Below are positions 1-64,000 of a stretch of 64,000 bases of DNA, one piece after another. Origin of the DNA: an uncultured Acidimicrobiales bacterium (GTDB lineage: Bacteria > Actinomycetota > Acidimicrobiia > Acidimicrobiales > Aldehydirespiratoraceae). Location of the stretch: positions 1,894,277 to 1,958,276 of the forward strand of contig CATQHS010000001.1 of the NCBI GenBank assembly GCA_958296055.1, given 5' to 3'. Positions within the stretch are counted from its first letter, which is position 1. Every line of letters begins with the position of its first letter. Position numbers and translations under genes: made by a program. The notes under the pieces are model-generated. The model saw nothing but the letters and a program-made list of their open reading frames with translations, had not been told where the DNA came from and searched no databases.

Positions 1-57
1 CACCACCGGATGCGGCGACTGCGGCTCTGGATCCCGGAGAGGCAGAGACGCTGCCAT
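1..57 (-). CDS. possible N-terminus of the next gene in the minus-strand operon (partial)
   Basis: An ATG at 57 opens 19 codons that run off the window edge. There is no clear Shine-Dalgarno, and the reading (MAASLPLRDP...) is too short to identify. In related genomes the sigM/anti-sigma pair is followed by thioredoxin reductase, so trxB is a guess from gene order only. The spacer contains the 10-bp palindrome CAAACGTTTG at 60-69. Confidence 0.3.
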   Translation of the reverse strand, partial: MAASLPLRDPEPQSPHPVV

Positions 58-70
58 ATCAAACGTTTGT

Positions 71-514
71 TCAGACAAGCCCGGAGATCGTTCCGTAGAA
101 GACGATCCCGATCACGATGGCAGCATCCACGATCAAAGCCGCGTACACCGGTTTCGCAGAACCGGTCCGGGCCTTCCAGAGCCCGGCCCCGATGACTGTG
201 AGCATGATTCCTACGAACAAATGTGCGGCCCAGGTAGCGGATCCGACTCCGGCGCCGATGGGCAGGTAAGCGTCGGCCAAGCGCACGGCTGCGACGGTCA
301 ACAGGATGAGCAGGCCGATGGCGCCGGCGGTGGCCACGAGGCCGTACACCACCGCCCGGACGGCCAGCACCACGTTGCCGGTGGTCTTGTCCTTGACCGC
401 GCTCACGATCTGGACTACCCGGTCGGCGGCCTCGCCCGGCCAGGTTTCGTCGCCGGTCAGCGTGAAGCGGGATCGAGCGGCGGGCTCTTGGTCGGCGGGC
501 TCCTGGTCGGCCAT
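71..514 (-). CDS. small membrane protein (holin-X/phage-holin-superfamily-like)
   Basis: A 147-residue protein with a charged, acidic N-terminus and three predicted hydrophobic helices at about residues 53-80, 92-112 and 123-145. This is the outline of small actinobacterial membrane proteins found downstream of sigma/anti-sigma pairs. It lies 51 bases after the anti-sigma gene on the same strand and probably belongs to that transcript. I see no catalytic motif. Assignment to a holin-like family rests on topology only; a membrane-stress role would be inferred from context. Confidence 0.65.
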   Translation of the reverse strand: MADQEPADQEPAARSRFTLTGDETWPGEAADRVVQIVSAVKDKTTGNVVLAVRAVVYGLVATAGAIGLLILLTVAAVRLADAYLPIGAGVGSATWAAHLFVGIMLTVIGAGLWKARTGSAKPVYAALIVDAAIVIGIVFYGTISGLV

Positions 515-565
515 GGCCGGAGCCTATCGGCCGGGCTTATGGGCCGGGCCGCCCGACCGGAGAGG

Positions 566-1540
566 TCACTTCAAGGCTGCGACCTCGGTGCCGCAAGCCG
601 GCTCGGCGGCATAGACCACGAATGGCCCCTCGTCTCCTCCGGTCGTGACCACAGCTAGATCGACGGCGCCGCCCACAGCGGCCTCCGGGCCGGCGTTCAG
701 TTCGGCTCGGGCCTCACTTATGACATCGGCGCCCAGCTCGGCCACTCGCTCGGCGACGGCCTCGGCGCAGGGGCCCGATTCGGTGTAGGGCCCGATGAAG
801 TCATCGCCGGCGGCGATGCGGAGCGCGAGCCGGTCGATCAACTGCTCCAAGCTGCTGACCGGGCCCAAGTCGATCGGCCCCGGATCGACCGGTCCGTCGT
901 CGGTTTCCAGGGCCTCGGCGGGCTCTTCGGCCTCGGGGGCCGGATACATTTCGGTGGTCGGCGCGGCGCTGGCCATGGCGTCGTCGGGGGGTTCAGCGGT
1001 TGGTGCCATGGCGTCGTCGGCCATGTCGGCCATTTCGCTTTCGTCGTAAGCGGCCGAGTCGTCATCTCCGTCGGTGACGGCCATTTCGGCTTCGTCGGCG
1101 GCGGGCATGTCGTCGGCGCTGGCGTCGCCGGCCGTGTCGTCTGATGCTGATTGGGGCGCGGGGCTGGCCGCGGTCATATCCTCGCGGCCGTCGTCGAGGC
1201 GCAACAGGACGGCCATCACGCCCAAGACGACCGCGGCGATCCCGGCCGCGGCGGCCACGGGGATGAACGCCCCCCGGCGCGGCCGGCGGGCGGCGGAGAT
1301 TGAACGGACCGCCGCCGGTGCGGCCGCGGCCGCGTCGAGGGCGGCCGCCCGCAACCGGTCCCGCTCGGCGGGGGCCAGGGGCGGAACCGGCTCGGCGACG
1401 GCGGCCCGGGCTGCGGCCAGTTCGGCGGCCCGGGCCCGGGCCCGGGGGTCGCTCTCTATCCGGGCCGCGTCGGCCGGGTCGGTCTCGCCGTCCAGATAGG
1501 CCGAGATCAGATCGTCCTCGTATCGGTGGGAGTCGCTCAT
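566..1540 (-). CDS. anti-sigma factor, membrane-anchored
   Basis: A 324-residue protein. The N-terminal about 80 residues are Ala/Arg/Asp-rich and start with a YEDDLISAYLDGE stretch typical of anti-sigma domains. One transmembrane helix follows at about 92-112, then a long acidic, Ala/Pro/Met-rich extracytoplasmic segment and a folded C-terminal domain of about 100 residues. The HxxxCxxC zinc motif of ZAS anti-sigmas is absent. It begins 10 bases after the ECF sigma gene, so it should sequester that sigma factor at the membrane. Position matches Rv3912 next to sigM in mycobacteria. The low-complexity acidic linker is unusually long. Confidence 0.8.
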   Translation of the reverse strand: MSDSHRYEDDLISAYLDGETDPADAARIESDPRARARAAELAAARAAVAEPVPPLAPAERDRLRAAALDAAAAAPAAVRSISAARRPRRGAFIPVAAAAGIAAVVLGVMAVLLRLDDGREDMTAASPAPQSASDDTAGDASADDMPAADEAEMAVTDGDDDSAAYDESEMADMADDAMAPTAEPPDDAMASAAPTTEMYPAPEAEEPAEALETDDGPVDPGPIDLGPVSSLEQLIDRLALRIAAGDDFIGPYTESGPCAEAVAERVAELGADVISEARAELNAGPEAAVGGAVDLAVVTTGGDEGPFVVYAAEPACGTEVAALK

Positions 1541-1550
1541 GGGGAATGGC

Positions 1551-2120
1551 TCATGGTTCGTGGGTTGGACGCTGGCCGGGGTGGTGATGGTTCCTGGGTT
1601 CAGGGTTCAAAGCCTCAGCCAGCCGGGCCCGGCCTCTGGAGATGCGGGACCTGACCGTGCCGGGGGCCAGATCGAGCACCTCGGCTATCCCGGCGTAGTC
1701 GAACCCGGCCACATCTCGCAGCACTACCGGGATTCGGAAATCTTCGGGCAGCCCGGCCAGGGCGGAGTCGATGTCGATTGAGGCCGCGACCGCCTCGGCC
1801 AGCTCGGGCCCGGGTTGAGCGGCGCCCCTCCGGCCGCCCCGATTGTCGATGTCGGCCAGGCCGGGCTCAGGTCGCCGCTGTCGCCGCCGGAGCTCGTCGA
1901 GGGCGGCGTTGGTGGCGACCCGGTAGGCCCATGTGCTGAACCGGGACCGACGGTCGAAGCGGGGGAGGCCCTTGGCGATGGCGATCAGGGCCTCTTGGGC
2001 GGCGTCGAGGCCGTCGGCGTCGTTGCCGGCCAGCCGTCGGCACACGGCGTGGATCCGATCTTGGTGCCGGCGCAGGAGCCGGTCCAGGGCTTCCCGGTCC
2101 CCGGACTGCGCGGCCGCCAC
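1551..2120 (-). CDS. ECF-type RNA polymerase sigma factor (SigM-like)
   Basis: A 189-residue ECF sigma factor. Region 2 includes RRHQDRIHAVCRRL and the DA.QEALIAI..GLPRF / FSTWAYRVATN core. Region 4 includes LPEDFRIPVVLRDV and an HTH GIAEVLDLAPGTVRSRISRGRARL. It directs transcription of a stress regulon and is presumably held by the anti-sigma encoded next. The GTG at 2120 lies inside the usual ALVAAAQSGD segment. No ATG, GTG or TTG lies further upstream before the degV stop, so a few N-terminal residues may be missing or a non-standard start is used. Gene order (DUF6049 upstream, anti-sigma downstream) matches mycobacterial sigM. Confidence 0.9.
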   Translation of the reverse strand: MAAAQSGDREALDRLLRRHQDRIHAVCRRLAGNDADGLDAAQEALIAIAKGLPRFDRRSRFSTWAYRVATNAALDELRRRQRRPEPGLADIDNRGGRRGAAQPGPELAEAVAASIDIDSALAGLPEDFRIPVVLRDVAGFDYAGIAEVLDLAPGTVRSRISRGRARLAEALNPEPRNHHHPGQRPTHEP

Positions 2121-2206
2121 CAGCGCCCGATCGTCGCGTTGGTCGCGGCTGGCCCGACTCCGGCCGCCCCGGCCCCGGTTCCGACTTCGGCGCCGGCCGT
2201 TCGGTC

Positions 2207-3040
2207 TCAGGCCGAGACCTGGTAGGTGATCCCCATGACGCGAGGCCCAGCGTGAGCCCCCACCACTGGCCCGATCTTCTCGACTCTCACCGAGCCCGAG
2301 CCGACGACGGGCTCGATCATCTCCAAGAACAAGTCCAAATCGGGGGCCTCCCCGTGCATCACGGCCACCTTCTCGACCGGGCTGTCGGCCCGGAGGGTGT
2401 CTCGCAGCCAGGCCAGGGCCTTGGTGCGGGTGCGCTGGCGGCCGGCTTCGGCCACCTCGCCGTCTTGGAGTTTGATGAGCGGCTTGATCGACAGAATCGA
2501 CCCGAACATGGCCTGAGCCCCGCCGATGCGTCCGCCCTTTTTGAGGTTCTCGAGGGTGTCGAGGGCCCCGTACAGCCTGCTGCGATCCCGCATTCCGGTC
2601 ACCGCGTCCACGATGGCCTCGGCGCCGGCCCCGTCGGCGGCCATGGCCCCGGCCTCCAGCACCATGGTGCCCAGCCCGGCGCTCAGCGAGCGGCTGTCAA
2701 CGATGTGGACGTCGGCTTCGATCCCGGCCGCCGCGGTTCGGGCCGATTGCATGGTGGCCGACACCCCGGCCGACAAGTTGATGCAGACGACGGCGTCGCA
2801 CCCCTCGTCGAGCTTGCGCCGGAAGGCTTGGTCGAACCGGCCCGGCGCGGCCGCCGCCGTCTCCGGCAGTCGGTCGTCTTCGGCCATCCTCCGGTAGAAC
2901 TCCTCCACGGAGAGTTCCTCCCGGTCGACCAGCTCGTCGTCGCCGAACCGGATGTTCAGCGGCACGATTTCGATCCCGAGTTCGTCCACCTCGGGGCCTC
3001 TCAGGTCACAGGAGCTGTCGGTGACAATGCCTACGGTCAC
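2207..3040 (-). CDS. DegV family fatty-acid-binding protein
   Basis: A 277-residue DegV protein. The N-terminal TDSSCDL motif and the NLSAGVSATMQSA segment contribute to the fatty-acid head-group pocket; the C-terminal domain contains LENLKKGGRIGG and SIKPLI. Family members such as FakB present fatty acids to a kinase, but no FakA partner is visible here. I chose the GTG at 3040 because it has GGAGG about 5 bases upstream and overlaps the DUF6049 stop codon (GTGA), implying translational coupling. An in-frame upstream extension is arginine-rich and unlikely. In mycobacteria this slot is occupied by murJ. Confidence 0.9.
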   Translation of the reverse strand: MTVGIVTDSSCDLRGPEVDELGIEIVPLNIRFGDDELVDREELSVEEFYRRMAEDDRLPETAAAAPGRFDQAFRRKLDEGCDAVVCINLSAGVSATMQSARTAAAGIEADVHIVDSRSLSAGLGTMVLEAGAMAADGAGAEAIVDAVTGMRDRSRLYGALDTLENLKKGGRIGGAQAMFGSILSIKPLIKLQDGEVAEAGRQRTRTKALAWLRDTLRADSPVEKVAVMHGEAPDLDLFLEMIEPVVGSGSVRVEKIGPVVGAHAGPRVMGITYQVSA

Positions 3041-5061
3041 GGAGCCCTCCGCGGAACGCTTGCGGCCTTCGAGCCCTCCCCGAGGCCGGTTTCCGTTCCG
3101 GCCACCGTAGCAGCGCCGCCGCCCGGCGCCCGGCGCCGCGGGCGGGCGGTTCTGATCCACCAGGCGGCCAGCCCGGCCCCGGCGGCGGCCAGAACCATCA
3201 GGCCCCACCCGGCCAGCCCGGCCGAGCGCACCCGGGCCGTCCCCCGATCGAGGACGATTCCGCCCTCGGGGGTGGTAACGGCCACTCCGACCGCCGATTC
3301 GCCCGCCGAGCGGGCTTCGATCCGGATCAGCACCTCGTTGCGGCCCGGGTCCAGTGCCACGAGCTGGCGCCGGCCCTCCGGGAAGTCGAGCCCCTCGGAG
3401 CTGAGCTCTAGGGCCACGGTCACCGGAAGGGACTGGCCGTTCACCAGGGTGAGGGGGAGGTCGCCGTCCCGGCCGGTGATGGTGACCCCGCCCCGGCCCA
3501 TCAGCCTGATGTCTCGCATTCCCGCCGCAGCCTGCCGCTTGACCGCGTCGAGCAGACCGGCTCGCTCGTCGGCGCTGAGGTTGCGGTTGGCGCTGGCGGC
3601 CAGAAGATCGCGGAGAGAGGAGGCCGAAGCGCCGTTGGGGGCGATGAGGCTCTCATAAGCCGACAAATGCTGCTCCGCCTCGGCCCGCCGGCTGTTCGCG
3701 GCCGCCATTCCGGCCGCTTCGGCCCCGTCCCGTCCGTCCCCGTCCGGGCCGATTGGGCGGTCGGGGGAGAGCGTTTCGAGTAGGGCCCCGGCGGTAAGGG
3801 GCTGCAGCAGACCGCTGCCGTCACCGGCGAGGCCGGCGAGGACCGCTTCGACGGCTGGCCCGCTCAGGTCGGGGGGAAGGACCACCACCGGCCCGGTCTC
3901 GTCGGCCAGGGCCATCCGCCACAGCTCGGCCAGGAAACGATGGACGCTCAGTTCGACATCGTCTTGGCCGGCCCCGGCGCCCGACGAGGTCAGCAGCGCG
4001 GCCAGCACCGGGTCGGCGGCAACGATGGGCAGGCGACTGCCCCCCGGCCCGGCGACAAACCGGGGCTGGCCGGGCCCGGGTCGGGCCGTGTCCGGGAGTC
4101 CGCCGTCGATCACGAAGCCGGCCGCGCCGACGCTCGAGGCCAGCCAGGCCGCGGTGGCGGCGGCCTGGTCGGGGCCGATTCGGCTGACCGCGCCGGCTTC
4201 AATGCCGACCGCCTCCAGCGCGGCCCGGGCTCGGGCGAAGCCGTCCAACACCACATCGGGCCGCCCGGCGGCCAGCCACGCGGCCACGTCGAGCGGGGTC
4301 CAGGGAGCCAGCAGCGCCTCGTGGCCGGCGGCGGCTGCTTGCAGCGCGCCGAGGGCGTCGGTTTCGCCGGTGCGGCCCAGCGCGTCGAAGGTCTCGGGGT
4401 CGACGGCGACCGTCACCGGCATTTCGGGCCTCCCGGCCAGCGCCTCGGCCGCGGCCAGAGCCCGTTCCAGGCTGTCGGGGTCGATGCGGGCGCCCGCGTC
4501 GGGGGAATGGACGACCGGCACCTCCAAATCGACGACGATCCCCACCGGCATGGGCCCGGCCCCGGCACCGTCGTTGGAGATCATCAGGACATGGGCGCGC
4601 AAAACGTCGATCACCGTGCCGCCGGGGGTCAACAACTCGACATCGAGCGGGTGGACGCCGGATCCGAATCCCGGCCCGGGGTCGGGGACGACTAGGGGGA
4701 TGACACCGGCGGCCGCGTCCGAGCGGCCCGGCTCGACCTCCCATTCGGCCATCGCCGGCGTCCCCGGGCTCGCCCGCAGACCGGCCAGCAGCTCCGAGCG
4801 GGTGGTGACCGGTGGCTGGAGGCGGGCCCGGATGGTCAGTCCGCCGGCTTCCCCGATCACCCGCACCGTCACCGTGGCCGGCCCGGCCGCGGTTCGCGGC
4901 GTCTGGGCCACGAAGTCGAGCCGAGCCTCTGGCTGAGCCCAGGCCGGCGAACCGCGGCCGGGCCCGGCCCCGACGGCCCCGACGACTACGGCGGCCACGG
5001 CGGCCACGGCGGCGGCGGCGAAGGCCGCGGCCAGCCGCCGCCGACCCCGCTGGCCCGTCAC
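3037..5061 (-). CDS. DUF6049 family exported protein (Rv3909-like)
   Basis: About 674 residues from the GTG at 5061. A basic n-region and long hydrophobic Ala/Val stretch (residues about 8-30) form a signal peptide. A large extracytoplasmic part follows, with a polysaccharide-deacetylase-like region, and one C-terminal transmembrane helix near residue 635 precedes an Arg-rich cytoplasmic tail. Members sit between pcnA and murJ/sigM near the origin in actinobacteria and are thought to be cell-envelope proteins of unknown function. It is transcribed divergently from pcnA and overlaps degV by 4 bases. The longer reading upstream of 5061 runs into the pcnA promoter and was not used. Confidence 0.82.
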   Translation of the reverse strand: MTGQRGRRRLAAAFAAAAVAAVAAVVVGAVGAGPGRGSPAWAQPEARLDFVAQTPRTAAGPATVTVRVIGEAGGLTIRARLQPPVTTRSELLAGLRASPGTPAMAEWEVEPGRSDAAAGVIPLVVPDPGPGFGSGVHPLDVELLTPGGTVIDVLRAHVLMISNDGAGAGPMPVGIVVDLEVPVVHSPDAGARIDPDSLERALAAAEALAGRPEMPVTVAVDPETFDALGRTGETDALGALQAAAAGHEALLAPWTPLDVAAWLAAGRPDVVLDGFARARAALEAVGIEAGAVSRIGPDQAAATAAWLASSVGAAGFVIDGGLPDTARPGPGQPRFVAGPGGSRLPIVAADPVLAALLTSSGAGAGQDDVELSVHRFLAELWRMALADETGPVVVLPPDLSGPAVEAVLAGLAGDGSGLLQPLTAGALLETLSPDRPIGPDGDGRDGAEAAGMAAANSRRAEAEQHLSAYESLIAPNGASASSLRDLLAASANRNLSADERAGLLDAVKRQAAAGMRDIRLMGRGGVTITGRDGDLPLTLVNGQSLPVTVALELSSEGLDFPEGRRQLVALDPGRNEVLIRIEARSAGESAVGVAVTTPEGGIVLDRGTARVRSAGLAGWGLMVLAAAGAGLAAWWIRTARPRRRAPGGGAATVAGTETGLGEGSKAASVPRRAP

Positions 5062-5110
5062 CTGGAGTTCCCCATGCTTTCGGCAACGATACGAGGTATC
5101 GGCCGACCGG

Positions 5111-5116
5111 TACGCT
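5111..5116 (+). promoter_or_regulatory. -10 element TACGCT of a leaderless pcnA transcript
   Basis: TACGCT ends 6 bases before the pcnA ATG at 5123 and no Shine-Dalgarno intervenes. This fits TANNNT-N6-start for a leaderless mRNA. The -35 region is not recognisable. The divergent DUF6049 promoter must lie in the same 61-bp spacer; TATCGT on the minus strand is a candidate. Confidence 0.55.
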
Positions 5117-5122
5117 CGCCCC

Positions 5123-6394
5123 ATGACCCGCCGGCCGGGCCGCATCGGCGGTCGGGACCTACTGCAAGCGGCCCGCTCGGCGGCTGAGCCGCTGGCCCGC
5201 CGCTTCGATGCCGCTGGCCACCGATTGTGGTTGGTGGGCGGCGCGGTCCGGGACGCCGTCGCGGGCCACCAGCGCCAAGTGACCGACCTGGACTGCGCCA
5301 CCGGCGCTCATCCCGGGCAGGTGAAGGAGCTGGTGGCGGCGGTGGCGGAGGCGGTCTGGGCTCAGGGCGAGCGGTACGGGACCATCGGCTGCGTGATCGG
5401 GGAGCGGACGTTCGAGATCACCACCTACCGGACCGAGTGCTACCGAGGCGATTCCCGCAAGCCGGCGGTGGCCTTCGGCGCTGACATAGAAGAGGACCTG
5501 GCCCGCCGCGACTTCACCGTCAACGCCATGGCCTGCGACATCCTGACCGGCGCCTTCGTGGACCCCTACGACGGTCGCGGCGACCTGGCGGCCGGCGTGC
5601 TGCGCACCCCGCTGGCCCCTCAGGTGTCGTTTCGGGAGGACCCGCTGCGGCTGCTGCGGGCGGCCCGGTTCATCGCCGGCCACGGGCTGGCCCCCGGGCC
5701 GGGCCTGACCGACGCCGTCCGAGAACTGGCCGGCCGGCTGGCCATAGTCTCAGCCGAGCGGGTCCGCGACGAGCTGGAGCGGCTGCTGGTGCTGGACGAT
5801 CCCGGCCCCGGCCTGCGGTTCTTGGCCGCGACCGCGGTGCTGGACTCGGTGCTGCCCGCCTTGGCCAGCGCCGACGTTGAGCAGCTCGGCCGCACGGTGG
5901 CCGCGGTCCCGGCCACCCCGGCCGCCCGCTGGGCCGCCCTGCTGGCCGATCACCCCGACTCGGCCGCGGCCCGGCTCCGGGAGCTGCGCGGCTCGGGGGC
6001 CTTGATCGAGCGCGTGGACTGGTACCTGTCGGCTCTGGCCGGGTTGAGCCCCCCGCCGCAGGGCGCCCCCGCCTTGCGCCGGGCCGCTCACACGTCGAGG
6101 GTCGATCCCGCTGCCATCGAGTTCGTCCGGGCCGTGCGCCGGGCCCGGGGCGAGCCGGTCGCCGACATTGACGCATTCGAGGCCGCTTTGGCCGAACTGC
6201 GATCGGTCGAGAGCGTCGACGACCCGAAACCGCCGCTCACCGGCACCGACGTGATGGATCTGCTCGGGCTCGAGCCCGGCCCCGAGGTCGGCCGGGCTCT
6301 GGATCACCTGCGCGAGCTGCGGTTCGACCGGGGCCCGCTTAGCCCGGACGAGGCCCGGGCCGAACTGCTTCGCTGGCGGTCCCGGCAGGCCTGA
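5123..6394 (+). CDS. pcnA: CCA tRNA nucleotidyltransferase, HD domain apparently missing
   Basis: A 423-residue class II nucleotidyltransferase that adds or repairs the 3' CCA of tRNAs. Visible motifs are LVGGAVRD (residues about 36-43), the metal-binding DLDCATG, RRDFTVNAMA, DPYDGRGDL and FREDPLRLLRAARF. Actinobacterial homologues are usually about 470-490 residues, with a C-terminal HD phosphohydrolase domain (HDxxK) after the neck. I find no such motif here, and the C-terminal half is short. The gene starts leaderless at an ATG and is followed 3 bases later by an EamA transporter gene. Its position divergent to the DUF6049/sigma operon is conserved near oriC. Confidence 0.92.
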   Translation: MTRRPGRIGGRDLLQAARSAAEPLARRFDAAGHRLWLVGGAVRDAVAGHQRQVTDLDCATGAHPGQVKELVAAVAEAVWAQGERYGTIGCVIGERTFEITTYRTECYRGDSRKPAVAFGADIEEDLARRDFTVNAMACDILTGAFVDPYDGRGDLAAGVLRTPLAPQVSFREDPLRLLRAARFIAGHGLAPGPGLTDAVRELAGRLAIVSAERVRDELERLLVLDDPGPGLRFLAATAVLDSVLPALASADVEQLGRTVAAVPATPAARWAALLADHPDSAAARLRELRGSGALIERVDWYLSALAGLSPPPQGAPALRRAAHTSRVDPAAIEFVRAVRRARGEPVADIDAFEAALAELRSVESVDDPKPPLTGTDVMDLLGLEPGPEVGRALDHLRELRFDRGPLSPDEARAELLRWRSRQA

Positions 6395-6397
6395 TCG

Positions 6398-7321
6398 GTG
6401 CGGAGGCTCAGCCATTTCCACGGGGTGCTGATCGTCATCGCGTCCGGCGTGATCTTCAGCTTCGGCCCGTTGACCCTCAGAGCGACGACCGAGGCGACCG
6501 ACTGGCAGTTTCTGGCCTACCGGTCCGGCTCGGCCGGTCTGGTGGCCTCGCTCTGGCTGGTGCTGCGCCGCCGCCGCTCCGTCATCTCGGTTTTGCGGTC
6601 GGCGGACCCCCGAACCTGGCTGGCCGGAGTGCTGCTCGGCGGGACCATGGTCTGTTTCGTTCTGGCCCTGACCCGGATCACCGTCGCGCCGGTGGCGCTC
6701 ATGCAGACCGCGGCCCCGATGGTGGCGGCCGGGGCTGGCTGGGTGTTGCTGGCCGAGCGGGTTCGCCCGGCCGCCTGGGCCGCCATCGGCCTCGGCGCCG
6801 TCGGGGTGGCCGTCATGCTCGGCGGCAATCTCGGATCGGTGAACACCGCCGGATTGGCGCTGGCCAGCCTGACGCCGGTGGGGCTGGGCTTGTACTCGGT
6901 GCTCCTGCGGTCGGCCCCGACCGGCGACCTGCTGGTCCCGATCGTGGTTGCGGGCGTTCTGTCCGGCGGGGCCGGGGCGGTGATGTCGCTGGCCGGTCCG
7001 GGCCTCGGCCTGCCGGCCGGCGATGCGCTGATGGGGTTCATTGCCGGCGGGGTGCTGATCGGCCTGGGTCTGCCCCTGTTCAACTACGGCCACCGGCTCG
7101 TTCCCGCGGCCGAGATAGAACTCCTGTTGCTGACCGAGGTGGTGCTGGCCCCGCTGTGGGTGTGGATCTGGCCGGGCGAGACTCCTGGCGCCGCCACTCT
7201 GGCCGGCGGGGCGCTGTTGTTGGCCTCAGTGGCCGGTCTGGCCCTCACCGCTGAGCGGCTCGAACCGGCCCGGCGGCCGACTCGGCGGGCGCGGCCTCCC
7301 CGCCGTCGGTACTCTCGATGA
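6398..7321 (+). CDS. EamA/DMT-superfamily transporter
   Basis: A 307-residue integral membrane protein with about ten hydrophobic helices in two EamA repeats. The first repeat ends near residue 145 (AAIGLGAVGVAVML) and the second near 295 (ALLLASVAGLAL). Such drug/metabolite transporters move amino acids, metabolites or drugs across the inner membrane; the substrate cannot be read from the sequence. It starts with GTG 3 bases after pcnA and overlaps the DUF5318 ATG by 4 bases (ATGA), so the three are probably co-transcribed. The C-terminal tail is Arg-rich and cytosolic. Confidence 0.85.
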   Translation: MRRLSHFHGVLIVIASGVIFSFGPLTLRATTEATDWQFLAYRSGSAGLVASLWLVLRRRRSVISVLRSADPRTWLAGVLLGGTMVCFVLALTRITVAPVALMQTAAPMVAAGAGWVLLAERVRPAAWAAIGLGAVGVAVMLGGNLGSVNTAGLALASLTPVGLGLYSVLLRSAPTGDLLVPIVVAGVLSGGAGAVMSLAGPGLGLPAGDALMGFIAGGVLIGLGLPLFNYGHRLVPAAEIELLLLTEVVLAPLWVWIWPGETPGAATLAGGALLLASVAGLALTAERLEPARRPTRRARPPRRRYSR

Positions 7322-7719
7322 CGGTGAAGCCGGGATTCAGCGCTCTCGCCGGCGACGACGGCGCCGAACCAACCGCCGCGGTCGACTACCGCCTGGCCCG
7401 GGAGGCGACCTTGCAGGCCTGGCGCTCGGGCCAGCTCAAACGCCACGAGGTGTGCGACGCCCAGCGGGAACTGCATCGCAACGCCGAGTTCTGCGGCCGC
7501 CCCACCGAGCGACAGTGCCCGGTGTGCGAGGAGACGGACTTGGTGGAGGTGACCTACGTGTTCGGGTCCCGGCTCCCCAAGCACGGCCGGTGCGTCACCA
7601 CCCAGGCGGAGATGCAGCGCTTGGAGCGCCGGACCGCCCCCGCCACCGGGTACGAGGTGGAGGTCTGCACCGGCTGCGGCTGGAACCATCTCATCTGGCG
7701 CCGGGAGTTGGGCGGCTGA
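7318..7719 (+). CDS. DUF5318 family zinc-ribbon protein
   Basis: A 133-residue protein typical of the actinobacteria-restricted DUF5318 family. Two CxxC pairs, CPVC (about residues 68-71) and CTGC (about 119-122), should bind one zinc. Between them lies a conserved TYVFGSRLPKHGRC stretch. The start ATG overlaps the transporter stop (ATGA). Function is unknown. In mycobacterial genomes the family sits near essential housekeeping genes. Confidence 0.85.
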   Translation: MTVKPGFSALAGDDGAEPTAAVDYRLAREATLQAWRSGQLKRHEVCDAQRELHRNAEFCGRPTERQCPVCEETDLVEVTYVFGSRLPKHGRCVTTQAEMQRLERRTAPATGYEVEVCTGCGWNHLIWRRELGG

Positions 7720-7764
7720 ATCCGAGGCCCCGGGCGGCCCGACCGGGCCGCCGCTTCGGGCCGC

Positions 7765-7770
7765 TACCCT
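7765..7770 (+). promoter_or_regulatory. -10 element TACCCT upstream of panB
   Basis: TACCCT fits TANNNT and lies about 50 bases before panB. The panB ATG has its own strong ribosome binding site (AAGGAGAGG at about 7806-7814), so this transcript would have a 40-base leader rather than be leaderless. No -35 is recognisable. Confidence 0.4.
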
Positions 7771-7819
7771 GGTAGCCGCCGCCGGCAGCCTCTGAGCGCC
7801 GGACGGAAGGAGAGGCCAG

Positions 7820-8680
7820 ATGAGCAATCTCACCGTGCCCGCTATCCGGGGCCGCAAGGTCCGCAACGGCGACAGCCCCCTGGTGATGGTGACCGCCTAC
7901 GACGCCCCCGGCGCCCGGTTCGCGTCGGACGCCGGGGCCGACCTCATCCTGGTGGGGGACTCGCTGGCCATGGTCGTGCTCGGTTACGAAGACACCCTGC
8001 AGGTGACCGTGGACGATATGGCCCACCATGTGGCCGCGGTGGCCCGGGCCCGGCCCGGTGCCCACGTCACCGGCGACCTGCCCTGGATGAGCTACCACGT
8101 CTCGGAGGCGGAGACGGTGCAGAACGCGGCCCGGCTGGTCCGGGCCGGGGCCCAGTCGGTGAAACTCGAGGGCGGCCGCAAGCGTCTGCCCATGATCGAG
8201 AAGATCATCGCCGCCGAGATCCCGGTCATGGGCCACATCGGCCTCACCCCCCAATCGCTTCACGCCATGGGCGGCTTCAAGGTCCAAGGCCGACGGTACG
8301 AGGCAGCCCGCCAGCTCGTGCAGGCGGCCAAGGCCATCGAGCACGCCGGCTGCTTCGCTCTAGTGGTGGAGGGCGTGCCCGCGCCGGTGGCCGAGCAGGT
8401 GACCGAGGCCATCGACATACCCACCATCGGCATCGGGGCCGGGCCCCGCTGCGACGGGCAGGTGCTGGTCTACCACGACTTGCTCGGCCTTCAGGACCGG
8501 CTGGCGCCGAAGTTCGTGCGCCGCTACGCCGATCTCGGCGCGGCTTCGGTGGACGCCATCGCCCGCTTCGCCGCCGATGTGCGCTCGGGCGCTTTTCCGG
8601 CCGACGCCGAGTCGTACCACCTAACCCCGGACGAAGCGGCCGCCTTCGGGATCTTCGGGCCTGAGCGCTCTGGCGGCTGA
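7820..8680 (+). CDS. panB: 3-methyl-2-oxobutanoate hydroxymethyltransferase
   Basis: A 286-residue cytosolic enzyme that transfers a hydroxymethyl group from methylenetetrahydrofolate to 2-oxoisovalerate, giving ketopantoate, the first step of pantothenate and CoA synthesis. Family signatures are VTAYDAPGARFASDAGAD near the N-terminus, LVGDSLAMVVLGY, GDLPWMSY, the VKLEGG metal site, GHIGLTPQS and IPTIGIGAGPRCDGQVLV. Length is standard for PanB. A purine-rich Shine-Dalgarno precedes the ATG. No other pantothenate gene is adjacent, so it appears to be a stand-alone unit just upstream of the rpsF operon. Confidence 0.96.
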   Translation: MSNLTVPAIRGRKVRNGDSPLVMVTAYDAPGARFASDAGADLILVGDSLAMVVLGYEDTLQVTVDDMAHHVAAVARARPGAHVTGDLPWMSYHVSEAETVQNAARLVRAGAQSVKLEGGRKRLPMIEKIIAAEIPVMGHIGLTPQSLHAMGGFKVQGRRYEAARQLVQAAKAIEHAGCFALVVEGVPAPVAEQVTEAIDIPTIGIGAGPRCDGQVLVYHDLLGLQDRLAPKFVRRYADLGAASVDAIARFAADVRSGAFPADAESYHLTPDEAAAFGIFGPERSGG

Positions 8681-8708
8681 CCCGGTAGGGGAGGGCCGCC
8701 GCCGCCGC

Positions 8709-8815
8709 TAGCCTGCCCGCGATCGGAGCGCTCGGCCTTCGGGCGTCCTGATCGAGATCGACCCTGCCCCGTGAGGGGCTCCGGCCCCGGCCGGAACCGC
8801 AGGGAGGTGGTGCTC
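8709..8815 (+). promoter_or_regulatory. rpsF operon promoter and about 95-nt leader
   Basis: TAGCCT at 8709-8714 fits TANNNT and would start a leader of about 95 nt before the rpsF GTG. The leader can form GC-rich hairpins, among them GGGGC-TCC-GGCCCC and an overlapping CCGGCC/GGCCGG pairing near 8774-8796. It then ends in the Shine-Dalgarno AGGGAGG. Leaders of bacterial rpsF operons often carry a site bound by the bS6:bS18 dimer for feedback; whether this one does is inference. Confidence 0.4.
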
Positions 8816-9157
8816 GTGAAACGGGCCTACGAACTGATGGTGATAATCGACTCCGACGTCGACGACGCCGGGACGGTGATCGCCAGGGTGGCCGCCCTGA
8901 TCGCCGACGAGGGCGGAACCGTCGCCTCGACCGACGACTGGGGCCGCCGCAAGTTCGCCTACGAGATTGATCACAAGACCGAAGGCCATTACGTGGTCTG
9001 GGAGATCGTGACCTCCACGGCCGGTCTGCCCGTCACTGAGCGGCAACTTCGACTCGCGGACGAGATAGTCCGCCACAAATTGTTCCGGCTGCCCGAGAGC
9101 GAAGCCACCCGGCGGGGTCTTCTCGGAGAAGCCGACCCGGCCGCAGTGGCCGGTTGA
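8816..9157 (+). CDS. rpsF: 30S ribosomal protein bS6
   Basis: A 113-residue ribosomal protein that binds the central domain of 16S rRNA together with bS18. Conserved elements are the N-terminal YELMVIID strand, GRRKFAYEIDHKTEGHYVVWEI and the C-terminal DEIVRHKLFRL. I chose the GTG at 8816 because AGGGAGG lies 8 bases upstream. It is the first gene of the rpsF-ssb-rpsR-rplI-dnaB cluster and is followed after 17 bases by ssb. Confidence 0.96.
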   Translation: MKRAYELMVIIDSDVDDAGTVIARVAALIADEGGTVASTDDWGRRKFAYEIDHKTEGHYVVWEIVTSTAGLPVTERQLRLADEIVRHKLFRLPESEATRRGLLGEADPAAVAG

Positions 9158-9174
9158 CGATAGGAAAGCTCCCG

Positions 9175-9678
9175 ATGGGATTCGACAACACCGTTACCGT
9201 GGCGGGAAACATCACTCGCGACCCCGAACTGCGATTCACGCAGTCGGGCATGGCCGTGACCTCTTTCGGCCTGGCCTGGAACCGCCGCCGCCAAGACCAA
9301 GAGGACGAGGTGTCGTTCTTCGACGTCACCTGCTTCCGCCAGCTCGCCGAGAACGTGGCCGAGTCGCTTTACAAAGGGGCCCGGGTCGTCATCTACGGCA
9401 CGCTTCAGCAGCGGAGCTGGGAGAACGCCGACGGCGACCGGCGCTCGAAGGTGGAAATTCTGGCCGACGACATAGCCCCCAGCCTCAAGTGGGCCACCGT
9501 GGAGCTGACCAAGAACGAGTACCGCGGCCACGGCGGCGGGGGCGGACACGGCGGCGGGGGCGGCCACAGCGGCAGAGGCGGAGGGAACCGGCCCGACCGG
9601 GGCGAGCGGCCCGACCGGGGCGAGCGGCCCGAGCCCAAGCCGGCCCCGGCCTTCAATTCCAACGAGGAACCCTTCTGA
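9175..9678 (+). CDS. ssb: single-stranded DNA-binding protein
   Basis: A 167-residue SSB that coats single-stranded DNA during replication, repair and recombination. The OB fold spans about residues 1-110, with NTVTVAGNITRDPELRFT at the start and a FFDVTCFRQLAENV segment. A Gly/His/Arg-rich linker follows, containing GHGGGGG repeats and two copies of PDRGER. The tail NSNEEPF is the partner-binding C-terminal tip. The ATG at 9175 has AGGAAAG 6 bases upstream; the TTG at 9154 overlaps rpsF and was not chosen. Confidence 0.96.
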   Translation: MGFDNTVTVAGNITRDPELRFTQSGMAVTSFGLAWNRRRQDQEDEVSFFDVTCFRQLAENVAESLYKGARVVIYGTLQQRSWENADGDRRSKVEILADDIAPSLKWATVELTKNEYRGHGGGGGHGGGGGHSGRGGGNRPDRGERPDRGERPEPKPAPAFNSNEEPF

Positions 9679-9716
9679 TCAGCCGATCCGGGGCCCTTGA
9701 ACCGAGGAGATCTTGA

Positions 9717-10202
9717 ATGCCCAAGGCCAAGAGGCGGGTTAAGAACAGGGACAACAACCGCCGCGCCAAAAAGAAGGTCAGCGTTCTCACCTCCGAGAGG
9801 ATCGAGTACGTGGACTGGAAGGACGTCAGCCTGCTTCGCCGGTTCATGTCCGAGCGGGCCAAGATCCGGTCCCGGCGGGTGACGGGCAACAGCGCCCAGC
9901 AGCAGAAGCTGGTGGCCGACGCCATCAAGGTCGCTCGGGAGATGGCGCTGGTGGCCTACGCGAACCGGGTCACCACCCAGCGCCAGGGCAAGGACCGGTC
10001 GTCCCGGCTGTGGGCCGACACCCCGATGCCCCGCCCGGCCATGCCGCCGCCGGGCGGGACGGCCGATCAGGCGGCCGCAGGCGATGACCCCGAAGCGGCG
10101 GTAGACGCCGGGGCCGGTCCCGGCCCGCGGCCGGATTCCGTCGAGGCTTCCTCGGCCGCCGGGGCGCCGGGCGAGCCGCCGTCGGAGGCTGGCCGGCCGT
10201 GA
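9717..10202 (+). CDS. rpsR: 30S ribosomal protein bS18 with a long C-terminal extension
   Basis: A 161-residue protein. The first about 90 residues are canonical bS18: a basic start, the YVDWKDVSLLRRFMSERAKI core and the RRVTGNSAQQQKLVADAIKVAREMAL helix. The usual protein has 75-95 residues. Here a further about 65 residues follow, rich in Pro, Ala, Gly, Asp and Glu, with no recognisable fold. The tail overlaps the rplI GTG by 4 bases (GTGA), so the downstream gene is coupled to its full translation. Three of the four Cys often found in zinc-binding bS18 paralogues are absent, as in C-minus forms. Confidence 0.95.
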   Translation: MPKAKRRVKNRDNNRRAKKKVSVLTSERIEYVDWKDVSLLRRFMSERAKIRSRRVTGNSAQQQKLVADAIKVAREMALVAYANRVTTQRQGKDRSSRLWADTPMPRPAMPPPGGTADQAAAGDDPEAAVDAGAGPGPRPDSVEASSAAGAPGEPPSEAGRP

Positions 10203-10645
10203 AGGTTGTCCTGCGGGCCGACGTGGACGGGCTGGGCCGTCGAGGCGATGTGTGCGAGGTGGCCGACGGCTATGCCCGGAATTACCTGGTTCCCCGAGGT
10301 CTGGCCCTGAAGTCGTCCGCGGGGGCCGCCAGCCAGGCCGTGGCCATGCGCCGAGCGGCGGTGGCCCGGGCCGCCGTCGTCTACCAAGACGCGGCCGAGC
10401 TGGCTGAGCGGCTGGCGGCGAAGGTGATCGCCGTCTCGGCCAAAGCCGCCGCCGGGGGGCATCTCTACGGGTCGGTCGGCCCCGCCGACATCGCCGCCGC
10501 TCTTCAGGCCCAGTCCGGGATAGAAGTCGACCGCCGGTCCTTCGTGCTGGATTCGCCCATCAAAGACGCTGGCACCCACTCGGTGACGTGCCGGCTCCAC
10601 CCCGAGGTCGAGTTGACCGTGACCGTCGAGGTGGTCCCCGACTGA
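10199..10645 (+). CDS. rplI: 50S ribosomal protein bL9
   Basis: A 148-residue bL9, which binds 23S rRNA domain V near the L1 stalk. The N-terminal domain shows GRRGDVCEVADGYARNYLVPRG, the bL9 signature. A helical linker rich in Ala and Glu (about 45-80) joins it to the C-terminal domain (GGHLYGSVGPADIAAAL, DSPIKDAGTHSV). The GTG start overlaps the rpsR stop. The stop codon lies inside the first copy of a short repeat continued in the spacer. Confidence 0.96.
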   Translation: MKVVLRADVDGLGRRGDVCEVADGYARNYLVPRGLALKSSAGAASQAVAMRRAAVARAAVVYQDAAELAERLAAKVIAVSAKAAAGGHLYGSVGPADIAAALQAQSGIEVDRRSFVLDSPIKDAGTHSVTCRLHPEVELTVTVEVVPD

Positions 10646-10717
10646 GCTTCCCCCGGCCCGGTCCGAGGCCCCGGGTCCGGGTCGGCGCCAACTGAGCTTC
10701 CCCAATTGAGCTTCCCC
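10641..10717 (+). repeat. three copies of ACTGAGCTTCCCC spanning and following the rplI stop
   Basis: ACTGAGCTTCCCC occurs at 10641-10653, where its TGA is the rplI stop. It recurs exactly at 10691-10703 and with one change (ATTGAGCTTCCCC) at 10705-10717. The rest of the spacer up to dnaB (10718-10864) holds a short TCCCC-TTCGGC-GGGGA hairpin without a T-run and no gene. Confidence 0.8.
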
Positions 10718-10864
10718 GGATGCTGGGCGGGCAGTGTCCACACCCTGTCCCCTTCGGCGGGGGAGAATTGCCCATCAAATCCTCAGGTCTGTCCTCTGGC
10801 GCCCCACAGGGCCGGGGGGGCAGGCTCGGAGGCTGTTGACCCGAGGCCGGGAGGCGGCAGGTGA

Positions 10865-12310
10865 ATGGCTGACAGGACTGCGGTTGGAACCGATTCGGAT
10901 GCCGATTTCCGGCTAAGCGGCCGGTGGACGGCTGGATCCGCCGGGGGAGAAACCGGTTCGTCCGGCCGGGACCGGATGAGAGTCCCGCCGCACAACCTGG
11001 AGGCGGAGGAATCGCTGCTGGGGGCGATGCTGTTGTCGCGCGACGCGGTGGGCGACGCCATCGAGGTGACCGAGGCCGAGGAGTTCTACCGGCCCGCCCA
11101 CCAGCAGGTGTTCGAGGCGGCCCGGCGCCTGTTCACCGCGGGCGACCCGGTGGACGCGGTGACGGTGGCCGAGGAGATGACCCGGGCCGACGGTGCCGCC
11201 CTGGAGTCGGTGGGGGGCCTGGACGGGCTGATGGCGCTGGCCGCGGGCACGCCGGCCACCTCCAACGCCGCCGTCTACGGCCGCATCGTCCATGAGAATT
11301 TCAGGCTGCGCCGCCTGATCGGCGCCGCAGCCGAGATCGCCGAGGTGGCCTACAGCCGGCCCACCGACGTGGCCAAGACCCTGGACTGGGCCGAGGCGGA
11401 GATCTACCGGGTGGCCCAAGACCGCAACAGCGACCAGGCGGTGATGGTGGGTGATCTGCTGGAGGCCACCCTGGACCGCTTGGAGGAGCTGTACGGGTCT
11501 GACGGCGGCCCCACCGGCGCCCCGACCGGCTACATCGAGCTGGACAAGCTGACCTCGGGGCTCCAGCCGTCCTCGCTGTACGTGGTGGGGGCCCGGCCCT
11601 CAATGGGCAAGACCGCCTTCGCCTTGGGGATGGTGGCCAACGCGGGGGTGCGCCACAGCCTGCCGGTGCTGCTGTTCTCGCTGGAGATGGGACACATGGA
11701 GCTCACCCAGCGGCTGTTGTCGTCGGAAGCCCGGGTGGACTCCACCCACATGCGCGACGGCCGGCTCGGCGACGACGACTGGCGGAGGATCAACAGCGCC
11801 TTGGGCAAGCTGGCCTCGGCGCCGATCTGGATCGACGACAGCCCCAACGTGACCATCACCCAGATCCGGGCCCGGGCCCGGCGGCTGCGCAGCAAGGTGG
11901 GGGCCCTGGCCATGGTGGTGGTGGACTACCTCCAGTTGATGACCGGGCGCATCAGCGCCGAGAACCGCCAAGTAGAGGTGTCGGAGATCTCCCGCGGGCT
12001 CAAGATCCTGGCCCGGGAGCTGGAGTGCCCGGTGGTGGCGCTCTCCCAGCTCTCCCGGGCTCTGGAGGTGCGGGCCGACAAGCGCCCCATGCTGGCCGAC
12101 CTGCGCGAGTCGGGTGCCATCGAGCAGGACGCCGACGTGGTGATGTTCATCTACCGCGACGAGGTCTACAACCCCTCCAACGCCGACACCGCCGGCCTGG
12201 CCGAGATCTCGGTGGCCAAGCACCGCAACGGCCCCACCGGCATGGTCCAGTTGGGCTTCCTGCCCCGGTTCGCCAGCTTTCACAACCTCTCTCGACAAAA
12301 TCCCGGCTGA
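10865..12310 (+). CDS. dnaB: replicative DNA helicase DnaB
   Basis: A 481-residue hexameric 5'-3' helicase that unwinds DNA at the replication fork. The N-terminal primase-interacting domain (about 38-140, PPHNLEAEESLLGAML) is followed by the RecA-like core. That core has Walker A GARPSMGKT at 242-250, Walker B with VVVDYLQLM and the arginine-finger region ending in ISVAKHRNGPTG. There is no intein, in contrast to several actinobacterial dnaB genes. The first about 37 residues are a Ser/Gly-rich extension. GGGAGG about 10 bases upstream supports the ATG. It ends the ribosomal/replication cluster; what follows is accessory. Confidence 0.96.
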   Translation: MADRTAVGTDSDADFRLSGRWTAGSAGGETGSSGRDRMRVPPHNLEAEESLLGAMLLSRDAVGDAIEVTEAEEFYRPAHQQVFEAARRLFTAGDPVDAVTVAEEMTRADGAALESVGGLDGLMALAAGTPATSNAAVYGRIVHENFRLRRLIGAAAEIAEVAYSRPTDVAKTLDWAEAEIYRVAQDRNSDQAVMVGDLLEATLDRLEELYGSDGGPTGAPTGYIELDKLTSGLQPSSLYVVGARPSMGKTAFALGMVANAGVRHSLPVLLFSLEMGHMELTQRLLSSEARVDSTHMRDGRLGDDDWRRINSALGKLASAPIWIDDSPNVTITQIRARARRLRSKVGALAMVVVDYLQLMTGRISAENRQVEVSEISRGLKILARELECPVVALSQLSRALEVRADKRPMLADLRESGAIEQDADVVMFIYRDEVYNPSNADTAGLAEISVAKHRNGPTGMVQLGFLPRFASFHNLSRQNPG

Positions 12311-12529
12311 CCCCTTGCCAGGGCCGCTCAGGCCGGGTAAGGTGCCCCGCAAGCCATGGGCCAGTTCTTCGGATCGGTCTCATGCCACGGCTTCTTAGCT
12401 GTGCTTCTCGGCGGGCAACGCCCCCCTCCTCCGGCTGGCCAGGCCGGTTGGTCTTCTTCCCTCATCCTCGCCTCTCAGCCGGTTCGCACCCCGGCCAAGC
12501 GGCGCTCGGTGCCGACCGAAAGGTGGATC

Positions 12530-13339
12530 ATGCTCTGGTTGCGGTGTTCTCGTCTTGATCGCTTGTGGCGATGGCGGCGGTGGGTTCTGGCTGCGGCCGG
12601 GACGGCAGCGACGATGGCCGCGGCAAGTTGCGGAGGCCCGGACCCTGATCCCGACCGGCTCGTGCTGCCGCCCAGCTCGGCCGAGGCTCTCGCCCCCGCT
12701 GCCCCCAGCTCGGCGCTGGTTGCGTCGACGACTTCGGAACCGGCCGCGCCGGCCTCGACCACCGTCGAGCGGGCGGTCCCAACCTCGGCCGCCGAAGCCC
12801 CCATCATCCTGCAGCCCGAACCCGATCCAGCGCCTACTACCGAACCGGAGCCGGAGCCGGTGTCTTTGGCGGAAGTCGGCGCCGTGCCCGAACCGACCGA
12901 AGCGGCTGTCACCGCCTCCCCTGACGACCACGAGCAGCCTGAGCCAGCCCCAGAACCCGAACCGGCCCCAGAGCCGCAGCCTGAGCCTGAGCCTGAGCCG
13001 GAGTCTTCGCTGCCGCCGCCGGTGGGGGAGCCGATTCTTCTGGCCGAGAACACCGAGGAGACCTTCATCGACGGCTCCGGCTGGGTCGAAGCCCGCTACC
13101 AACCCATCGAGATCGAAGTTGGCACCCAGTTCCGGGCCCCGGATTGGGAGGCCACCAGCATCGTCACTCGCCCTCCTGTCGATCTCGCCCATAACGGCCT
13201 GTGGGACATCTACCGCTGCAGTGTTCACAAGGCTTACGGCACTGAAAACGGTTGGGAGTTCGTCACTTACGCCTACCGAGATGACGATGGGCGGTTCCGT
13301 CTTGTAGTAGGTAGCGCTCGCCCCGTGGGACCGTGTTGA
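12530..13339 (+). CDS. putative lipoprotein with Pro-Glu linker, start of the Tad-type locus
   Basis: About 269 residues from the ATG at 12530, which has AAGGTGG upstream. A basic n-region and hydrophobic stretch end in an AASC lipobox (Cys about residue 36). A long disordered segment rich in Ala, Pro, Glu and Thr, with PEPEPEP runs, spans about 40-165. A compact C-terminal domain follows with two cysteines (YRCS and the terminal GPC). This is the outline of a surface lipoprotein that holds a small domain away from the membrane. The stop overlaps the next gene's start. An in-frame extension back to 12356 would bury the signal peptide and is less likely. Function unknown. Confidence 0.7.
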   Translation: MLWLRCSRLDRLWRWRRWVLAAAGTAATMAAASCGGPDPDPDRLVLPPSSAEALAPAAPSSALVASTTSEPAAPASTTVERAVPTSAAEAPIILQPEPDPAPTTEPEPEPVSLAEVGAVPEPTEAAVTASPDDHEQPEPAPEPEPAPEPQPEPEPEPESSLPPPVGEPILLAENTEETFIDGSGWVEARYQPIEIEVGTQFRAPDWEATSIVTRPPVDLAHNGLWDIYRCSVHKAYGTENGWEFVTYAYRDDDGRFRLVVGSARPVGPC

Positions 13340-15252
13340 CCCTAGGTAGGGGTCAAAGATCATTACTGGTTATCGCGGCTGTGGTTGGAAGCCTCTTGGC
13401 ATCTCTGTGGCCCGAGCTAGCCGTCGCAGGCCACGAATCTACTAGAGAGGGTCACACCTGGGAACCCGGTGCCACCCATCTGATATCCGTACCCTATGAC
13501 GGGAAACATTTCAACAACTGGCAATGCACGAACGCCGCAGGTTGCTTTTGGGACCGCTCGTTCGGCTACGGCGATTACTTCGGCGACTCGTGCCGGATTA
13601 GTGGCGGCAACAGGGTCACGCTGGGAGATTGCGGCCATAGGTCGCCTTCCGGGTTCAGATTCTTGACCGGGACTTGCAATGGTCAATCGGGCTGTTCGTC
13701 GGAAGTGTCCGCGGCCATTTTTAACGATCCGGGAATTACCGCGGTGATCATCGAGGGCGCCAATAGTTGGCACTACGACGTTTGGCCCAACCCGACTTCG
13801 TTCGCGGTGCGGGTTTGCATGGCGTGGGGCGTTGTGGGCGGGGTGGTCGATGCGGCCGGACATCGGGTCGTCAACGGAGCGGCGCAGAACACGGCCCCGC
13901 TCTGCGGCCAGTGGGTGCCGAACGACGAGCCCGATCCCGATCCGGAGCCCGATCCTTGTCCGGCGGGGCAGACGCGGGTGGAGGGCGTCTGCAAGGTGTG
14001 GTGCACCTACACGGGCACCTATCTGTTGCCGACGGAGGCATGCAAATCTCGGCCTCCGCCGCCGGGCCGGGAGACCCATGTGTGTTACGGGATCACCGCC
14101 GGGGAGATTTTCGACAAGGCCGTGGACCAGAACAAGGCCCCGGAGTTCTGGGTGACCGACCGCCGGTTCTTTCCCCGGCTCTGGCCCTCGTCGGTCACCG
14201 CCGAGGTGGACCAGGAAGTCAGGGCGGCCGTCTACCGGCCGAGCGACTACGGGACCGGCATCGTCTTCGACGGGCTGGGCGACAGCGGGAATCGCCGGGC
14301 CAACTGCGGCAGCGTGCGGGCCCGCCTGATCGGGCTGAGGTGGGAGTTCCGGGGCGGCGGCGACCCGACCGTCGTCAAGGGCGGCCGCGAGATCACCGAC
14401 TTCAACAACTACAGATGCAACCGCAGCGGCGGCTGGGGTGACTGCACCGGCTCGCTGAAGTTCCGGTTCGCTGAGCCCACCGGGACCGGCGCCGGGTTCG
14501 TCGTCACCGCCTACTGGGAGACCAGGGTCAGGCCCCGCAGCGTGACCGGGTCGCTGCCCGAGACGTTCCTGTCCGACACCTCGGCCAGCATCGCCGTGGC
14601 CGTGGGTCCCCAGTGCACCCCGGCCCCGCCGCCGGAATCGGCTCCGTTGGTGGCGGCCCGGCTGAGCTGGGAGACCCACTTGGCGGCGAGTTCGGGCTAC
14701 GAGGCGACCGGCGACGAGCCGTGGCAGTTGCCGTTGTCGCATCCGGGCGCGGAGTCCTTCGTGCTGACGGCCGGGGGCACGCTGTGGCCCGTCCTGACCG
14801 GGGATTCCCCGAGCCTGGATGTGGCCGACGCCGGCACCGGGTGCTCGTGGCGGATGGACAAGGTGGTAATCAAGTTCCGGGAGATGCATCCGTGGGTGAC
14901 CGCGGACACGGAGACGATCAACCGGGTGGACCCAGGACAGTCCGGGCTGACGGCCCGCTGGCGCCGACTGGACCGGTCCGCCCAAGAATTGGTGCGGAGA
15001 TGGGCCGGCTCAAAGGGCCAGCCCGCCCCGCTGGAGTGCCTGCACCGGTCCCTGCACGGCTCGAACGCCGACCCCGAGCGCCATTGCCGTTGGACCCTGC
15101 CCCGGGTCGGGATCTGGCGGTGGACGATGGACGTGCATTACCGCCTCGAGGGTCAGACCGCTGCCGCGGGAACGCTGCGAGTGGGCGAGGGCGCCGAGTG
15201 GTTCGTCTCGCCGTCCGACCATGCCGCCCAGCGGCTCACGTTCGCTTTCTAA
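13333..15252 (+). CDS. large cysteine-containing exported protein of unknown function
   Basis: A 639-residue protein with an N-terminal signal peptide (LLVIAAVVGSLLASLWPE, cleavage near AVAG). About 18 cysteines suit disulfide formation outside the cell. A DPDPEPD linker near residue 200 divides an N-terminal domain (tyrosine, glycine and asparagine-rich) from the central and C-terminal domains. The last part (about 430-639) has immunoglobulin-like beta character. I do not recognise the family. The GTG start overlaps the upstream lipoprotein stop and an AAGGAGG site for the next Tad gene begins at its stop, so it is built into the pilus operon. The first about 500 bases are noticeably less GC-rich than the rest, suggesting a mosaic origin. 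Confidence 0.72.
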   Translation: MLTLGRGQRSLLVIAAVVGSLLASLWPELAVAGHESTREGHTWEPGATHLISVPYDGKHFNNWQCTNAAGCFWDRSFGYGDYFGDSCRISGGNRVTLGDCGHRSPSGFRFLTGTCNGQSGCSSEVSAAIFNDPGITAVIIEGANSWHYDVWPNPTSFAVRVCMAWGVVGGVVDAAGHRVVNGAAQNTAPLCGQWVPNDEPDPDPEPDPCPAGQTRVEGVCKVWCTYTGTYLLPTEACKSRPPPPGRETHVCYGITAGEIFDKAVDQNKAPEFWVTDRRFFPRLWPSSVTAEVDQEVRAAVYRPSDYGTGIVFDGLGDSGNRRANCGSVRARLIGLRWEFRGGGDPTVVKGGREITDFNNYRCNRSGGWGDCTGSLKFRFAEPTGTGAGFVVTAYWETRVRPRSVTGSLPETFLSDTSASIAVAVGPQCTPAPPPESAPLVAARLSWETHLAASSGYEATGDEPWQLPLSHPGAESFVLTAGGTLWPVLTGDSPSLDVADAGTGCSWRMDKVVIKFREMHPWVTADTETINRVDPGQSGLTARWRRLDRSAQELVRRWAGSKGQPAPLECLHRSLHGSNADPERHCRWTLPRVGIWRWTMDVHYRLEGQTAAAGTLRVGEGAEWFVSPSDHAAQRLTFAF

Positions 15253-15263
15253 GGAGGAGATCG

Positions 15264-15842
15264 GTGTCTAAGCAGGCTTGGAGACTGACGGCGGCGGGTG
15301 CCGTGGTGGTGGTGACCGTGGCCGCGGTGCTGCTGGTGGGCCGCGACGCCCCCGATCCGGTGTCCGAGGCGGTGGTGGCCGCCGATCGCTGGCGGGTGGG
15401 GAGCGAGCCCGGCCCGTTTGTGACGGTGGCAGTGCCGCAGCCGCTCGCCCCGTTCTTCGTGGCCCCTGAGGAACTAGTGGGGCTGGTGCCGGCTGTGGAC
15501 GTGGCCGAGGGCACGGTTCTGTCCCCGGCCATGCTGATGCCGGGTCCGGCCCCGCGGGGCCGGGGCACGGTTCCGATGCGGCTGGAGGCGGACGCGTCGC
15601 TGTGGCCCGGGCCGGGACCCCGAGCGGGCTTGGCCGCCGTTTTGGCTCCGACGCCCGGCGGGTGCGCGACCGCCGTGCTGGAGCTGGTGGATGTGGCCGA
15701 AGGGTCGGTGACGGTGGAGGTGACCCCGGTTCAGGCCGGGTTGCTCGGAAGCGGGGATCTGTTCACATGGCCGGCGCTGGACGGTTCCTGGCCGTTGTGC
15801 CCGTCCGGGCCCGCGGCGCCGGCCGTCGGCGCCGATCGGTAA
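15264..15842 (+). CDS. SAF-domain protein, CpaB/RcpC-like pilus assembly factor
   Basis: A 192-residue protein with one N-terminal transmembrane helix (AAGAVVVVTVAAVLLVG). It then has a SAF domain at about 50-105 with the FVAPEELVGLVPAVDVAEGTVL pattern typical of CpaB/RcpC of Flp pilus systems. The rest is small and beta-rich, with two Cys (GGCATAV and LCPS). AAGGAGG directly precedes the GTG. It lies just upstream of the CpaF ATPase, the order usual in actinobacterial Tad loci. Confidence 0.75.
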   Translation: MSKQAWRLTAAGAVVVVTVAAVLLVGRDAPDPVSEAVVAADRWRVGSEPGPFVTVAVPQPLAPFFVAPEELVGLVPAVDVAEGTVLSPAMLMPGPAPRGRGTVPMRLEADASLWPGPGPRAGLAAVLAPTPGGCATAVLELVDVAEGSVTVEVTPVQAGLLGSGDLFTWPALDGSWPLCPSGPAAPAVGADR

Positions 15843-15856
15843 GGAGTGGGTTGGAG

Positions 15857-17500
15857 ATGTTGCTGGCAGTGACCGACGAGCACCTGGATCCGGCGGCGGC
15901 GGCCTGGATACGGGCCGCGTTGCGGACCGGGGTGGCGGCCAAGGCGAACGTGGGCCCGGTGGTGGGCTCGGGGCTGGGAGATGAGACGGTGCTGGCGACC
16001 AGGGACCGGCCGACCATGGTGATGGTCACCAGCGCCGAGCCGGCGGCCCGGTTGCAGGCCGCGGCGGCGGCCGCGGCCGGGGTGGTGTGGATCACCGCCC
16101 GCCTGGACGAGGCGGTCGAGCCCCGGCTGGGGCTCGGCGCCAACGGGTCGGGGGAGATCCCGGTGGCGATGGTGTGTGTGGTCGAAAACGCCGCCGACGC
16201 CGAACGGATTGAGGCGGAAGCGGCGGGGCAAGTGGTGTGCGTGCCCGCGGCGCCGTCGCGCCGAGACCGCCGCCGGGTTCGCCGGGTGGGCTCGAGGATG
16301 GGCCGGCCCGCGGCAGCGCCGCAGCGGCTGGCGGCCAGCGACGGGGCAGTGGTCAGCCACACCGGAGTTGAAGCCGCCCAGGCCGCTCTGGTGGACCTGA
16401 TGGCCGAGCAAGGGGTGGAGGAGTTCACCATCCGGGGCGGGCAGAGCCTGATCGTGGAGCACGCCGGCCGGGAGAAAGAGGTGCGGCCCAGCCCGTACCG
16501 CACCGATCTGGAGATGGTGGAGGCGGCCCGGTTCCTGGCCGGGTTCTCGGGGGATCGGAGCCAGCGCTTCGACGACCTCGACCCCCGCCTCGACATCAAA
16601 ATCGGGAACAACTGGCGGCTGCACGCCGAGGGCTTCGTGGTCTCCCCGCCCCACATGGTGCTTCGCTCCAACATGGCGGGCCGCCGGTCCCTGGCTGAGC
16701 TGGGCCTGGCCCCCGACGACTTGAACCGGGTCCTGGCCGAAGCGGTGTCGGGGCGGGTGCGGGCCAACGTGGTGGTGGCGGCGTCGATGGGCGGCGGCAA
16801 GACCACGCTGTGCCAGGCCCTGCTGGCCACCGTCGACCCGCTCGAGCGGATCGACACCATCGAGGACACGCCCGAGCTGTGCCTGTCCGACTACGGGATC
16901 CATCCCAACACCTACGAGCGGCTGACCAGAGACGCCAACAACGACGGGTACGGGCGGCACTCCATGGCCGACCACATCCGCGACGCCAAACGGGCCAACA
17001 CCTCCAAGCTGGTGGTAGGCGAGGTCCGGGGCGAGGGCACCATGGCCCTGCTGGACGCCATGTCCTCGGGCATCAACGGCTGCTTGGTGACCCTGCACTC
17101 GCCGCCCGGCCGGGGGGTGCTGGAGAAGCTGGTGGCCTACGCCTCCTCGGAGGGGGCCGAGCCTGACTACGCCCGCCGCCAGATCGCCATCGCCGTGCAC
17201 CTGCTGGTATGGCTGGGCCGCAACCGCGCCGGAGGCCGGGTCATCGCCGACGTGACTCAGATCACCGGCCTCGACGAGGCCGCCGGCCGCATCGAGACCC
17301 GTTGCCTGTGGACCCTTCGGCCCGACGACCTCCTGGCCTCCCCAGCGCAGCCCCCCGTGGGGCTGGTCAAAGACCTCTACGACTCCGCCGGGGTGGACTC
17401 GACCGGCCCGGACCGGGACGGCGTGGGCTCGACTGGCGTGAGTTCGATTGACTTGGGCTCGACTGATGTGGGCTCGACTGGCGTGGCCCGGGTGGCGTGA
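15857..17500 (+). CDS. CpaF/TadA-type secretion ATPase with N-terminal extension
   Basis: A 547-residue type II/IV secretion ATPase that powers pilus assembly at the inner membrane. Residues about 170-470 carry the ATPase core: GVEEFTIRGG, Walker A ASMGGGKTT (309-317, variant of GGTGSGKTT), the Asp box IEDTPEL, Walker B KLVVGEVRGEG and the His box GCLVTLHSPP. The first about 165 residues are not part of a standard CpaF and look like a degenerate TadZ/CpaE-type domain; this reading is tentative. The last 35 residues are pentapeptide repeats of the type VGSTG. ATG 15857 was chosen over TTG 15851. Confidence 0.88.
   Translation: MLLAVTDEHLDPAAAAWIRAALRTGVAAKANVGPVVGSGLGDETVLATRDRPTMVMVTSAEPAARLQAAAAAAAGVVWITARLDEAVEPRLGLGANGSGEIPVAMVCVVENAADAERIEAEAAGQVVCVPAAPSRRDRRRVRRVGSRMGRPAAAPQRLAASDGAVVSHTGVEAAQAALVDLMAEQGVEEFTIRGGQSLIVEHAGREKEVRPSPYRTDLEMVEAARFLAGFSGDRSQRFDDLDPRLDIKIGNNWRLHAEGFVVSPPHMVLRSNMAGRRSLAELGLAPDDLNRVLAEAVSGRVRANVVVAASMGGGKTTLCQALLATVDPLERIDTIEDTPELCLSDYGIHPNTYERLTRDANNDGYGRHSMADHIRDAKRANTSKLVVGEVRGEGTMALLDAMSSGINGCLVTLHSPPGRGVLEKLVAYASSEGAEPDYARRQIAIAVHLLVWLGRNRAGGRVIADVTQITGLDEAAGRIETRCLWTLRPDDLLASPAQPPVGLVKDLYDSAGVDSTGPDRDGVGSTGVSSIDLGSTDVGSTGVARVA
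17393..17497 (+). repeat. seven 15-bp degenerate tandem units encoding pentapeptides at the CpaF C-terminus
   Basis: In-frame units such as GTGGGCTCGACTGGC encode VDSTG, PDRDG, VGSTG, VSSID, LGSTD, VGSTG and VARVA, up to the stop. Two units are identical at DNA level, which suggests recent slippage. The tail lies beyond the conserved ATPase and is probably disordered. Confidence 0.75.
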
Positions 17501-17531
17501 CGGCGAGCGCGGGATTCGGAGCGAGCAAGCC

Positions 17532-18338
17532 GTGAGCGGGCTGGGCTGGATGATCGTGGCCGCGGGGGCGGCGGTGGCGGTGCTGGCCACCCCGGCCGTG
17601 CCCGAGCGCGCCCCTCGGCCTCCGGGCCGGCCCGCGCCCGGGTGGAAGGGTCCGTTGCTGGCCGCCGGCCCGTCGGCGGCGGCGATTGCGGCAGTGCTGG
17701 CTGCCACTGGTTCAGCGGCGGCGGCCGCCGCCGCGGGCGCGTCCGCGGCGGTGGGAGCGGCGGCGGCGTCCACCGCGCTGATGTCGCGGCGGGCGGCGAG
17801 CGCGGCGGAGGCCATGGCCAAGCTGGCGGTGGTGTTGGTGAACCAAACCACGGTGGCGGCTTCGAGCCCTGAGGCCATAGGCCGGGCGGGGAGGCTGGTG
17901 CCGGGCCCGGCCGGTGAAGCGGCCCGCCGGATGGCCGAGGACTGCAAGACGGTGGGGGTGGCCGCCGCCGCGGCCCGGTTCGGGCAACGGGTCGGGCACC
18001 CGTCCGGGGCCTGGCTGGGCGACATCCTGGTGGTCTCGGCCAGCACCGGAGCCCGGTGGGGCGACGCCATGGGGGTCCTAGAGCAGGAGACCGCGGCCGC
18101 GGCCGTCACCGCCCGCCATTTCCATTCCGAGGTCGCCTCCAAGATGGGGATGTTGGTGGCCACCGTTGCGGTCGGGGCCGGAGTGATCGCCCTGACCGCG
18201 GTGGCGGTCCCCGACGTTGGCGTCTGGTTGTTGAGGTCGCCTCAGGGCTCGGCCGCCCTGCTGGGCGCGTCGGTGCTGGCCGGACTGCTGGCCGCCCGGC
18301 CCTTGCTGGGGGCCCGGGCTCGGCTCAAGGAGCTGTGA
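17532..18338 (+). CDS. TadB-like inner-membrane platform protein (T2SSF domain)
   Basis: A 268-residue membrane protein. N-terminal hydrophobic segments (about 5-22 and 40-78, very Ala-rich) precede a T2SSF cytoplasmic domain (about 85-200, with ARRMAEDCKTVGVAAA and GARWGDAMGVLEQE) and two C-terminal helices. Such proteins form the platform that the CpaF ATPase turns. It starts with GTG 31 bases after cpaF; a weak GGAG precedes it. Its stop overlaps the next ATG (TGATG), pairing it with the TadC-like gene. Confidence 0.8.
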   Translation: MSGLGWMIVAAGAAVAVLATPAVPERAPRPPGRPAPGWKGPLLAAGPSAAAIAAVLAATGSAAAAAAAGASAAVGAAAASTALMSRRAASAAEAMAKLAVVLVNQTTVAASSPEAIGRAGRLVPGPAGEAARRMAEDCKTVGVAAAAARFGQRVGHPSGAWLGDILVVSASTGARWGDAMGVLEQETAAAAVTARHFHSEVASKMGMLVATVAVGAGVIALTAVAVPDVGVWLLRSPQGSAALLGASVLAGLLAARPLLGARARLKEL

Positions 18339-19057
18339 TGGCTTGGCTGCTGGCCGCATCGGGAGCGCTGGCCGCGGTGTCGCTGTTGCTGCGCCCCTCG
18401 AAGCCCGAGACTCGCTTAGAGGAGCTGGCCGCGGCTGGGTGGTCGCCGCGGGGAGTGACCGCCGCGGCCTGGGCGGTGACCGGAGTCGGGATCGTCCCCG
18501 CCTCGGCCGCAACCGCAGCCGTCGCCGGCCCCGATATCGGTCTGGTTGTCGGGGCCGTTGGCCTGATCTGGCTGCCGCGGCTCGCCCCCGCGCTGGTGAG
18601 ATCGGTGATCCTGGCCGGTTACCGGCATCGCCGCGACATGGTGGCGCTGGCGTGGCTGCGCCGGATACGGCTGCTCTCCGCGGCCGGCCGGCAGCTCGAC
18701 GCGGCCGCGGTGGTGGCCGCGGCCGAGATCACCGACCCCGGTTTCGACACGGCCAAGGCCGAGATCAACCGGGCTCTGTCCGCCGGCCGGGACCCCCTGG
18801 CCGCCATAGCCACCCAACTGGTGGGCTCGCCGGCGGAGACGCTGGTGACGACCCTGGCCGAGGCCAAGCGGTCCGGGGCCGGGGCCACCGAACTTATCGA
18901 CGGGTTGCTGGACCGCTCGGTCCGGTCCCTTGAAGCCGCTCGCAGGGCTCGGTTCACGGCCCTGGGACGGTCGGTGATGGTGACCGCCAATCTCATCACC
19001 GTGGTCGTCTCCGTGATGATCCTGGCCGGGGTCATGCTGACCCTGCCCAGCGTCTAA
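18338..19057 (+). CDS. TadC-like inner-membrane platform protein (T2SSF domain)
   Basis: A 239-residue second platform protein. Hydrophobic helices occur near the N-terminus and at about 45-85. The T2SSF domain spans about 100-205 (RRIRLLSAAGRQLDAAAVV, RDPLAAIATQL) and there is a final transmembrane helix (ITVVVSVMILAGVML). The start ATG overlaps the TadB-like stop. TadB and TadC act as a heteromeric base for the pilus. The order ATPase - TadB - TadC - pilin-like genes parallels Rv3659c-Rv3654c in M. tuberculosis. Confidence 0.8.
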   Translation: MAWLLAASGALAAVSLLLRPSKPETRLEELAAAGWSPRGVTAAAWAVTGVGIVPASAATAAVAGPDIGLVVGAVGLIWLPRLAPALVRSVILAGYRHRRDMVALAWLRRIRLLSAAGRQLDAAAVVAAAEITDPGFDTAKAEINRALSAGRDPLAAIATQLVGSPAETLVTTLAEAKRSGAGATELIDGLLDRSVRSLEAARRARFTALGRSVMVTANLITVVVSVMILAGVMLTLPSV

Positions 19058-19122
19058 ACGGCCTCGACGCCGATGTGAACCCCCGATCCGAGAAGCGAAC
19101 AACCGGAAAGGGAGCCTGTTTC

Positions 19123-19335
19123 GTGGACTCTGCAATCGTGAGAATGATCTTCATCGGTCTGTCGGTGGCCGCCGCGGCCGCGGTGGGAATCCTGCTGTGG
19201 GTAATGCTGGGCGAGAACAGCCCCTCGACGGACCGCGACGCCAACATCGAGTGGGCCCGGATCAAAGACGAGGATCTCTGCACCAACCTGCGCGGCACCT
19301 GGACTGCGAGCACCAAGACGTGCGCCAAGCCATAG
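19123..19335 (+). CDS. small single-pass protein in the pilin position
   Basis: About 70 residues from the GTG at 19123 (AAAGGGAG 8 bases upstream). A hydrophobic helix spans residues about 9-30, and the acidic C-terminal half ends in a Cys pair (DLCTNL and KTCAKP). It sits where the major Flp pilin is expected. However, the prepilin-peptidase signature of Flp pilins (Gly-x4-Glu-Tyr) is absent and no prepilin peptidase gene is nearby. It could be a divergent pilin subunit or an accessory protein. Confidence 0.6.
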   Translation: MDSAIVRMIFIGLSVAAAAAVGILLWVMLGENSPSTDRDANIEWARIKDEDLCTNLRGTWTASTKTCAKP

Positions 19336-19371
19336 CGGGCATCATCGCCGGCCACTCGGGGGCTCCAAGAC

Positions 19372-19803
19372 ATGGACACGGCCATCGGGGTGCTGCGGTT
19401 CACGGGGCCGCTGTACGTGCTGATCAGCCTGACCGTGGGGCTGTGGGTGCATCACACCGCCCGGGTGGCCGCCTTTGCCGCGGCTGACGCGGCCGGGCTG
19501 GCCTTGGTGGAGTCCCTGCCCGAGGACTGGGACTGCACCACCGGCCATTCCGGCTGGGCTCCGGCGGCGGCCGACGCGGCCGCCGCCGCGGTGGTCCGCA
19601 CCCGCAAGCTGGGGGCCGTCTACCCGGTGGAGATCGCCGCCGGCGCTGACCAGTCCACCTGCACCGTCACCGTGGCCGTGACCGTCTCGGCCGCCAATGC
19701 GGCCGGCGGCCTCGACGCGCAGGGCGTGGCCTGCCGGCCCCGAATCCGGGACACCGATCCGTTGCGGCTGCCCCCCGATTGCGGGCTGAGCCCCGGTGGA
19801 TGA
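19372..19803 (+). CDS. TadE-like minor pseudopilin
   Basis: A 143-residue protein with one N-terminal hydrophobic helix (TGPLYVLISLTVGLWVH), then an Ala-rich helical stretch and a beta-rich C-terminal domain. Cysteines are DCTT, STCTV, VACR and DCGL. TadE-like proteins of this size occur as tandem small genes after TadC in actinobacteria (compare Rv3655c). It overlaps the following gene by 8 bases. The assignment rests on position and architecture; sequence conservation in this family is weak. Confidence 0.6.
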   Translation: MDTAIGVLRFTGPLYVLISLTVGLWVHHTARVAAFAAADAAGLALVESLPEDWDCTTGHSGWAPAAADAAAAAVVRTRKLGAVYPVEIAAGADQSTCTVTVAVTVSAANAAGGLDAQGVACRPRIRDTDPLRLPPDCGLSPGG

Positions 19804-20218
19804 GTCCGTCTCGCTGCTGGTGCTGCTGCCGGCCATGGTTCTGGCCGTGTTGCTGGTGGACTTCACCGGCCAGACCCAGTTGGCCGCGGGCCGGTCCGCC
19901 GCGGTGGCCGAGGCCGCGGCCGGCCAGGTGTTGGACCGTCTGGTTGAAGTCGATGCCGCCCGGGTGACCGACCCGACCGGCCTGTCCGCCGACGTGGCTG
20001 GAATGGTGGAGCGGAACGTGTCGATGGGCCTGATCCGGGTCTGCGACCAGACTGACTCCCGATACCGGGTTCACACCCGGGTCTTCGGTTCCTCCGGCCG
20101 CGACTGGTCGGCCGGCCAGTCCCCGGCCGGGATCGAGGTGACGGTGACCTGTCCGGTGCCGGTGTCGTCGCTGTTCAACCCGGTGGTGACCCGAAGAGCC
20201 ATCGGGCTGGCGCCGTGA
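19796..20218 (+). CDS. TadE/TadG-like pseudopilin
   Basis: A 140-residue protein beginning DESVSLLVLLPAMVLAVLLV, the conserved TadE-type start (an acidic residue followed by a hydrophobic helix). The rest is Ala-rich helix plus beta strands, with two Cys (RVCDQ, VTCPV). The GTG start lies within the previous gene, so translation is coupled. This is the most convincing TadE homologue of the three small genes. Confidence 0.65.
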   Translation: MDESVSLLVLLPAMVLAVLLVDFTGQTQLAAGRSAAVAEAAAGQVLDRLVEVDAARVTDPTGLSADVAGMVERNVSMGLIRVCDQTDSRYRVHTRVFGSSGRDWSAGQSPAGIEVTVTCPVPVSSLFNPVVTRRAIGLAP

Positions 20219-20273
20219 CCGGACCGGTGTCGGCGCCGTCGGTCGGCCAGCCCGCGGCGGGAGGCCGGCGCCG

Positions 20274-20621
20274 GTGAGCGTCTCGGTGCTGGTGTCGGGG
20301 CTGACGCTGTCGGCGGTGCTGCTGGCTTTGGCCCTGGCCGATCACAGCCAGCTTGCCGCGGTCCGAGACTTGGCCGCCGACCGGGCTCGGTCCGCCGCCG
20401 CCGATCTGGTCGAAGAGTGCGCAGGCGGCGCCTGTCAGCCGTCGGACGTTCCCGCCGGTTCTTCCGTTTGCCGCACCGGCCGGGTGCTGCGGGTCACCGC
20501 TGCCGTCGGCTGGGAGCCCCACCTGTACCGGGGCCTGACCCCGGTCACCGGCGTCCACCTAGTCGACTTGGCCCACCTCGACTCGGCCTTCTTCGATGAT
20601 CTGAGCCCGCCGGCCTGCTGA
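20274..20621 (+). CDS. TadE/secretion-helper-like small membrane protein
   Basis: A 115-residue protein with an N-terminal hydrophobic helix (VLVSGLTLSAVLLALALAD) and four cysteines (EECAGGAC, SVCR and the terminal PPAC). It resembles the Rv3654c-like last gene of actinobacterial Tad clusters in size and position. GTG start, 55 bases after the preceding gene. It is the last plus-strand gene of the locus and converges on the carbonic anhydrase gene. Confidence 0.55.
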   Translation: MSVSVLVSGLTLSAVLLALALADHSQLAAVRDLAADRARSAAADLVEECAGGACQPSDVPAGSSVCRTGRVLRVTAAVGWEPHLYRGLTPVTGVHLVDLAHLDSAFFDDLSPPAC

Positions 20622-20627
20622 GGGCCC

Positions 20628-20699
20628 GCCGTTGAAGGTCACGCCAAATTCCGGCGCCTGGGTTCAGTCCATTGAGGTGGGTCAGCCGTTGAAGACCAC
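20628..20699 (-). repeat. imperfect duplication near the 3' end of the carbonic anhydrase gene
   Basis: GCCGTTGAAGACCAC at 20685-20699 covers the last codons of the carbonic anhydrase gene just before its stop. GCCGTTGAAGGTCAC at 20628-20642 repeats it 57 bases away with two mismatches in the convergent spacer. Confidence 0.5.
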
Positions 20700-21479
20700 G
20701 GTCCGTTCGCCCAAGGGCTGCACCGGCCGGTTGTTGGCCCGGCCGCCGGTGAGGGCCGAGACCCGGTCGATCTGCGCCCGGCCCGCTTCCTGGATGTCCG
20801 CCATCACCAGCCACCGCACGTTCTCGCTGCACGGCGGTGTGGTCAACGAGCCCGGATAGCTGTAGTAGGAGTCCTGGGAGGGAAGCAATCCACTGAGATC
20901 CAGCGTCGAGTCCGGATGGCTCTCGGCGCCCGCCCGGATGGGCACGGCGTCGATGAACTGCCGCACAGCCGGGTTGACCCGGCCGGTCTCGAACAGAACA
21001 CCCGCTACCGCCAACTCGCCCGAGGGGCTCTGGTGCACCATGTGCATCTCCATCGGGAAGCTCCGGCCGTCGATGGTGTGCTCGCTCGGAGTGTGGGAGT
21101 GGATCTCGATCAAGGTGTACTCGCGGCCCCGCAGCCGGATGCGGCTCTGGCCTTCGGGGTATTTGACTTTGGCGAACAGCCCGGTGTTGGCCGAATGGAT
21201 CTGTTCGTGGCCGTAGGCGAACGACAGCTCCTCGGCGCCGCCCTCGCCTCTCGCTGCCGAGCCGGTGTCGATGTCCACCGGCGACTGCTCGCCCTCCGCC
21301 GAGCAAGCCGCGTAGCCATCGGACATTTCGCCCCAGTTCTCGGGGCCGCGGTTTCCCGAATACCCCCACCGGACCCGGTCATCGGAGCGGCCGCAAGCCG
21401 CCAGCAGCACCGCGCCAGCGGCGGCGCCGAACTGGCGGCGGCTGAACTCCCTTCCACCGGCCCAGCTCACCGTCTCCAT
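20682..21479 (-). CDS. alpha-class carbonic anhydrase, Tat-exported lipoprotein
   Basis: A 265-residue zinc enzyme interconverting CO2 and bicarbonate outside the membrane. The signal is twin-arginine (FSRRQFGAAAG) and ends in a lipobox (LAAC, Cys 29). Zinc ligands are His127 and His129 (EIHSHTPSEH) and His146 (EMHMVH). YSYPGSLTTPPCSENVRW is the conserved alpha-CA active-site floor. Full length. AAGGAG 8 bases upstream supports the ATG at 21479. It is encoded opposite to, and separate from, the Tad locus. Alpha-type enzymes are uncommon in actinobacteria compared with beta-type. Confidence 0.94.
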   Translation of the reverse strand: METVSWAGGREFSRRQFGAAAGAVLLAACGRSDDRVRWGYSGNRGPENWGEMSDGYAACSAEGEQSPVDIDTGSAARGEGGAEELSFAYGHEQIHSANTGLFAKVKYPEGQSRIRLRGREYTLIEIHSHTPSEHTIDGRSFPMEMHMVHQSPSGELAVAGVLFETGRVNPAVRQFIDAVPIRAGAESHPDSTLDLSGLLPSQDSYYSYPGSLTTPPCSENVRWLVMADIQEAGRAQIDRVSALTGGRANNRPVQPLGERTVVFNG

Positions 21480-21604
21480 CGTCTCGACTCCTTCAGAATG
21501 CCTGTTCCAGAAGGCGGGCGAGCTGGCTCGGCTCGGCCATGAGGAGGCGACCGTAACAGAGGGCAGGTTCCCTCGACCGGTAGCCTCGCGCCTGGTCGAC
21601 GGGC

Positions 21605-22573
21605 ATGAGGCGGATACTGGTTACCGGGGCCGGTGGGTTCATCGGCGGTCATCTGGTGCAGCGGCTGGCGGCCGACGGCGACTGGGTGCGAGGGGCGGAC
21701 ATCGCCGAGCCCGCCTACCGCCCGAGCCCGGCTGACGAATTCTTGACCCTAGACCTGCGCGATCCCGAGAACTGCCGAAAGGCCCTGGCCGGGGGGTTCG
21801 ACGAGGTGTACCAGCTCGCGGCCGACATGGGGGGCATGGAGTTCATCTCGGCGGCCGAGTGCGAGATCATGCGCAATTCGGTGCTGATCAACGCCAACAT
21901 GGCCGAGGCCGCGGCCGCGGCCGGGGTGGGCCGGTACTTCTTCTCCTCATCGGTGTGCGTCTACCGCGACATGGCCCCCAGCGAGGCAGCCTTGGCCGAG
22001 GACGGCGCCTACCCGGCCCGGCCCCACAACGAGTACGGCTGGGAGAAGCTGTACTCCGAGCGGCTCCTGTCGGCCTACGCCCGCCGACGGGGGCTGGAGG
22101 CACGCATCGGCCGCTTCGAGAACTGCTACGGGCCCTACGGGACTTGGCGGGGCGGCCGGGAGAAGGCCCCGGCCGCCATCGCCCGCAAGATCGCCGAACT
22201 GGCCGGCGACGGCGCCATCGAGGTCTTCGGCGGCGGCCGGACGGTCCGCACTTTTGTTTACGTGGCCGATCTGGTGGAGGCCGTCGTGACCCTGACCCGC
22301 TCGGCTGAGACCCGGCCCGCCAACATCGGAACCGACGAGAGAGTGGAGATCGCCGAGCTGGTGCGCATCATCGCCGGCATCGCCGGCAAGCGGGTGGACA
22401 TCACCGCCGTCGACGGCCCTCTCGGCGTGGCGTCGCGCCACTTCAGCCACGAGCGCATTCGCGCCCTGGGCTGGACCCCCCGCTATGACCTAGCCGCCGG
22501 CTTGGCCGAGACCTACCCCTGGATCGCTGAGCAGGTGGCCCGGTGCCGGTCGGCCCGCCCGCCGATCGGATGA
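21605..22573 (+). CDS. NAD-dependent epimerase/dehydratase, GDP-mannose 3,5-epimerase-like
   Basis: A 322-residue SDR-fold sugar-nucleotide enzyme. It has the Rossmann motif GAGGFIGGHL and the catalytic Tyr-x3-Lys in NEYGWEK. Several stretches match GDP-mannose 3,5-epimerase of plants closely: ADMGGMEFI, RIGRFENCYGPYGTW, GGREKAPAAIARK and the RTFVYVADLVEAV region. That enzyme makes GDP-L-galactose for polysaccharides or ascorbate. TAGCCT at 21581-21586 is a candidate -10 element with a 12-base leader. No glycosyltransferase is adjacent except the AT-rich gene 1.6 kb downstream. The substrate is inferred. Confidence 0.85.
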   Translation: MRRILVTGAGGFIGGHLVQRLAADGDWVRGADIAEPAYRPSPADEFLTLDLRDPENCRKALAGGFDEVYQLAADMGGMEFISAAECEIMRNSVLINANMAEAAAAAGVGRYFFSSSVCVYRDMAPSEAALAEDGAYPARPHNEYGWEKLYSERLLSAYARRRGLEARIGRFENCYGPYGTWRGGREKAPAAIARKIAELAGDGAIEVFGGGRTVRTFVYVADLVEAVVTLTRSAETRPANIGTDERVEIAELVRIIAGIAGKRVDITAVDGPLGVASRHFSHERIRALGWTPRYDLAAGLAETYPWIAEQVARCRSARPPIG

Positions 22574-22631
22574 GCGGCCGACTGGCCCGGGTCGGCTCGC
22601 CCCTGAGCGGCCGATAGGGACCAAGCCGCAG

Positions 22632-22841
22632 ATGTTGGGCGGGGCCGACTTCCTGGCCTGGATGGTGCTGGCCTTGGGCTCGGCCATGGTCGTCGGCAAC
22701 CTGGTCGCCCTGGTGCGGCCCCCGGCTGCTCGCCGCGACGATTCCGACTTGGAGCGGGCCCCCCTGGCCCGCAGCCTGGTGTTCATCGTCATCGGCGCCG
22801 TTGCCGCCGTCTGGGCTTTGGTCACCCTCGTGGCCGGCTGA
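22632..22841 (+). CDS. small two-helix membrane protein
   Basis: A 69-residue protein with two hydrophobic helices (residues about 7-26 and 48-67) joined by a charged loop (RRDDSDLERAPLARS). It starts at ATG, 59 bases after the epimerase gene and 65 before bioB. No motif beyond topology; small proteins of this type often sit beside biotin genes in actinobacteria, but function is unknown. Confidence 0.6.
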   Translation: MLGGADFLAWMVLALGSAMVVGNLVALVRPPAARRDDSDLERAPLARSLVFIVIGAVAAVWALVTLVAG

Positions 22842-22905
22842 GTCGGGTGGGTCTTTTCGCTCCGGGTCGAACCGCGGCCGGGGTCGAACCGTAGGATTCG
22901 AATCA

Positions 22906-23904
22906 ATGACCGAGCCTGCCATCCGAGCGGCGGCGGAGACCCTTCTCGACCAGCGCCGCCAGCTCACCGCCGGCGATCTGGCCCGCCTGGCTGCGCTGGA
23001 TGACGAATCGGTGCCGGCGCTGGCCGCGCTGGCCCACGAGGTGCGGCTGGCCTGGGCCGGCCCGGTGGTGGAGATTGAGGGGATCTTGTCGGCCAAGACC
23101 GGCGGCTGCCCCGAAGACTGCCACTTCTGCAGCCAGTCGGCCCAGTTCGACACTCAGGTGAAGGCCACCCCGTTCCTCGACACCGACGAGGTTCTGGCCG
23201 CGGCGGCCGAGACCGCGGCTCTGGGCGCGACCGAGTTCTGCCTTGTGCTGGCCGTCCGGGGGCCCGACGACCGGATCATGGCCCGCATCGGCGACCTCGT
23301 GCCCCTGATCCAGGCCGAGACCGGTCTGAACGTGGCGATTAGCGCGGGCATCCTCACCCGCGACCAGGCCTTGGAGCTGGCCGCATCCGGGGTGCATCGC
23401 TACAACCACAACCTGGAGACCAGCCGGTCGTTCTTCCCCCAGGTGGTGACCACCCACAGCTTCGACGAGCGGTTCCGGACCTGCGGCTACGTTCGGGAGG
23501 CGGGCATGGAGCTGTGCTGCGGAGTGCTGCTGGGCATGGGCGAGACCGTCGAGCAGCGGCTGGAGCTCATCCAGCAGATCCGGGCTGTCGGGCCCCACGA
23601 GGTGCCGGTCAATTTCTTGAACCCCCGGCCTGGCACCCCGCTGCAGGTCCGCCGCCCGGTGGCGGCCCTGGAGGCCATCCGCTGGATCGCCCTGTTCCGC
23701 TTGGCTTTGCCCTCGGTGATCCTGCGCTACGCGGGAGGGCGGGAGATCACCCTGCGAGACCTCCAGGCCATGGGGATGACGGCCGGGATCAACGCCCTCA
23801 TCGTCGGCAACTATCTCACCACCCTGGGCCGAGCCCCCCAGGAGGACCTCACCATGCTGGCCGACCTGCGCATGCCCATCGGGAGCCTGTCGGCCGCGGT
23901 GTGA
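22906..23904 (+). CDS. bioB: biotin synthase
   Basis: A 332-residue radical-SAM enzyme that inserts sulfur into dethiobiotin in the last step of biotin synthesis. CPEDCHFC holds the SAM-binding [4Fe-4S] cluster. Further signatures are YNHNLETS, the CCGVLLGMGET region for the [2Fe-2S] cluster and VPVNFLNPRPGTPL. The first about 45 residues are helical. TAGGAT ends 8 bases before the ATG, consistent with a leaderless transcript. It is followed by bsaP, the usual actinobacterial partner. No bioA, bioD or bioF is seen in the window. Confidence 0.95.
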   Translation: MTEPAIRAAAETLLDQRRQLTAGDLARLAALDDESVPALAALAHEVRLAWAGPVVEIEGILSAKTGGCPEDCHFCSQSAQFDTQVKATPFLDTDEVLAAAAETAALGATEFCLVLAVRGPDDRIMARIGDLVPLIQAETGLNVAISAGILTRDQALELAASGVHRYNHNLETSRSFFPQVVTTHSFDERFRTCGYVREAGMELCCGVLLGMGETVEQRLELIQQIRAVGPHEVPVNFLNPRPGTPLQVRRPVAALEAIRWIALFRLALPSVILRYAGGREITLRDLQAMGMTAGINALIVGNYLTTLGRAPQEDLTMLADLRMPIGSLSAAV

Positions 23905-23969
23905 CCGGCCCCGGCCCGCTCAGCCCGCCGGGCGCTGGCCGGTCCGCGGTGTGACCGGCTCCGGCCCGC
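23894..23969 (+). repeat. 26-bp direct repeat at the bioB/bsaP junction, 50 bp apart
   Basis: A 26-bp sequence (CCGCGGTGTGACCGGCYCCG and six further bases) occurs at 23894-23919 and 23944-23969 with one mismatch. The first copy holds the bioB stop and an overlapping GTG. The second holds the GTG start of bsaP. A 50-bp duplication therefore separates the two genes by 46 bases and would have displaced an originally coupled start. Confidence 0.75.
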
Positions 23970-24169
23970 ACTGTCCGGGCTGCGGCCGGGTGGAGTGCCC
24001 GGGCTGCCTGCCCGGGCTCGACCCGCCCCGCTACTGCCCCCGGTGCGGGGCCTGGCTGGCCGTCGCCGTCAGCCCCAACCGGTGGGAGGCTCGCTGCCGT
24101 CGTCATGGCACACTTGGGCCCGTGCCCGACCGGCCCGACGCCCAGTCCTCTGGGGATTCTGGTCTATAG
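23951..24169 (+). CDS. bsaP: biotin synthase auxiliary protein
   Basis: A 72-residue cysteine-rich protein: HCPGCGRVECPGC, then YCPRCGAWLAV, AVSPNRWEARCRRHG. The second half closely follows the BsaP (Rv1590) pattern of a zinc ribbon, a WxAxC motif and an RHG end. In mycobacteria BsaP is needed for biotin synthase activity, probably by protecting or repairing its Fe-S cluster. It starts with GTG 46 bases after bioB. Its TAG stop forms part of the likely -10 element of the next gene. Confidence 0.85.
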   Translation: MTGSGPHCPGCGRVECPGCLPGLDPPRYCPRCGAWLAVAVSPNRWEARCRRHGTLGPVPDRPDAQSSGDSGL

Positions 24170-24172
24170 GAT
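24167..24172 (+). promoter_or_regulatory. -10 element TAGGAT of the AT-rich glycosyltransferase-like gene
   Basis: TAGGAT lies exactly 6 bases before the ATG at 24179, with no Shine-Dalgarno. Its first three bases are the bsaP stop codon. The element follows the same TANNNT-N6 rule as resident genes. Confidence 0.5.
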
Positions 24173-24178
24173 GGTTCG

Positions 24179-26167
24179 ATGAAGGCTGTAGGCAGACACA
24201 GAGCATCCCATAAGTCTACGGGGTTTGATTGGCATGTCTTAGTATTGTGGATGCTTGGCGGAGTTGGCACGGGCTCCATTATATTGCGGGAAATTAATTA
24301 TGGTGTGATGGTTGAAGCAGACGGGACATGGTATATATCGTCTGCTCGGAATCTGCTAGAGGGGGAGGGGCTGGTGCTTCTTAATGGGAGCCATTTTACA
24401 TCTTCTCCGCCGCTATTTTCTTTAGTGATAGCTGGTGTAGGAGCGTTCAACGTTGACGTGGTTACCGCGGCCGCGTATGTGAATGCCATTGCTTTCGGGC
24501 TGACCGTCTTGGTAACCGCTATATGGTTGCGGAGTCGCGTGGAATCTCGCCTTCTTGTCCTTTGGGCAGGTTGCGCCTGTGTGTTATCGATTCCGCTGGC
24601 CGAGTCCGCCGTGTATGTCATATCGGAGACCTTGTTTATTTTGTTCGTGGTGCTGTCGTTGGTTACTTTAGATCGGTTTCGGAATACATGTAGTTGGTCA
24701 TCCTTGGTGCTGGCGGCGGTATGGACCGCTCTGGCTTGGTTGACCCGCTATATCGGAGTGACTGTGGTTGTTACGGCGTGGTTGCTAATTTTAATACAAA
24801 AGGGTATATCTGCTAAACAGAAACGCAGATATTTTGTCAGTTATTCCATCATTGCTATGACTCCTATTTGTGTATGGATACTACGTAACTATCTTATTTC
24901 AGGATTGCTAAGTGGGCGACTCGTTTCAGATGGGTTCTCACCGTTGAGCAGCCTTGATACAGCTCAAACGATATTTATGCAATGGGTGTTCACTAATACC
25001 GGTTTTGAGTATTTAAATACGTTGTCTAAAGAGATTTTAGATATCACTATTATAAGAAGCCCTCCCATCACTGCTATACTACTGAAAGCTTCTATCCTGC
25101 TCGTGGTGGCTGTCGGTGTCGGGAGTGGGGTTGTATGCCTGCTCCGTAATGGGTATTTACGGAACCGGAAGACGTTGGCCGTATTTGGGACTTTTGTATC
25201 AGTTTACGCATTTGGATTGACGATCTTGATATTTATCGCCGATATAAACTTGCCAGATAGGTATTTGGTACCGATGTATATACCAATGTTGGTGAGCGCC
25301 ATACTGATTCTGAGCGATTTCTCGCGTTCTATCTCACCGCGCTGGCCGGTGAGGTCACTGTTGGTGGTGGGGGGGGGTTTATGCGTTTGGCTTAGCGTAC
25401 AAATGTCAGCTACTTATAATAACATACGAAAATATCTTGACACTGGAGCCAGGTACTCGTACACGTCTAAACATCAGGCCGATTCTGAAGTTATGAAGTA
25501 TATTAAGTCCAATCCGCTCAATGGGTTAATATATAGTACAAACCCGGAGCGGACATATTTGTTAACGTATGATCCAGAATATCCCTTTTACCACGAGTTA
25601 CCGGCCGAAATAAATGACAACTGGCATCGCCGAGAAAGGTGGACTAATGGAGACATAGCGGACGCGTATATTGTGGTATTCTATACGGATATGGGCGTGT
25701 GGCCATATGAATTTGGAGATCTGGCAGAATTGCCGGGAATGGAGGTAGTGGCAGTACTAGAAGACGGTACCATACTTAAACGTGCTATAGAGGTTGACAG
25801 TAGAGATAGAAAGACAATTTTGGACATTATTTTGGAGGATTCTAAATTTGTCGTACATTCTGACTTTGACGTATATATAAATGAGAGTGAAAACCGACTC
25901 GTATATATTCAGAACGAATGTGATGACATAAATACGGAGCTATCGTTCTTTTTACACATTGATCCGACCGAAAAGGCAGACCTTCCTGAGCATCGTCGGC
26001 AGTACACTTTTGATAATCTCGATTTCCAATACGGCAGATACGGATTTCGGATTGGCGAACGATGCATTATTCAGCGCAATCTCCCCGACTACGATATGAC
26101 TGCAATCAGGACCGGCCAATGGATCGAAGGCCAAGGCCATCTTTGGGAAGTGGAGATCCGCCCTTGA
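24179..26167 (+). CDS. membrane glycosyltransferase-like protein (GT39/ArnT type), probably horizontally acquired
   Basis: A 662-residue polytopic protein with about 10-12 hydrophobic helices over residues 15-410. The first loop has EADGTWYISSARNLLEGEG, with the Asp typical of the ArnT/PMT (GT-C) fold. A soluble domain follows, and a C-terminal domain ends with YTFDNLDFQYGRYGFR and DMTAIRTGQW. These proteins usually transfer a sugar from a polyprenyl carrier on the outer face of the membrane. Base composition is far lower in GC than every neighbour, with many TTA, ATA and AGA codons. Its stop overlaps the TTG of the following gene. The exact substrate cannot be told. Confidence 0.75.
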   Translation: MKAVGRHRASHKSTGFDWHVLVLWMLGGVGTGSIILREINYGVMVEADGTWYISSARNLLEGEGLVLLNGSHFTSSPPLFSLVIAGVGAFNVDVVTAAAYVNAIAFGLTVLVTAIWLRSRVESRLLVLWAGCACVLSIPLAESAVYVISETLFILFVVLSLVTLDRFRNTCSWSSLVLAAVWTALAWLTRYIGVTVVVTAWLLILIQKGISAKQKRRYFVSYSIIAMTPICVWILRNYLISGLLSGRLVSDGFSPLSSLDTAQTIFMQWVFTNTGFEYLNTLSKEILDITIIRSPPITAILLKASILLVVAVGVGSGVVCLLRNGYLRNRKTLAVFGTFVSVYAFGLTILIFIADINLPDRYLVPMYIPMLVSAILILSDFSRSISPRWPVRSLLVVGGGLCVWLSVQMSATYNNIRKYLDTGARYSYTSKHQADSEVMKYIKSNPLNGLIYSTNPERTYLLTYDPEYPFYHELPAEINDNWHRRERWTNGDIADAYIVVFYTDMGVWPYEFGDLAELPGMEVVAVLEDGTILKRAIEVDSRDRKTILDIILEDSKFVVHSDFDVYINESENRLVYIQNECDDINTELSFFLHIDPTEKADLPEHRRQYTFDNLDFQYGRYGFRIGERCIIQRNLPDYDMTAIRTGQWIEGQGHLWEVEIRP

Positions 26168-27363
26168 ATCCCACCGCAGCTAAGCCCGGCGAAACTCCCC
26201 CGGAGGAGGGCGCCCCGGCCCGCAGCCGGGTGGAGAGCATCCCCAAGTTCAACACCGACCGCAGCCACTACGGCCCGGCGCTGCGGGACTGGATCGCCCG
26301 CCGCTTCCCGGAACGCTCAGCCGTGGCTGTGACCAGCATCGACATTCCGGTGGCCACCGGGTTCTCCAACGAAACAGTCATCTTCGACGCGGCCTGGACC
26401 GAGGGCGGCCAGCCCCGGACCGAGCGCTATGTGGGGCGAGTCGAACCCCCCGATGGCGGCGCCTTCCCGGTCCAGACCCCACCGTGCTCGGTGTCGGTGG
26501 CGATGCAGTACCGAACCATGGAGGCAGTGGCCGCCTCGGGCGCGGCTCCGGTGCCCCCGCTGGTGGGCTACGAGCCCGACCCCGCCGTTTTGGGCCAGCC
26601 CTTCTTCGTGATGGGCTTCGTCGAGGGCCGAGTGCCCGCCGACAACCCCCGCTACAGTGAGAGCGGCTTCGTGGTGGACGAGGCCACGCCCTCCCAGCGG
26701 CGGACCATGGTGCAGTCGGGCCTGGAGGCCATGGCCGCCATCCACTCCATCGACTGGCGCTCGGCCGGGCTGGAATGGCTCGACGCCAGCGGCGGCGGCG
26801 CCCCCGCCCAAGCCGTCCAGATCGACCTGTACCGCGGCTATGCGGCCACGGCGCTGGCCGGCCGCGACCATCCGGTGCTGGACGCGGCCCTGGACTGGCT
26901 GGCCGCCAACGACCCCGGCGACGACCGGGTGGGGCTTTCGTGGGGCGACGCCCGCATCGGCAACATCATCTGGCAGGACTACCACCCGGTCGCGGTCTGC
27001 GACTGGGAGGCCGCTGCGCTCTGTCCCACCGAAGCCGACCTGGGCTGGTGGCTGATGTTCGACCGGATGGTCTTCGACGGCCCGGGCCTGCCCCGCCCCG
27101 AGGGCTATCCGGACCGGGCCGAGATGATCGCTGGCTACGAGGCGGCCTCGGGCCGGACCTGCCGGGCCGTGGGCTACTGGGAGATGTTCGCGGCCATGCG
27201 GTTTTGCGCCATCTTCATCCGGATCGGGGACCGCATGGCCCGATCCGGGCTGCTGGGGGAGGGGGTAAACCCGGCGGTGGGCAACCTGGCCACCGCCGCC
27301 CTGGCCGAAAGGCTCGGGATCGACAACCCCACCCCCGACCTGCTGGTCCCCCGCTCCCGCTGA
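26164..27363 (+). CDS. aminoglycoside phosphotransferase-fold kinase (ACAD10/11 type)
   Basis: About 399 residues from TTG 26164, which overlaps the previous stop. GTG 26230 is an alternative. The kinase-like fold is marked by a Brenner-type catalytic loop LSWGDARIGNIIW followed by CDWEAAALCPTEADLGWWL with the metal-binding Asp. The nucleotide-binding lobe holds PVATGFSNETVIFDA. Such proteins in environmental actinobacteria occur with acyl-CoA dehydrogenases and are thought to phosphorylate hydroxy-acyl compounds; antibiotic resistance is not implied. GC content returns to the genome norm at this gene. Confidence 0.83.
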   Translation: MNPTAAKPGETPPEEGAPARSRVESIPKFNTDRSHYGPALRDWIARRFPERSAVAVTSIDIPVATGFSNETVIFDAAWTEGGQPRTERYVGRVEPPDGGAFPVQTPPCSVSVAMQYRTMEAVAASGAAPVPPLVGYEPDPAVLGQPFFVMGFVEGRVPADNPRYSESGFVVDEATPSQRRTMVQSGLEAMAAIHSIDWRSAGLEWLDASGGGAPAQAVQIDLYRGYAATALAGRDHPVLDAALDWLAANDPGDDRVGLSWGDARIGNIIWQDYHPVAVCDWEAAALCPTEADLGWWLMFDRMVFDGPGLPRPEGYPDRAEMIAGYEAASGRTCRAVGYWEMFAAMRFCAIFIRIGDRMARSGLLGEGVNPAVGNLATAALAERLGIDNPTPDLLVPRSR

Positions 27364-27403
27364 CCCGCGGGATGGCGGCCCCCGCCCCCGCTGACCCGCC
27401 GGC
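27347..27403 (+). repeat. 25-bp imperfect duplication spanning the kinase-gene stop, 31 bp apart
   Basis: The segment at 27347-27371 containing the TGA stop recurs at 27378-27402 with about three mismatches. A 13-bp core CCCGCTGACCCGC is exact at 27356-27368 and 27387-27399. Confidence 0.65.
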
Positions 27404-27418
27404 CCGGCGGTTCTCGGG

Positions 27419-28003
27419 TCAGTCGGCGAAGCGGCCGGCGGCGGCTTCCCAGTCGATCAGGTGCTCGACGAAGGCGTCGACGTAGGCGGCCCGGTCGTTC
27501 TGGTAGTCGAGGTAGTAGGCGTGCTCCCAGACGTCGATGGTCAGCAGCGGGGTCAGGCCGTGGGCTAAGGGCGTGTCGGCGTTGTCGGTGGAGTCGATCC
27601 GCAGGCCTGAGCCGTCCTTCACCAGCCACACCCAGCCTGATCCGAACTTGGAGCAGGCGGCCGCGGTCAGCTCCGCCCTGAAGGCGTCGGCCGAGCCGAA
27701 ATCCCGGTCGAGGGCGGTGGCCAGGGCCCCGCCGGGGTCGCCGCCGCCGTCGGGGCTCATCGAGTGCCAGTAGAAGTCGTGGTTCCAGGCCTGGGCCGCA
27801 TTGTCGAACAGCGTTCCCGGCGGCGCCGAGGCCGCGATCTCGCCCGGCGTCAAGCCCTCGTAGTCGGTGCCGGCAGTCAGCTTGGCCAGCCGGGCCACGT
27901 ACCCGGCGTGGTGGCGGCCGTAATGGAAGCTCAGGGTCCGGGCGCTGATGTGGGGGGCCAGGGCGTGCTCGGGGTAGGGGAGCGGAGGGAGGGCGATGGT
28001 CAC
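27419..28003 (-). CDS. superoxide dismutase (Fe/Mn family)
   Basis: A 194-residue cytosolic enzyme dismutating superoxide. Metal ligands are the His in SFHYGRHH, the His in NHDFYWHSMSP, and Asp and His in the DVWEHAYYLDYQN signature. FGSGWVWLV is also present. Whether it uses Fe or Mn cannot be decided from sequence. The GTG at 28003 overlaps the LLM stop (GTGA). It is last in a minus-strand operon starting with malate synthase. Confidence 0.95.
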   Translation of the reverse strand: MTIALPPLPYPEHALAPHISARTLSFHYGRHHAGYVARLAKLTAGTDYEGLTPGEIAASAPPGTLFDNAAQAWNHDFYWHSMSPDGGGDPGGALATALDRDFGSADAFRAELTAAACSKFGSGWVWLVKDGSGLRIDSTDNADTPLAHGLTPLLTIDVWEHAYYLDYQNDRAAYVDAFVEHLIDWEAAAGRFAD

Positions 28004-29334
28004 GGCGTCCCGGCTTCGGCCGGCTCTCGGGGCTCTAGGGGGTCGAGCATGTCGTCGGGCACGTACAGGGGGGTGGCCGACTGGCTCCACGTCTTGATCA
28101 CCTTGCGGGCCTGCTCGAGCTGGTCGGCGGGCAGGGTCTGGGCGATGGAGCGGCCCAGGGCCTCGACGACGGGGATCTCGTCGTCGGCCAGGGCCGGCAT
28201 CGGTGCCTTGCGGGCCAGGGCCGCGTCGATGTGAGGCGCCAGCCGCTCGGCCTTGGCCCGCTCCCGCTCGGCCTCGGCCTCGGCGAACTCGCCCATGACC
28301 GAGCCGGCGAACAGCTTGAGAGACTCGCAGATGTGGTCGTGGCGGTTGTTGCCGCCCTGCTGGATGAAGATCACCTGATCGACCCCGGCCTCGGCGTAGC
28401 CCCGAAGCTGGCCGCGAACCTGGTCGGGGGTGCCGATGCCGCTGCGCTCGCCGTGGTCGGGCATCGAGTCCCGCTCGGCCTCATAGGCGGCCCAGACGTC
28501 GGTCCGGCCCGGCCGGTGCCGGCCGAAGACGTAGTGGTGGCCGAGCCCGTACCCGAAGAACCGGAAGCCGTCCAGCCCCCGGCGCTTGGCCTCGTCCTCG
28601 TCGGGATGCACCGACAGCCCGGTGACCATGGCGATGTTGGCGTTGACCGCGTGGCCGATCGGGACGCACTCGGCGGCCAGTACCCGGTAGTAGTCGTCCA
28701 CCCACGCCGCCGCCTCGTCGGGGTCGATGAAGGAGAAGGTGAGCGCCCCCATGCCGCACCGGGCCGCCAGCTTGATGGTCTCCCGGTTCGAGCAGGCCAC
28801 CCACAGCGGCGGGTGGGGCTTCTGCACCGGCTTGGGCACGACGTTGCGGCAGGGCATCGAGAAGTGGCGGCCCTCGTACCCCGGATAAGGGTCCATGACC
28901 ATCATGTTGCAGCACTGCTCCACCGCCTCGGCCCAGGCCGCCCGCTTGGCCGCGCCGTCCACCCCGAAGCCGCCCAGCTCCAGCACCGACGACGACTCCC
29001 CGGTGCCGAAATCGACCCGCCCGTTCGACACCAGGTCCAAAGTGGCGATCCGCTCCGCCACCCGGGCCGGGTGGTTGTAGCCCGGGGGCATCAACACGAT
29101 GCCGTGACCCAGCCGGATCCGCTCGGTGCGCTGGCTGCAGGCGGCCAGGAACACCTCCGGGGCCGAGGAGTGCGAGTACTCCTCTAGGAAGTGGTGCTCG
29201 ACCTCCCAGGCGTAGTCGAACCCGAGCCGGTCGGCCAGCTCCACCTGCTCGAGCGCCTCGTCGAGCAGCCTGCGCTCGTCGCCGTCGGCCCAGGGGCGGG
29301 GGAGCTGATGCTCGTAGAAGATGCCGAACTTCAC
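28000..29334 (-). CDS. LLM-class flavin-dependent oxidoreductase (luciferase-like)
   Basis: A 444-residue TIM-barrel monooxygenase-type protein, with FGIFYEHQLPRPW at the start and EVEHHFLEEYSHSSAPEVFLA. It also has RIRLGHGIVLMPPGYNHPARVAERIATLDLVSNGRVDFGTGES and a C-terminal helical extension rich in Ala, Glu and Arg beyond the usual 340-380 residues. Cofactor FMN or F420 and the substrate are not evident. It is coupled by 4-base overlaps to the MFS gene before and the SOD gene after it. Confidence 0.88.
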   Translation of the reverse strand: MKFGIFYEHQLPRPWADGDERRLLDEALEQVELADRLGFDYAWEVEHHFLEEYSHSSAPEVFLAACSQRTERIRLGHGIVLMPPGYNHPARVAERIATLDLVSNGRVDFGTGESSSVLELGGFGVDGAAKRAAWAEAVEQCCNMMVMDPYPGYEGRHFSMPCRNVVPKPVQKPHPPLWVACSNRETIKLAARCGMGALTFSFIDPDEAAAWVDDYYRVLAAECVPIGHAVNANIAMVTGLSVHPDEDEAKRRGLDGFRFFGYGLGHHYVFGRHRPGRTDVWAAYEAERDSMPDHGERSGIGTPDQVRGQLRGYAEAGVDQVIFIQQGGNNRHDHICESLKLFAGSVMGEFAEAEAERERAKAERLAPHIDAALARKAPMPALADDEIPVVEALGRSIAQTLPADQLEQARKVIKTWSQSATPLYVPDDMLDPLEPREPAEAGTP

Positions 29335-30800
29335 GGTGACGACAGCCCCGGTTGGACGGCGGCTTCTCGGGCCGACTGCGACAGTGGTTGGCGGGGATAG
29401 GCCAGAGCGAACACCGCCAGCAATCCTAGGTAGCAGATCACGCCCAGCGTCCACACCCGCCGGTATCCGGCCAATGCCGCTTCGGGCCCGTCGGGCCGGC
29501 CGAGCAGGGTGAACCCCACCGCGATGGCCACCGCCGACGAAGTCTGGAAGATGGTGGTGCGGCCGGCGCCGCCGGTGGCGTACATTCCGCCCGGCACGTC
29601 CCGGAGCGTGGCCCCCGTCAACGGGGCGAAGCAGAGCCCGGCCGACGCCCCTATCAGCAGGCCGCCGACTAAAAGCCGGCCGAGCTGCGGCTCGGCGCCG
29701 AGCGCGAACCGGTACCAGGCCATACCGACCGTCCCCGCCGCCGCTCCGGCCATCACAATGGGGGCGTTGCCGATCCGGTCGGCCAGCCTGCCGGCGGGAG
29801 GGGAGATGGCGAAGCTCAGGAACGGCCCGGGCGCGATGGCGAGCCCGGTCTGCACCACCGACCACCCCCACCGCTCCTGCACGAAGCTGGGCAGCAGCAC
29901 CATCATCGAAAAGAAGGCCATGCAGAACAGGAAGGCGCCGGCGTTGCCCACCGTCCAGGACCGGAGCCGGAACAGGCGCACCGGGAACAGCGGTTCGGGA
30001 TGGCGGAGGCTGCGGACCACGAAGGCCCCGATCAGCGCGGTCCCGGCCCCGAACGCCCCCAGAGTGGCAGCCGATCCCCAGCCCCAAGCCGTGCCTTGGA
30101 GCATCCCCAGGATGACGGCGCCCACTCCCACCGAGGCCAGCGGCACGCTTATCACCTCCACCCGTCTGGCCACCATGGCGCCGGTGCTCTCCACCAAGAC
30201 GCGACGGCCGACGATTATGGCCGCCACCGCCACCGGGATGTTGACCAAAAACACCGACCGCCACCCGAACCCGGCGATGAGCAGCGCCCCCAGGCTGGGC
30301 CCCAGCGCGGCCGCCAGTCCGCCCATGGCCCCCCACACCCCGATAGCGAGCTGGTGGCGGGAGCGGGGGAAGGCGGCGAGGGCCAAGGCCAGTCCGGCCG
30401 GGAACAGCATGGCTCCGCCGATGGACTGGACGGCCCGGGCCGCGATCAGCACGCCGACGCCGGGAGCCGCGCCCGATCCGATCGATCCCACGATGAAGGC
30501 GCCCAGGCCGATGAGGAACAGCCGCCGCCGGCCGTGCCGGTCGGCCAGCCAGCCCGCCACCAGCAGCAGGGCGCCTACCCCCAGGCTGTAGGTGCCGGCC
30601 ACCCACGACAGCGCCGCCGCCGAGGTCCCGGGGAAGGCGCGCTGGATCTCGGGCAGGGCCAGAGCGATGACCGTGATCTCCATGGCCACCATGAACACCG
30701 CGGCCGAGACGGTGACCAGGGTCAGCCAGGCCGAGCGGGGGAGCGGGTCGGCCGGTTCGGTTCGGGGCCTCGGGGTTCGCCGCCGCTGAAACCCCGTCAC
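29331..30800 (-). CDS. MFS transporter, DHA2 (14-TM) drug-exporter family
   Basis: A 489-residue membrane protein with about 14 predicted helices. MFS motif A appears as GWLADRHGRRRLF (about residues 83-95) and motif C-like glycine-rich sequence as LGPSLGALLIAGFGWRSVFLVNIP. DHA2 members export drugs or metabolites in exchange for protons. It is translationally coupled to malate synthase upstream and the LLM gene downstream by GTGA overlaps, suggesting it exports a product or toxic intermediate of that pathway; this is inference. Confidence 0.88.
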   Translation of the reverse strand: MTGFQRRRTPRPRTEPADPLPRSAWLTLVTVSAAVFMVAMEITVIALALPEIQRAFPGTSAAALSWVAGTYSLGVGALLLVAGWLADRHGRRRLFLIGLGAFIVGSIGSGAAPGVGVLIAARAVQSIGGAMLFPAGLALALAAFPRSRHQLAIGVWGAMGGLAAALGPSLGALLIAGFGWRSVFLVNIPVAVAAIIVGRRVLVESTGAMVARRVEVISVPLASVGVGAVILGMLQGTAWGWGSAATLGAFGAGTALIGAFVVRSLRHPEPLFPVRLFRLRSWTVGNAGAFLFCMAFFSMMVLLPSFVQERWGWSVVQTGLAIAPGPFLSFAISPPAGRLADRIGNAPIVMAGAAAGTVGMAWYRFALGAEPQLGRLLVGGLLIGASAGLCFAPLTGATLRDVPGGMYATGGAGRTTIFQTSSAVAIAVGFTLLGRPDGPEAALAGYRRVWTLGVICYLGLLAVFALAYPRQPLSQSAREAAVQPGLSSP

Positions 30801-32980
30801 CGGCTGCGGGACTTCTGGTCTCGCCGGTGCTGGCGCAGGATGCGCTCGGTGTAGCCGTTGGGCTCGGCCCGGGCCGAGAAGACGAGTTCGGCCGCGGCCT
30901 GGTAGGGGATGCTGGAGTCAAAGTCGGGGGCCATCGGCTCATAGGCGCTGTCGCCCCGGTTCTGCTGGTCCACCAAATTGGCCATCCGCCGCATCGTCTG
31001 GCGAACCTGTTCGGCGGTTATCAGCCCGTGGTGCAGCCAGTTGGCCACATGCTGGCTGGAGATCCTCAGGGTGGCCAGGTCCTCCATCAGCCCGACGTCG
31101 TCGATGTCGGGCACGGTGGAGCAGCCGACCCCCTGACCCACCCAGCGGACCACGTACCCGAGCAGGCCCTGGAGGTTGTTGTCGAGTTCCCGCTGGATCT
31201 CGGCCGGGCTCAGCTCCCGTCCGGGGTCCAGCGTTGGGATGGCGAGCATGGCCTCGGTCGGGGCCGGGGTCCGGCTGGCGATGCGGCGCTGACGCTCGGC
31301 CACGTCCACGGCGAAGTAATGGGTGGCGTGCAGGGTGGCCGCGGTGGGCGACGGCACCCAGGCGGTGGAGGCCCCGGCCAGCGGGTGGGCGATCTTGGCC
31401 TTGACCATGGCCGCCATCTCGTTGGGCATGGTCCACATCCCCTTGCCGATCTGGGCCCTTCCCTTCAGGCCGCAGGCCAGCCCGATGTCGACGTTGGAGT
31501 CCTCGTAGACGCCGAGCCAGGCCGCCTGGCGCATCTCCGGCTTGGGGACCATCGGGCCGGCTTCCATGTCGGTGTGGATCTCGTCGCCGGTGCGGTCCAG
31601 GAACCCGGTGTTGATGAACACCACCCGGCGCCGGGCCCGGTGGATGCACGCCTTGAGCCCCAGCGAGGTGCGGCGCTCCTCGTCCATGATCCCCATCTTC
31701 ATGGTGTGGCGCTCCAACCCCAGGGCGTCCTCGGTCCGGTCGAACAGCTCGCAGGCCAGCGCCACCTCGTCGGGGCCGTGCATCTTCGGCTTTACCACAT
31801 AGACCGATCCGGCCCGGGAGTTGCGGGCGGCCCGGCCGTCGATGCGGCCGCGGCCGTCGAGGTCGGCCTTGGCGGCCAGGGCGGTGACCATGGCGTCGAG
31901 CATCGTCTCCGGCACGGGCTGGCCGTCGAGGGCGACCGCGTCGGTGCTCAGGTGGGGGCCGACGTGGCGGACCAGCATGAGGCTGCGGCCGGGCCAGACC
32001 ACCGGCTCGCCGTTCGGGTCGAGGTAGTCGAGGTCGGCGGCCAGGGACCGCTCAACCCGGCGGCCGTCCCGCTCGAAGGTGGTCTCGAGGGTCCCGAGCA
32101 TCAGCCCCAGCCAGTTGCGGTACACGGCGACCTTGTCGTCGGCGTCCACCGCCGACACCGAGTCCTCGCAGTCCATGATGGCGGTGATCGCCGATTCAAG
32201 CCGGATGTCCCGGACGCCGGCGTGGTCGCGTCGGCCCACCGGATGGTCGGGGTCGATGACCAGCTCGCAGCCCAGCCCGTTGAGCCGGAACATGACAGTG
32301 GCCGGCCCGGCCGGGTCTCCGGTGTAGCCGGCGAACAGCTCGGGCCGCAGCATCCCAGCGGCGCCGCCGTCGCCGGTGCGGGCCTTCAGCGCACCCCGTT
32401 CCACCCGGTACTTCGTCACCCAGGCGTGGCTGGCCTGATCGAGGGCGAAGTGGCGGTCAAGGAAGGCCCGGCCCGCGGCGACGACCCGGTCCCCCCGGAT
32501 CGGGTTGTAGCTCGGCCCCGGCTCGGCCCCGCCCGCGGCATCGACGGCATCGCTGCCGTACAGGGCGTCATAGAGGCTGTTCCAGCGGGCGTTGGCCGCG
32601 TTGAGGGCGTAGCGGGCGTTGTCGAGGGGCACCACCAACTGCGGCCCGGCCACCCCGGCCATCTCGGGATCGACGCCCCAAGTGTCGATCTCCACCTCGG
32701 CCGGTTGGTCGCCGAGGTAGCCGATGTCGCACAGGAAGGCGGCGTAGGCCTGCGGGTCGTGGCCCCGGCCTGAGGCCTTCTCGGCTCGGTGCCAGTCGTC
32801 GATCTGCTCCTGGAGCCGGTCCCGGCGGGCCAGCAGCTCGGCGTTGCGGGGGCCGAGGTCGGCGACGATGGCCTCGAAGGCCCGCCAGAACCCCTCGGGG
32901 TTCAGTCCGGTGCCGACTACGGCCTCGCCGGCCACGAAGTCGTGAAGGGATGGGGCGATGTCGAGCCGGCCTATGCGCAT
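30797..32980 (-). CDS. glcB: malate synthase G
   Basis: A 727-residue enzyme condensing glyoxylate with acetyl-CoA to malate. Family motifs are IMDCEDSVSAVDADDKVAVYRNWLGLM with the catalytic region, VVKPKMHGPDEVALACELF, GIMDEERRTSLGLKACI, FINTGFLDRTGDEIHTDME and the C-terminal VDQQN. Length is normal for the G isoform. TAGCCT ends 6 bases before the ATG (minus strand), giving a leaderless start. No isocitrate lyase is in the window, so glyoxylate may come from glycolate, purine or glycine breakdown. First gene of a four-gene operon. Confidence 0.97.
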   Translation of the reverse strand: MRIGRLDIAPSLHDFVAGEAVVGTGLNPEGFWRAFEAIVADLGPRNAELLARRDRLQEQIDDWHRAEKASGRGHDPQAYAAFLCDIGYLGDQPAEVEIDTWGVDPEMAGVAGPQLVVPLDNARYALNAANARWNSLYDALYGSDAVDAAGGAEPGPSYNPIRGDRVVAAGRAFLDRHFALDQASHAWVTKYRVERGALKARTGDGGAAGMLRPELFAGYTGDPAGPATVMFRLNGLGCELVIDPDHPVGRRDHAGVRDIRLESAITAIMDCEDSVSAVDADDKVAVYRNWLGLMLGTLETTFERDGRRVERSLAADLDYLDPNGEPVVWPGRSLMLVRHVGPHLSTDAVALDGQPVPETMLDAMVTALAAKADLDGRGRIDGRAARNSRAGSVYVVKPKMHGPDEVALACELFDRTEDALGLERHTMKMGIMDEERRTSLGLKACIHRARRRVVFINTGFLDRTGDEIHTDMEAGPMVPKPEMRQAAWLGVYEDSNVDIGLACGLKGRAQIGKGMWTMPNEMAAMVKAKIAHPLAGASTAWVPSPTAATLHATHYFAVDVAERQRRIASRTPAPTEAMLAIPTLDPGRELSPAEIQRELDNNLQGLLGYVVRWVGQGVGCSTVPDIDDVGLMEDLATLRISSQHVANWLHHGLITAEQVRQTMRRMANLVDQQNRGDSAYEPMAPDFDSSIPYQAAAELVFSARAEPNGYTERILRQHRRDQKSRSR

Positions 32981-33063
32981 CGGGCCAGGCTAACTACGGC
33001 CTAGTCCCGCCGGGCCAGCCGGCCGGCCTGGCCGCTGGCCCAACTCGGTTGGCCGGCCGGGCC

Positions 33064-33069
33064 TACCAT
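33064..33069 (+). promoter_or_regulatory. -10 element TACCAT before the phosphatase gene
   Basis: TACCAT fits TANNNT. Six bases later, where a leaderless start is expected, the sequence reads ATC CTG in the correct frame rather than ATG, GTG or TTG. Confidence 0.45.
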
Positions 33070-33075
33070 CGGCTC

Positions 33076-33717
33076 ATCCTGATCCTGTTGCGCCACGCCC
33101 GCACCCCGGCCAACGCCGAGGGCCTCTTCCAAGGCCGGGCCGACCCCTCCCTGGACGATTTCGGCCGGGGCCAGGCCGCCTTGGTCGGCCGGGCCCTGCT
33201 CCGCCGGTGGGCCGTGGACCGGGTTGTCTGCTCGCCCCGGCGGCGGGCCCTGGAGACGGTGAGCGCGGCCGGCCTGGACAGGGCCGGAGTGGCGGTGGAC
33301 GAACGCTGGCGGGAGATCGACTTCGGCTGCTACGAGGGCCGGCCCATGGAGAGCCAGTCGGGCCTGATGTCGGCCTGGGCCGCCGACGCCGCCTACACCC
33401 CGCCCGGCGGGGAGTCGCTGGCCGCCCTGCACCGCCGGGTGGGGGAGGCTCTGGCCGAGCTGGAAGAACCGGCCCGCTCGGCCAATGTGGTGGTGGTCAG
33501 CCACGCCACCCCGGTCAAATCGGCGGCGGCCCATCTGCTGGGCGGCGACGCGGCCATGATCATGCGGGCCCGGGTCGGCCTGGCCTCGGTGATCGCCTTC
33601 GAGCCGTCGGCCGCCGGGCTGGTTCTGACCGAGTTCAACTGGACGGGACCGCCCGAAGCCGGCCGAACGGCCGGGGAGCGAGCCCGGGCCGAGCCCCCGC
33701 CGCCGGGGCGGGGTTAG
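33076..33717 (+). CDS. histidine phosphatase family protein, start codon uncertain
   Basis: About 213 residues of the phosphoglycerate-mutase-like superfamily. The catalytic motif is LLRHARTPAN, near the start as usual, with the second His in VVSHATPVKSAAAHLL and acceptor residues around EIDFGCYEGR. Typical roles are dephosphorylation of sugar phosphates or RNase H-linked cobalamin enzymes. Homologues begin a few residues before LLRH. The nearest in-frame standard start is TTG 33049. The promoter spacing favours the ATC at 33076 or CTG at 33079. It is divergent from malate synthase. The C-terminal tail is Pro/Arg-rich. Confidence 0.8.
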   Translation: MLILLRHARTPANAEGLFQGRADPSLDDFGRGQAALVGRALLRRWAVDRVVCSPRRRALETVSAAGLDRAGVAVDERWREIDFGCYEGRPMESQSGLMSAWAADAAYTPPGGESLAALHRRVGEALAELEEPARSANVVVVSHATPVKSAAAHLLGGDAAMIMRARVGLASVIAFEPSAAGLVLTEFNWTGPPEAGRTAGERARAEPPPPGRG

Positions 33718-33769
33718 GCTGGCCCGCGGCTGAGACCGAGCCGAGGACGAAAGCGAGAGGTGGGCCACG

Positions 33770-34243
33770 GTGATAACGGGAATGAACCATGCCGTTCTCT
33801 ACGTACGCGACGCCGCCCGGCAGCAGCGGTTCTATTCCGAGGTGCTCGGCTTCACCACCGTGATCGACAGCCCGGGCCGCTTCGTGTTCATGCGGGCCCC
33901 GGCCTCGGCCAACCACCACGACATCGCCTTCTTCTCCATCGGCGATTCGGCCGGCCCGTCGGCCGCGGGCCGTCAGACGGTGGGCATGTACCACATCGCC
34001 TGGGAGGTGGCCACCCTCGACGAGCTGGCCGCGGTGCGGGAGCGCCTGCTGTCAGCCGGGGCGTTCGTCGGCGCCAGCGACCACGGCGCCAACAAGAGTC
34101 TCTACGCCAAGGACCCCGACGGGCTCGAGTTCGAGGTCATGTGGCTGGTCCCGAGCCGGCATTGGGGCGACGAGGAGAACGAGGCCATAATCCGGCCCCT
34201 CGACCTCGACGCCGAGCAGGCCCGGTTCGCGGCCGTCGGCTGA
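33770..34243 (+). CDS. VOC family (glyoxalase/extradiol dioxygenase-like) protein
   Basis: A 157-residue protein of two beta-alpha-beta-beta-beta modules. Candidate metal ligands are His in MNHAVLYVRD, His in MYHIAWEV and Glu in LEFEVMW. YAKDPDGLEFEV is the standard module-2 end. The GTG has GAGAGGTGG upstream. It is followed 27 bases later by the cupin gene and the hyuAB pair, so it may act on a related cyclic or dicarbonyl compound. The exact reaction cannot be told. Confidence 0.85.
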   Translation: MITGMNHAVLYVRDAARQQRFYSEVLGFTTVIDSPGRFVFMRAPASANHHDIAFFSIGDSAGPSAAGRQTVGMYHIAWEVATLDELAAVRERLLSAGAFVGASDHGANKSLYAKDPDGLEFEVMWLVPSRHWGDEENEAIIRPLDLDAEQARFAAVG

Positions 34244-34270
34244 GACCGCCCCGACCCTGAAGACCTCGCC

Positions 34271-34672
34271 ATGGCCCTCTCCGCCCAAGACCTCGCCAAC
34301 CGGTACTGCTACTTCCTCGACGACGACGCCTTCGTCGCCACGGCCCGGCCCGGGTTCCGCCGTCGGGTGGTGACCGGCGGCGACCTCCAGCTCTGCTTCT
34401 GGCGCATCGCCGGCGGAGCTTCGGGCTCGGTGCTGCATAACCACGACCACAACGAGCAGCTCGGCATCATCATGCGGGGCCAGCTCGACTTCCGCATCGG
34501 CCCCGAGGGCGAAAACGACGAGCGGATCACGCTGAGCGCGGGCGATGTGTACCTGGCCCCCCGCTCGGTGTGGCACGGCGACTCGGTGTTCATCGGCGAC
34601 GACGAATACGGCGAGTGCTGGATCCTCGACGTGTTCGCCCCCCCTCGGGCCGACCTGGCCCAAGAGGGCTGA
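34271..34672 (+). CDS. cupin-domain protein
   Basis: A 133-residue single-domain cupin. Motif 1 appears as HNHDHNEQLGIIMRGQLDFRIG with candidate metal ligands His, His and Glu-like positions. Motif 2 is around GDVYLAPRSVWHGDS with a His. It lies 2 bases before hyuA and is probably in the same operon. Small cupins with HyuA/HyuB are common in amide-degradation clusters; they may be isomerases or dioxygenases. Function unassigned. Confidence 0.82.
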   Translation: MALSAQDLANRYCYFLDDDAFVATARPGFRRRVVTGGDLQLCFWRIAGGASGSVLHNHDHNEQLGIIMRGQLDFRIGPEGENDERITLSAGDVYLAPRSVWHGDSVFIGDDEYGECWILDVFAPPRADLAQEG

Positions 34673-34674
34673 GG

Positions 34675-36759
34675 ATGGCCGACTGGCGGCTGGCCGTCGA
34701 CATCGGGGGGACCTTCACCGACGTGGTGCTCCTCGACGCCGCCACCGGCCGAGTGGCGGTGGACAAGACCCTCACCACCCCCGCCGCGCCCCTGGAGGGG
34801 GTCCGCGCTGGGCTGACCGGGCTGCTGGCCAAAGCCGGTGTGGCCCCGGCCGAGATCGAAGCCCCCATCGTCCATGCCACCACCCTGGTCACCAACGCCC
34901 TGATCACCGGGGACATCGGCCGGGCCGGCCTGGTCGTCACCACCGGGTTCGCCGACACCCTGCTGATCCGCGACGAGCACCGCTACGACATGTACGACCT
35001 CCAGATCGAGTTCCCCGACCCGCCCGTGCCCCGGGACCGCACCTTCGAGATCGACGAGCGCACCACCGCGGCGGGCGAAGTGGTGGCCGCCCCGGCCCCG
35101 GAGGACCTGGACGCGCTGGCCGGGCGGCTGGAGCGGGCCGGGGTGGAGTCGGTGGCGGTGTGTCTGCTCAACTCCTACGTCAACCCGGCCAATGAGCAGG
35201 CGGTGGCGGCCCGCCTGAGCCGGGCCCTGAGCGTGCCGGTGTGCATCTCGGCGGAGATCTCGCCCCAGATCCGCGAGTACCCCCGCATGATCACCGCGGC
35301 CTGCAACGCCGCGGCCATGCCGGTGATCGGCCCCTACCTGGACGAGCTCCAGGGGTGGCTGGCGGCCGAGGGCTTCGGCGGGTCGGTGCTGATGATGCTG
35401 TCCAACGGGGGGGTGGTGGCGGCCGACGATGCGGCCCGCGGCCCCATCCGGCTGGTGGAGTCGGGCCCGGCCGCCGGGGCGCTGGCCGGCGCCTGGTTCG
35501 CGGCCCGCCTGGGGGAGGACCGGCTGCTGTCCTTCGACATGGGGGGCACCACCGCCAAGGCCTGCCTGATCGAAGGAGGCGAGCCCTCCCTGGTCAACAC
35601 CTTCGAGGTGGCCCGGATCTACCGATTCAAGAAAGGTTCGGGGTTCCCGGTGTCGGTGCCGTCGGTGGATCTGGTGGAGATCGGCGCGGGCGGCGGCTCG
35701 CTGGCCCACCTCGACCAGTTCGGCCTGCTCAAGGTGGGGCCGGAGTCGGCCGGGGCCGACCCGGGCCCGGCCTCCTACGGGCTGGGCGGCGAGATGGCCG
35801 CGGTGACCGACGCCGACGTGGTGCTGGGCCTGCTCGACCCGGCTGCCTTCCTGGGCGGCGACATGCCCCTCGACGCCTCCTTGGCCTCGGCGGCCATGTC
35901 GGAGCTGGCCCGGGGCTTGGGCTTGCCCGAGATCGACACCGCGGCCGGGATCCACGAGGTGGTCAACCAGAACATGGCCGCCGCCGCCCGGATGCACGGC
36001 GTCGAGCAGGGGATTGATCTGCGGGGGGTGACGGTGATCGCCTTCGGCGGGGCCGGCCCGGTCCACGCCTGCGGGGTGGCCGAGTTGCTGGAGAGCGACC
36101 GGGTGATCTTCCCGGTCAACGCCAGCGTGCTCTCCGCGTTCGGGACCTTGGTCTCGCCGGTGCGCATCGACTTGGCCCGGTCCATGCCCCGACGCCTCGA
36201 CTCCGTCGACGCCGCCGAGCGGGACGCCCTGCTGGGCGAGCTGCGCGACGAGGGCCGCCGGGTTCTCTCTTCGGCCGGCGCCGCCCCCGGCGAAGTGCGC
36301 TTCCGGTACGGGCTCGACGCCCGCTACCTGGGCCAGGGCAACGAGATCACGCTGTGGGTGGGGGAGGGCGAGTCGTGGCCGGCCTCCGTCTCCGAGGTCG
36401 CCGACCGGTTCGAGGCCGAATACCGGCTCATCTACGGCATGGCCATACCCGATGTGGGCGTCGAGGTGGTCACCTGGCGGCTGTCGGCCTACACCGACAA
36501 GCCCGACGTGGAGCCCGACCTGCGCACCGCGGCCGGCTCCGGGCCGCCGGAGGCCCGAGGAACCCGGGCAGTGGTGTTCGACCGGGGGGCCGACCCGGTC
36601 CCGACCCCGGTGTACTCGCGGAACGCTCTCACCGCCGGGGCCCGGCTGGCCGGACCGGCCGTGGTGGAGGAGCGGGAGACCACCACCGTGATCCGGCCGG
36701 GCTGGACGGCCGAGGTGGCCTCCGACGGGAGCATCATCGCCTCCCGGTTCGCAGCCTGA
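34675..36759 (+). CDS. hyuA: hydantoinase/oxoprolinase family protein, subunit A
   Basis: A 694-residue ATP-binding subunit. The N-terminal DIGGTFTDVVLLD is the phosphate-binding motif. The second ASKHA phosphate loop is FDMGGTTAKACLI near residue 286, and later FGGAGPVHACGVAELL. It pairs with HyuB to open cyclic amides such as hydantoins or 5-oxoproline with ATP, or to carboxylate ketones in the acetone carboxylase branch. No small gamma subunit is seen, which favours hydantoinase/oxoprolinase. The start ATG is 2 bases after the cupin stop. Confidence 0.92.
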   Translation: MADWRLAVDIGGTFTDVVLLDAATGRVAVDKTLTTPAAPLEGVRAGLTGLLAKAGVAPAEIEAPIVHATTLVTNALITGDIGRAGLVVTTGFADTLLIRDEHRYDMYDLQIEFPDPPVPRDRTFEIDERTTAAGEVVAAPAPEDLDALAGRLERAGVESVAVCLLNSYVNPANEQAVAARLSRALSVPVCISAEISPQIREYPRMITAACNAAAMPVIGPYLDELQGWLAAEGFGGSVLMMLSNGGVVAADDAARGPIRLVESGPAAGALAGAWFAARLGEDRLLSFDMGGTTAKACLIEGGEPSLVNTFEVARIYRFKKGSGFPVSVPSVDLVEIGAGGGSLAHLDQFGLLKVGPESAGADPGPASYGLGGEMAAVTDADVVLGLLDPAAFLGGDMPLDASLASAAMSELARGLGLPEIDTAAGIHEVVNQNMAAAARMHGVEQGIDLRGVTVIAFGGAGPVHACGVAELLESDRVIFPVNASVLSAFGTLVSPVRIDLARSMPRRLDSVDAAERDALLGELRDEGRRVLSSAGAAPGEVRFRYGLDARYLGQGNEITLWVGEGESWPASVSEVADRFEAEYRLIYGMAIPDVGVEVVTWRLSAYTDKPDVEPDLRTAAGSGPPEARGTRAVVFDRGADPVPTPVYSRNALTAGARLAGPAVVEERETTTVIRPGWTAEVASDGSIIASRFAA

Positions 36760-36773
36760 GCCAGGAGGACGAC

Positions 36774-36827
36774 ATGGCCGACATGACCGACCGCTGGCCG
36801 CCGACCGAGGGAGGCGCACCCCAATGA
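36774..36827 (+). CDS. 17-codon minicistron between hyuA and hyuB
   Basis: AGGAGG at about 36763-36768 precedes an ATG opening a 17-residue reading frame (MADMTDRWPPTEGGAPQ). Its TGA overlaps the hyuB ATG as ATGA. The hyuB ribosome binding site (GAGGGAGG) lies inside it. It includes an internal copy of ATGACCGACCGC, the same 12 bases that begin hyuB. It may serve translational coupling, or be a relic of a partial duplication of the hyuB start. Confidence 0.4.
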   Translation: MADMTDRWPPTEGGAPQ

Positions 36828-38485
36828 CCGACCGCCGGTTCGACCCCATCGAGCTCGAGATCCTGTGGCAGTCGCTGATCGCCACGGTGAGCGAGCAGGC
36901 TCGGGCCTTGCAGCGCACCGCCTTCAGCCCCATCGTGCGGGAGGCCGGCGACTTGGCCAACGCCATGTTCGACCGCCGGGGCCGCATGGTGGCCCAGGCC
37001 GTCACCGGCACCCCTGGCCACATCAACAGCCTGGCCATCGGCGCGGCCAAGATGCTCGAGGAGTACCCGGTGGACGAGCTCGAGCCCGGGGACGTGCTGA
37101 TCACCAACGACCCCTACAAGACGGCCGGGCAGCTCCTCGACGTCACCGTGCTGGTGCCGGCCTGGCGGGCCTCGGCCGACGGATCGCCCCGGCTGATCGC
37201 CTTGTTCGGGTCCACCATCCACCACACCGACGTCGGCGGCTACGGCATCGGGGCCGGGGGCCGGGACTGCTTCGAGGAAGGCCTGTGGATTCCCATCTGC
37301 AAGCTGATGCGAGCTGGCGAGCGCAACGCCGACGTCTGGCGCTTCATCCTGTCCAACGTCCGCCAGCCCGACCACATGGCCGGTGACCTGCACGCCCAGA
37401 TGGCCTCGGGCGAGGTGGGGGCCCAGCGGCTGGCCGCCCTGTGCGACGCCTACGGCCTGGCCGACATAGAGGCTCTGGCCGATGAGATCATCGACCGCTC
37501 CGAGGCCGCGGTGCGGGCCGACATCGCCGCCCTGGAACCCGGTGTCCACCGGGCCTCCGCCGTGCTCGACCTGGCCGACGGGAGCCGCATCGACGTGGTC
37601 TGCTCGCTGGAGGTCGATCCCGCCTCCGGCGAGATCACCGTCGACTACGACGGGTCGAGCGAGGCCAGCGAGTGGGGCATCAACGTGGTGAAGAACTACA
37701 CCCATGCCTACACCACCTTCACGGTGCGCTCGGTGCTCAACCCCGAGATCCCCAACAACCACGGCAGCCTGGCCCCGATCAAGGTGAAGGCCCCGGAAGG
37801 GTCGGTCCTCAACGCGGTGTGCCCTCAGCCGGGCACGGCCCGCCACGTGGTGGGGATGTTCTTGCCCAACGCTCTGCTCAAGGCCTTGGCCCAAGTCAAG
37901 CCCGACGCGGTGATGGCCGAAGGAGCGGGAGCGGTGTGGACCATGCAGGTCAACGGCCACCACGACGACGGCAGCCCCTTCATCACCGCCATGTTCACCT
38001 ACGCGGGCGGGGTGGGGGCCCGCTCGGCCAAGCCGGGCCTGGATGCCTGCTCCTACCCCACCGGCGTCTCGGCCGTGCCCTTGGAGGTGGTGGAGGCGTC
38101 GGCCCCGGTGCGGTTCCGGCAGAAGTCGCTGCGGCCCGATTCGGGCGGAGCCGGGGCCCAGCCCGGCGGCTTGGGCCAGGTCATCGAGTTCGAGGTGGCC
38201 ACGGCCAAGCCCTGGCAGCTCAACGCGGTGACCAGCCGGCTGACCGAGGCCCCCCAAGGGGTGTTCGGCGGCGAGCCAGGCCGGGCCGGGTCGTTCCAGG
38301 TGAACGGCGAGCCGGTCACCACCCAGACCCGCATCACCCTCCAGCCCGGCGACGTGGTGAAGCTGGAGCTGCCCGGCGGCGGCGGCTACGGCCCCGCCGA
38401 CGGCGGCGATGCGGCCGCGGGGGCTGAGAGCGCCGGGGTTCCGGCCGGGGTTGGGGCGGCGGTGCCAGGGGGCCTCCCGGACTAA
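36824..38485 (+). CDS. hyuB: hydantoinase/oxoprolinase family protein, subunit B
   Basis: A 553-residue partner of HyuA. Family signatures are DPIELEILWQSLIATVSEQARALQRTAFSPIVREAGDLANAMFD, ITNDPYKTAGQLLDV and FGSTIHHTDVGGYGIG, with conserved His/Asp pairs for metal binding. KNYTHAYTTFTVRS and the C-terminal LPGGGGYGP are also present. After that glycine-rich end there is an Ala/Gly-rich tail of about 25 residues. It ends with TAATG, overlapping the start of the acyl-CoA ligase gene. Confidence 0.92.
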   Translation: MTDRRFDPIELEILWQSLIATVSEQARALQRTAFSPIVREAGDLANAMFDRRGRMVAQAVTGTPGHINSLAIGAAKMLEEYPVDELEPGDVLITNDPYKTAGQLLDVTVLVPAWRASADGSPRLIALFGSTIHHTDVGGYGIGAGGRDCFEEGLWIPICKLMRAGERNADVWRFILSNVRQPDHMAGDLHAQMASGEVGAQRLAALCDAYGLADIEALADEIIDRSEAAVRADIAALEPGVHRASAVLDLADGSRIDVVCSLEVDPASGEITVDYDGSSEASEWGINVVKNYTHAYTTFTVRSVLNPEIPNNHGSLAPIKVKAPEGSVLNAVCPQPGTARHVVGMFLPNALLKALAQVKPDAVMAEGAGAVWTMQVNGHHDDGSPFITAMFTYAGGVGARSAKPGLDACSYPTGVSAVPLEVVEASAPVRFRQKSLRPDSGGAGAQPGGLGQVIEFEVATAKPWQLNAVTSRLTEAPQGVFGGEPGRAGSFQVNGEPVTTQTRITLQPGDVVKLELPGGGGYGPADGGDAAAGAESAGVPAGVGAAVPGGLPD

Positions 38486-40005
38486 TGGGCTTCACCGGCC
38501 CGGTCGCCTTCTCCTCGGTGTGGGAGCGGGCCGTCGAGGCCCGGCCCGACGAAACCTTCCTGATCTTCGAGACCCCGGACGGCGCCGCAGCCGGATGGAC
38601 CTACGCCGACTTCGACCGCGATGTGGGCCGGGTGGCCGGCACCCTGGCCGCGGCCGGGGCCGAGCCGGGATCGGCGGTGCATCTGGCCCTGGCCAACTCG
38701 CCGGCCTTCGTGGCCGTGTGGCTGGCCGCGGTCCGCATGGGGGCGTGGATCGTCCCGTCGGACCCGATGGGCCAGGCCCCCGAGCTGGCCGGCCACCTCG
38801 AGCGGACCCGGCCGGCGCTGGGGGTGTGCGCGGCCGCCCGGGCCGATGTCTACCGGGCCGCCTGCGGGGACTTGGCCGTGATCGAGGTGGACGAGGCCGA
38901 CCCGACCCTGGCCCCGTTCACCGCCGCACCGCCCGCCGGCTACCCCGCCGTCGGGCTGCGGGACCGGGCCGCGGTGATGTTCACCTCGGGCACCACCGGA
39001 CGGCCCAAGGGGGTGGAGGTCACCCAGGCCAACTACGCCTTCGCGGGCGAGGCCATGGCCGTCGCCGCCGGGCTGGCGCCCGATGACCGCCAGCTCGTGG
39101 TGTTGCCCATGTTCCACGCCAACGCCCAGTACTACTCCTTCGCCTCGGCCATCTGGGCCGGGGCCTCGGTGGCGCTGATGCCCGCCTTCTCGGCCAGCCG
39201 CTTCCTGGCTCAGGCCGCCCGGCACTCCGCCACCTGCGCCAGCCTGTTCGCCGCCCCCATCCGCATGATCCTGGCCCGGGGCGGCCCGGTCGAGGGCCTG
39301 GAGCTGCGCCACTGCTGGTACGCCCAGAACATCTCAGCCGACCAGTACGAGACGGTGTCCGACTGGTTCGGCTGCCGGCCCCGCCAGCTCTACGGCATGA
39401 CCGAGACCATCCCCGCCGTGCTCACCGAACCGGCCGCCGACCCCGACCCGGCGTCGATGGGCCAAGCCACGCCGGGCTGCGCGGTGGACGTGCAGGACGC
39501 CGACGGAGCCTCAGTCGAGGCCGGCCAGGTGGGCGAGGTGGTGGTGGGGGGCGAGCCGGGCCTGACCCTGTTCGCCGGCTACCTCGACGACCCGGCCACC
39601 ACCTCGGCCAGCTTCCGGGACGGCTGGTTCCGCACCGGGGACCGAGCCGTCCGGGATGCCTCCGGCCGTCACTACTTCGACGGCCGCCACTCCGACGTGT
39701 TGAAGGTGGCAGGGGAGAACGTGTCGATCGTCGAGGTCGAGGGCGTCCTGGCCGCCCACGCCCGGGTGCTGGAAGCAGCGGTGGTGGGCCGCCCGGACCC
39801 GATCCGAGACGAGGTGCCGGTCGCTTTCGTGGTGGCCGCCGACCCGCCCGACCCGCCCACCCCGGCCGAGCTGGCGGCCTGGTGTGCCGCCCGCTTGGCC
39901 AAGGCCAAGCGGCCCGCGGCCATCACCCTGATCGACGAGTTACCCCGCACCAGCGTCGGCAAGATCCGCAAATACCTCCTAGTCGACCAAGCCCGCCTCC
40001 CCTAA
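38485..40005 (+). CDS. AMP-forming acyl-CoA ligase (CaiC/FadD-like)
   Basis: A 506-residue ANL-superfamily enzyme that activates a carboxylic acid with ATP and CoA. The P-loop-like motif is MFTSGTTGRPKGVEVT (about residues 166-181), then YGMTET, GYLDDP, DGWFRTGD and the catalytic Lys in RTSVGKIRKY near the C-terminus. The overlap with hyuB places it in the same operon, so it probably activates the ring-opened acid made by HyuAB. The acid itself cannot be read from sequence. Confidence 0.92.
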   Translation: MGFTGPVAFSSVWERAVEARPDETFLIFETPDGAAAGWTYADFDRDVGRVAGTLAAAGAEPGSAVHLALANSPAFVAVWLAAVRMGAWIVPSDPMGQAPELAGHLERTRPALGVCAAARADVYRAACGDLAVIEVDEADPTLAPFTAAPPAGYPAVGLRDRAAVMFTSGTTGRPKGVEVTQANYAFAGEAMAVAAGLAPDDRQLVVLPMFHANAQYYSFASAIWAGASVALMPAFSASRFLAQAARHSATCASLFAAPIRMILARGGPVEGLELRHCWYAQNISADQYETVSDWFGCRPRQLYGMTETIPAVLTEPAADPDPASMGQATPGCAVDVQDADGASVEAGQVGEVVVGGEPGLTLFAGYLDDPATTSASFRDGWFRTGDRAVRDASGRHYFDGRHSDVLKVAGENVSIVEVEGVLAAHARVLEAAVVGRPDPIRDEVPVAFVVAADPPDPPTPAELAAWCAARLAKAKRPAAITLIDELPRTSVGKIRKYLLVDQARLP

Positions 40006-40022
40006 GACTCCCCCCAAAATGG

Positions 40023-40664
40023 TCAGGGAGACCAAACCTCGACGATGGCGTCGGTTGAGGTGACGGTGGCCAGCAGCGAGATGGTGTTGCGCATGACCGC
40101 TCGTCCGTAGTCGACCGGCAGCCCGACCACAGCGTCGTCGGGCACGACTGCCTGGTAGCCGAGGTCCACCGCCGAGAGGACCAGCCCGGCGATCCCGACG
40201 TTCAGCGACACCCCCACGGCCACCACCGTGGTGACCCCGCAGTTGCGCAACACCTGGTCCAAGGCGGTGGACGTGAACGGGGTCAGCCCGTGGAGGCGGG
40301 AGATCACGATGTCGGCGGGGGCGGCTTCGAGCTCACCGACAAGCTCGGCGCCCGGTGCCCCGGCGGCCAGGGCCTCGGAGTTGTGGTCCAAGGCGACGGC
40401 CAGCAGCTTGCAGTTGCGGGCCGACCCGGCCCCATCGGCCCGGAATTGCGCCGTGCAGTGCACGACCCGGGCTCCGGCCGTCCGGGCCGCTCGGCAGATT
40501 CGGGCCGCGTTGGCCACCGTCTGGGTTTCGGCTGCGGCCTCGGCCAGCCCGCCCATGGTGGCCAGATCCCCCACCACCGCCCGCTGCAGCTCCATGGTGA
40601 GCACCGCGGTGCGGGTAGGGTCGAGCAGATCGCTTAGACCGGCCCCGGCTCGCTCCCCGCTCAT
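40023..40664 (-). CDS. isochorismatase-fold protein, catalytic triad apparently lost
   Basis: About 213 residues from the ATG at 40664. The cysteine-hydrolase fold is recognisable: VLTMELQRAVVGD at the first strand, RVVHCTAQFR, a VISRLHGLTPFTSTALDQVLRNCG helix and VVAVGVSLNVGIAGLVLSAVDLGY. In active members the first strand ends in a catalytic Asp (IDMQ), the middle segment carries a catalytic Lys and the nucleophilic Cys sits in GVxTxxCV. Here these read as Glu, Arg and Gly. It is therefore probably not an amidase. Its promoter faces that of a small membrane protein. The 17-bp gap to the ligase gene is convergent. Confidence 0.78.
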   Translation of the reverse strand: MSGERAGAGLSDLLDPTRTAVLTMELQRAVVGDLATMGGLAEAAAETQTVANAARICRAARTAGARVVHCTAQFRADGAGSARNCKLLAVALDHNSEALAAGAPGAELVGELEAAPADIVISRLHGLTPFTSTALDQVLRNCGVTTVVAVGVSLNVGIAGLVLSAVDLGYQAVVPDDAVVGLPVDYGRAVMRNTISLLATVTSTDAIVEVWSP

Positions 40665-40671
40665 GGCCGTT

Positions 40672-40681
40672 GGTCTAGACT
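40672..40681. promoter_or_regulatory. overlapping divergent -10 elements around TCTAGA
   Basis: On the plus strand TAGACT (40676-40681) ends 6 bases before the ATG at 40688. On the minus strand TAGACC (40677-40672) ends 7 bases before the ATG at 40664. The two -10 hexamers overlap in the palindrome TCTAGA, and both genes would be leaderless, so only one polymerase could open this site at a time. Confidence 0.5.
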
Positions 40682-40687
40682 GCCCGG

Positions 40688-40879
40688 ATGGCCGGCGCAA
40701 TCGCCATGGTGATCCTGCTGGTGATCGTGTTCCCGGTGCTTGTCATCCTGTCCGGTGCCGTCGTGGCCGCGCTGCTGGGGCATTTCTTGAGAACCAGCGT
40801 CGATGAGGCCAACGTCGACGCCGACGGCGCCCCCAACGAGCACCTCGCCCTCTCCCGGTCCGGGCGACCTCAGAACTGA
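40688..40879 (+). CDS. small single-pass membrane protein
   Basis: A 63-residue protein with one strongly hydrophobic helix (IAMVILLVIVFPVLVILSGAVVAALLG) and a short acidic tail (SVDEANVDADGAPNE). Short proteins with this helix and an RxxVDE tail occur widely in actinobacteria; no function is known to me. Leaderless ATG, divergent from the isochorismatase-like gene and convergent with the Fe-S/molybdopterin fusion gene. Confidence 0.65.
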   Translation: MAGAIAMVILLVIVFPVLVILSGAVVAALLGHFLRTSVDEANVDADGAPNEHLALSRSGRPQN

Positions 40880-40917
40880 CGACCCCAGCGGCCGGTACGG
40901 GCCTGTCTGGTCCGGTC

Positions 40918-42486
40918 TCATCCGGTGGGCCACGCCGGGGGCAGGCCCCGGTCGATCCAGACGGCGGCGGCCACCGCCGCGAACACGGCGTCGCTGCCGT
41001 TCACCGGCTCGGCGTCGTCGGCTACGACCGTCACCTCCACTGGCGGCATGGCCGAGGCCCCGAGGATGCCGAAGGACCGCACGGTCAGGTCGTGCACGGT
41101 CCCGGCCTCGTCCACGCTCAGCGACTCGTTGGTCACCCACGACAGCGCCATGTGGGCCGCGCCGGTGCAGTACGAGCGCAGCACCGTCTCATCTAGGGGC
41201 TGGCCGGCCCGCACTGACACCGCCAGCGACCCGTTCGGGTTAACCGTGGCCTCGGCCCGGCCCCCGGCGGGGGCGACGACCGCCACCGGTCCGACCGCTC
41301 CCCGGGCCGCAGCCAGCAGCACCGCCGCCTCCACCCATCCCGCGCCCCGGACGGCGCAGGAGGTGGGCGGCCCGGCCACGTCCACTTCTTCCACCTCCAA
41401 GCCGGGGGCGTAGCCTTTGATGACCTCGGCGATGCCCGGGGTGCGGGCCACCCGCACCACCCCGGTTCCGTCGGCCCGCACCCCGGCGCCGACGGGCGGG
41501 CGCTTGGGGCCGAGCGCGGCGGCGTCGGGCCTCGACCACAGCGCTCGCACCGGCCGCTGGTGCTCCTCGGCCAGCTTGCGGGCGGCGACCGCCACCGGCG
41601 AGTTCTGCTTACCGCCGAAGGCGCCCCCGTTGCCCAGCGGCGACGCCGGTTCGCCCCCCGGTTCGCACCAGGCCGCGTCAGTCTCCAGGTAGCCCGGCTC
41701 CACCCAGCTCGTGGACAAGGTGACGTTCCAGTGGCCCGGCGGCGGGGCCAACGGAGGCTCCCAGACCGCGGTGGCCCGGCGGCCCACGCCGCCGCCGGCC
41801 GCGGCCCGGGCCTCGGCCACCGTGGCGCCGGTGACCCAGCCCGACCCGTCGACGGCGGGCACGGCCACCAGCGCCCCGGCTGGGGCGGTGTCGTCGGCGA
41901 ACCCGCCCCGGCCCGCGGCCACATGCGGCCCAGTGGCCTGCGGAGACCGACCCTCGATGGCGGCCCGCCGGTCGGCGGGGCTGCGGTCGGCCTTTTGGCT
42001 TGGCTCTGGGTTGGGCCCGGTGTCGGGGTAGGCGCACCAGGCGTCGAGGATCGGCTGCCATCCGGTGCAGCGGCACAGATGCGCGGCCAGCGCCCGGGCG
42101 GCGGCGTTCCGGTCGCCGTGATCGGTACCGGCTGCGTCCAGCGCAGCGAACCGGCAGATGATCCCGGGCGTGCAGAACCCGCACTGGCTGGCCCCGGCGT
42201 CGGCGAAGGCCCGGGTCCAGCGGTCGCGGATGTCGGGGTCGAGCCCGTCCAGCGTTGTGATCCGCCGCCCCCGCACGCGCCGGGCCGGGGTCACGCAAGC
42301 CACCCGAGCCTGCCCGTCCACCAGCACCGTGCAACATCCGCACTGGCCCTGGGGGCTGCAGCCGTCCTTCACCGACCTGATCCGGGCCTGTTCCCTCACC
42401 ACGTCCAGCAAAGTGGCCCGCGCGTCGTCGACGGTGACGGCCCTGCCGTCGACCACCAGATCAAACCCAGCCTGCGAACCGCCCAT
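40918..42486 (-). CDS. fused [2Fe-2S] and shortened molybdopterin-binding protein (mini xanthine-dehydrogenase type)
   Basis: About 522 residues. Residues 1-160 form a full CoxS/XdhC-like module. A plant-type cluster loop (CSPQGQCGCC, plus a later Cys) and the helical cluster domain ASQCGFCTPG ... HLCRCTGWQ are both present. After a disordered linker come fragments of the molybdopterin subunit: GGAFGGKQNSPVAVAARKLAEEHQ and CAVRGAGWVEA. SFGILGASAMPPVEVTVV follows near the end, over only about 340 residues where 750-800 is normal. No FAD subunit is adjacent. TAGCCT ends 6 bases before ATG 42486, so the start is well supported. Either a genuine compact enzyme or a decayed one. Confidence 0.8.
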   Translation of the reverse strand: MGGSQAGFDLVVDGRAVTVDDARATLLDVVREQARIRSVKDGCSPQGQCGCCTVLVDGQARVACVTPARRVRGRRITTLDGLDPDIRDRWTRAFADAGASQCGFCTPGIICRFAALDAAGTDHGDRNAAARALAAHLCRCTGWQPILDAWCAYPDTGPNPEPSQKADRSPADRRAAIEGRSPQATGPHVAAGRGGFADDTAPAGALVAVPAVDGSGWVTGATVAEARAAAGGGVGRRATAVWEPPLAPPPGHWNVTLSTSWVEPGYLETDAAWCEPGGEPASPLGNGGAFGGKQNSPVAVAARKLAEEHQRPVRALWSRPDAAALGPKRPPVGAGVRADGTGVVRVARTPGIAEVIKGYAPGLEVEEVDVAGPPTSCAVRGAGWVEAAVLLAAARGAVGPVAVVAPAGGRAEATVNPNGSLAVSVRAGQPLDETVLRSYCTGAAHMALSWVTNESLSVDEAGTVHDLTVRSFGILGASAMPPVEVTVVADDAEPVNGSDAVFAAVAAAVWIDRGLPPAWPTG

Positions 42487-42610
42487 CACCGCAGGCTACG
42501 AGCCATAGTTGCGGCTCATGAGCCGTCAGGTTGTCTCATTTGTGAGAACTACACCGCATCCTCGACCTCGGCTCGGCCTTTCCGGTTACGACCGAGGCCA
42601 GCTCCAGCCT

Positions 42611-42662
42611 TTACTCTAAATATTTAACAGTAGTTTAGAGTAGCGATAAAACCCCAGGTCAG
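42611..42662. repeat. left copy of 46-bp direct repeat with AGTAG motifs
   Basis: TAAATATTTAACAGTAG begins a 46-bp segment (42617-42662) that recurs 1560 bp away at 44177-44222 with four mismatches. Within and beside it are the motifs TTAACAGTAG (42624-42633), TTTAGAGTAG (42634-42643) and the inverse TTACTCTAAA (42611-42620). The segment is AT-rich in a GC-rich genome. Confidence 0.8.
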
Positions 42663-42697
42663 ACCATAATTACAAGCATGTAGTTGTGATAGAGTCT

Positions 42698-44122
42698 CTA
42701 ATTGTTGAGTTTCCAGTAAGCGCGCGGATCGTTGGATGACTTACCCACCCGAGAAATAAGGCCCTCCAACTGCAAGACCCGTAGCTGCCGGAGCACAACC
42801 GGGCGCGATCGTCCTGTGGCCTCTGCTAAATCGCCGGTGCTGAGCCTGTCCCCTGAGCGGATCAGTCGCATGAGTTCTCGGGCCGGACGCGGCAACCGGT
42901 CGTTGAGATCCCGATCCACCGACGTCCAAGAGAGCGTGAGCCGGACACTGCCCGATGTCTGGTGGTATTCGGGATCCACAAGGCCGGCGAGTTTCATCTC
43001 GTCGAACATGCGCCGGATGCCTTCTCCGCGCTCCAGTCCGAAGTCGAGTTCCGCACAGGCTCTGGCAATACGGGGATTACGGGCAAAGCGTCTGACCTGA
43101 AGTGGGTCGCTGAGATCGAAGATTCCCGGAAACCGACCTGGGCTCTCGATCTCCAGCCGGTCGTCAAAAATTTCCGCCCGGATGTGGTCGCCGCTGTGGC
43201 TGTAGGACCGATGCACGACCGCGTTGACCAGCCCTTCGAGCCAGGCGTTCAAAGGCAGCGGCGCGATCGGTTCGAAGCGGCCGCGGTCGGTGAGGGCGCG
43301 CCGGGTCGGCAGTTGGTTGAGTACCACTTCGCGGGCTTCGTCGATCATGCGGGGGATGGGCCCTTCGACTCTGACATCGGACAGGAGTTGCTGGCGGGCG
43401 CCGACGCCGCGTTCCGATCCGCGGTAGCGCAGCACCCGCACTAATGCCTGAGGGAGCCATTGCTGGGGCTCAGGGGCCAACAGCAGCACTGCGGCGATGG
43501 TGACTTGGCCGTCGCGATTGAGCAGCCCGCGGGCGCTGAGCAGTCGCTCAGGGTCGGGATGGGAAAGCTGGTCGGCGTAGTCGCTGAGAAGGCCGCGGTC
43601 GAGGTCATCAAGTACTGCCCGGTCGGCCGGGGTGCTCTCGAAGCTCGCTTGCCCCTTGTCGTAGAGCAGTTCCTGTCGCTGCTGGAAGTTCAGCTTGCGG
43701 TTCTGGTCGCCGACGCGCAGGTAGACCTCGTCCCGGTTGGTGGCGTGGACCTTGTCAGGGGTCGACTCGACCCTGATCACGACAAGCCGATCCGGGCCAC
43801 CCTTGGCGGTGATGCAGTCGATGAGCTGGAACTGGCACCGCACGGGCGGGTTGGTGAAATCGACGGCGGCCCGCCGCCAGTCCGTCTGTCGTTTGATTCC
43901 AACTGAACCGATGCCTTCAACTGCGCCGTCGTCGCTGAGCCCGATGATGATCGCACCCCCCTCGGCGTTGGCGAAGCCCACGAGCAAGTCGGCGATGGTT
44001 TGCCCGTTCACGCCGGCGCTCTTGCGCTCGAGCCACTGGTCCTCGGGGAAGGCGGCCAACGCCTCGCCGACCTCGGCCGGGCTGAGTTGCAGTGCTTGCT
44101 CCACAGAGCCGACGGTGGCCAT
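42698..44122 (-). CDS. AlbA_2 (Schlafen-type) / HATPase_c_4 / winged-helix protein
   Basis: A 474-residue protein. Residues about 25-125 match AlbA_2 (QWLERKSAG ... LVGFANAEGGAIIIGLSDDG). A GHKL-like ATPase region lies at about 290-350 (LEGLVNAVVHRSYSHSGDH, DDRLEIESPG). A C-terminal winged helix occupies about 410-470 (STGDLAEATGRSRPVVLRQLRVLQLEGLI). Such proteins are putative ATP-dependent DNA-binding regulators and often occur singly in defence or mobile regions. The gene stands alone between 46-bp direct repeats and has a lower GC content than neighbours. GGAG precedes the ATG. Confidence 0.85.
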   Translation of the reverse strand: MATVGSVEQALQLSPAEVGEALAAFPEDQWLERKSAGVNGQTIADLLVGFANAEGGAIIIGLSDDGAVEGIGSVGIKRQTDWRRAAVDFTNPPVRCQFQLIDCITAKGGPDRLVVIRVESTPDKVHATNRDEVYLRVGDQNRKLNFQQRQELLYDKGQASFESTPADRAVLDDLDRGLLSDYADQLSHPDPERLLSARGLLNRDGQVTIAAVLLLAPEPQQWLPQALVRVLRYRGSERGVGARQQLLSDVRVEGPIPRMIDEAREVVLNQLPTRRALTDRGRFEPIAPLPLNAWLEGLVNAVVHRSYSHSGDHIRAEIFDDRLEIESPGRFPGIFDLSDPLQVRRFARNPRIARACAELDFGLERGEGIRRMFDEMKLAGLVDPEYHQTSGSVRLTLSWTSVDRDLNDRLPRPARELMRLIRSGDRLSTGDLAEATGRSRPVVLRQLRVLQLEGLISRVGKSSNDPRAYWKLNN

Positions 44123-44170
44123 GTCACTACTCCGATCGCCTTGGCCTAGAACACTTGGACAGGCTATCGG

Positions 44171-44268
44171 CTACTGTAAATATTTAACAGTAGCTGGAAG
44201 TAGCGATAAAACCCCAGGTCAGCGGGGTTAGAATATTTAGAGTAGCGTTACAGTAGGGTTTACAGTAG
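44171..44268. repeat. right copy of 46-bp direct repeat plus iterated AGTAG motifs
   Basis: The 46-bp repeat is at 44177-44222. Additional motif copies are the inverse CTACTGTAAA (44171-44180), TTAACAGTAG (44184-44193), TTTAGAGTAG (44236-44245), TTACAGTAG (44248-44256) and TTTACAGTAG (44259-44268). CTACTGT and ACAGTAG form an inverted repeat around AAATATTTA. This cluster is directly upstream of the AlbA_2 gene. Confidence 0.8.
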
Positions 44269-44293
44269 AAACCGGGGCCGCCCGTCGGGCGGA

Positions 44294-44614
44294 TTAGCTG
44301 AAGCTTTGGCCGCAGCCGCAGGTGCGCTGGGCGTTGGGGTTGTCGATCGAGAAACCGGCGTCTTGGAGGCTGTTCTTGTAGTCGAGGGTGGCCCCTTCGA
44401 GCAGCATGGCCGAGGACTGATCGACCACCACCTCGACCGCACCGAAAGTGGCCTTGCGGTCGCCGTCGCCGAACTCGCTGTCGAAGTACATCTCGTAGGA
44501 GAAGCCGGAGCAGCCGCCGGGGCGCACCGCCACCCGCAGAGCGAGGCCCTCCTCGTTCTCGGTCTCGATGAGCTCGGAGACCTTGCTGGCGGCGTTCTCG
44601 GTGAGGGTGATCAC
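44294..44614 (-). CDS. erpA: HesB/IscA-family iron-sulfur cluster insertion protein
   Basis: A 106-residue A-type Fe-S carrier. The three conserved cysteines are in GGCSGFSYEM and CGCGQSF at the C-terminus. It delivers clusters to apo-proteins. A GTG start with GGAGG 6 bases upstream. It is divergent from the mrp gene, another Fe-S carrier, and the two probably serve the same client enzymes, including the many Fe-S and radical-SAM proteins of this window. Confidence 0.9.
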   Translation of the reverse strand: MITLTENAASKVSELIETENEEGLALRVAVRPGGCSGFSYEMYFDSEFGDGDRKATFGAVEVVVDQSSAMLLEGATLDYKNSLQDAGFSIDNPNAQRTCGCGQSFS

Positions 44615-44718
44615 GATGACCTCCGGATGGGGAAAGATCGTCGGGCGGATGACTCGGGCGGAACCGGCTAGCCGGTTCCGGCTCTCAGCCTACCCACAAA
44701 CAACCCGAAGGGCCACGG

Positions 44719-44724
44719 TAGCCT
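44719..44724 (+). promoter_or_regulatory. -10 element TAGCCT of a leaderless mrp transcript
   Basis: TAGCCT ends 7 bases before the GTG at 44732. There is no Shine-Dalgarno in between. Confidence 0.5.
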
Positions 44725-44731
44725 TCGCCGG

Positions 44732-45898
44732 GTGACGGCCGTCCCGCCCACCGCGGAGGAGGTGACCCGGCTCCTCGAGGGCGTCATCGACCCGGAACTG
44801 GGCAGCAACATCGTCGAGCTGGGCATGGCCCGGGGGGTGGCCGTCGAACCGGCCGGGCGGGTGAGGGTGGAGATCGCCCTCACCACCGCGGGCTGCCCGC
44901 TGCGGGCCCAGATCCAGCGCGATGTCAAGACCCGGCTGGAGTCGATGCCGGGGGTGACCGGCGTGAAGATCGCCTGGGCCGAGCTCAACCAGGAGGAGAA
45001 GGCGGCGGCCATGGCCAAAGCCCGATGGAACGCGTCCGGCAACGCCCCGGCCACCTCCATCCCCCCCGCCACCAAGGTGCTGATGATCGCCAGCGGCAAG
45101 GGCGGGGTCGGCAAGTCGTCGGTCACCGTCAACCTGGCCGCGGCCCTGGCCGACGAGGGGTACCGGGTCGGGGTGATGGACGCCGACATCTGGGGGTTCT
45201 CGGTGCCTCGGATGCTGGGGGTGGAGGGCGAGCTCCGCTCGCTCGACGGCAAGATCGTCCCGCTGACCCGCCGGATCGGCCCCGGCCGGGTGGATGTGGT
45301 GTCGATGGGGTTCCTGGTCGACCGGGAGGACTCGGCGTTGATGTGGCGGGGATTCATGCTCAGCCGGGCTGTGCAGCACTTCTGCGAGGATGTCCGCTGG
45401 AGCGACGACCTCGACTACCTGCTCATCGACATGCCCCCCGGCACCGGCGACGTCCAGATGGGACTGGCCCGCCGCCTCCCCCGGGCCGAGATGATCGTGG
45501 TCACCACCCCGGCCCTGGCCGCCCAAAAGGTGGCGGCCCGGGTGGTGGACATGGGCCGCAAGAACTACCTACGGGTGGTGGGCGTGATCGAGAACATGTC
45601 CGAGCTGGTGACCCCCGCCGGCGAGCGCTACGCCGTGTTCGGCACCGGGGGCGGGGCCCAGTTGGCCGAGGAGGTGGGCGCAGTCCTGCTGGGCCGGATT
45701 CCGCTAGAGGCGGCCGTGTCCACCGGCGCCGATCGGGGCGAGCCCGCCGTCTTGGGCGACGGCCCCGCGGCCGAGGCCCTTCGGGCCGTGGCCCGCAAGC
45801 TGGCCTCCGAGCACGTGCCCCCGGTGCAGATGGCCGGGTGCAGCGCCCGCATCCTCGACGCGGCCCTAGCCTCCCTCGACGCCGCCGCGGATCAGTAG
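44732..45898 (+). CDS. mrp: Mrp/ApbC-family P-loop ATPase, iron-sulfur carrier
   Basis: A 388-residue protein. The N-terminal MIP18/DUF59 domain (about 1-85, EGVIDPELGSNIVELGM) is followed by a deviant Walker A ASGKGGVGKSS near residue 120. It also has DADIWGFSVPRML and LLIDMPPGTGDVQMGLARR. It binds and transfers [4Fe-4S] clusters in the cytosol. The CxxC typical of the central domain is not obvious, although a Cys occurs near the C-terminus (MAGCSARI). Leaderless GTG start. Divergent from erpA. Confidence 0.92.
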   Translation: MTAVPPTAEEVTRLLEGVIDPELGSNIVELGMARGVAVEPAGRVRVEIALTTAGCPLRAQIQRDVKTRLESMPGVTGVKIAWAELNQEEKAAAMAKARWNASGNAPATSIPPATKVLMIASGKGGVGKSSVTVNLAAALADEGYRVGVMDADIWGFSVPRMLGVEGELRSLDGKIVPLTRRIGPGRVDVVSMGFLVDREDSALMWRGFMLSRAVQHFCEDVRWSDDLDYLLIDMPPGTGDVQMGLARRLPRAEMIVVTTPALAAQKVAARVVDMGRKNYLRVVGVIENMSELVTPAGERYAVFGTGGGAQLAEEVGAVLLGRIPLEAAVSTGADRGEPAVLGDGPAAEALRAVARKLASEHVPPVQMAGCSARILDAALASLDAAADQ

Positions 45899-45974
45899 CT
45901 GGCCGGACCCGGCGGGTCCCTCGGGCTGCGCCGGTCCCGGCCATCAGCCGGGTTCTAACCGAAGCCGCCGCGGA

Positions 45975-46370
45975 TCAGCCGTCGAGGTCGATCGGCCCGT
46001 AATTGATCTGCAGACGGTGGCGGAACCGTCGCACCAGCATCGTGCGGACGATGATCCGGGTCGGCGGGGCTAGCAGCACCAAGCCGAGGGCGTCGGTGAG
46101 GAAGCCCGGCGTGAGCATCAGCGCCCCGGCGACCAGTATCAGCAGCCCGTCGACTAGCTCGTTGCCCGGCATTTGGCCCTGGGCCATCCGCTCTCGGACC
46201 CGGTTCAGCACCCACAGGCCCTCCCGGCGCACCAGCCAGGCTCCGACCACCGAAACCAGGATCAGCAGCCCGATGGTCTGAAGGGTGCCGATGCCGACGG
46301 CAACCCGCACGATGACGTACAACTCCAAGATCGGCACCCCGATCAGAAGCGCCACCAGCACTATGAGCAC
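45975..46370 (-). CDS. fxsA: FxsA family membrane protein
   Basis: A 131-residue inner-membrane protein with three or four hydrophobic segments: VLVALLIGVPILELYVIVRVA, IGLLILVSVVGAWLVRREG and LVDGLLILVAGALMLTPGFLTDALG. The last contains the conserved LTPGFLTD motif. FxsA overproduction alleviates phage T7 exclusion by F plasmid in E. coli; its native role is unclear. TACGAT ends 6 bases before the GTG on the minus strand, giving a leaderless start. Confidence 0.92.
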   Translation of the reverse strand: MLIVLVALLIGVPILELYVIVRVAVGIGTLQTIGLLILVSVVGAWLVRREGLWVLNRVRERMAQGQMPGNELVDGLLILVAGALMLTPGFLTDALGLVLLAPPTRIIVRTMLVRRFRHRLQINYGPIDLDG

Positions 46371-46400
46371 GCCGCCATCGTAGGCCCAGCTCCCGGCTGG

Positions 46401-47588
46401 TCATTGCGGTTGCGGTTCGTCGGGGTCGGGGGTGGCGGCTCGCCAGATTTCGGCGTGGGCGGCCCAAGAGCCGCGTCGGAGCCCGAAGCACGGTCCGGGG
46501 TGCAGGTTCTGCTCGGAGGTCAGCCGGCGGGCGGCTTCGGCGAAGGTCCGGTCGGGGTGCGACGACGCGGCCGCTTCGGCGCCGGCGGTTTCGGTGATGG
46601 CGGCGTAGCGGCTGGTGAGATCGGCCACCCGGGCCCGTATAGCCGCGACGGTCTCGTCGAACCAGGGCCAGAGCTCTTCGGGCAGGTCTTGCCGGTAGCC
46701 GTCGGTGCTGGGTCCTCTGGCCCCGTGGAGGCGGCTGAGTACCTCATCGGGATTCAGCTTCAGCCGGGAGCCGATGGCCCGGTGATCGCCGCTGTGGACG
46801 CTCATGGCCTCTATGGCCACAACCGCCCACACCCGGCGGGCGTTGAGCCCGTACTTCAACCGGTGCAGGTCGACGTAACGGCCGGACTTGACCTTGATCC
46901 GCAGATGAGGCCCGCTAGGGCCGGTGTCGAATCGGGCCACGAACCCTTCCGTGAGTTCGTCGTGGGAGCCTTCTTCGGTATGGGCGATGATCTCGTCGAT
47001 GGACCCGAACCGGCGGTCGGCAGCGGCCGGGCCGGGCCATTCGATGGCGTCGAGGGGCAGGTCCGCTCCGGTGCCGATGTCGATGACGGCGAGCAGCACC
47101 AGGTCGCGGGTGCTCCCGTAATCGATCAGCACCCGGTTCTCGGGGTAGATCACCTCGAACAGCGGGGTGACGTCTGATCCGAACCGGACCGCGGCGTAGC
47201 GTTCGCGCCAGATCTCGGTGGCCTGGCGGGCCTGCGGCGAGTCGAGCCGGCCCCGGGTGGTGATCCTGATCTCGCCGTCGTGTTGGTAGGCGATGCCCAA
47301 AGAGCCGTCGAGCTTCTCGGTGACGTGCATGGCGCAGCCGTCGGGAATAGTCGGGGCGTGGGGCTCTTGCACCCCGAAGAACTTGGGGAACGGGCGGGCG
47401 ACCACCTCGCCCTCGGCGTCCACCACCAGACCCCGGCAAAGGGTGGTGATCTCATCCCAGGTCTCGGAGTAGGTGGCCTTGTTGGTGTAGTTCAGTATCC
47501 GCAGACCGCGGTGGCGTCGGTCGGTGACCAGCCCCTCGTCCACGGCCGACTGGAACCGGTCGAGGTCCACCAGATCGGATAAGCGCAT
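46401..47588 (-). CDS. T4 Rnl1-like RNA ligase
   Basis: A 395-residue ATP-dependent ligase. Adenylation motif I is EKLDGSLG with Lys92. ETWDEITTLCRGLVVD precedes it. Motif III is FEVIYPENRVL, motif IV EGFVARF and motif V LRIKVKSGRYVDLH. The C-terminal about 150 residues are helical, as in Rnl1. Rnl1 seals broken tRNA anticodon loops in T4-infected E. coli; bacterial homologues may repair tRNA cut by toxins. No end-healing kinase-phosphatase is next to it. The perfect -10 TATAGT ends 7 bases before the ATG at 47588, so upstream GTGs are not used. Confidence 0.88.
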   Translation of the reverse strand: MRLSDLVDLDRFQSAVDEGLVTDRRHRGLRILNYTNKATYSETWDEITTLCRGLVVDAEGEVVARPFPKFFGVQEPHAPTIPDGCAMHVTEKLDGSLGIAYQHDGEIRITTRGRLDSPQARQATEIWRERYAAVRFGSDVTPLFEVIYPENRVLIDYGSTRDLVLLAVIDIGTGADLPLDAIEWPGPAAADRRFGSIDEIIAHTEEGSHDELTEGFVARFDTGPSGPHLRIKVKSGRYVDLHRLKYGLNARRVWAVVAIEAMSVHSGDHRAIGSRLKLNPDEVLSRLHGARGPSTDGYRQDLPEELWPWFDETVAAIRARVADLTSRYAAITETAGAEAAASSHPDRTFAEAARRLTSEQNLHPGPCFGLRRGSWAAHAEIWRAATPDPDEPQPQ

Positions 47589-47595
47589 ACGCCGC

Positions 47596-47601
47596 ACTAT
47601 A
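47596..47601 (-). promoter_or_regulatory. -10 element TATAGT of the RNA-ligase gene
   Basis: TATAGT matches TANNNT and lies 7 bases before ATG 47588. It would also overlap the two possible GTG starts at 47606 and 47597, which excludes them if the transcript is leaderless. It is the best -10 match in the window. Confidence 0.55.
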
Positions 47602-47731
47602 GCCACGGGGGCTGACAGTCAACGAGGGTGCTCACCGCTCGGCTCGACAGGGTTGCCGAGCACGGACGGTACGGGCCGACAGGTCGAGGGCAGGCCGCTC
47701 AAATCGTCCGCCGGCACTGGCCGCTCCCGCT

Positions 47732-47737
47732 TAGCCT
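47732..47737 (+). promoter_or_regulatory. -10 element TAGCCT of a leaderless selA transcript
   Basis: TAGCCT ends 7 bases before GTG 47745. The 150 bases upstream, to the RNA-ligase gene, hold no tRNA-Sec and no other feature that I can see. Confidence 0.5.
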
Positions 47738-47744
47738 GGCTGAC

Positions 47745-49007
47745 GTGACCGGTTCGGAACGCCCGCCCTCGGTGGACCGGCTGGCCCGGTCGCTGGCCGA
47801 AACCGGGCTGCCCCATCCGCTGCTAGTCGACGCGGCCCGGGCCGCCATCGCCGCGGGCGACCCCGGCTCGGCCGCGGCCCGGGCCGCCGACGCCGGCCGT
47901 CGGCTGCTGGCCCCGGTGATAAACGGCACCGGGGTGCTGCTCCACACCAACCTGGGCCGGGCTCCCCTGGCCTGGACCCAGGAGGCCGCCTACTCGAACC
48001 TCGAGTTCGATTTGGCCACCGGTGAACGGGGATCGCGCCAAGCCGCCGCCCCCGCCCTTTTGGCCCGGGCCTGCGGGGCTGAGTCGGCCATCGTGGTGAA
48101 CAACGGCGCGGCCGCCGTCCTGCTGGTGTTGGCCGGCCTGGCCGAGGGCCGCGACGTGGTGGTGTCCAGGGGCGAACTGGTGGAGATCGGCGGCGGTTTT
48201 CGCATCCCCGACGTGATGGCCCGCTCCGGCGCCCGGCTGGTGGAGGTGGGAACCACCAACCGCACCCGCCGAGCCGACTACGCGGCCGCGGTGGCCGACC
48301 CGGCCCGGGCCGTGGCCGTCGTGATGAAGGTCCACCAGTCCAACTACCGGATCGTGGGATTCACCGAGGCCCCGCTCACCGCCGAGCTGGCCGACCTCGG
48401 GCCTCCGCTGACCGCCGACCTCGGCTCGGGCCTGCTCGACAGCCGGTGCCCGTGGCTGCCGTCCGGCCCGCCGGGATGGCTGGAGGGAGAGCCGGCCGCC
48501 CGCCAGACGCTGGCCGCGGGCGCAGCGCTGGTGATCTTCTCCGGCGACAAGCTTCTCGGCGGCCCCCAGGCCGGGATCATCGCTGGCCGGGCCGACTTGG
48601 TGGCCGCCTGCGCCCGCCACCCCCTGGCCCGGGCCCTGCGGCCCGGGCCGCTGGTGCTCGGGGCCCTCCAGCAGGTGGCGTTGGCCTACCTGCGGGGCGA
48701 CGGGGCGGCCATACCGTTCTGGCGCATGGCCGGGCTCACCGTCGAAGACCTCAGAGCCCGCACCGGCGCCTATGAGGGCCTGAGCATCGTCGAGGTGATG
48801 TCGGTGCCCGGCGGCGGCACCCTGCCCGGGGTCGAGATCCCGTCGGTGGGGGTGGCCGTGGCCGGAGACCATGCCGAAGCGCTGCGATCCCGGTCGCGGC
48901 CCATCATCGCCCGGGTGGCCAACACCGCCACCGTGGTTGATCTGCGCACCATCGACCCGGCCGCCGACGAAGAGGTGGCCGCGGCCCTGCGCAGCCTCGC
49001 AGGCTGA
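47745..49007 (+). CDS. selA: L-seryl-tRNA(Sec) selenium transferase
   Basis: A 420-residue PLP enzyme converting seryl-tRNA(Sec) to selenocysteyl-tRNA(Sec) with selenophosphate. Motifs are INGTGVLLHTNLGRAPL, SNLEFDLATGERGSR, VVNNGAAAVLLVLAGLA and the PLP-lysine region FSGDKLLGGPQAGI. TNRTRRADYAAAV is the substrate loop. The leaderless GTG at 47745 gives a protein with only a short helical N-terminal domain (E. coli SelA is 463 residues). selB follows 67 bases downstream. selD and tRNA-Sec are not in the window. Confidence 0.95.
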   Translation: MTGSERPPSVDRLARSLAETGLPHPLLVDAARAAIAAGDPGSAAARAADAGRRLLAPVINGTGVLLHTNLGRAPLAWTQEAAYSNLEFDLATGERGSRQAAAPALLARACGAESAIVVNNGAAAVLLVLAGLAEGRDVVVSRGELVEIGGGFRIPDVMARSGARLVEVGTTNRTRRADYAAAVADPARAVAVVMKVHQSNYRIVGFTEAPLTAELADLGPPLTADLGSGLLDSRCPWLPSGPPGWLEGEPAARQTLAAGAALVIFSGDKLLGGPQAGIIAGRADLVAACARHPLARALRPGPLVLGALQQVALAYLRGDGAAIPFWRMAGLTVEDLRARTGAYEGLSIVEVMSVPGGGTLPGVEIPSVGVAVAGDHAEALRSRSRPIIARVANTATVVDLRTIDPAADEEVAAALRSLAG

Positions 49008-49074
49008 TGCCTTCGGCCGTCCCCGTCCCTGGCTCTGCCCCCGGCCCCGCCGGCGCTGGCCGCCGATCCGGCTG

Positions 49075-50796
49075 ATGCACGTCGTCGCCACCGCCGGGCA
49101 CGTCGATCACGGCAAGAGCACCATCGTGCGGGCCTTGACCGGCACCGACCCCGACCGGCTCGACGAAGAGAAGCAGCGAGGCCTCACCATCGATCTCGGG
49201 TTCGCGTCGATGACGCTGCCGTCGGGCCGGGGCGTGGCCTTCATCGACGTCCCCGGCCATGTCCGCTTCCTGAAGAACATGTTGGCCGGGGTCAGCGGCG
49301 TGGACGCCTGCCTGTTCGCCGTGGCCGCCACCGAGGGCTGGAAGCCTCAGTCCGAGGAGCATCTGCGCATCCTCGAGCTACTCGGCGTCGAGCGAGGCTT
49401 GGTAGCGCTCACCAAGACGGGCCAAGCCGACGAGGACCTGATCGAACTGGCCCGCCTCGACGTGGCCGAGCGGACGGCCGGAACCTTCCTGGCCCAAGCC
49501 CCGGTGGTGGCGGTCGACGCTGTGGCTGGCATCGGCACCGACGACCTCGTGAAAGCCCTTGACGACCTGCTGGTGGCCACCCCGGCCGCCGCCGATCTCG
49601 GCCGTCCGAGGCTGTGGATAGACCGGGTCTTCGCGGCCAAGGGCTCGGGCCCGGTGGTGACGGGCACTCTGACCGGGGGCGAAGTGAGAGTCTCCGATTC
49701 GCTGCTGGTGCTCCCGGCCGGGCGCACCGTGCGGGTGCGGGCCATCCAGAGCCTGCACCGGGACTGCGAGCGCATCGGCCCCGGCAACCGGGCGGCCCTG
49801 AACCTGGTCGGCGTCGACCACCGCCGGTTGAGCCGGGGCGATGTGTTGGTCGGGCCCGGGCAGTGGCACGCCACCGCCATGGTGGACGCCGAGGTGTCGG
49901 TGCTGGCCTCCCTCGACCACCCTCTCACCCGCCGGGGCGCCTACCTGGCCTACGTGGGCTCCGGCGAGCATCCCGTCCGGGTCAGGGTGCTCGGCGCCGA
50001 TGCCATCGATCCGGGCCGGGCCGGGCCGGTGCGGCTCCACCTCCCCCGGCCGCTGCCCCTGCTGCCCGGCGACCGGTTCATCCTGCGCGAGTCGGGCCGG
50101 GCCGAGACGGTGGGCGGGGGGGAGGTGCTCGACGTCGATCCCGTCCTGCCCGCCGCCCGGGCCCGGCCCGACCGGTCGACAGAGAGGGTGGTGGCCGAAC
50201 GGGGCCGCATCGCCGTCGACCGCCTGGAGCGGCTGACCGGCGTCCGGCGGGCCCCCGACATTGGGGAATGGGCGGTGGACCCCGAGCACCTGGAGGCAAC
50301 CCGGGCCCGGGTAGCCGCGGCCGTGGCCGCCGCCGGCCCGCTGGGCTTGGACCTGGCCTCGCTGGACGATCTGGAGCGGGCGGTGGCCGCCGGCCTGCCC
50401 GGGGTGGCCGTAGACGCGGGCCGGGCCCGATCGGCCGCCGCTCCCGACCCGCTGGCCGGACATCCCTTCGTGGCCGCGGCCGCGGCCACGCCCTTCTCGC
50501 CCCCGGCCCCCGCCGGCGTCGACCCGGGCGAACTGCGGGAGCTGGTCCGCCGGGGCGACTTGGTGGAGTCCGGCGGCGTGTACTTCGCGGCCTCAGCCCT
50601 GACCGCGGCGGCGGCGGCCTTGGCCGACCTGTTGGCCGCCAAGCCTTCGGGGGTGACGGTGGCCGAGATCCGCGACGCCTGGGGGACGACCCGCAAGTAC
50701 GCGCTGGGGCTGCTGGCCCGGCTGGACGCCACCGGGGTCACTCGCCGCCGGGACGACCTCCGCATCGCTGGCCCCCGCCTGCCCGGCCGCGATTGA
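49075..50796 (+). CDS. selB: selenocysteine-specific elongation factor
   Basis: A 573-residue translation GTPase that brings selenocysteyl-tRNA to UGA codons followed by a SECIS hairpin. G1 is AGHVDHGKST, the switch/G3 motif DVPGHVRFLKNML, and G4 reads TKTGQAD. EF-Tu-like domains II and III follow (GPVVTGTLTGGEV, LPGDRFILRESGR). The C-terminal winged-helix region for mRNA binding (about 380-573) ends with RDAWGTTRKYALGLLARLDATG. Its last codons and stop lie in a 32-bp tandem repeat. Presence of selAB means the organism probably makes selenoproteins. Confidence 0.95.
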   Translation: MHVVATAGHVDHGKSTIVRALTGTDPDRLDEEKQRGLTIDLGFASMTLPSGRGVAFIDVPGHVRFLKNMLAGVSGVDACLFAVAATEGWKPQSEEHLRILELLGVERGLVALTKTGQADEDLIELARLDVAERTAGTFLAQAPVVAVDAVAGIGTDDLVKALDDLLVATPAAADLGRPRLWIDRVFAAKGSGPVVTGTLTGGEVRVSDSLLVLPAGRTVRVRAIQSLHRDCERIGPGNRAALNLVGVDHRRLSRGDVLVGPGQWHATAMVDAEVSVLASLDHPLTRRGAYLAYVGSGEHPVRVRVLGADAIDPGRAGPVRLHLPRPLPLLPGDRFILRESGRAETVGGGEVLDVDPVLPAARARPDRSTERVVAERGRIAVDRLERLTGVRRAPDIGEWAVDPEHLEATRARVAAAVAAAGPLGLDLASLDDLERAVAAGLPGVAVDAGRARSAAAPDPLAGHPFVAAAAATPFSPPAPAGVDPGELRELVRRGDLVESGGVYFAASALTAAAAALADLLAAKPSGVTVAEIRDAWGTTRKYALGLLARLDATGVTRRRDDLRIAGPRLPGRD

Positions 50797-50885
50797 TGGC
50801 CGGCCCCCGCCTGCCGGGTTGCGACTGACGACCGGCCTCTGCTGGCCGGGCCACGACTGACGACTGGCCCCCGCCCGCCGCAATC
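50758..50885 (+). repeat. about four 32-bp degenerate tandem repeats across the selB 3' end
   Basis: Units begin with CGATTGA or CGACTGA at 50790, 50822 and 50854, exactly 32 bp apart, and an earlier partial unit shares GGCCCCCGCCTGCC at 50770. The first TGA is the selB stop. The repeats fill most of the spacer to the whiB gene. No palindromic core and no variable spacers, so it is not a CRISPR. Confidence 0.75.
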
Positions 50886-50906
50886 CGGAATGAGAAACTT
50901 CGACGG

Positions 50907-51176
50907 TCAGGCCGGTGCGGCGGCCAGCAGCATTTCCCGCCGCTCCGTTTCGTTCAGGCCGCCCCAGATGCCGTGCTGCTCGCGGATGTGCAGCGCGTAC
51001 TCCAAGCAGTCCGAGCACACCGAGCAGGTCTTGCAGATGGACTTGGCCCGCTCCTCGCGCTGACGCTTCTCCTCGCGCCGTTCGGGGACGGTCGGCGGGA
51101 AGAAAATCGAGGCGTGCGGGCCCCGGCAGGCGGCCCGTTTGCGCCACTCGATCGGCTCGTCAGCATCCAGCGCCAT
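50907..51176 (-). CDS. WhiB-family iron-sulfur transcription regulator
   Basis: An 89-residue Wbl protein. Cys17, Cys48, Cys51 and Cys57 bind a [4Fe-4S] cluster; there is an extra Cys54. GIWGGLNETERR is the C-terminal G[VI]WGG turn and basic DNA-contact region. It responds to redox or nitric oxide and partners the primary sigma factor. The ATG has GGGAGGG upstream. Nearness to a BagA/BagB-type pair recalls whiB4 (Rv3681c), which adjoins Rv3679-Rv3680. Confidence 0.93.
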   Translation of the reverse strand: MALDADEPIEWRKRAACRGPHASIFFPPTVPERREEKRQREERAKSICKTCSVCSDCLEYALHIREQHGIWGGLNETERREMLLAAAPA

Positions 51177-51181
51177 GACCC

Positions 51182-51231
51182 TCCCTAGTGCTAGGGGCCC
51201 ACAACTAGCAGACGCGACCCCCTGTGGACAA
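51182..51231 (-). promoter_or_regulatory. whiB promoter and palindrome
   Basis: Reading the minus strand, TTGTCC (51231-51226) and TAGTTG (51207-51202) are 18 bases apart and make a plausible -35/-10 pair. Downstream, CCCTAG-CA-CTAGGG (51195-51182) is an inverted repeat of 6-bp arms just before the Shine-Dalgarno. It could be an operator or leader hairpin. Confidence 0.45.
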
Positions 51232-51264
51232 GAGGAAATCCAAAAAAATTTCGATGACGAAGAA

Positions 51265-52626
51265 TTACGAACGGGCCCGGTCCCGGTAGTCCCGGGCCCC
51301 GCCCTCGGCCGGTTCGACCTCCAGCATCAGCCCGTCGATGGCCACTACCCGCACCGGTTCGCCGGTCGGTATGGGCGTGGCCCGATTGGCCCGGGCCCGC
51401 CACGGGGCGTCCCGGATGATCACCACCCCCTCGGGGCTGATGTCGTCGCGGGCCGTGCCCAGCTCGCCGATCATCCATTCCCGCCCGATGGTCGGCGTCC
51501 CGAACCGGGACCGCACCATGATCGGCATGGCCCAGGCCATGCCCAGCCCCAGGCCCCCGATGCCGGCCACCAGGGTGAACCACGGCGCCGGCGTCCCGTC
51601 GAACAGGAACAGCGACCCGACCGTCAAACACACCGAGGCGATGACGGTCCAGGCCCGAGGGGCACCGGCTTGGACGTCGATGGCATATCCGACGAAAGCC
51701 AAGATCAGCAGACCCACGGCCCAGCCCCGGGCGGGCAGCACCCCCAGCCCGTAGCCGGCTAGCAGGAAGGACACGGCCCCGACTCCGCCGGCGATGCCCA
51801 CCCCGGCCGTGTACAGCTCCAACACGATCAGCCCGCCCCCGGCGAGCAGCAGCAGGTAGGTCACCGCCGGGGCGGCCACGGTGTGCAGAAGCTGATGGAC
51901 CAGGGAGAGGTCGTTGAAGCGGACCGGGGTCACCGGCACCCGGACCGGCTCATCGCCGGTGCCCTCGATGGTGGTCTCGAAACCCTCGAGGCCGATCACG
52001 AAGTAGCCCAGCGTCGGCGCTTCCCGGGCCAGCTCCAGCTCGATGGCGGCCTCGAAGCCGATGGTGCCGTCGCGCAATAGGTCGTAGGCGTCGTTGAACG
52101 GCGCCCCGAACCGCGCCCGGGGCAGAACCTGGTCGCCGAGGTCGCCAATGCGAGAGCCGGGGGCCAGGGCCAAATCGGCCACCACCCCGGCGAGCTGGCC
52201 GACGCGCCCGGTGGCCCGAGCTCCCGACGGCCCCACCCACATCGAGACCGGCGTCTCCGACCGGGCGATTCGGTCGGCCAGCTCCGCCATCCGCTGGTCT
52301 GACACCACCGCCCCGTCGCTGTCCACTTGCAGCACCAAGCCGATCGACCCCCGCTCGGCGGCCCGGTCGATCGCGGTTTCGATCTCGGCGGCCAGGACCT
52401 CGTCGAGGAGGCCGGAGACCTCCATTACGTCCACCGCCGCCTCCTCGGGCGCCTTGTCCTCGGGTGCCTTGTCGCCTTGGGCGTGGGCGGGCTGGGCCAG
52501 CCCCCCGAACAGGGACGGCGCCGCCCCGGCCACGGCAATGGCGGCCAGCCCGGCTACTAGGGTGAGGCGGCGTCGGGCCTTCGGCCGCGGCGAGGAGGGG
52601 GATGGATCCCGGTCGGTTCTTCGCAT
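51265..52626 (-). CDS. NfeD-family membrane protein with degenerate ClpP-like protease domain
   Basis: A 453-residue protein. A signal/anchor helix (LVAGLAAIAVAGAAPSLFG) is followed by a ClpP/crotonase-fold domain (about 60-210, IDRAAERGSIGLVLQVDSDG). About five transmembrane helices follow (about 250-390) with a C-terminal soluble NfeD OB-fold domain (EWMIGELGTARDDISPEG). In active NfeD proteases the nucleophile is Ser in GARAASAG; here that stretch reads GARATGRVG, without an equivalent Ser. NfeD proteins usually pair with stomatin/flotillin, none of which is adjacent. Its start overlaps the divergent ATPase gene by 25 bases. Confidence 0.88.
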   Translation of the reverse strand: MRRTDRDPSPSSPRPKARRRLTLVAGLAAIAVAGAAPSLFGGLAQPAHAQGDKAPEDKAPEEAAVDVMEVSGLLDEVLAAEIETAIDRAAERGSIGLVLQVDSDGAVVSDQRMAELADRIARSETPVSMWVGPSGARATGRVGQLAGVVADLALAPGSRIGDLGDQVLPRARFGAPFNDAYDLLRDGTIGFEAAIELELAREAPTLGYFVIGLEGFETTIEGTGDEPVRVPVTPVRFNDLSLVHQLLHTVAAPAVTYLLLLAGGGLIVLELYTAGVGIAGGVGAVSFLLAGYGLGVLPARGWAVGLLILAFVGYAIDVQAGAPRAWTVIASVCLTVGSLFLFDGTPAPWFTLVAGIGGLGLGMAWAMPIMVRSRFGTPTIGREWMIGELGTARDDISPEGVVIIRDAPWRARANRATPIPTGEPVRVVAIDGLMLEVEPAEGGARDYRDRARS

Positions 52627-53561
52627 CGTCGAGGGTGCTCATAGTTACCGGAAAAGGGGGCACAGGCAAAACCGCGCTGGCGGCCGCCTGCGCCACCGCC
52701 GCGGCCCGGCTCGGCCTGTCGGTGCTGCTGGTGGAGGTGGGGGGCCGGTCGGCGGCTGCTCCGATGCTGGGGATCGAAGCCGTCGGCTACGAGCCGACCG
52801 CGGCCCGACCCGATCTGGCCGGGGTCGATCTGAAGGCCCGGTCCATCGCCCCCGACGAGGCTCTCATCGAGTGGCTGAGCCGGCACGGCTTCGAGCGGAT
52901 CGTGAGGCGGATGGCCCGCTCGGGCTTGTTGGAGGTGATCGCCACCGCCACCCCCGGCATAAAGGACCTGCTGGTGCTGGGTCGGGTCCGCAACCTGGAG
53001 GAGACCGCCGCCGCCGATGTGATCGTGGTCGACGCCCCCGCGTCCGGCCAGGCCGTCGGCCTGCTGCGGGCCCCGTCCGCCATCGCCGCCACCGCCCGGG
53101 GCGGGACTATCCACCGCCAGGCCCGAACCGCCCTGGACATGCTGGGCGACGCTCGCCGGTGCCGGGTGATGCTGGTCACCGTGGCCGAGGAGACCCCGAT
53201 GAACGAGCTGGTCGAGACCGCCTTCGCGGTGGAAGACGAGGCCGGGGTGGCCCTCGCTCCGGTGGTGGTGAACGCCGCTCTGGACGAGATCGCCGGCCTC
53301 GACATTGACGTCGACTCGACTGAGGCCGCAGTCGGGCTGTCCGCCGCGGCCAGGGCCGACCTGCAGGCCGCGGCCGACCTGCGCTCGGCCCGCTGGGCCC
53401 GCCAGGAGGCCTGTGTGGCCGATTTGGCCCGGAGGCTTCCGATCCCCCAACTCCGGCTGCCCCGCCTGTTCGCCGCCGGGCTGGGCCCGGCCGAGATCGA
53501 CCGCCTCGCTGATGCTTTGGCGGCCGGCATCGACGACCTGCCCGAAGCGGCGGCCCCGTGA
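52602..53561 (+). CDS. ArsA/Get3-like ATPase, BagA-type subunit
   Basis: A 319-residue P-loop ATPase with deviant Walker A VTGKGGTGKTALAAA (residues about 15-29) and a DVIVVDAPASGQAVGLL switch region. In mycobacteria the pair Rv3679-Rv3680 forms a heteromeric Get3-like complex linked to detoxification and glycerol metabolism. ATG 52602 has GAGGAGG just upstream. GTG 52635 is an alternative that would end the overlap with nfeD. Its stop overlaps the second ATPase gene (GTGA), supporting a 1:1 complex. Confidence 0.88.
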   Translation: MDPGRFFASSRVLIVTGKGGTGKTALAAACATAAARLGLSVLLVEVGGRSAAAPMLGIEAVGYEPTAARPDLAGVDLKARSIAPDEALIEWLSRHGFERIVRRMARSGLLEVIATATPGIKDLLVLGRVRNLEETAAADVIVVDAPASGQAVGLLRAPSAIAATARGGTIHRQARTALDMLGDARRCRVMLVTVAEETPMNELVETAFAVEDEAGVALAPVVVNAALDEIAGLDIDVDSTEAAVGLSAAARADLQAAADLRSARWARQEACVADLARRLPIPQLRLPRLFAAGLGPAEIDRLADALAAGIDDLPEAAAP

Positions 53562-54706
53562 CCGGCCCACCCCCGCCGAGCCGGGCGTCGGGTGGGGGCG
53601 GAACCGGCCGGTGCGGCGCGGTGACCGGGTTGTCCACGCTGATAACGCAGCGGCGGGTGCTGGTGTGCTGCGGAGCGGGCGGCGTGGGCAAGACCACCGT
53701 GGCCGCTGGGCTGGGGGTGGCCGCCGCTGTGGCCGGGCGCCGGGCGGTGGTGGTGACCATCGACCCGGCCCGCCGGCTGGCCGACGCCATCGGCATCCCC
53801 CATCTCGGCAACCAGCCTGCCGAGGTGTTCCGGCCCGAGGACTCCGGCGGGGTGCTGGCCGCCATGATGCTCGACACCAAGGCCACCTTCGACGGCGTGG
53901 TCAGCCGGTTCGCCGCCTCGCCCGAACAGGCCGAGGCCATCATCGCCAACCCGTTCTACGGCAATGTCTCCGCCACCCTGTCGGGCACCCAGGACTACAT
54001 GGCCGTCGAGAAGCTCCTCGACCTGCACGACTCGGGCCTATGGGACCTGATCGTGGTGGACACGCCCCCCACCCGGGACGCCCTGGCCTTCCTGGAGGCG
54101 CCCCGCCTGCTGACCCGGCTCCTCGACAACCCGGTCTACCAGATGGTGACCGCTCCCGGCCGGGGCGCCCTCCGGCTGGTCGGCGGCGCCGCCCGAACCG
54201 TTCTGCGCCGGTTGTCCAGGGTGGTGGGCGCGGCCGTGGTCGACGACGCGGTCGCCTTCTTCAGAGGCTTCGAGGGCATGGAGCAGGGATTCCGTAACCG
54301 AGCCGCCCGGGCCTTGGCCCTGCTCGGCGGCCCTGGCGCCTCCTTCGTGCTGGTGGCCTCGGCCCGGGCCGACGCCCTCGACGAGGCGAGCTGGTTCGCC
54401 GACCGGGCGGCCGCGGCCGGGTTCGCCATCGACGCGGTGGTGGTCAACCGGGTCAGTCCCCCCACCCGCCTGTCTCGGGCCGAGGCGGACGAACTGGCCG
54501 AGCGGCTATCCGGTGCCGAGCTGGCCGGCCCGGCCCGAGCCCTGGAGGAGCTGGCCGCGGCCGGGGCCGGCGAGCGGACCCGCATCTCCGCCCTAGCCGG
54601 GCTGGGCGGCGGCGGCCCGGTCACCGAGGTCCCGCAGTTGGCTTCCGACGTCAGCGACTTGGCCGGGCTCCAAGCGGTGGCCGGGCACCTGGCCGCCCGG
54701 CCATGA
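53558..54706 (+). CDS. ArsA/Get3-like ATPase, BagB-type subunit
   Basis: A 382-residue P-loop ATPase. Walker A is CCGAGGVGKTTVAA (residues about 37-50), then TIDPARRLADAIGI with the A-loop signature of ArsA, and LIVVDTPPTRDALAFLEAP as switch II. Methionine- and hydrophobic-rich helices around NPVYQMVTAPGRGALRLV could form the client groove. The start is coupled to the BagA-type gene. About 20 disordered residues precede the fold; an internal GTG at 53621 is a possible later start. Confidence 0.88.
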   Translation: MTGPPPPSRASGGGGTGRCGAVTGLSTLITQRRVLVCCGAGGVGKTTVAAGLGVAAAVAGRRAVVVTIDPARRLADAIGIPHLGNQPAEVFRPEDSGGVLAAMMLDTKATFDGVVSRFAASPEQAEAIIANPFYGNVSATLSGTQDYMAVEKLLDLHDSGLWDLIVVDTPPTRDALAFLEAPRLLTRLLDNPVYQMVTAPGRGALRLVGGAARTVLRRLSRVVGAAVVDDAVAFFRGFEGMEQGFRNRAARALALLGGPGASFVLVASARADALDEASWFADRAAAAGFAIDAVVVNRVSPPTRLSRAEADELAERLSGAELAGPARALEELAAAGAGERTRISALAGLGGGGPVTEVPQLASDVSDLAGLQAVAGHLAARP

Positions 54707-54715
54707 ACGGTCGCC

Positions 54716-55066
54716 TCAGGCCGGCTCGACGTCGAGGGCGGCCACCGCGTCGGCCAGGGCGCCGCAGACCGGGACGATGCGATTGAAGCCGGTGGTGTGC
54801 AGCAGCCGAGTGAGGGTCGAGCCGTCGCAGAACACCGCCACCCGGCCCTCGTTCTCGCGGATCCGCCGGATGCCGCCGATCAACGCGCCCAGCCCGGCCG
54901 AGTCCATGAACGGGACCTCGCACAGGTCGATCACCAGCCGGCTCTCGTCGGCCCGCCCGGCCAGCGCTTCCCGGAACTGCGCCACCGTGTAGGCGTCGAG
55001 TTCGCCCCGGGGCCGCAGCAGGGCGTAGCGCTCGGCGGCGTTGCGGGCGAAGGTGATCTCCAGCAC
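54716..55066 (-). CDS. STAS-domain anti-sigma factor antagonist
   Basis: A 116-residue STAS protein. The phosphorylatable Ser56 lies in PFMDSAGLGALIG, preceded by the RLVIDLCEV strand. Such proteins, when dephosphorylated, bind an RsbW-type kinase and free a sigma factor. No kinase gene is in the window. TACCAT ends 6 bases before the GTG at 55066, so it is probably leaderless. It is convergent with the BagB-type gene and divergent from the receiver gene, which may act in the same stress circuit. Confidence 0.88.
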   Translation of the reverse strand: MLEITFARNAAERYALLRPRGELDAYTVAQFREALAGRADESRLVIDLCEVPFMDSAGLGALIGGIRRIRENEGRVAVFCDGSTLTRLLHTTGFNRIVPVCGALADAVAALDVEPA

Positions 55067-55072
55067 GACTCG

Positions 55073-55078
55073 ATGGTA
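55073..55078 (-). promoter_or_regulatory. -10 element TACCAT of the STAS gene
   Basis: Minus-strand TACCAT ends 6 bases before GTG 55066. An identical hexamer serves the divergent gene 72 bases away, so the two may be co-regulated. Confidence 0.5.
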
Positions 55079-55149
55079 CCGGCCGGAGCCACCGGGGGAC
55101 GACCACCCCCGCGGCCGGACCGGAGGGGCCGGCAAGGCCGCCGCCGGGG

Positions 55150-55155
55150 TACCAT
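55150..55155 (+). promoter_or_regulatory. -10 element TACCAT of the receiver gene
   Basis: TACCAT ends 7 bases before GTG 55163 with no Shine-Dalgarno. Confidence 0.5.
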
Positions 55156-55162
55156 CCGGTCG

Positions 55163-55558
55163 GTGCCCGACGTGTTGCTGGCCACCGACGCCGACTGGCT
55201 CGCCGACCAGTGCGGCGCCGCTCTGAGCGGCCGCCATTCGATCCACCGCATCCGTCGGGGAGCCGACGTGATCGGCGCCGTGGCCGAGACGGACCCCGAT
55301 CTGGTGATCCTCGACCTCCAGATCGGGAACATGGGGGGCATGGCTGCCTGCCTGGCCGTCCGCCAGGAGGAGGGCATGGGCCGCTTGGCCCCCCGGCCGG
55401 TGATGATGCTGCTGGACCGCGACGCCGACGAGTTTCTGGCCCGCCACAGCCGGGCCGACTGCTGGCTGGTCAAGCCGGTGGACCCGGTGCGGCTGCTGAG
55501 CGCGGTCGATGCCGCCCTGAGCGCCGACCCCGACCCGGCCCCGGCGCCGGTACCCTGA
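55163..55558 (+). CDS. stand-alone response-regulator receiver protein
   Basis: A 131-residue receiver domain. Asp51 in VILDLQIGNMGG is the phosphoacceptor, Asp9 and Asp11 form the acidic pocket, and Lys104 is in WLVKPVDP. The usual Thr/Ser switch position is not evident (MMLLDRDAD). There is no output domain, only a short Pro/Asp tail. A histidine kinase is not adjacent. It may act by protein-protein contact, for example with the neighbouring STAS pathway. Confidence 0.88.
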   Translation: MPDVLLATDADWLADQCGAALSGRHSIHRIRRGADVIGAVAETDPDLVILDLQIGNMGGMAACLAVRQEEGMGRLAPRPVMMLLDRDADEFLARHSRADCWLVKPVDPVRLLSAVDAALSADPDPAPAPVP

Positions 55559-55570
55559 GGTCTGACGCAA

Positions 55571-55647
55571 CGGGCAGTGGCGCAGCTTGGTAGCGCGCCT
55601 CGTTCGGGACGAGGAGGTCGTGGGTTCAAATCCCGCCTGCCCGACCA
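55571..55647 (+). tRNA. tRNA-Pro (anticodon CGG)
   Basis: A 77-nt cloverleaf. Acceptor CGGGCAG pairs with CTGCCCG. The D-arm is GCGC...GCGC, the anticodon stem CCTCG/CGAGG with loop TTCGGGA (anticodon CGG), and the T-arm GTGGG-TTCAAAT-CCCGC. The 3' CCA is encoded. It begins 12 bases after the receiver gene stop. Confidence 0.97.
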
Positions 55648-55698
55648 CTCCGAGGATGGCGCGGTGACCGCCGGGCGATCCGCCGCTGTGGCCGTCCC

Positions 55699-56190
55699 GT
55701 GACCGCCGGCCCCATTCACCAGTGGGACTGCGGGGAGTACCTGATCTCCACCGACCCGGGCCGCTTCGACGTCGACGCCTTCTACGGCTTCATGAGCGAC
55801 GCCTATTGGGCCCGGGACCGCAGTCGAGAGGCGACCGCGGCGGCGGTGGCCAACAGCGTGGTGTTCGGCCTGTATGGGCCCGACGGGGCCATGGTGGGGT
55901 CGGCCCGGGCCATCACCGACTGCGCCACCTTCGGCTGGGTGTGCGACGTTTATGTCGCCGCGCCGCACCGGGGCCGGGGACTGGGCAAGGCGCTGGTGGC
56001 AGCGGTGTGCGAGCACCCCGACTTGGCGGGCGTGAGGCGGCTGACGCTGATCACCCTGGACGCCCACGGGCTGTATGAGGCCCGGGGGTTCACTCCGCTG
56101 CAGGCCCCCGAACGGTGGATGGAGCTGCGCCGCCCGCCGCCGTCGGAGGTTTTGCCAGCCCCGCCGCCTCTGTCTCCGCCGCCGACCTGA
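55699..56190 (+). CDS. GNAT family N-acetyltransferase
   Basis: A 163-residue acetyl-CoA-dependent acetyltransferase. Acetyl-CoA binding motif A is VCDVYVAAPHRGRGLGKALVAAV. GLYEARGFTPL is the C-terminal motif B. The GTG follows the tRNA gene by 51 bases. The Pro-rich tail (last about 15 residues) overlaps the 3' end of the convergent molybdopterin gene by 101 bases. Substrate unknown. Confidence 0.88.
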   Translation: MTAGPIHQWDCGEYLISTDPGRFDVDAFYGFMSDAYWARDRSREATAAAVANSVVFGLYGPDGAMVGSARAITDCATFGWVCDVYVAAPHRGRGLGKALVAAVCEHPDLAGVRRLTLITLDAHGLYEARGFTPLQAPERWMELRRPPPSEVLPAPPPLSPPPT

Positions 56191-58456
56191 GCAGGGCCCA
56201 CACCCGGGCCGGGGTCAGCGGCAGCTCGGTCGGCCAGACCCCGACCGCCCGCCCCACCGCGGCGGCCACCGCGGCTGGCACTGGGTTGAGCGCCCCCTCG
56301 CCCGCCCCCTTGGCCCCGTAGGGACCGGCCCCGTCGCCCCGCTCGGCCAGCACCGACGTGATCCGCCGGGGCATGTCGGTGAACCGGGGCACCCGGTACT
56401 CGATGAGGTTGGGGTTGGTGAGCTGCTCGCCCTCGTAGACCATCTCCTCCCACAGGGCGATGCCGAGGCCCTGGGTGGCCGCCCCCAGATCCTGGCCCTT
56501 CACCAGATCCGGCTCGATGGCGTGCCCCACATCGCCCACCGTCACCAGGTGCTCGACGGTCACCTCGCCGGTGGTCTCGTCCACCGCCACCTCCACCCCC
56601 ACCGCGCCGATCTCCCAGAACGGGGGCAAAAGGGCGGTCTCGCCGTGGCCCCGGACGACGCCGATCCCCACCGCCTCGCCCGCGTCGGCCCCGAACCACT
56701 CCCGGATCACCGCGGCCGGGGCCAAGTCGGCGCCGGCCACCTGGATCGACCCGCCGCCGCTTGTCGCCTCGTCGGGGTCGATCCCGGCCGATTCGGCCGC
56801 CATGGCCCGCAGCTTCCGCCACAGATCCTCGCAGGCGGCCTTCACCGCCAAGCCCACCACGGTGGTGGTGCGGCTGGCGCCGGTGGTCCACTCGAAGGGG
56901 GTGTAGAGGGTGTCGCTTTGGCCCACGGCCACGGCCGCGGCCGCCACGCCCATCTGGCGGGCGACGATCTGGGCCAAGGCGGTGCGGCTGCCCTGGCCCA
57001 TCTCGGTGCTGCTGGTGAGCAGGGTGACCGACCCGTCGGCGTGCATCCTCACCTGGGCGGTGGAAATGGGCGAGGCCCCGGCGTCGCTGGCGGTGACGGC
57101 CACCGCCCGGCCCCGCCGCACCCCCGGCTCGTGGCCGCGGCCGGCGTGCCGGTCCAGCTCGGCGGCCACCGCGTCGAGGTCGGCGGTCAGATCGGCGTCG
57201 AGGCCCCGCTTGCCGGAGATGACGGTTCCGCCCGGTTCCAGCAGGTTGCGGCGGCGCAGCTCTGTCGGGTCGATCCCCAGCCGGTCGGCGGCCATGTCCA
57301 TGTTCATCTCGCCGGCCAGGGCCCCCTGGGGAGCGCCGAACCCCCGATACGACGAGGCCGGGGTGGTGTTGGTGTACACGGCTGTGCCCCGAACTCGCAG
57401 GTTGGGCACCCGGTAGGGGCCGAAGCACCGGTTGACGCTCTTGGTCAGCACCAGAGGGCTGTTGTCGGCGTAGGCCCCGGTGTCGAAGACGATGTCGATG
57501 GCCCGGGCGGTGATCCGGCCCTCAGAATCGAACCCGGTCCGCACGGTCACGTGCGCGCCGTCCGCTCGGGTGGTGTGCATGGCCCCCTCCACGTCGGTGT
57601 CCACCCGCACCGGCCGCCCGGTGGCCCACGACGCGGCCGCGGCCAGCGGCTCCAGCTTGGTGTAGGACTTCGACCCGTAGCCCCCGCCGATGTAAGGGAC
57701 CTCCACCCGCACCGCGGCCAAAGGCAGCGAGAAGATCCGGGCCAGCTCCTTGCGCACCATCAGCGGATGCTGGGCGGTGGACACGACGTGCAGGCCGCCG
57801 GGCTGCCAGTCGGCCAGGGCGTTGTAGGTCTCCATGGCGTAGCCGTAGACCAGCGGGAAAGCGGCGGAGGTCTCCACCACCGCCTCGGCCGCGGCCAGGG
57901 CCGCGTCCACGTCCCCCCAGCCCAGCTCGGCCCGGTGGGCCGCGTTGTCGGTGTCGGCCTTCGGCTTCACGCCCAGAAATCCCCGCTCCGGCCCGGCGTA
58001 GGACTCCTCATGGATGAGCGTCTCGGAGGCCAGCGCGTCGGCCGCGGTGGTCAGCGCCTCCAAGTCCTCGTAGTCCACCCACACCCGCTCGGCCGCGTCG
58101 GCCGCCTCATGGGGGGTTTCGGCCACCACCGCGGCCACCGGCTCCCCGTAGTAGCGGACCTTGTCTTCGGCCAGGATGGGGTGGTCGCAGACGATGTGGC
58201 CGAACCGACGGCCCAGGTCGCCGAGGTCGTCGGCGGTTATCACCCCGATCACCCCCGGTGCCCTGCGGGCTTCGTCGGCGTTGATGGCGACGATGCAGGC
58301 GTGGGCCCGGTCGGCCCTCACCACCGCGGCGTGGGCCATGTTCGCCATAGCGGCGTCGCTGGCGTAGCGGGCCCGGCCCGTGACCTTGTCCCAGGCGTCC
58401 CGGCGGGGGGGCCTGGCCGGGTCCGGGACGGGTGCGGCCTCGGGCTGGCCGGTCAC
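56090..58456 (-). CDS. molybdenum hydroxylase large subunit (molybdopterin-binding, xanthine-dehydrogenase family)
   Basis: A 788-residue subunit carrying the Moco active site. Signatures are DKVTGRARYASD, IGGGYGSK, SSYRGFGAPQ, SSTEMGQGSRTALAQI and AKGAGEGAL with the catalytic Glu. It hydroxylates a carbon next to nitrogen in a heterocycle, or an aldehyde. The start GTG overlaps the Fe-S subunit stop. The last about 25 residues (AGLAKPPTAAGG...) are beyond the usual end and overlap the GNAT gene on the other strand. Last gene of the seven-gene operon. Confidence 0.93.
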   Translation of the reverse strand: MTGQPEAAPVPDPARPPRRDAWDKVTGRARYASDAAMANMAHAAVVRADRAHACIVAINADEARRAPGVIGVITADDLGDLGRRFGHIVCDHPILAEDKVRYYGEPVAAVVAETPHEAADAAERVWVDYEDLEALTTAADALASETLIHEESYAGPERGFLGVKPKADTDNAAHRAELGWGDVDAALAAAEAVVETSAAFPLVYGYAMETYNALADWQPGGLHVVSTAQHPLMVRKELARIFSLPLAAVRVEVPYIGGGYGSKSYTKLEPLAAAASWATGRPVRVDTDVEGAMHTTRADGAHVTVRTGFDSEGRITARAIDIVFDTGAYADNSPLVLTKSVNRCFGPYRVPNLRVRGTAVYTNTTPASSYRGFGAPQGALAGEMNMDMAADRLGIDPTELRRRNLLEPGGTVISGKRGLDADLTADLDAVAAELDRHAGRGHEPGVRRGRAVAVTASDAGASPISTAQVRMHADGSVTLLTSSTEMGQGSRTALAQIVARQMGVAAAAVAVGQSDTLYTPFEWTTGASRTTTVVGLAVKAACEDLWRKLRAMAAESAGIDPDEATSGGGSIQVAGADLAPAAVIREWFGADAGEAVGIGVVRGHGETALLPPFWEIGAVGVEVAVDETTGEVTVEHLVTVGDVGHAIEPDLVKGQDLGAATQGLGIALWEEMVYEGEQLTNPNLIEYRVPRFTDMPRRITSVLAERGDGAGPYGAKGAGEGALNPVPAAVAAAVGRAVGVWPTELPLTPARVWALLRSAAETEAAGLAKPPTAAGGAAPSTVRGPAAE

Positions 58457-58971
58457 GGGGCCGTCCGCTCGGCGGCCAGTATGACGGCCGTCTCGATGGG
58501 CGCGTAGCCGGTGCAGCGGCACAGGTTGCCGTCCAGCCACTCCCGCACCGCGGCCCGGTCGGGTCGGGGGTCGGCGGCCAGCAGGGCGACGGTCATCATG
58601 ACGAACCCGGGGGTGCAGTAGCCGCACTGCAGGGCGTTGGCCGCCGCGAACGCCTCCTGCACCGGGTGCAGCTCCCGGCCCTGGGCCAGGCCTTCGACGG
58701 TGACCACCTCGGTCCCATCGAGGTCGACGGCCAGCAGGCAGCACGAGCTGGCCGGTGCACCGTCCACCAGCACGGTGCAGGCCCCGCACACCTGGATGCC
58801 GCAGCTCACCTTGGTGCCGGTGAGCCCGAGCTGGTCCCGCAGCAGCTCGGCGGCGGTGAGCCGCACCGGGGCCAGCGTCTCGACCCGCCGCCCGTTCAGC
58901 CTGAAAGCGATCACCACCGAGGTCGCCGCCGGGGCCGGGCCCTCCCCCTCCGGCGGCCGGGGTTCGGTCAC
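58453..58971 (-). CDS. molybdenum hydroxylase small subunit ([2Fe-2S])
   Basis: A 172-residue subunit with two [2Fe-2S] clusters. The N-terminal plant-type cluster is CGIQVCGACTVLVDG plus a later Cys. The C-terminal helical cluster has QCGYCTPGFVMM and NLCRCTGY. It passes electrons from Moco to FAD. GTGA overlaps on both sides link it to the FAD and Moco genes. Confidence 0.95.
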   Translation of the reverse strand: MTEPRPPEGEGPAPAATSVVIAFRLNGRRVETLAPVRLTAAELLRDQLGLTGTKVSCGIQVCGACTVLVDGAPASSCCLLAVDLDGTEVVTVEGLAQGRELHPVQEAFAAANALQCGYCTPGFVMMTVALLAADPRPDRAAVREWLDGNLCRCTGYAPIETAVILAAERTAP

Positions 58972-59759
58972 GGGGCTGTCTCCAGCACCGTCCGCAGATG
59001 CTCCCGCAGCACCGAGCGCTTGTATTCGGCCGGACCGCACAGGTCGGCGCCGATGTCGAGCCCGGCGGCGAAGTCGTCGAGCCCGGCGGAGTCACCCGCG
59101 GCCAGCACGGTGCGCACCGGCCGCTCCACCGCGGCGCCGACGGTGATCTCCCAGCGGTCTTCGGTCACCACGACGGCCACCCCCAGGGTGGGCCGCTCGT
59201 AGCTCTGAAGCTTCCAGTACGACATGCCTGCCGGCTCGAACGGCACCGTGACCGACACCAGAATCTCGTCGGCGCTCAGCGAGGTCTCGAACGCACCGAT
59301 CACCAGCTCGTCGACGGCCAGGGTGCGGGCCCCCCGCCCCGAGCGAACCTCGCTGGTCGCCTGCAGCGCAATCAGCACGCAGGCCAGATCGGAGCGGGGC
59401 TCGGCGAAGCAGAGGTTGCCGCCGATGGTGCCGGTGGAGCGGACCCTGGCGTTGCCCACCCGGCCCGCGGCCCGGGCCAGCACGGGAAGATGCCGCCGCA
59501 CGCCGGGATGCTCGGCGATGCGCCGGTGGGTAACCGCCGCCCCGATCTCGACCGCGCCCGCGTCGGCGTCCACGGCGATGCGCCCCAGGGCCTCGACCCG
59601 TTTGAGATCCACCACCGCGGCCGGGCGGCGCAGCCCCAGCCCCATGGCCGGCACCAGCTCGGTCCCGCCCGCGTAGGGCACGTGCTCCGCGTCCACCGAG
59701 GCCAGCACCCGGCCTAAATCGTCCGAGCGAACCAGCCCCAGCTCTGGCAACACCCCCAT
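58968..59759 (-). CDS. molybdenum hydroxylase medium subunit (FAD-binding)
   Basis: A 263-residue subunit of the CoxM/XdhB type. FAD-binding motifs are YAGGTELVPAMG and TIGGNLCFAEPRSDL. The C-terminal CO-dehydrogenase-flavoprotein domain includes YWKLQSYERPTLGVAVVV. It starts with ATG 10 bases after coxG. Slightly shorter than the usual 280-290 residues. Confidence 0.93.
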   Translation of the reverse strand: MGVLPELGLVRSDDLGRVLASVDAEHVPYAGGTELVPAMGLGLRRPAAVVDLKRVEALGRIAVDADAGAVEIGAAVTHRRIAEHPGVRRHLPVLARAAGRVGNARVRSTGTIGGNLCFAEPRSDLACVLIALQATSEVRSGRGARTLAVDELVIGAFETSLSADEILVSVTVPFEPAGMSYWKLQSYERPTLGVAVVVTEDRWEITVGAAVERPVRTVLAAGDSAGLDDFAAGLDIGADLCGPAEYKRSVLREHLRTVLETAP

Positions 59760-59769
59760 CAGATTCCCG

Positions 59770-60225
59770 TCAGCCGGCCAGGGCTTCGGCGGCTTGGGCG
59801 CAGAAGGCGTCCACCAGCTTGGCGGCCTTGGATCGGATCACCCCGGCGCCCAGGGTGGCCACCCGGCCGGTGATCTCATAGGAACCGCTCAGCCGGATCC
59901 GGGTCCGCGCCGGACCCTCTTCGTGTAGCCGGACCGCGGCATCGATCATGATCCGGGACCGGACTTGGCGGTCCTCGCCTCGGGCCCGCACCGCCACCTC
60001 CACCGGCTCGTCCATGGTCACCACCTCGATGCCCAGGTCGGCTCGCAGCGCGAAGGGTCCCACCCGGTCCTCCAGCACGGCCTCATAGCGGGCCAGGGGC
60101 TCCACCTCGGTGACCGAGTGCAGGATGGGCAGCCACGACGCCACCGTCGGGACCTCCATCAGCCTCTCCCACACCGCGGCCCGGCCCGCCGCGGCGGCGA
60201 ACTCCCTCTCGACGCTTTCGCGCAT
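59770..60225 (-). CDS. CoxG-like SRPBCC protein
   Basis: A 151-residue START-fold protein (carbon monoxide dehydrogenase subunit G family). It has WLPILHSV near the N-terminus and a GSYEITGRVATLGAGVIRSKAAKLVDAF helix at the C-terminus. CoxG-like proteins are accessory to molybdenum hydroxylases, probably in maturation or membrane/quinone coupling. The gene directly precedes the FAD subunit. Confidence 0.9.
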   Translation of the reverse strand: MRESVEREFAAAAGRAAVWERLMEVPTVASWLPILHSVTEVEPLARYEAVLEDRVGPFALRADLGIEVVTMDEPVEVAVRARGEDRQVRSRIMIDAAVRLHEEGPARTRIRLSGSYEITGRVATLGAGVIRSKAAKLVDAFCAQAAEALAG

Positions 60226-60300
60226 CCGGCCCGCCGCTCAGCCCGGTCCCGCCGAATCGGCCCGCATCCGGCCGGTCGTTTCGCCCGCCGCCGACGCCGC

Positions 60301-61284
60301 TCAGCCCCGCAGGGCGGGCAGCACCTCGCGTCCCAGCAGCTCCACCGAGGCGAACCAGCGGTCGAAGTTCATGCGCAAGTCGAACACCAGGTGCTCCACC
60401 CCGACCGCGGCGAAGCGGCCCACCTGCTCCACCACCTCGTCGGGGGTGCCGGCGATGAGCGATCCCTCTATGTCCTCGGCCGTCTCGAACCGGCCCGAGG
60501 GGGGTTTGGCCCACCACTTGCCCCGCTTGTTGGCCCAGGCCAGCAACCCGTCCAGGTTCACTCCGGCCCGGGCCAGCTCGCTGGTGGCCGCTATCGAGGT
60601 GGGGGGGATGACGGCCACGGTGGGCATGGGCCGCCCGTTGCGGGCGGTCAGCTCCCGCATGGTGGCCGCCCGCTCGGCGATGGTGAGCAGGGTGGTGCGG
60701 CCCGGCATCCAGCCGTCGGCGTACTCGGCGGCCAGCCGGGCCGAGCGGGGGGTGGCCCCGCAGTACCAGAACGGCACCGGACGGCCCGGTTTGGGCTCGA
60801 TGGAGATGTTCTCGAAGGAGTAGACGCCGTCGTCGTGGGTCACGCCGTCCTCGGTGAGCAGGCGGCGCAGGATCTCGGCGTTGGAACGCACCAACTCCAC
60901 CCGGTCGGCCTCGGCCATGTCGATCACCTCGAACTCGTGGTCGAAAGTCCCGGCCCCGAAGCCCAGCACCACCCGGTCGCCGGCCAGCGTGCACAGGGCG
61001 GCCACGGAGATGGCGGTGTGGACCGGGTGGCGGAACGGGATGAGCGAGCCGGTGCCCAGCTCGATCTCGTCGGTGACGGCCCCGATGGCGGTCAGGGTGG
61101 TGAGCGCCTCATAGAAGGTGATATCAGACGCCTCCATCTCGGAGTGGGGCTCGAACACCAGGTGGTCGCGCACCCACAGCGAGTCGAAGCCAAAGCTCTC
61201 GGCCAGCACCGCCCCGTCCAGTACCGCCCGCCGGCTGGCGTGAGCCCCGAAGTGCGGCATCAACAGTCCGAATCGCATGGTCAT
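60301..61284 (-). CDS. LLM-class flavin/F420-dependent oxidoreductase
   Basis: A 327-residue luciferase-like TIM-barrel protein. It has FGLLMPHFGAHASRRAV, LWVRDHLVF, ELGTGSLIPFRHPVHTA and DRVVLGFGAGTFDHEFEV. F420-dependent members of this class start similarly, but FMN use is possible. The spacer to coxG is 75 bases. In this operon it likely oxidises or ring-opens the substrate handled by the Mo hydroxylase and the amidohydrolase. Confidence 0.88.
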   Translation of the reverse strand: MTMRFGLLMPHFGAHASRRAVLDGAVLAESFGFDSLWVRDHLVFEPHSEMEASDITFYEALTTLTAIGAVTDEIELGTGSLIPFRHPVHTAISVAALCTLAGDRVVLGFGAGTFDHEFEVIDMAEADRVELVRSNAEILRRLLTEDGVTHDDGVYSFENISIEPKPGRPVPFWYCGATPRSARLAAEYADGWMPGRTTLLTIAERAATMRELTARNGRPMPTVAVIPPTSIAATSELARAGVNLDGLLAWANKRGKWWAKPPSGRFETAEDIEGSLIAGTPDEVVEQVGRFAAVGVEHLVFDLRMNFDRWFASVELLGREVLPALRG

Positions 61285-61353
61285 AAGGTCACCTCTCAGT
61301 TCGCAGTTGCCTCAGGGCTGGGCCGGGCCGGGCCGGCCGGGTCGCTTCACAGC

Positions 61354-62739
61354 TCACAGGGCCGGTCGGGCCAGGCGGCCCCAGCCCGGCTCGCCCACCA
61401 CCGTCCGGTCCACGTACACGTCCCGGCCCCGCACCAGGGTGCGGTGGATGCGGCCCTTGGTGACCCGGCCGTCGTAGCAGGTCCAGCCGCACTTGGAGAG
61501 CACGGCGTCGGCGGAATGGCGGGTCTGGTCGTTGGGGTCGAAGATCACTAGGTCGGCGTCGTAGCCGGGCCGGATGAACCCCTTGGTCGGCAGGTTGAAC
61601 TCCCGGGCTGGCTCCTCGGCCACCACCTCGGCCACCCGGGCGAGCGGGATCATGCCGTCCATGGCGCAGTCCAGCAGCAGCGGGTACTGCTCCTGGATAC
61701 CGGGGGTGCCGGTGTGGCAGGCCCAGCAGTCCTCCCAGCCGATCTCCTTCTCCGCCCGGGTGTGGGGGGCGTGGTCCGACGACAGCATGTTGATGGTGCC
61801 GTCGTTGAGGGCCTCCCACACCGCGGCCCGGTGGTGGTCCGGCACCCAGTAGGACAGGGCGTAGGGGCCGAGCCGCTCGATGTCGGCCCAGCGGGACAAG
61901 AACAGGGCCCAGTGGTTGACCTCGCAGCTCACCTTCACGCCCCGTTCCCGGGCCCGCCGCACCAGCTCGATCGACCCTTCGGTCTGCATGTGGACGATGT
62001 GCAGCTTGGTGCCGGTGGCCTCGGCCATCTGCAGCAGCACGGCGATGGCGCTGTCCCAGATCAGGCCGTTGTGGGTGGCCAGGGTCTGGGCGTAAGCGGC
62101 CGGGCTGCGGTCGCCCCGATCCCAGTGGGTCTGCTCGATCACGTCCATGATGGCCTGGTCATGGGGGTGGACCATGAACGGCCGCCCGGTGGGGCCGATG
62201 GCCTCGAACATGCGCAGCAGGTGGCCGTGGTCGTGGATGCCGGTGCCGCTCGGGTGCGGGTAGTCCCGGCCGGTGTCCACCACCATGTAGATCTTGTAGG
62301 CGGCCACCCCGGCCTCGGCCATGGGCGCCACCTGGTCCAGCTCGCTGGGCACCGGGTTGTGGTTCCAGTCGACGACGCTCTTGGCGTCGTAGAGGTCGAA
62401 CAGCTCGTCGAGGATCGGGCGGGTTTTGGTGACCGGGTTCAGGTTGGGCATCCCGAACACGGTGGTGACCCCGCCCGCCGCCGCGGCCTGGGTGCAGGTG
62501 CTGATGTCCTCCTTGTGGACGTAGCCGGGCTCGCGCAGATGGACGTGGACGTCCACCATCCCCGGCAGCACCCACTTGTCCCGGGCGTCGATCCGCTCGA
62601 CCGCCTCGGGCAGTTCCAGTACCCCCGGCGCGGCTACGGCTGCGATCCGCTCGCCCGCGATCAGCACGTCGGCTTCTTCGGGGCCCGCGCCGGTTATCAC
62701 CGTGCCCCCCGCGATCACCCGATCCACGCCGCCGATCAT
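61354..62739 (-). CDS. cyclic amidohydrolase (dihydroorotase/allantoinase/hydantoinase type)
   Basis: A 461-residue TIM-barrel hydrolase with a complete binuclear metal site: DVHVHLREP, the carbamylated Lys candidate in AAYKIYMVV, His in MVHPHD, His in HIVHMQT and Asp in SSDHAPH. It hydrolyses a cyclic amide bond (N-C ring opening). The N-terminal IAGGTVITGAG is the small beta domain. No pyrimidine synthesis genes are nearby, so a catabolic role is more likely than PyrC. It lies between the alpha/beta hydrolase and LLM genes. Confidence 0.88.
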   Translation of the reverse strand: MIGGVDRVIAGGTVITGAGPEEADVLIAGERIAAVAAPGVLELPEAVERIDARDKWVLPGMVDVHVHLREPGYVHKEDISTCTQAAAAGGVTTVFGMPNLNPVTKTRPILDELFDLYDAKSVVDWNHNPVPSELDQVAPMAEAGVAAYKIYMVVDTGRDYPHPSGTGIHDHGHLLRMFEAIGPTGRPFMVHPHDQAIMDVIEQTHWDRGDRSPAAYAQTLATHNGLIWDSAIAVLLQMAEATGTKLHIVHMQTEGSIELVRRARERGVKVSCEVNHWALFLSRWADIERLGPYALSYWVPDHHRAAVWEALNDGTINMLSSDHAPHTRAEKEIGWEDCWACHTGTPGIQEQYPLLLDCAMDGMIPLARVAEVVAEEPAREFNLPTKGFIRPGYDADLVIFDPNDQTRHSADAVLSKCGWTCYDGRVTKGRIHRTLVRGRDVYVDRTVVGEPGWGRLARPAL

Positions 62740-62803
62740 GGCCGACCCCCGCCGGGACGGGACTCTGATCTGCGTGGTGGAGGAGTCGTCCGCCGGGCTG
62801 TCG

Positions 62804-63763
62804 TCATGGCCGGGGGGATTCGACCAGGCGCCGCCGGTCCGGGGCGGGCGCGCCGGTGCGGACCTCCACCGCCCCGCCGTCGAAGTGGGCGCGGTACCAG
62901 TCCACCATCTCGGGTATCACCGCGTCGCCGTACTGCTTGTAGGCCGCGTAGTGGGTGGTGTGGCGCTGCATGATGAGTTTCTTGGGCGACCGGGCCCGCT
63001 CGTAGAGCCTCTCGGCGTGGTCGGTGGGGGTCACCGCGTCGTCGGCCACGCCGATGATCATGAGCCCGGCCGGGGCCACCTGGTCGACCACGTCGATGGG
63101 CTTGTAGGCCATGATCGCCTCGGCGCTGCGCAGCGGCACCGACGACGGGATCCGGTCGTCCACGTCGGCTTTCACGTTGGAGGCCCGCCGCTCGGGGGTG
63201 GGGACCATGATCTCCTCCCGGGGATGCACCATTTCCCCCCGCCCGGTCAGCACCCGCTGGCGGCGGTCGGCTTCGAGCCGGTTGAGGAACTCGTACCACT
63301 CGTGCTCGCGGCGCATCCGCCGCAGCCAGTCGGTCCCGTCGGCCACCGGCACCTGCGACACCGCCGCCCTCACCCGGCGGTCGGCCGCGGCCAGCAGCAC
63401 CGCGTTGCCCCCGCCGGTGCCGCCGCTGCCGAAGACGCCGATGTTGTCGGAGTCCACGTCGTCGCGGGTGCACAGGTAGGTCACGGCGTTGATGAGGTCT
63501 TCGAGCTGGAGCTGGGGCGACAGCACCCCCCGGTCGCCGCCGCTGGCCCCGAAGCCCCGGTAGTCGAAGATCATCACGTGGTAGCCGGCGGCGGCGAGGG
63601 CCTCGTGGTAGGGCAGGTACAACTTGGCGTCCTTGAGCCCGAGCCAGCCCGGCCCTTGCACGATGGCCGGGGCGGGCCCGGCCTCGGCCCCGGCCGACGG
63701 CGAGCGCAGCAGCCCGCTCATCTGTGCCCCCTCGCTGAAGAAGGCGACCTCGCTCTCTTTCAC
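62804..63763 (-). CDS. alpha/beta hydrolase (dienelactone hydrolase/S15-like)
   Basis: A 319-residue hydrolase-fold protein. GYHVMIFDYRGFGASGG is the oxyanion-hole region and GVADDAVTP carries the acid residue; a C-terminal His may be in QRHTTHY. The nucleophile elbow reads VFGSGGTGGGNAV instead of a clean GxSxGG, so the nucleophile cannot be placed with confidence. GTG 63763 has AGGAGGAG just upstream. First gene of the operon, behind a hairpin and a GntR-like operator. Confidence 0.82.
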   Translation of the reverse strand: MKESEVAFFSEGAQMSGLLRSPSAGAEAGPAPAIVQGPGWLGLKDAKLYLPYHEALAAAGYHVMIFDYRGFGASGGDRGVLSPQLQLEDLINAVTYLCTRDDVDSDNIGVFGSGGTGGGNAVLLAAADRRVRAAVSQVPVADGTDWLRRMRREHEWYEFLNRLEADRRQRVLTGRGEMVHPREEIMVPTPERRASNVKADVDDRIPSSVPLRSAEAIMAYKPIDVVDQVAPAGLMIIGVADDAVTPTDHAERLYERARSPKKLIMQRHTTHYAAYKQYGDAVIPEMVDWYRAHFDGGAVEVRTGAPAPDRRRLVESPRP

Positions 63764-63784
63764 GACACTCTCCTCCTGCTTCTC

Positions 63785-63810
63785 AGCGGCTCGGTTTGAG
63801 CCGAGCCGCT
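63785..63810. promoter_or_regulatory. perfect 10-bp inverted repeat in the operon leader
   Basis: AGCGGCTCGG and CCGAGCCGCT flank the 6-base loop TTTGAG. It lies between the predicted transcription start and the alpha/beta hydrolase gene. It would form a strong RNA hairpin or serve as an operator. There is no T-run, so it is not a standard terminator. Confidence 0.6.
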
Positions 63811-63817
63811 GGCCGTC

Positions 63818-63828
63818 TAATGTATACA
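63818..63828. promoter_or_regulatory. divergent promoter with TGTATACA palindrome (GntR/FCD-type operator candidate)
   Basis: TGTATACA at 63821-63828 is self-complementary and matches the core bound by many FCD-subfamily GntR regulators. Minus-strand TACATT (63824-63819) is a -10 for the seven-gene operon. Plus-strand TAATGT (63818-63823) is a -10 for the gene at 63917. A regulator bound here would block both. Confidence 0.5.
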
Positions 63829-63916
63829 GCCAGGGGAGGCGGCCTTCCCGCTCGGGCCCGGGCCCGAGCGGTTGTCGGCACCGAACCGCCGGCTTCAAAA
63901 CAGCAAGGGGAGCGAT

Positions 63917-64000
63917 ATGGCCGAGTTGATGTCACCGCAGGAGCTGAGGGTGGCCTTGGAGGAGGCCTTCTCGGGGACCATGGCCAAGGACGCCTCGTTC
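63917..64000 (+). CDS. unidentified gene, 5' end only
   Basis: An ATG with AAGGGGAG upstream opens 28 codons to the window edge (MAELMSPQELRVALEEAF...). The start is amphipathic and helical. Too short to identify. Divergent from the catabolic operon and sharing its promoter region, so it may encode a further pathway enzyme. Confidence 0.55.
   Translation, partial: MAELMSPQELRVALEEAFSGTMAKDASF

Follow-up and report, generated by a model that had tools for sequence, protein, structure and literature searches.

The 64,000-nucleotide window analysed here, from an uncultured Acidimicrobiales bacterium, carries a gene whose product looks like a molybdenum hydroxylase in miniature. We asked whether this protein still uses the molybdenum cofactor (Moco), whether its gene is decaying, or whether an old enzyme has been given another job.

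A single polypeptide with two [2Fe-2S] sites and no FAD domain

The ORF listing, Pfam, orthologues and an AlphaFold model identified a small xanthine-oxidase-fold protein encoded at 40918..42489 (minus strand), hereafter the mini protein. The frame of its gene is intact over 523 codons from a GTG at 42489 (522 residues from the ATG one codon on, at 42486) and encodes a single polypeptide. Pfam recognised Fer2, Fer2_2 and a partial MoCoBD_1 domain at residues 288-335 and found no FAD domain, so that ORF and domains agree with the original prediction of an intact two-cluster [2Fe-2S] module fused to a Moco region of reduced length, without FAD. A weak MoCoBD_1 match was present in all 79 aligned relatives and a MoCoBD_2 match in 60 of them. 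The two-cluster module, delimited by Pfam and conservation, extends over residues ~9-156 (42022..42465, minus strand), with cluster ligands C44, C50, C53, C65 and C103, C106, C139, C141. Both cysteine sets of the xanthine oxidase family, those of Fer2 and of Fer2_2, are thus present as predicted sites. The eight cysteines were invariant across 150 distinct mini sequences, with the exception of one row gapped at C44, and the same alignment showed invariant F291, G292, K294, K329, R330, H446 and R471. The clear promoter that had also been claimed was not recovered: a consensus scan of 40600-42800 returned no sigma-70-like site, with a consensus that may differ from actinobacterial promoters.

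Elsewhere in the window, ~14 kb from the mini gene, a complete Moco subunit of 796 aa (hammerhead, MoCoBD_1, MoCoBD_2) is encoded at 56093-58480 (minus strand). With a total of 16 MoCoBD_1 stretches, the genome is rich in molybdenum hydroxylases.

The Moco-subunit fold is kept and the cofactor-contacting segments are missing

The AlphaFold model of the full mini protein, built from a 79-row alignment, reached a pLDDT of 93.5 and a pTM of 0.93. VIA-align superposed 488 of its 523 residues on the D. gigas aldehyde oxidoreductase MOP (1sij, 907 aa; Z 23.8, rmsd 3.2 A) and 482 on rat xanthine oxidoreductase (Z 25.0). The shortened Moco-subunit region, placed by superposition and profile alignment at residues 171-523 (40921..41979, minus strand), had a pLDDT of 92.9 when modelled separately. 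It superposed end to end on complete Moco subunits of 700-800 residues, with ~323-333 of its 353 residues placed (Z 16.6-24.5), 328 of them on 4zoh_A (Z 24.5) and 323 on 1sij (Z 18.0). By superposition of the model, the mini protein thus has the Moco-subunit fold of the xanthine oxidase family, and because residues 171-523 cover complete Moco subunits over their whole length we regard it as a condensed whole fold and not as a broken piece.

Segments of the GQGVHT and GQTTGSRGT types contact molybdopterin in the xanthine oxidase family. In a global alignment to the full-length paralogues described below, the largest gap in the mini protein covered the paralogue GQGVHT and GQTTGSRGT, and the paralogue KGVGEIGLVPT was reduced to NGSDAV followed by a gap. 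The GQG-type and TTGSRGT-type Moco-binding motifs are therefore absent, GGAFGGK being the only one kept. Also absent is the GVGE glutamate, which corresponds to Glu869 of MOP and takes part in catalysis (PMC10223205). As to whether a Moco pocket with the catalytic glutamate is retained, a check proposed with the original prediction, the alignment indicates that the loop was lost and the model that the fold core was kept. At position 500, near the old glutamate site by alignment, Asp was found in 141 and Glu in 2 of 150 mini sequences. Since GGAFGGK and this Asp are conserved, some pocket may, judging from the sequences, still bind a ligand.

Relation to full-length single-chain hydroxylases

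The genome of the window also encodes an 886-aa full-length homologue (L169) whose alignment with MOP runs over residues 25-875. Such MOP-like paralogues of Acidimicrobiia (886 aa in L169, ~860-960 aa in relatives) are 42-50% identical to the mini protein in the Fe-S part and, unlike it, have complete MoCoBD_1, MoCoBD_2 and hammerhead domains and the GVGE motif. An hhalign comparison of the mini protein with this paralogue family was colinear (probability 100, E 2.6e-64). In a quick tree of the Fe-S domain, the mini sequences formed one branch apart from the full-length proteins, which is modest evidence, with an SH-aLRT of 84 and one outgroup row.

Like the mini protein, the D. gigas enzyme (MOP/AOR; 1sij, 1vlb) is a single chain in which two [2Fe-2S] domains are followed by a Moco domain, with no FAD; as a FAD-less single-chain representative of the xanthine oxidase family it is described in PMC10223205. 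The mini protein differs from MOP in its length (523 versus 907 residues), in lacking the Moco-contacting segments and the Glu869 loop, and in being kept in genomes without detectable Moco synthesis. Its ancestor was probably a full-length, MOP-like single-chain molybdenum hydroxylase without FAD, from which internal deletions would have taken out the Moco-binding segments and the catalytic-glutamate loop, the [2Fe-2S] sites and the fold core staying in place.

The mini gene is conserved within Acidimicrobiia under purifying selection

Some match to the mini protein was obtained in 58 of 61 genomes comprising its own and relatives, a few of these matches being to the Fe-S part alone, and most families of the order had matches over the full length, with unchanged boundaries and 55-74% identity. 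In a sample of the phylum, 12 of 296 genomes matched at E < 1e-60, all 12 of them from class Acidimicrobiia, and in a sample of that class the count was 81 of 247 at E < 1e-70. A scan of genome contigs gave 472 relatives, and the best 80 of these 472 carried mostly Acidimicrobiia or related actinobacterial titles. The search for homologues with the same fused, shortened architecture thus ended in the original prediction's favour, the architecture recurring across the class. Because only about one third of the class genomes carry it, the mini gene is not indispensable.

In 25 close mini pairs, dN/dS was ~0.06-0.23 overall and ~0.07-0.21 when the Moco remnant was taken separately. Both halves of the protein are under purifying selection, and the remnant, given its own ratio, is constrained and no ballast; neither outcome that would have overturned the original prediction was seen, be it relaxed selection on this copy beside full-length relatives or a lack of orthologues sharing its domain boundaries. 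That the gene is a decaying relic of a molybdenum hydroxylase, a reading to which its length below the family norm lends some colour, is very hard to reconcile with an open frame and the same boundaries in well over 100 genomes, with the invariant cysteines and with the low dN/dS of both halves. Class-wide conservation, intact frames and low dN/dS rule out a pseudogene, and the earlier argument against simple decay is upheld by the class-wide orthologues, their shared boundaries and purifying selection.

The mini gene is kept in genomes without detectable Moco synthesis

With regard to molybdenum INDEPENDENCE, reading of the listings for the class sample gave 10 of 81 carrier genomes without MoaA and, by the same count, ~71 of 81 with it. 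Six carriers (G268, G426, G430, G441, G547 and G560; 94-97% complete) were examined further. MoaA, MoaE and MoeA were not detected in any of the six by searches that were positive in other genomes, and the six contained no MoCoBD_1 protein besides, at most, the mini protein itself. Each had a single Molydop_binding match, which reads by sequence as NuoG; NuoG carries no Moco, and this lone match was set aside as a candidate for another Moco enzyme. The eight cluster cysteines were intact in all six, and the Asp near the old catalytic site was replaced in four. Because the gene is kept in these genomes without detectable MoaA, MoaE, MoeA or a molybdoenzyme, the mini protein apparently works there without Moco, and the gene does not follow Moco synthesis. 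Between Moco-less copies, dN/dS was mostly saturated at synonymous sites, the pair G430/G441 alone being informative, in direction. These two genomes, of one genus and with all four markers absent, have copies that are 72% identical, with a dN of 0.22 and a near-saturated dS of ~2.4, consistent with selection continuing after the loss of Moco. Loss of molybdenum function in the mini protein is thus well supported, and the description of a miniature molybdenum hydroxylase is not supported, as two Moco motifs and the glutamate loop are missing and the gene persists without detectable Moco synthesis.

MoaC was kept in four of the six genomes (G268, G426, G547 and G560), either as an orphan MoaC in another role or as a sign of recent loss.

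The mini gene is an optional member of an Mrp-ErpA-RidA block

Genes within 5 kb of the mini gene were compared at 101 loci, a few genomes being represented twice. The conserved order was Mrp, pointing away, followed by ErpA, the mini gene and RidA on the other strand. An ErpA/IscA-type iron-sulfur carrier gene (44294..44614, minus strand, in the window) lay upstream on the same strand at 88 loci, an Mrp/ApbC-type iron-sulfur carrier ATPase gene (44732..45898, plus strand) was the divergent neighbour at 81, and RidA followed on the same strand at 78. At 21 loci a SufR-like regulator was also found nearby, by a weak match below the cut-off. ErpA and the mini gene were separated by 25-50 bases where no gene lay between them, and the mini gene and RidA often by tens of bases; with such short gaps, it is plausible that the mini gene is co-transcribed with ErpA and/or RidA in many genomes. 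The window itself departs from this arrangement. RidA is absent, and ErpA and the mini gene are parted by an AlbA_2/Schlafen and HATPase_c_4 gene (42698..44122, minus strand) that was seen, among the 101 loci, in the window only.

The mini gene is adjacent to the Fe-S biogenesis genes ErpA and Mrp at most loci, and the same block also occurs in genomes that lack it: at 12 Mrp-anchored loci from such genomes the Mrp-ErpA pair was present in all 12 and RidA was nearby in 10. The mini gene is therefore an optional member of a wider Mrp-ErpA-RidA block. Since the block exists without it, synteny is weakened as a clue to function, and the neighbourhood may have been inherited as it is, with no functional link behind it.

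The order Mrp, ErpA, RidA, OmpR-type regulator, glutamine synthetase, in which ErpA and RidA share one strand and the other three genes point the opposite way, was conserved across Acidimicrobiia (L041-L168, L213-L224).

Proposed role of the mini protein

The evidence on fold, motifs and Moco synthesis makes it very likely that the mini protein is a pseudo-molybdenum-hydroxylase that has two [2Fe-2S] cluster sites and lacks Moco. The explanation that we favour as a whole, and hold to be reasonably probable, is that it descends from a Moco hydroxylase and now passes electrons or clusters through its [2Fe-2S] sites. The protein would be soluble and, carrying two [2Fe-2S] clusters, would hand electrons or clusters to partners, the dead Moco domain would act as a rigid docking body, and many genomes would produce the protein jointly with ErpA, RidA or both; occupancy of the clusters, the partners and the role itself are here what we infer. 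Only tentatively do we suggest, by analogy, that in the setting of ErpA and RidA it delivers Fe-S clusters or supplies electrons. More speculative still is the idea that a cofactor-stripped xanthine-oxidase-type family was recruited beside ErpA, Mrp and RidA into this task, class-wide, as a bacterial counterpart in kind of Nar1 made from a different metalloenzyme.

Two other readings have to be weighed against an electron- or cluster-passing protein. A minimal hydroxylase that remains active, binding Moco wherever a lineage can make it, would account for the complete xanthine oxidase fold core, for GGAFGGK and the nearly invariant Asp near the old glutamate site, and for the presence of MoaA in most carriers; we nevertheless judge it unlikely, since two Moco-contacting motifs and the catalytic glutamate loop are missing and six carriers with every cluster cysteine lack MoaA, MoaE, MoeA and other molybdenum hydroxylases, four of them with the Asp replaced. 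The mini protein could instead sense redox state, iron or oxygen, or serve as a structural subunit for electron transfer in a complex, in either case unrelated to Fe-S biogenesis and next to ErpA and RidA by mere inheritance; we give this clearly less than even credence. It fits the occurrence of the Mrp-ErpA-RidA block without the mini gene, and also the fact that the genes conserved next in order encode an OmpR-type regulator and glutamine synthetases, a pattern suggestive of general synteny. Against it, the mini gene holds its place and strand immediately ahead of RidA in many families whose other neighbours vary.

An Fe-S protein derived in this way would have precedents in kind. NuoG of complex I is a molybdoenzyme-derived subunit that keeps Fe-S clusters and has no Moco; unlike the mini protein, it has a DMSO-reductase-type fold and is part of a known complex. 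Nar1 is hydrogenase-like, lacks the hydrogenase cofactor, keeps its Fe-S clusters and has been proposed as a trafficking factor (PMC12621388). This eukaryotic [FeFe]-hydrogenase-like CIA factor (Nar1/IOP1) and the mini protein would share a metalloenzyme fold minus its catalytic cofactor, a likeness of working only, and the Mrp/ApbC neighbour of the mini gene is of the Nbp35 type. The two folds are unrelated, and an Fe-S trafficking role of the mini protein is proposed by analogy. In the open-access literature searched, we found no xanthine-oxidase-fold family reported to have lost Moco and to have been conserved class-wide afterwards, and nothing relevant on XDH in Acidimicrobiia. If our explanation is correct, the mini protein joins NuoG and Nar1 as the third metalloenzyme lineage in which the catalytic metal was lost and the Fe-S clusters stayed, and in this class an old enzyme seems to have taken on a new job. 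Genes of this type are easily misannotated as xanthine dehydrogenase or aldehyde oxidase, and their presence or absence in an otherwise unchanged block makes their function directly testable.

The isochorismatase-fold gene and the 63-aa membrane protein

In the window the mini gene adjoins an isochorismatase-fold gene assigned by Pfam (40023..40700, minus strand), and a 63-aa membrane protein is encoded between the two on the opposite strand (40688..40879, plus strand). The protein was correctly seen as a pseudoenzyme, it appears, for by eye the usual Asp, Lys and Cys of the family are seemingly replaced by E, R and G. That the three adjacent genes form a module is another matter. The isochorismatase-fold gene adjoins the mini gene in the window alone (1 of 101 loci), an ORF similar to the 63-aa one accompanies 11 of the 101 loci, and in relatives the isochorismatase homologues are located elsewhere in the genome. 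With the 63-aa ORF also on the opposite strand, the module is scarcely credible despite the adjacency of the three genes in the window, and as a functional unit it is rejected on synteny; the neighbours conserved across loci are ErpA, Mrp and RidA instead.

Isochorismatase-fold homologues, 38-62% identical, were found in 21 of 40 relatives and possibly form a conserved pseudoenzyme family of their own. A small membrane protein like the 63-aa ORF of the window followed RidA on the same strand at about nine loci (L056, L055, L051, L057 and others).

What the first reader, a model, noticed from the sequence alone, without database searches (positions are those of the whole stretch)
42611..44268. 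Solitary AlbA_2/HATPase/HTH gene bracketed by 46-bp direct repeats and iterated AGTAG motifs
A 46-bp AT-rich repeat occurs on both sides of the gene, 1560 bp apart, with four mismatches. The repeats and nearby sequence carry at least eight TTTASAGTAG-like motifs in both orientations. Nothing else of this sequence appears in the window. The block could be a single-gene mobile cassette with att-like ends, or a regulator with an iterated autoregulatory operator. AlbA_2 proteins are frequent in defence regions.
Basis: partly seen in the sequence, partly recalled or inferred. Interest (0 to 1): 0.65.

Follow-up and report, generated by a model that had tools for sequence, protein, structure and literature searches.

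The report
Mobile Schlafen gene with own iterons
This is a single-gene mobile element, probably an anti-phage gene related to the Schlafen antiviral proteins, and its relatives in bacteria and phages carry short repeated DNA sites that the protein's own DNA-binding domain very likely recognises.

Summary
A 51-bp direct repeat (46/51 identical) brackets a solitary 474-aa gene at 42698-44122 (-), and eight TTTASAGTAG-like sites lie in the block.

The protein is Schlafen AlbA_2 + minimal HATPase + winged HTH, a known anti-phage/BREX-linked architecture. What is new is the DNA around it.

(1) 17 of 18 related actinobacterial and actinophage genes have a 10+3+10-bp dyad (CTACTSTAA-N5-TTASAGTAG) just upstream, where a -10 box would lie. 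Among 395 genomes of the class, close dyads occur in eight; seven carry the gene, the eighth looks like an operator relic.

(2) A sister subfamily (Streptococcus, Fusobacterium, another actinobacterial class) has 10/11-bp iteron arrays at the gene's 3' end: 29/37 loci against 14/672 control windows.

(3) Iteron sequence covaries with the wHTH recognition helix beyond overall relatedness (partial Mantel r=0.48, 0/2000 permutations).

(4) The gene is mobile: erpA and xdh adjoin without it in four relatives, one genus shows full, relic and empty sites, and temperate phages carry it near the integrase.

The autoregulatory-operator reading and mobility are supported. Site-specific "att" ends are not shown. 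DNA binding, RNase activity and defence are inferred, not tested.

The parts
42698..44122 (-). 474-aa gene: Schlafen AlbA_2 (residues 27-145), HATPase_c_4 (311-397), winged HTH (about 403-474)
   Evidence: Pfam; AlphaFold model and fold matches; PHROG 12156
44171..44193 (-). Promoter dyad CTACTGTTAAATATTTACAGTAG, 48 nt before the start codon; right arm TACAGT fits a -10 box
   Evidence: One mismatch to CTACTSTAAN5TTASAGTAG; conserved at the gene start in 17 of 18 relatives
42611..42633 (-). Second dyad, 3' of the gene (CTACTGTTAAATATTTAGAGTAA)
   Evidence: Two mismatches to the consensus
42634..42643 (+). Single half-site TTTAGAGTAG, 3' of the gene
   Evidence: Exact match
44236..44268 (+). 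Three half-sites in direct orientation, 11-12 bp apart (44236, 44247, 44259), upstream of the gene
   Evidence: TRF array
42612..42662 (.). Direct repeat copy, 3' side of the gene
44172..44222 (.). Direct repeat copy, 5' side of the gene; includes the promoter dyad
42648..42662 (-). 15-mer CTGACCTGGGGTTTT inside the repeat, a dispersed motif also found behind tRNA genes
44208..44222 (-). Second copy of the 15-mer
42490..44293 (.). Span between the xdh-like and erpA-like genes; about 100 bp and without the gene in four relatives (empty site)
   Evidence: L046, L047, L050, L071

Best explanation
The block is a mobile single-gene unit that encodes a Schlafen-type (AlbA_2) effector with a minimal HATPase and a winged HTH. 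Inferred from comparison: the wHTH reads 10-bp AGTAG half-sites that travel with the gene. In this subfamily two half-sites form a dyad placed where the -10 box should be, so the protein represses its own gene; further copies 3' of the gene add binding sites. In the sister subfamily the same kind of site forms a 10/11-bp iteron array at the 3' end of the gene, with the repeats on one face of the helix. Shown by sequence: domains, dyads, arrays, covariation, empty and relic sites, phage carriage. Inferred only: protein-DNA binding, repression, and that release from these sites during phage infection lets the Schlafen domain cut tRNA or other RNA and stop the infection.
For: Dyad within 110 nt upstream of the start in 17 of 18 loci with 0-4 mismatches, never matched as well in 200 shuffles per locus, at a gap of 4-5 nt in eight loci. 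Across 395 genomes, 7 of 8 genomes with a close dyad carry the gene, P 5e-11. Perfect dyad at Squirty gp31. 3' arrays in 29/37 sister loci against 14/672 control windows. Iteron and recognition helix covary, partial Mantel r 0.48, 0/2000 permutations; the helix is the best-correlated window of the protein. Schlafen and MarR-type folds in the model. Empty, relic and full sites. The same domain architecture is described as a BREX-linked anti-phage Schlafen RNase (PMC12839542).
Against: No binding or expression data. L198 lacks a convincing dyad. Subfamily B has arrays 3' and no clear promoter dyad, so autorepression cannot be the whole role of the sites. Only two of three Schlafen catalytic acids can be placed by spacing, so RNase activity of this subfamily is doubtful. 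The covariation test controls for relatedness by distances only.
Confidence: 0.62

Rival explanations
1. A site-specific single-gene cassette: the 51-bp repeats are attL and attR made by a recombinase acting in trans, and the AGTAG motifs are recombinase-binding sites.
For: Empty sites exist. The repeat holds a 15-mer that also lies directly behind tRNA genes and in the integrase-side region of phage Squirty in a close variant. In phages the gene sits near the integrase.
Against: Only two tyrosine recombinases in the own genome and none in the block. Flanks of relatives share no target site. The dyad stays at a fixed 4-5 nt from the start codon in eight loci, which recombination does not explain. 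The L003 repeat includes gene codons. Iterons covary with the wHTH.
Confidence: 0.14
2. The dyad and arrays are bound by some other host or phage protein, for example integrase arm-type sites, and the gene is only a neighbour.
For: Streptococcal prophage ends hold iterons of the same 10-mer GATACAGTAG without this gene in the fetched span. Arm-type sites of tyrosine integrases are about 10 bp (own knowledge).
Against: The dyad tracks this gene in 395 genomes and sits at its start in different chromosomal contexts. Covariation peaks at this protein's own recognition helix.
Confidence: 0.12
3. The 3' arrays act as RNA, as a bound or stabilising 3' UTR or an RNA antitoxin of the Schlafen domain, and not as DNA sites.
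For: The arrays start at or near the stop codon, so they may be transcribed; eukaryotic Schlafen domains act on RNA (PMC5862951).
Against: A period of 10-11 bp is one DNA helical turn; in subfamily A the same half-site forms a palindrome upstream of the gene; covariation is with the wHTH, not the Schlafen domain.
Confidence: 0.08

Closest known systems
Schlafen RNase - minimal histidine kinase - wHTH proteins linked to BREX (PMC12839542)
   Same: Same three-domain order: AlbA_2/Schlafen, HATPase, wHTH
   Different: The window gene is solitary among housekeeping genes; the passages of the paper that I read mention no cognate iterons or dyad
PHROG 12156 ('DNA helicase'), e.g. Mycobacterium phage Squirty gp31, Gordonia phage Nymphadora gp38
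   Same: Full-length match E 4.7e-118; 47-48% identity; same promoter dyad
   Different: Phage copies sit in the integrase/repressor region; the window copy is chromosomal with no phage genes near
PDB 3lmm, DIP2311 of Corynebacterium diphtheriae
   Same: Closest solved structure, 359 residues aligned, Z 24, 22% identity
   Different: Uncharacterised; aligned only up to model residue 401, so the wHTH is outside the match
Eukaryotic Schlafen N-domains (SLFN11, 13, 14) and MarR/ArsR winged helices
   Same: Z about 11 for residues 1-130 and about 10-11 for 403-474
   Different: Single-domain matches only; they do not give the function of this protein

Membership tests
Bacterial Schlafen AlbA_2 - HATPase - wHTH family | AlbA_2, HATPase_c_4 and wHTH domains in this order | tested here: met
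   Pfam, PHROG 12156, model
Bacterial Schlafen AlbA_2 - HATPase - wHTH family | Schlafen catalytic acidic triad | tested here: inconclusive
   E27 invariant and E/D32 at the 5-residue spacing of SLFN13 E205/E210; the third acid is not clearly placed
Bacterial Schlafen AlbA_2 - HATPase - wHTH family | RNase activity and anti-phage effect | not testable with these tools
   Needs biochemistry and phage challenge
Site-specific integrative cassette with att ends | Presence/absence at one site (empty site) | tested here: met
Site-specific integrative cassette with att ends | Recombinase encoded in the element, or a shared target site in relatives | tested here: not met
   No recombinase in the block, only two tyrosine recombinases in the genome; contexts of relatives differ
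Autoregulated DNA-binding gene with own operator | Conserved dyad at the promoter that tracks the gene | tested here: met
Autoregulated DNA-binding gene with own operator | The protein binds the dyad and represses | not testable with these tools
   Covariation in the sister subfamily is indirect support
Type III toxin-antitoxin | Transcribed repeat RNA of about 30-40 nt units upstream of the toxin gene | tested here: not met
   Units are 10-11 bp and lie 3' of the gene, or form a palindrome at the promoter; definition from own knowledge

The most novel reading that the evidence does not exclude
The gene and its iteron sites form a self-contained one-gene defence unit: the DNA sites hold the Schlafen effector inactive by binding its wHTH, acting as an antitoxin made of DNA, and events during phage infection that remove or outcompete the sites release the effector. 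Spread by phages and as a mobile chromosomal gene, it would be a toxin-antitoxin-like system without an antitoxin gene.
Probability: 0.22. Interest if true: 0.85.

Novelty: new variant of a known kind. Interest (0 to 1): 0.64.

Why it matters
Bacterial Schlafens are only now being recognised as anti-phage effectors, and how solitary ones are kept in check is open. Dedicated cognate DNA sites, found next to the gene in actinobacteria, phages, streptococci and fusobacteria and co-varying with the protein's recognition helix, give a direct handle: the likely binding site of each protein can be read from the DNA beside its gene and tested. The sites also offer a simple genomic mark for finding new members.

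Tried and rejected
The 15-mer CTGACCTGSGGTTTT as an integrase arm site: in viral contigs only 2 of 83 sites lay within 600 bp of an integrase-like ORF by a home-made profile, 0.6 expected, so not established. The same 15-mer as the arm of a terminator hairpin: the script had a fault (its count is void); by eye no consistent upstream arm; left open. A search of genome contigs with the protein gave one locus and the single-sequence viral search none; an alignment query found eleven. Literature: no paper in the library pairs AlbA_2 with iterons; the five papers with COG2865 gave no lead by title and abstract. Scan of viral contigs for dyads: five hits, one is Squirty, the other four have no such gene in the fetched span and look incidental. 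A third Schlafen acidic residue could not be placed from sequence alone.

Full report
OBSERVATION. The repeat is real: 51 bp at 42612-42662 and 44172-44222, 46/51 identical, 1560 bp apart, with no other copy in the genome. Eight TTTASAGTAG sites with at most one mismatch lie in 42611-44268 and two elsewhere in the window. The gene between is a 474-aa SLFN_AlbA_2 - HATPase_c_4 - wHTH protein. The neighbouring genes tested are a Fer2_2 (xdh-like) protein, an Fe-S biosynthesis protein, an Mrp-like ATPase, an isochorismatase, an AMP-binding enzyme and a T4-type RNA ligase.

THE PROTEIN. Its PHROG is 12156, E 4.7e-118, the same for the phage Squirty and Streptococcus relatives. An AlphaFold model (mean pLDDT 86) matches 3lmm (DIP2311, uncharacterised) over 359 residues at Z 24, though with a large rmsd of 14.7 that points to different domain placement; Schlafen N-domains over residues 1-130 at Z about 11; and MarR/ArsR-type winged helices over 403-474 at Z about 10-11. 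E27 and E32 have the spacing of the SLFN13 catalytic E205/E210 (PMC5862951); the third acid is not clearly conserved in this subfamily. The same architecture is described as a BREX-linked Schlafen RNase, and that paper cites a 2025 preprint on bacterial Schlafens in anti-phage defence, which I could not read (PMC12839542).

SUBFAMILY A: A PROMOTER DYAD. In a scan of 395 genomes of the class, relatives at E 1e-60 or better (45-63% identity) occur in 12 of 184 genera. Their flanks share one feature: a dyad CTACTSTAA-N5-TTASAGTAG, two 10-bp half-sites around 3 bp. It is present with 0-4 mismatches in 17 of 18 loci and is never matched as well in 200 shuffles of each flank; the exception is L198. 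The gap from dyad to start codon is 4-5 nt in eight loci and 10-11 nt in five; in the window it is 48 nt. The right arm reads TASAGT, which fits a -10 box for a leaderless or short-leader transcript (inference). A scan of 395 genomes found dyads with at most one mismatch in eight; seven have the gene (hypergeometric P 5e-11). The eighth, G228, has a perfect dyad in flanking sequence like that of its congener G337 but no gene, which reads as an operator relic. Seven of 18 loci also have half-sites within 160 nt 3' of the gene, against 4 of 479 control windows.

PHAGES. Mycobacterium phage Squirty gp31 and Gordonia phages (Nymphadora, BatStarr, Bosnia and others) carry relatives at 47-48%. Squirty has a perfect dyad, CTACTGTAAAAGGTTTACAGTAG, 4 nt before the start; Nymphadora a two-mismatch one. 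Both genes lie in the integrase and immunity-repressor region, in the direction of the repressor. In the Streptococcus respiraculi phage-like plasmid the gene follows a LexA-type repressor by about 13 nt and precedes the integrase. This is where genes expressed in lysogens usually sit (own knowledge).

SUBFAMILY B: 3' ITERON ARRAYS. Relatives at 33-37% to the window show no clear promoter dyad but have tandem repeats at the end of the gene: S. dysgalactiae 20 perfect copies of a 10-mer (TAGGATACAG), S. respiraculi 15.6 copies of TTTATTGTAG. Together, 29 of 37 loci have a 9-12 bp array within -40 to +220 of the stop, against 14 of 672 control windows (Fisher P 9e-34). The arrays often come as two clusters about 100 bp apart, and in several loci the stop codon is part of the first repeat. 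The unit usually holds AGTA(A/G), but some lineages have another sequence (CTCTGTCGGAC, CCTTGTCGTA, TCGCACCTCTG) at the same period.

THE PROTEIN PROBABLY READS THE REPEATS (inference from covariation). Across 26 subfamily-B genes, iteron dissimilarity correlates with recognition-helix dissimilarity after removing the rest of the protein (partial Mantel r 0.48, 0 of 2000 permutations) and also after removing the rest of the wHTH (r 0.46). Of all 15-column windows along the protein, the recognition helix scores highest (0.51). Proteins with TGTCG-type arrays share SQR or NRR-type helices; those with GGTCCGAGTA arrays have SAKFAR-type helices. Descent is controlled for by distances only.

MOBILITY. 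In four relatives (L046, L047, L050, L071) the erpA-like and xdh-like genes adjoin with about 100 bp between and no such gene. At the G001 locus, congeners G029 and G023 are empty, and G010 keeps the last 90 or so bases of the gene plus the 3' half-sites behind an unrelated insert. The gene tree does not follow host families: G001 groups with another family (support 0.99), and the two named phages group with G343 (1.0). L003 has a 176-bp repeat that includes the last codons of the gene, so its upstream copy is the 3' end of another copy of the gene. I read the window's 51-bp repeat the same way: the 3' end of a former tandem or resident relic copy, now next to the operator. No recombinase is in the block and only two tyrosine recombinases were found in the genome, so the mechanism of movement is unknown.

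WHAT IS NOT SETTLED. No binding, transcription, RNase or phage experiment exists here. Repression is the simplest reading of a dyad over the -10 region, but subfamily B shows that the sites also have a 3' role, which could be stabilising, buffering or holding the protein inactive. The 15-mer CTGACCTGSGGTTTT inside the repeat is a separate dispersed motif: 31 sites against 0 for the reversed control in 61 genomes, nine of them directly behind tRNA genes. Its function is unexplained.

VERDICT. A known protein architecture with a feature for which I found no published description, cognate iterons, and a mobile single-gene lifestyle. New variant of a known kind; interest 0.64.

Noticed in passing
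window 42648-42662 and 44208-44222; L073-L076, L097-L123; viral loci L225-L304: A 15-mer CTGACCTGSGGTTTT occurs 31 times in 61 genomes against 0 for its reversed control; nine sites lie directly 3' of tRNA genes, and it is common in viral contigs, often just upstream of promoter-like sequence. Function unknown.
   Followed up: partly
window 46404-47606 (-): A T4 RNA ligase 1-type protein (RNA_lig_T4_1, E 6.7e-12) lies about 2.3 kb from the Schlafen gene; RNA ligases of this type repair cut tRNA in phage T4, but no link was tested.
   Followed up: no
L380 3788-3814 and L382 359-385: Streptococcal prophage ends, beside the endolysin gene, hold iterons of the same 10-mer (GATACAGTAG) that forms the 3' array of the S. 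dysgalactiae gene, without this gene in the fetched span.
   Followed up: partly
L109, L119, L122, L123 (genomes G017, G033): The 15-mer sits in the middle of a roughly 100-bp dispersed unit with inverted ends like CCTAGGTGGCTGGT / ACCAGCCACCTAGG, which looks like a small repeat element.
   Followed up: no
L044 (G035), between the erpA-like and xdh-like genes: In this relative the same intergenic site holds a different insertion with a small ORF (reads like an antitoxin start), so the site may be an insertion hotspot.
   Followed up: no
L175 (G010), in front of the gene relic: An unrelated insert of about 1 kb with two short ORFs replaces most of the AlbA_2 gene; its nature was not examined.
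   Followed up: no
L351, L353, L355 and similar loci: The 3' arrays often form two clusters about 60-120 bp apart, and in these loci a strong inverted repeat precedes the first cluster.
   Followed up: no
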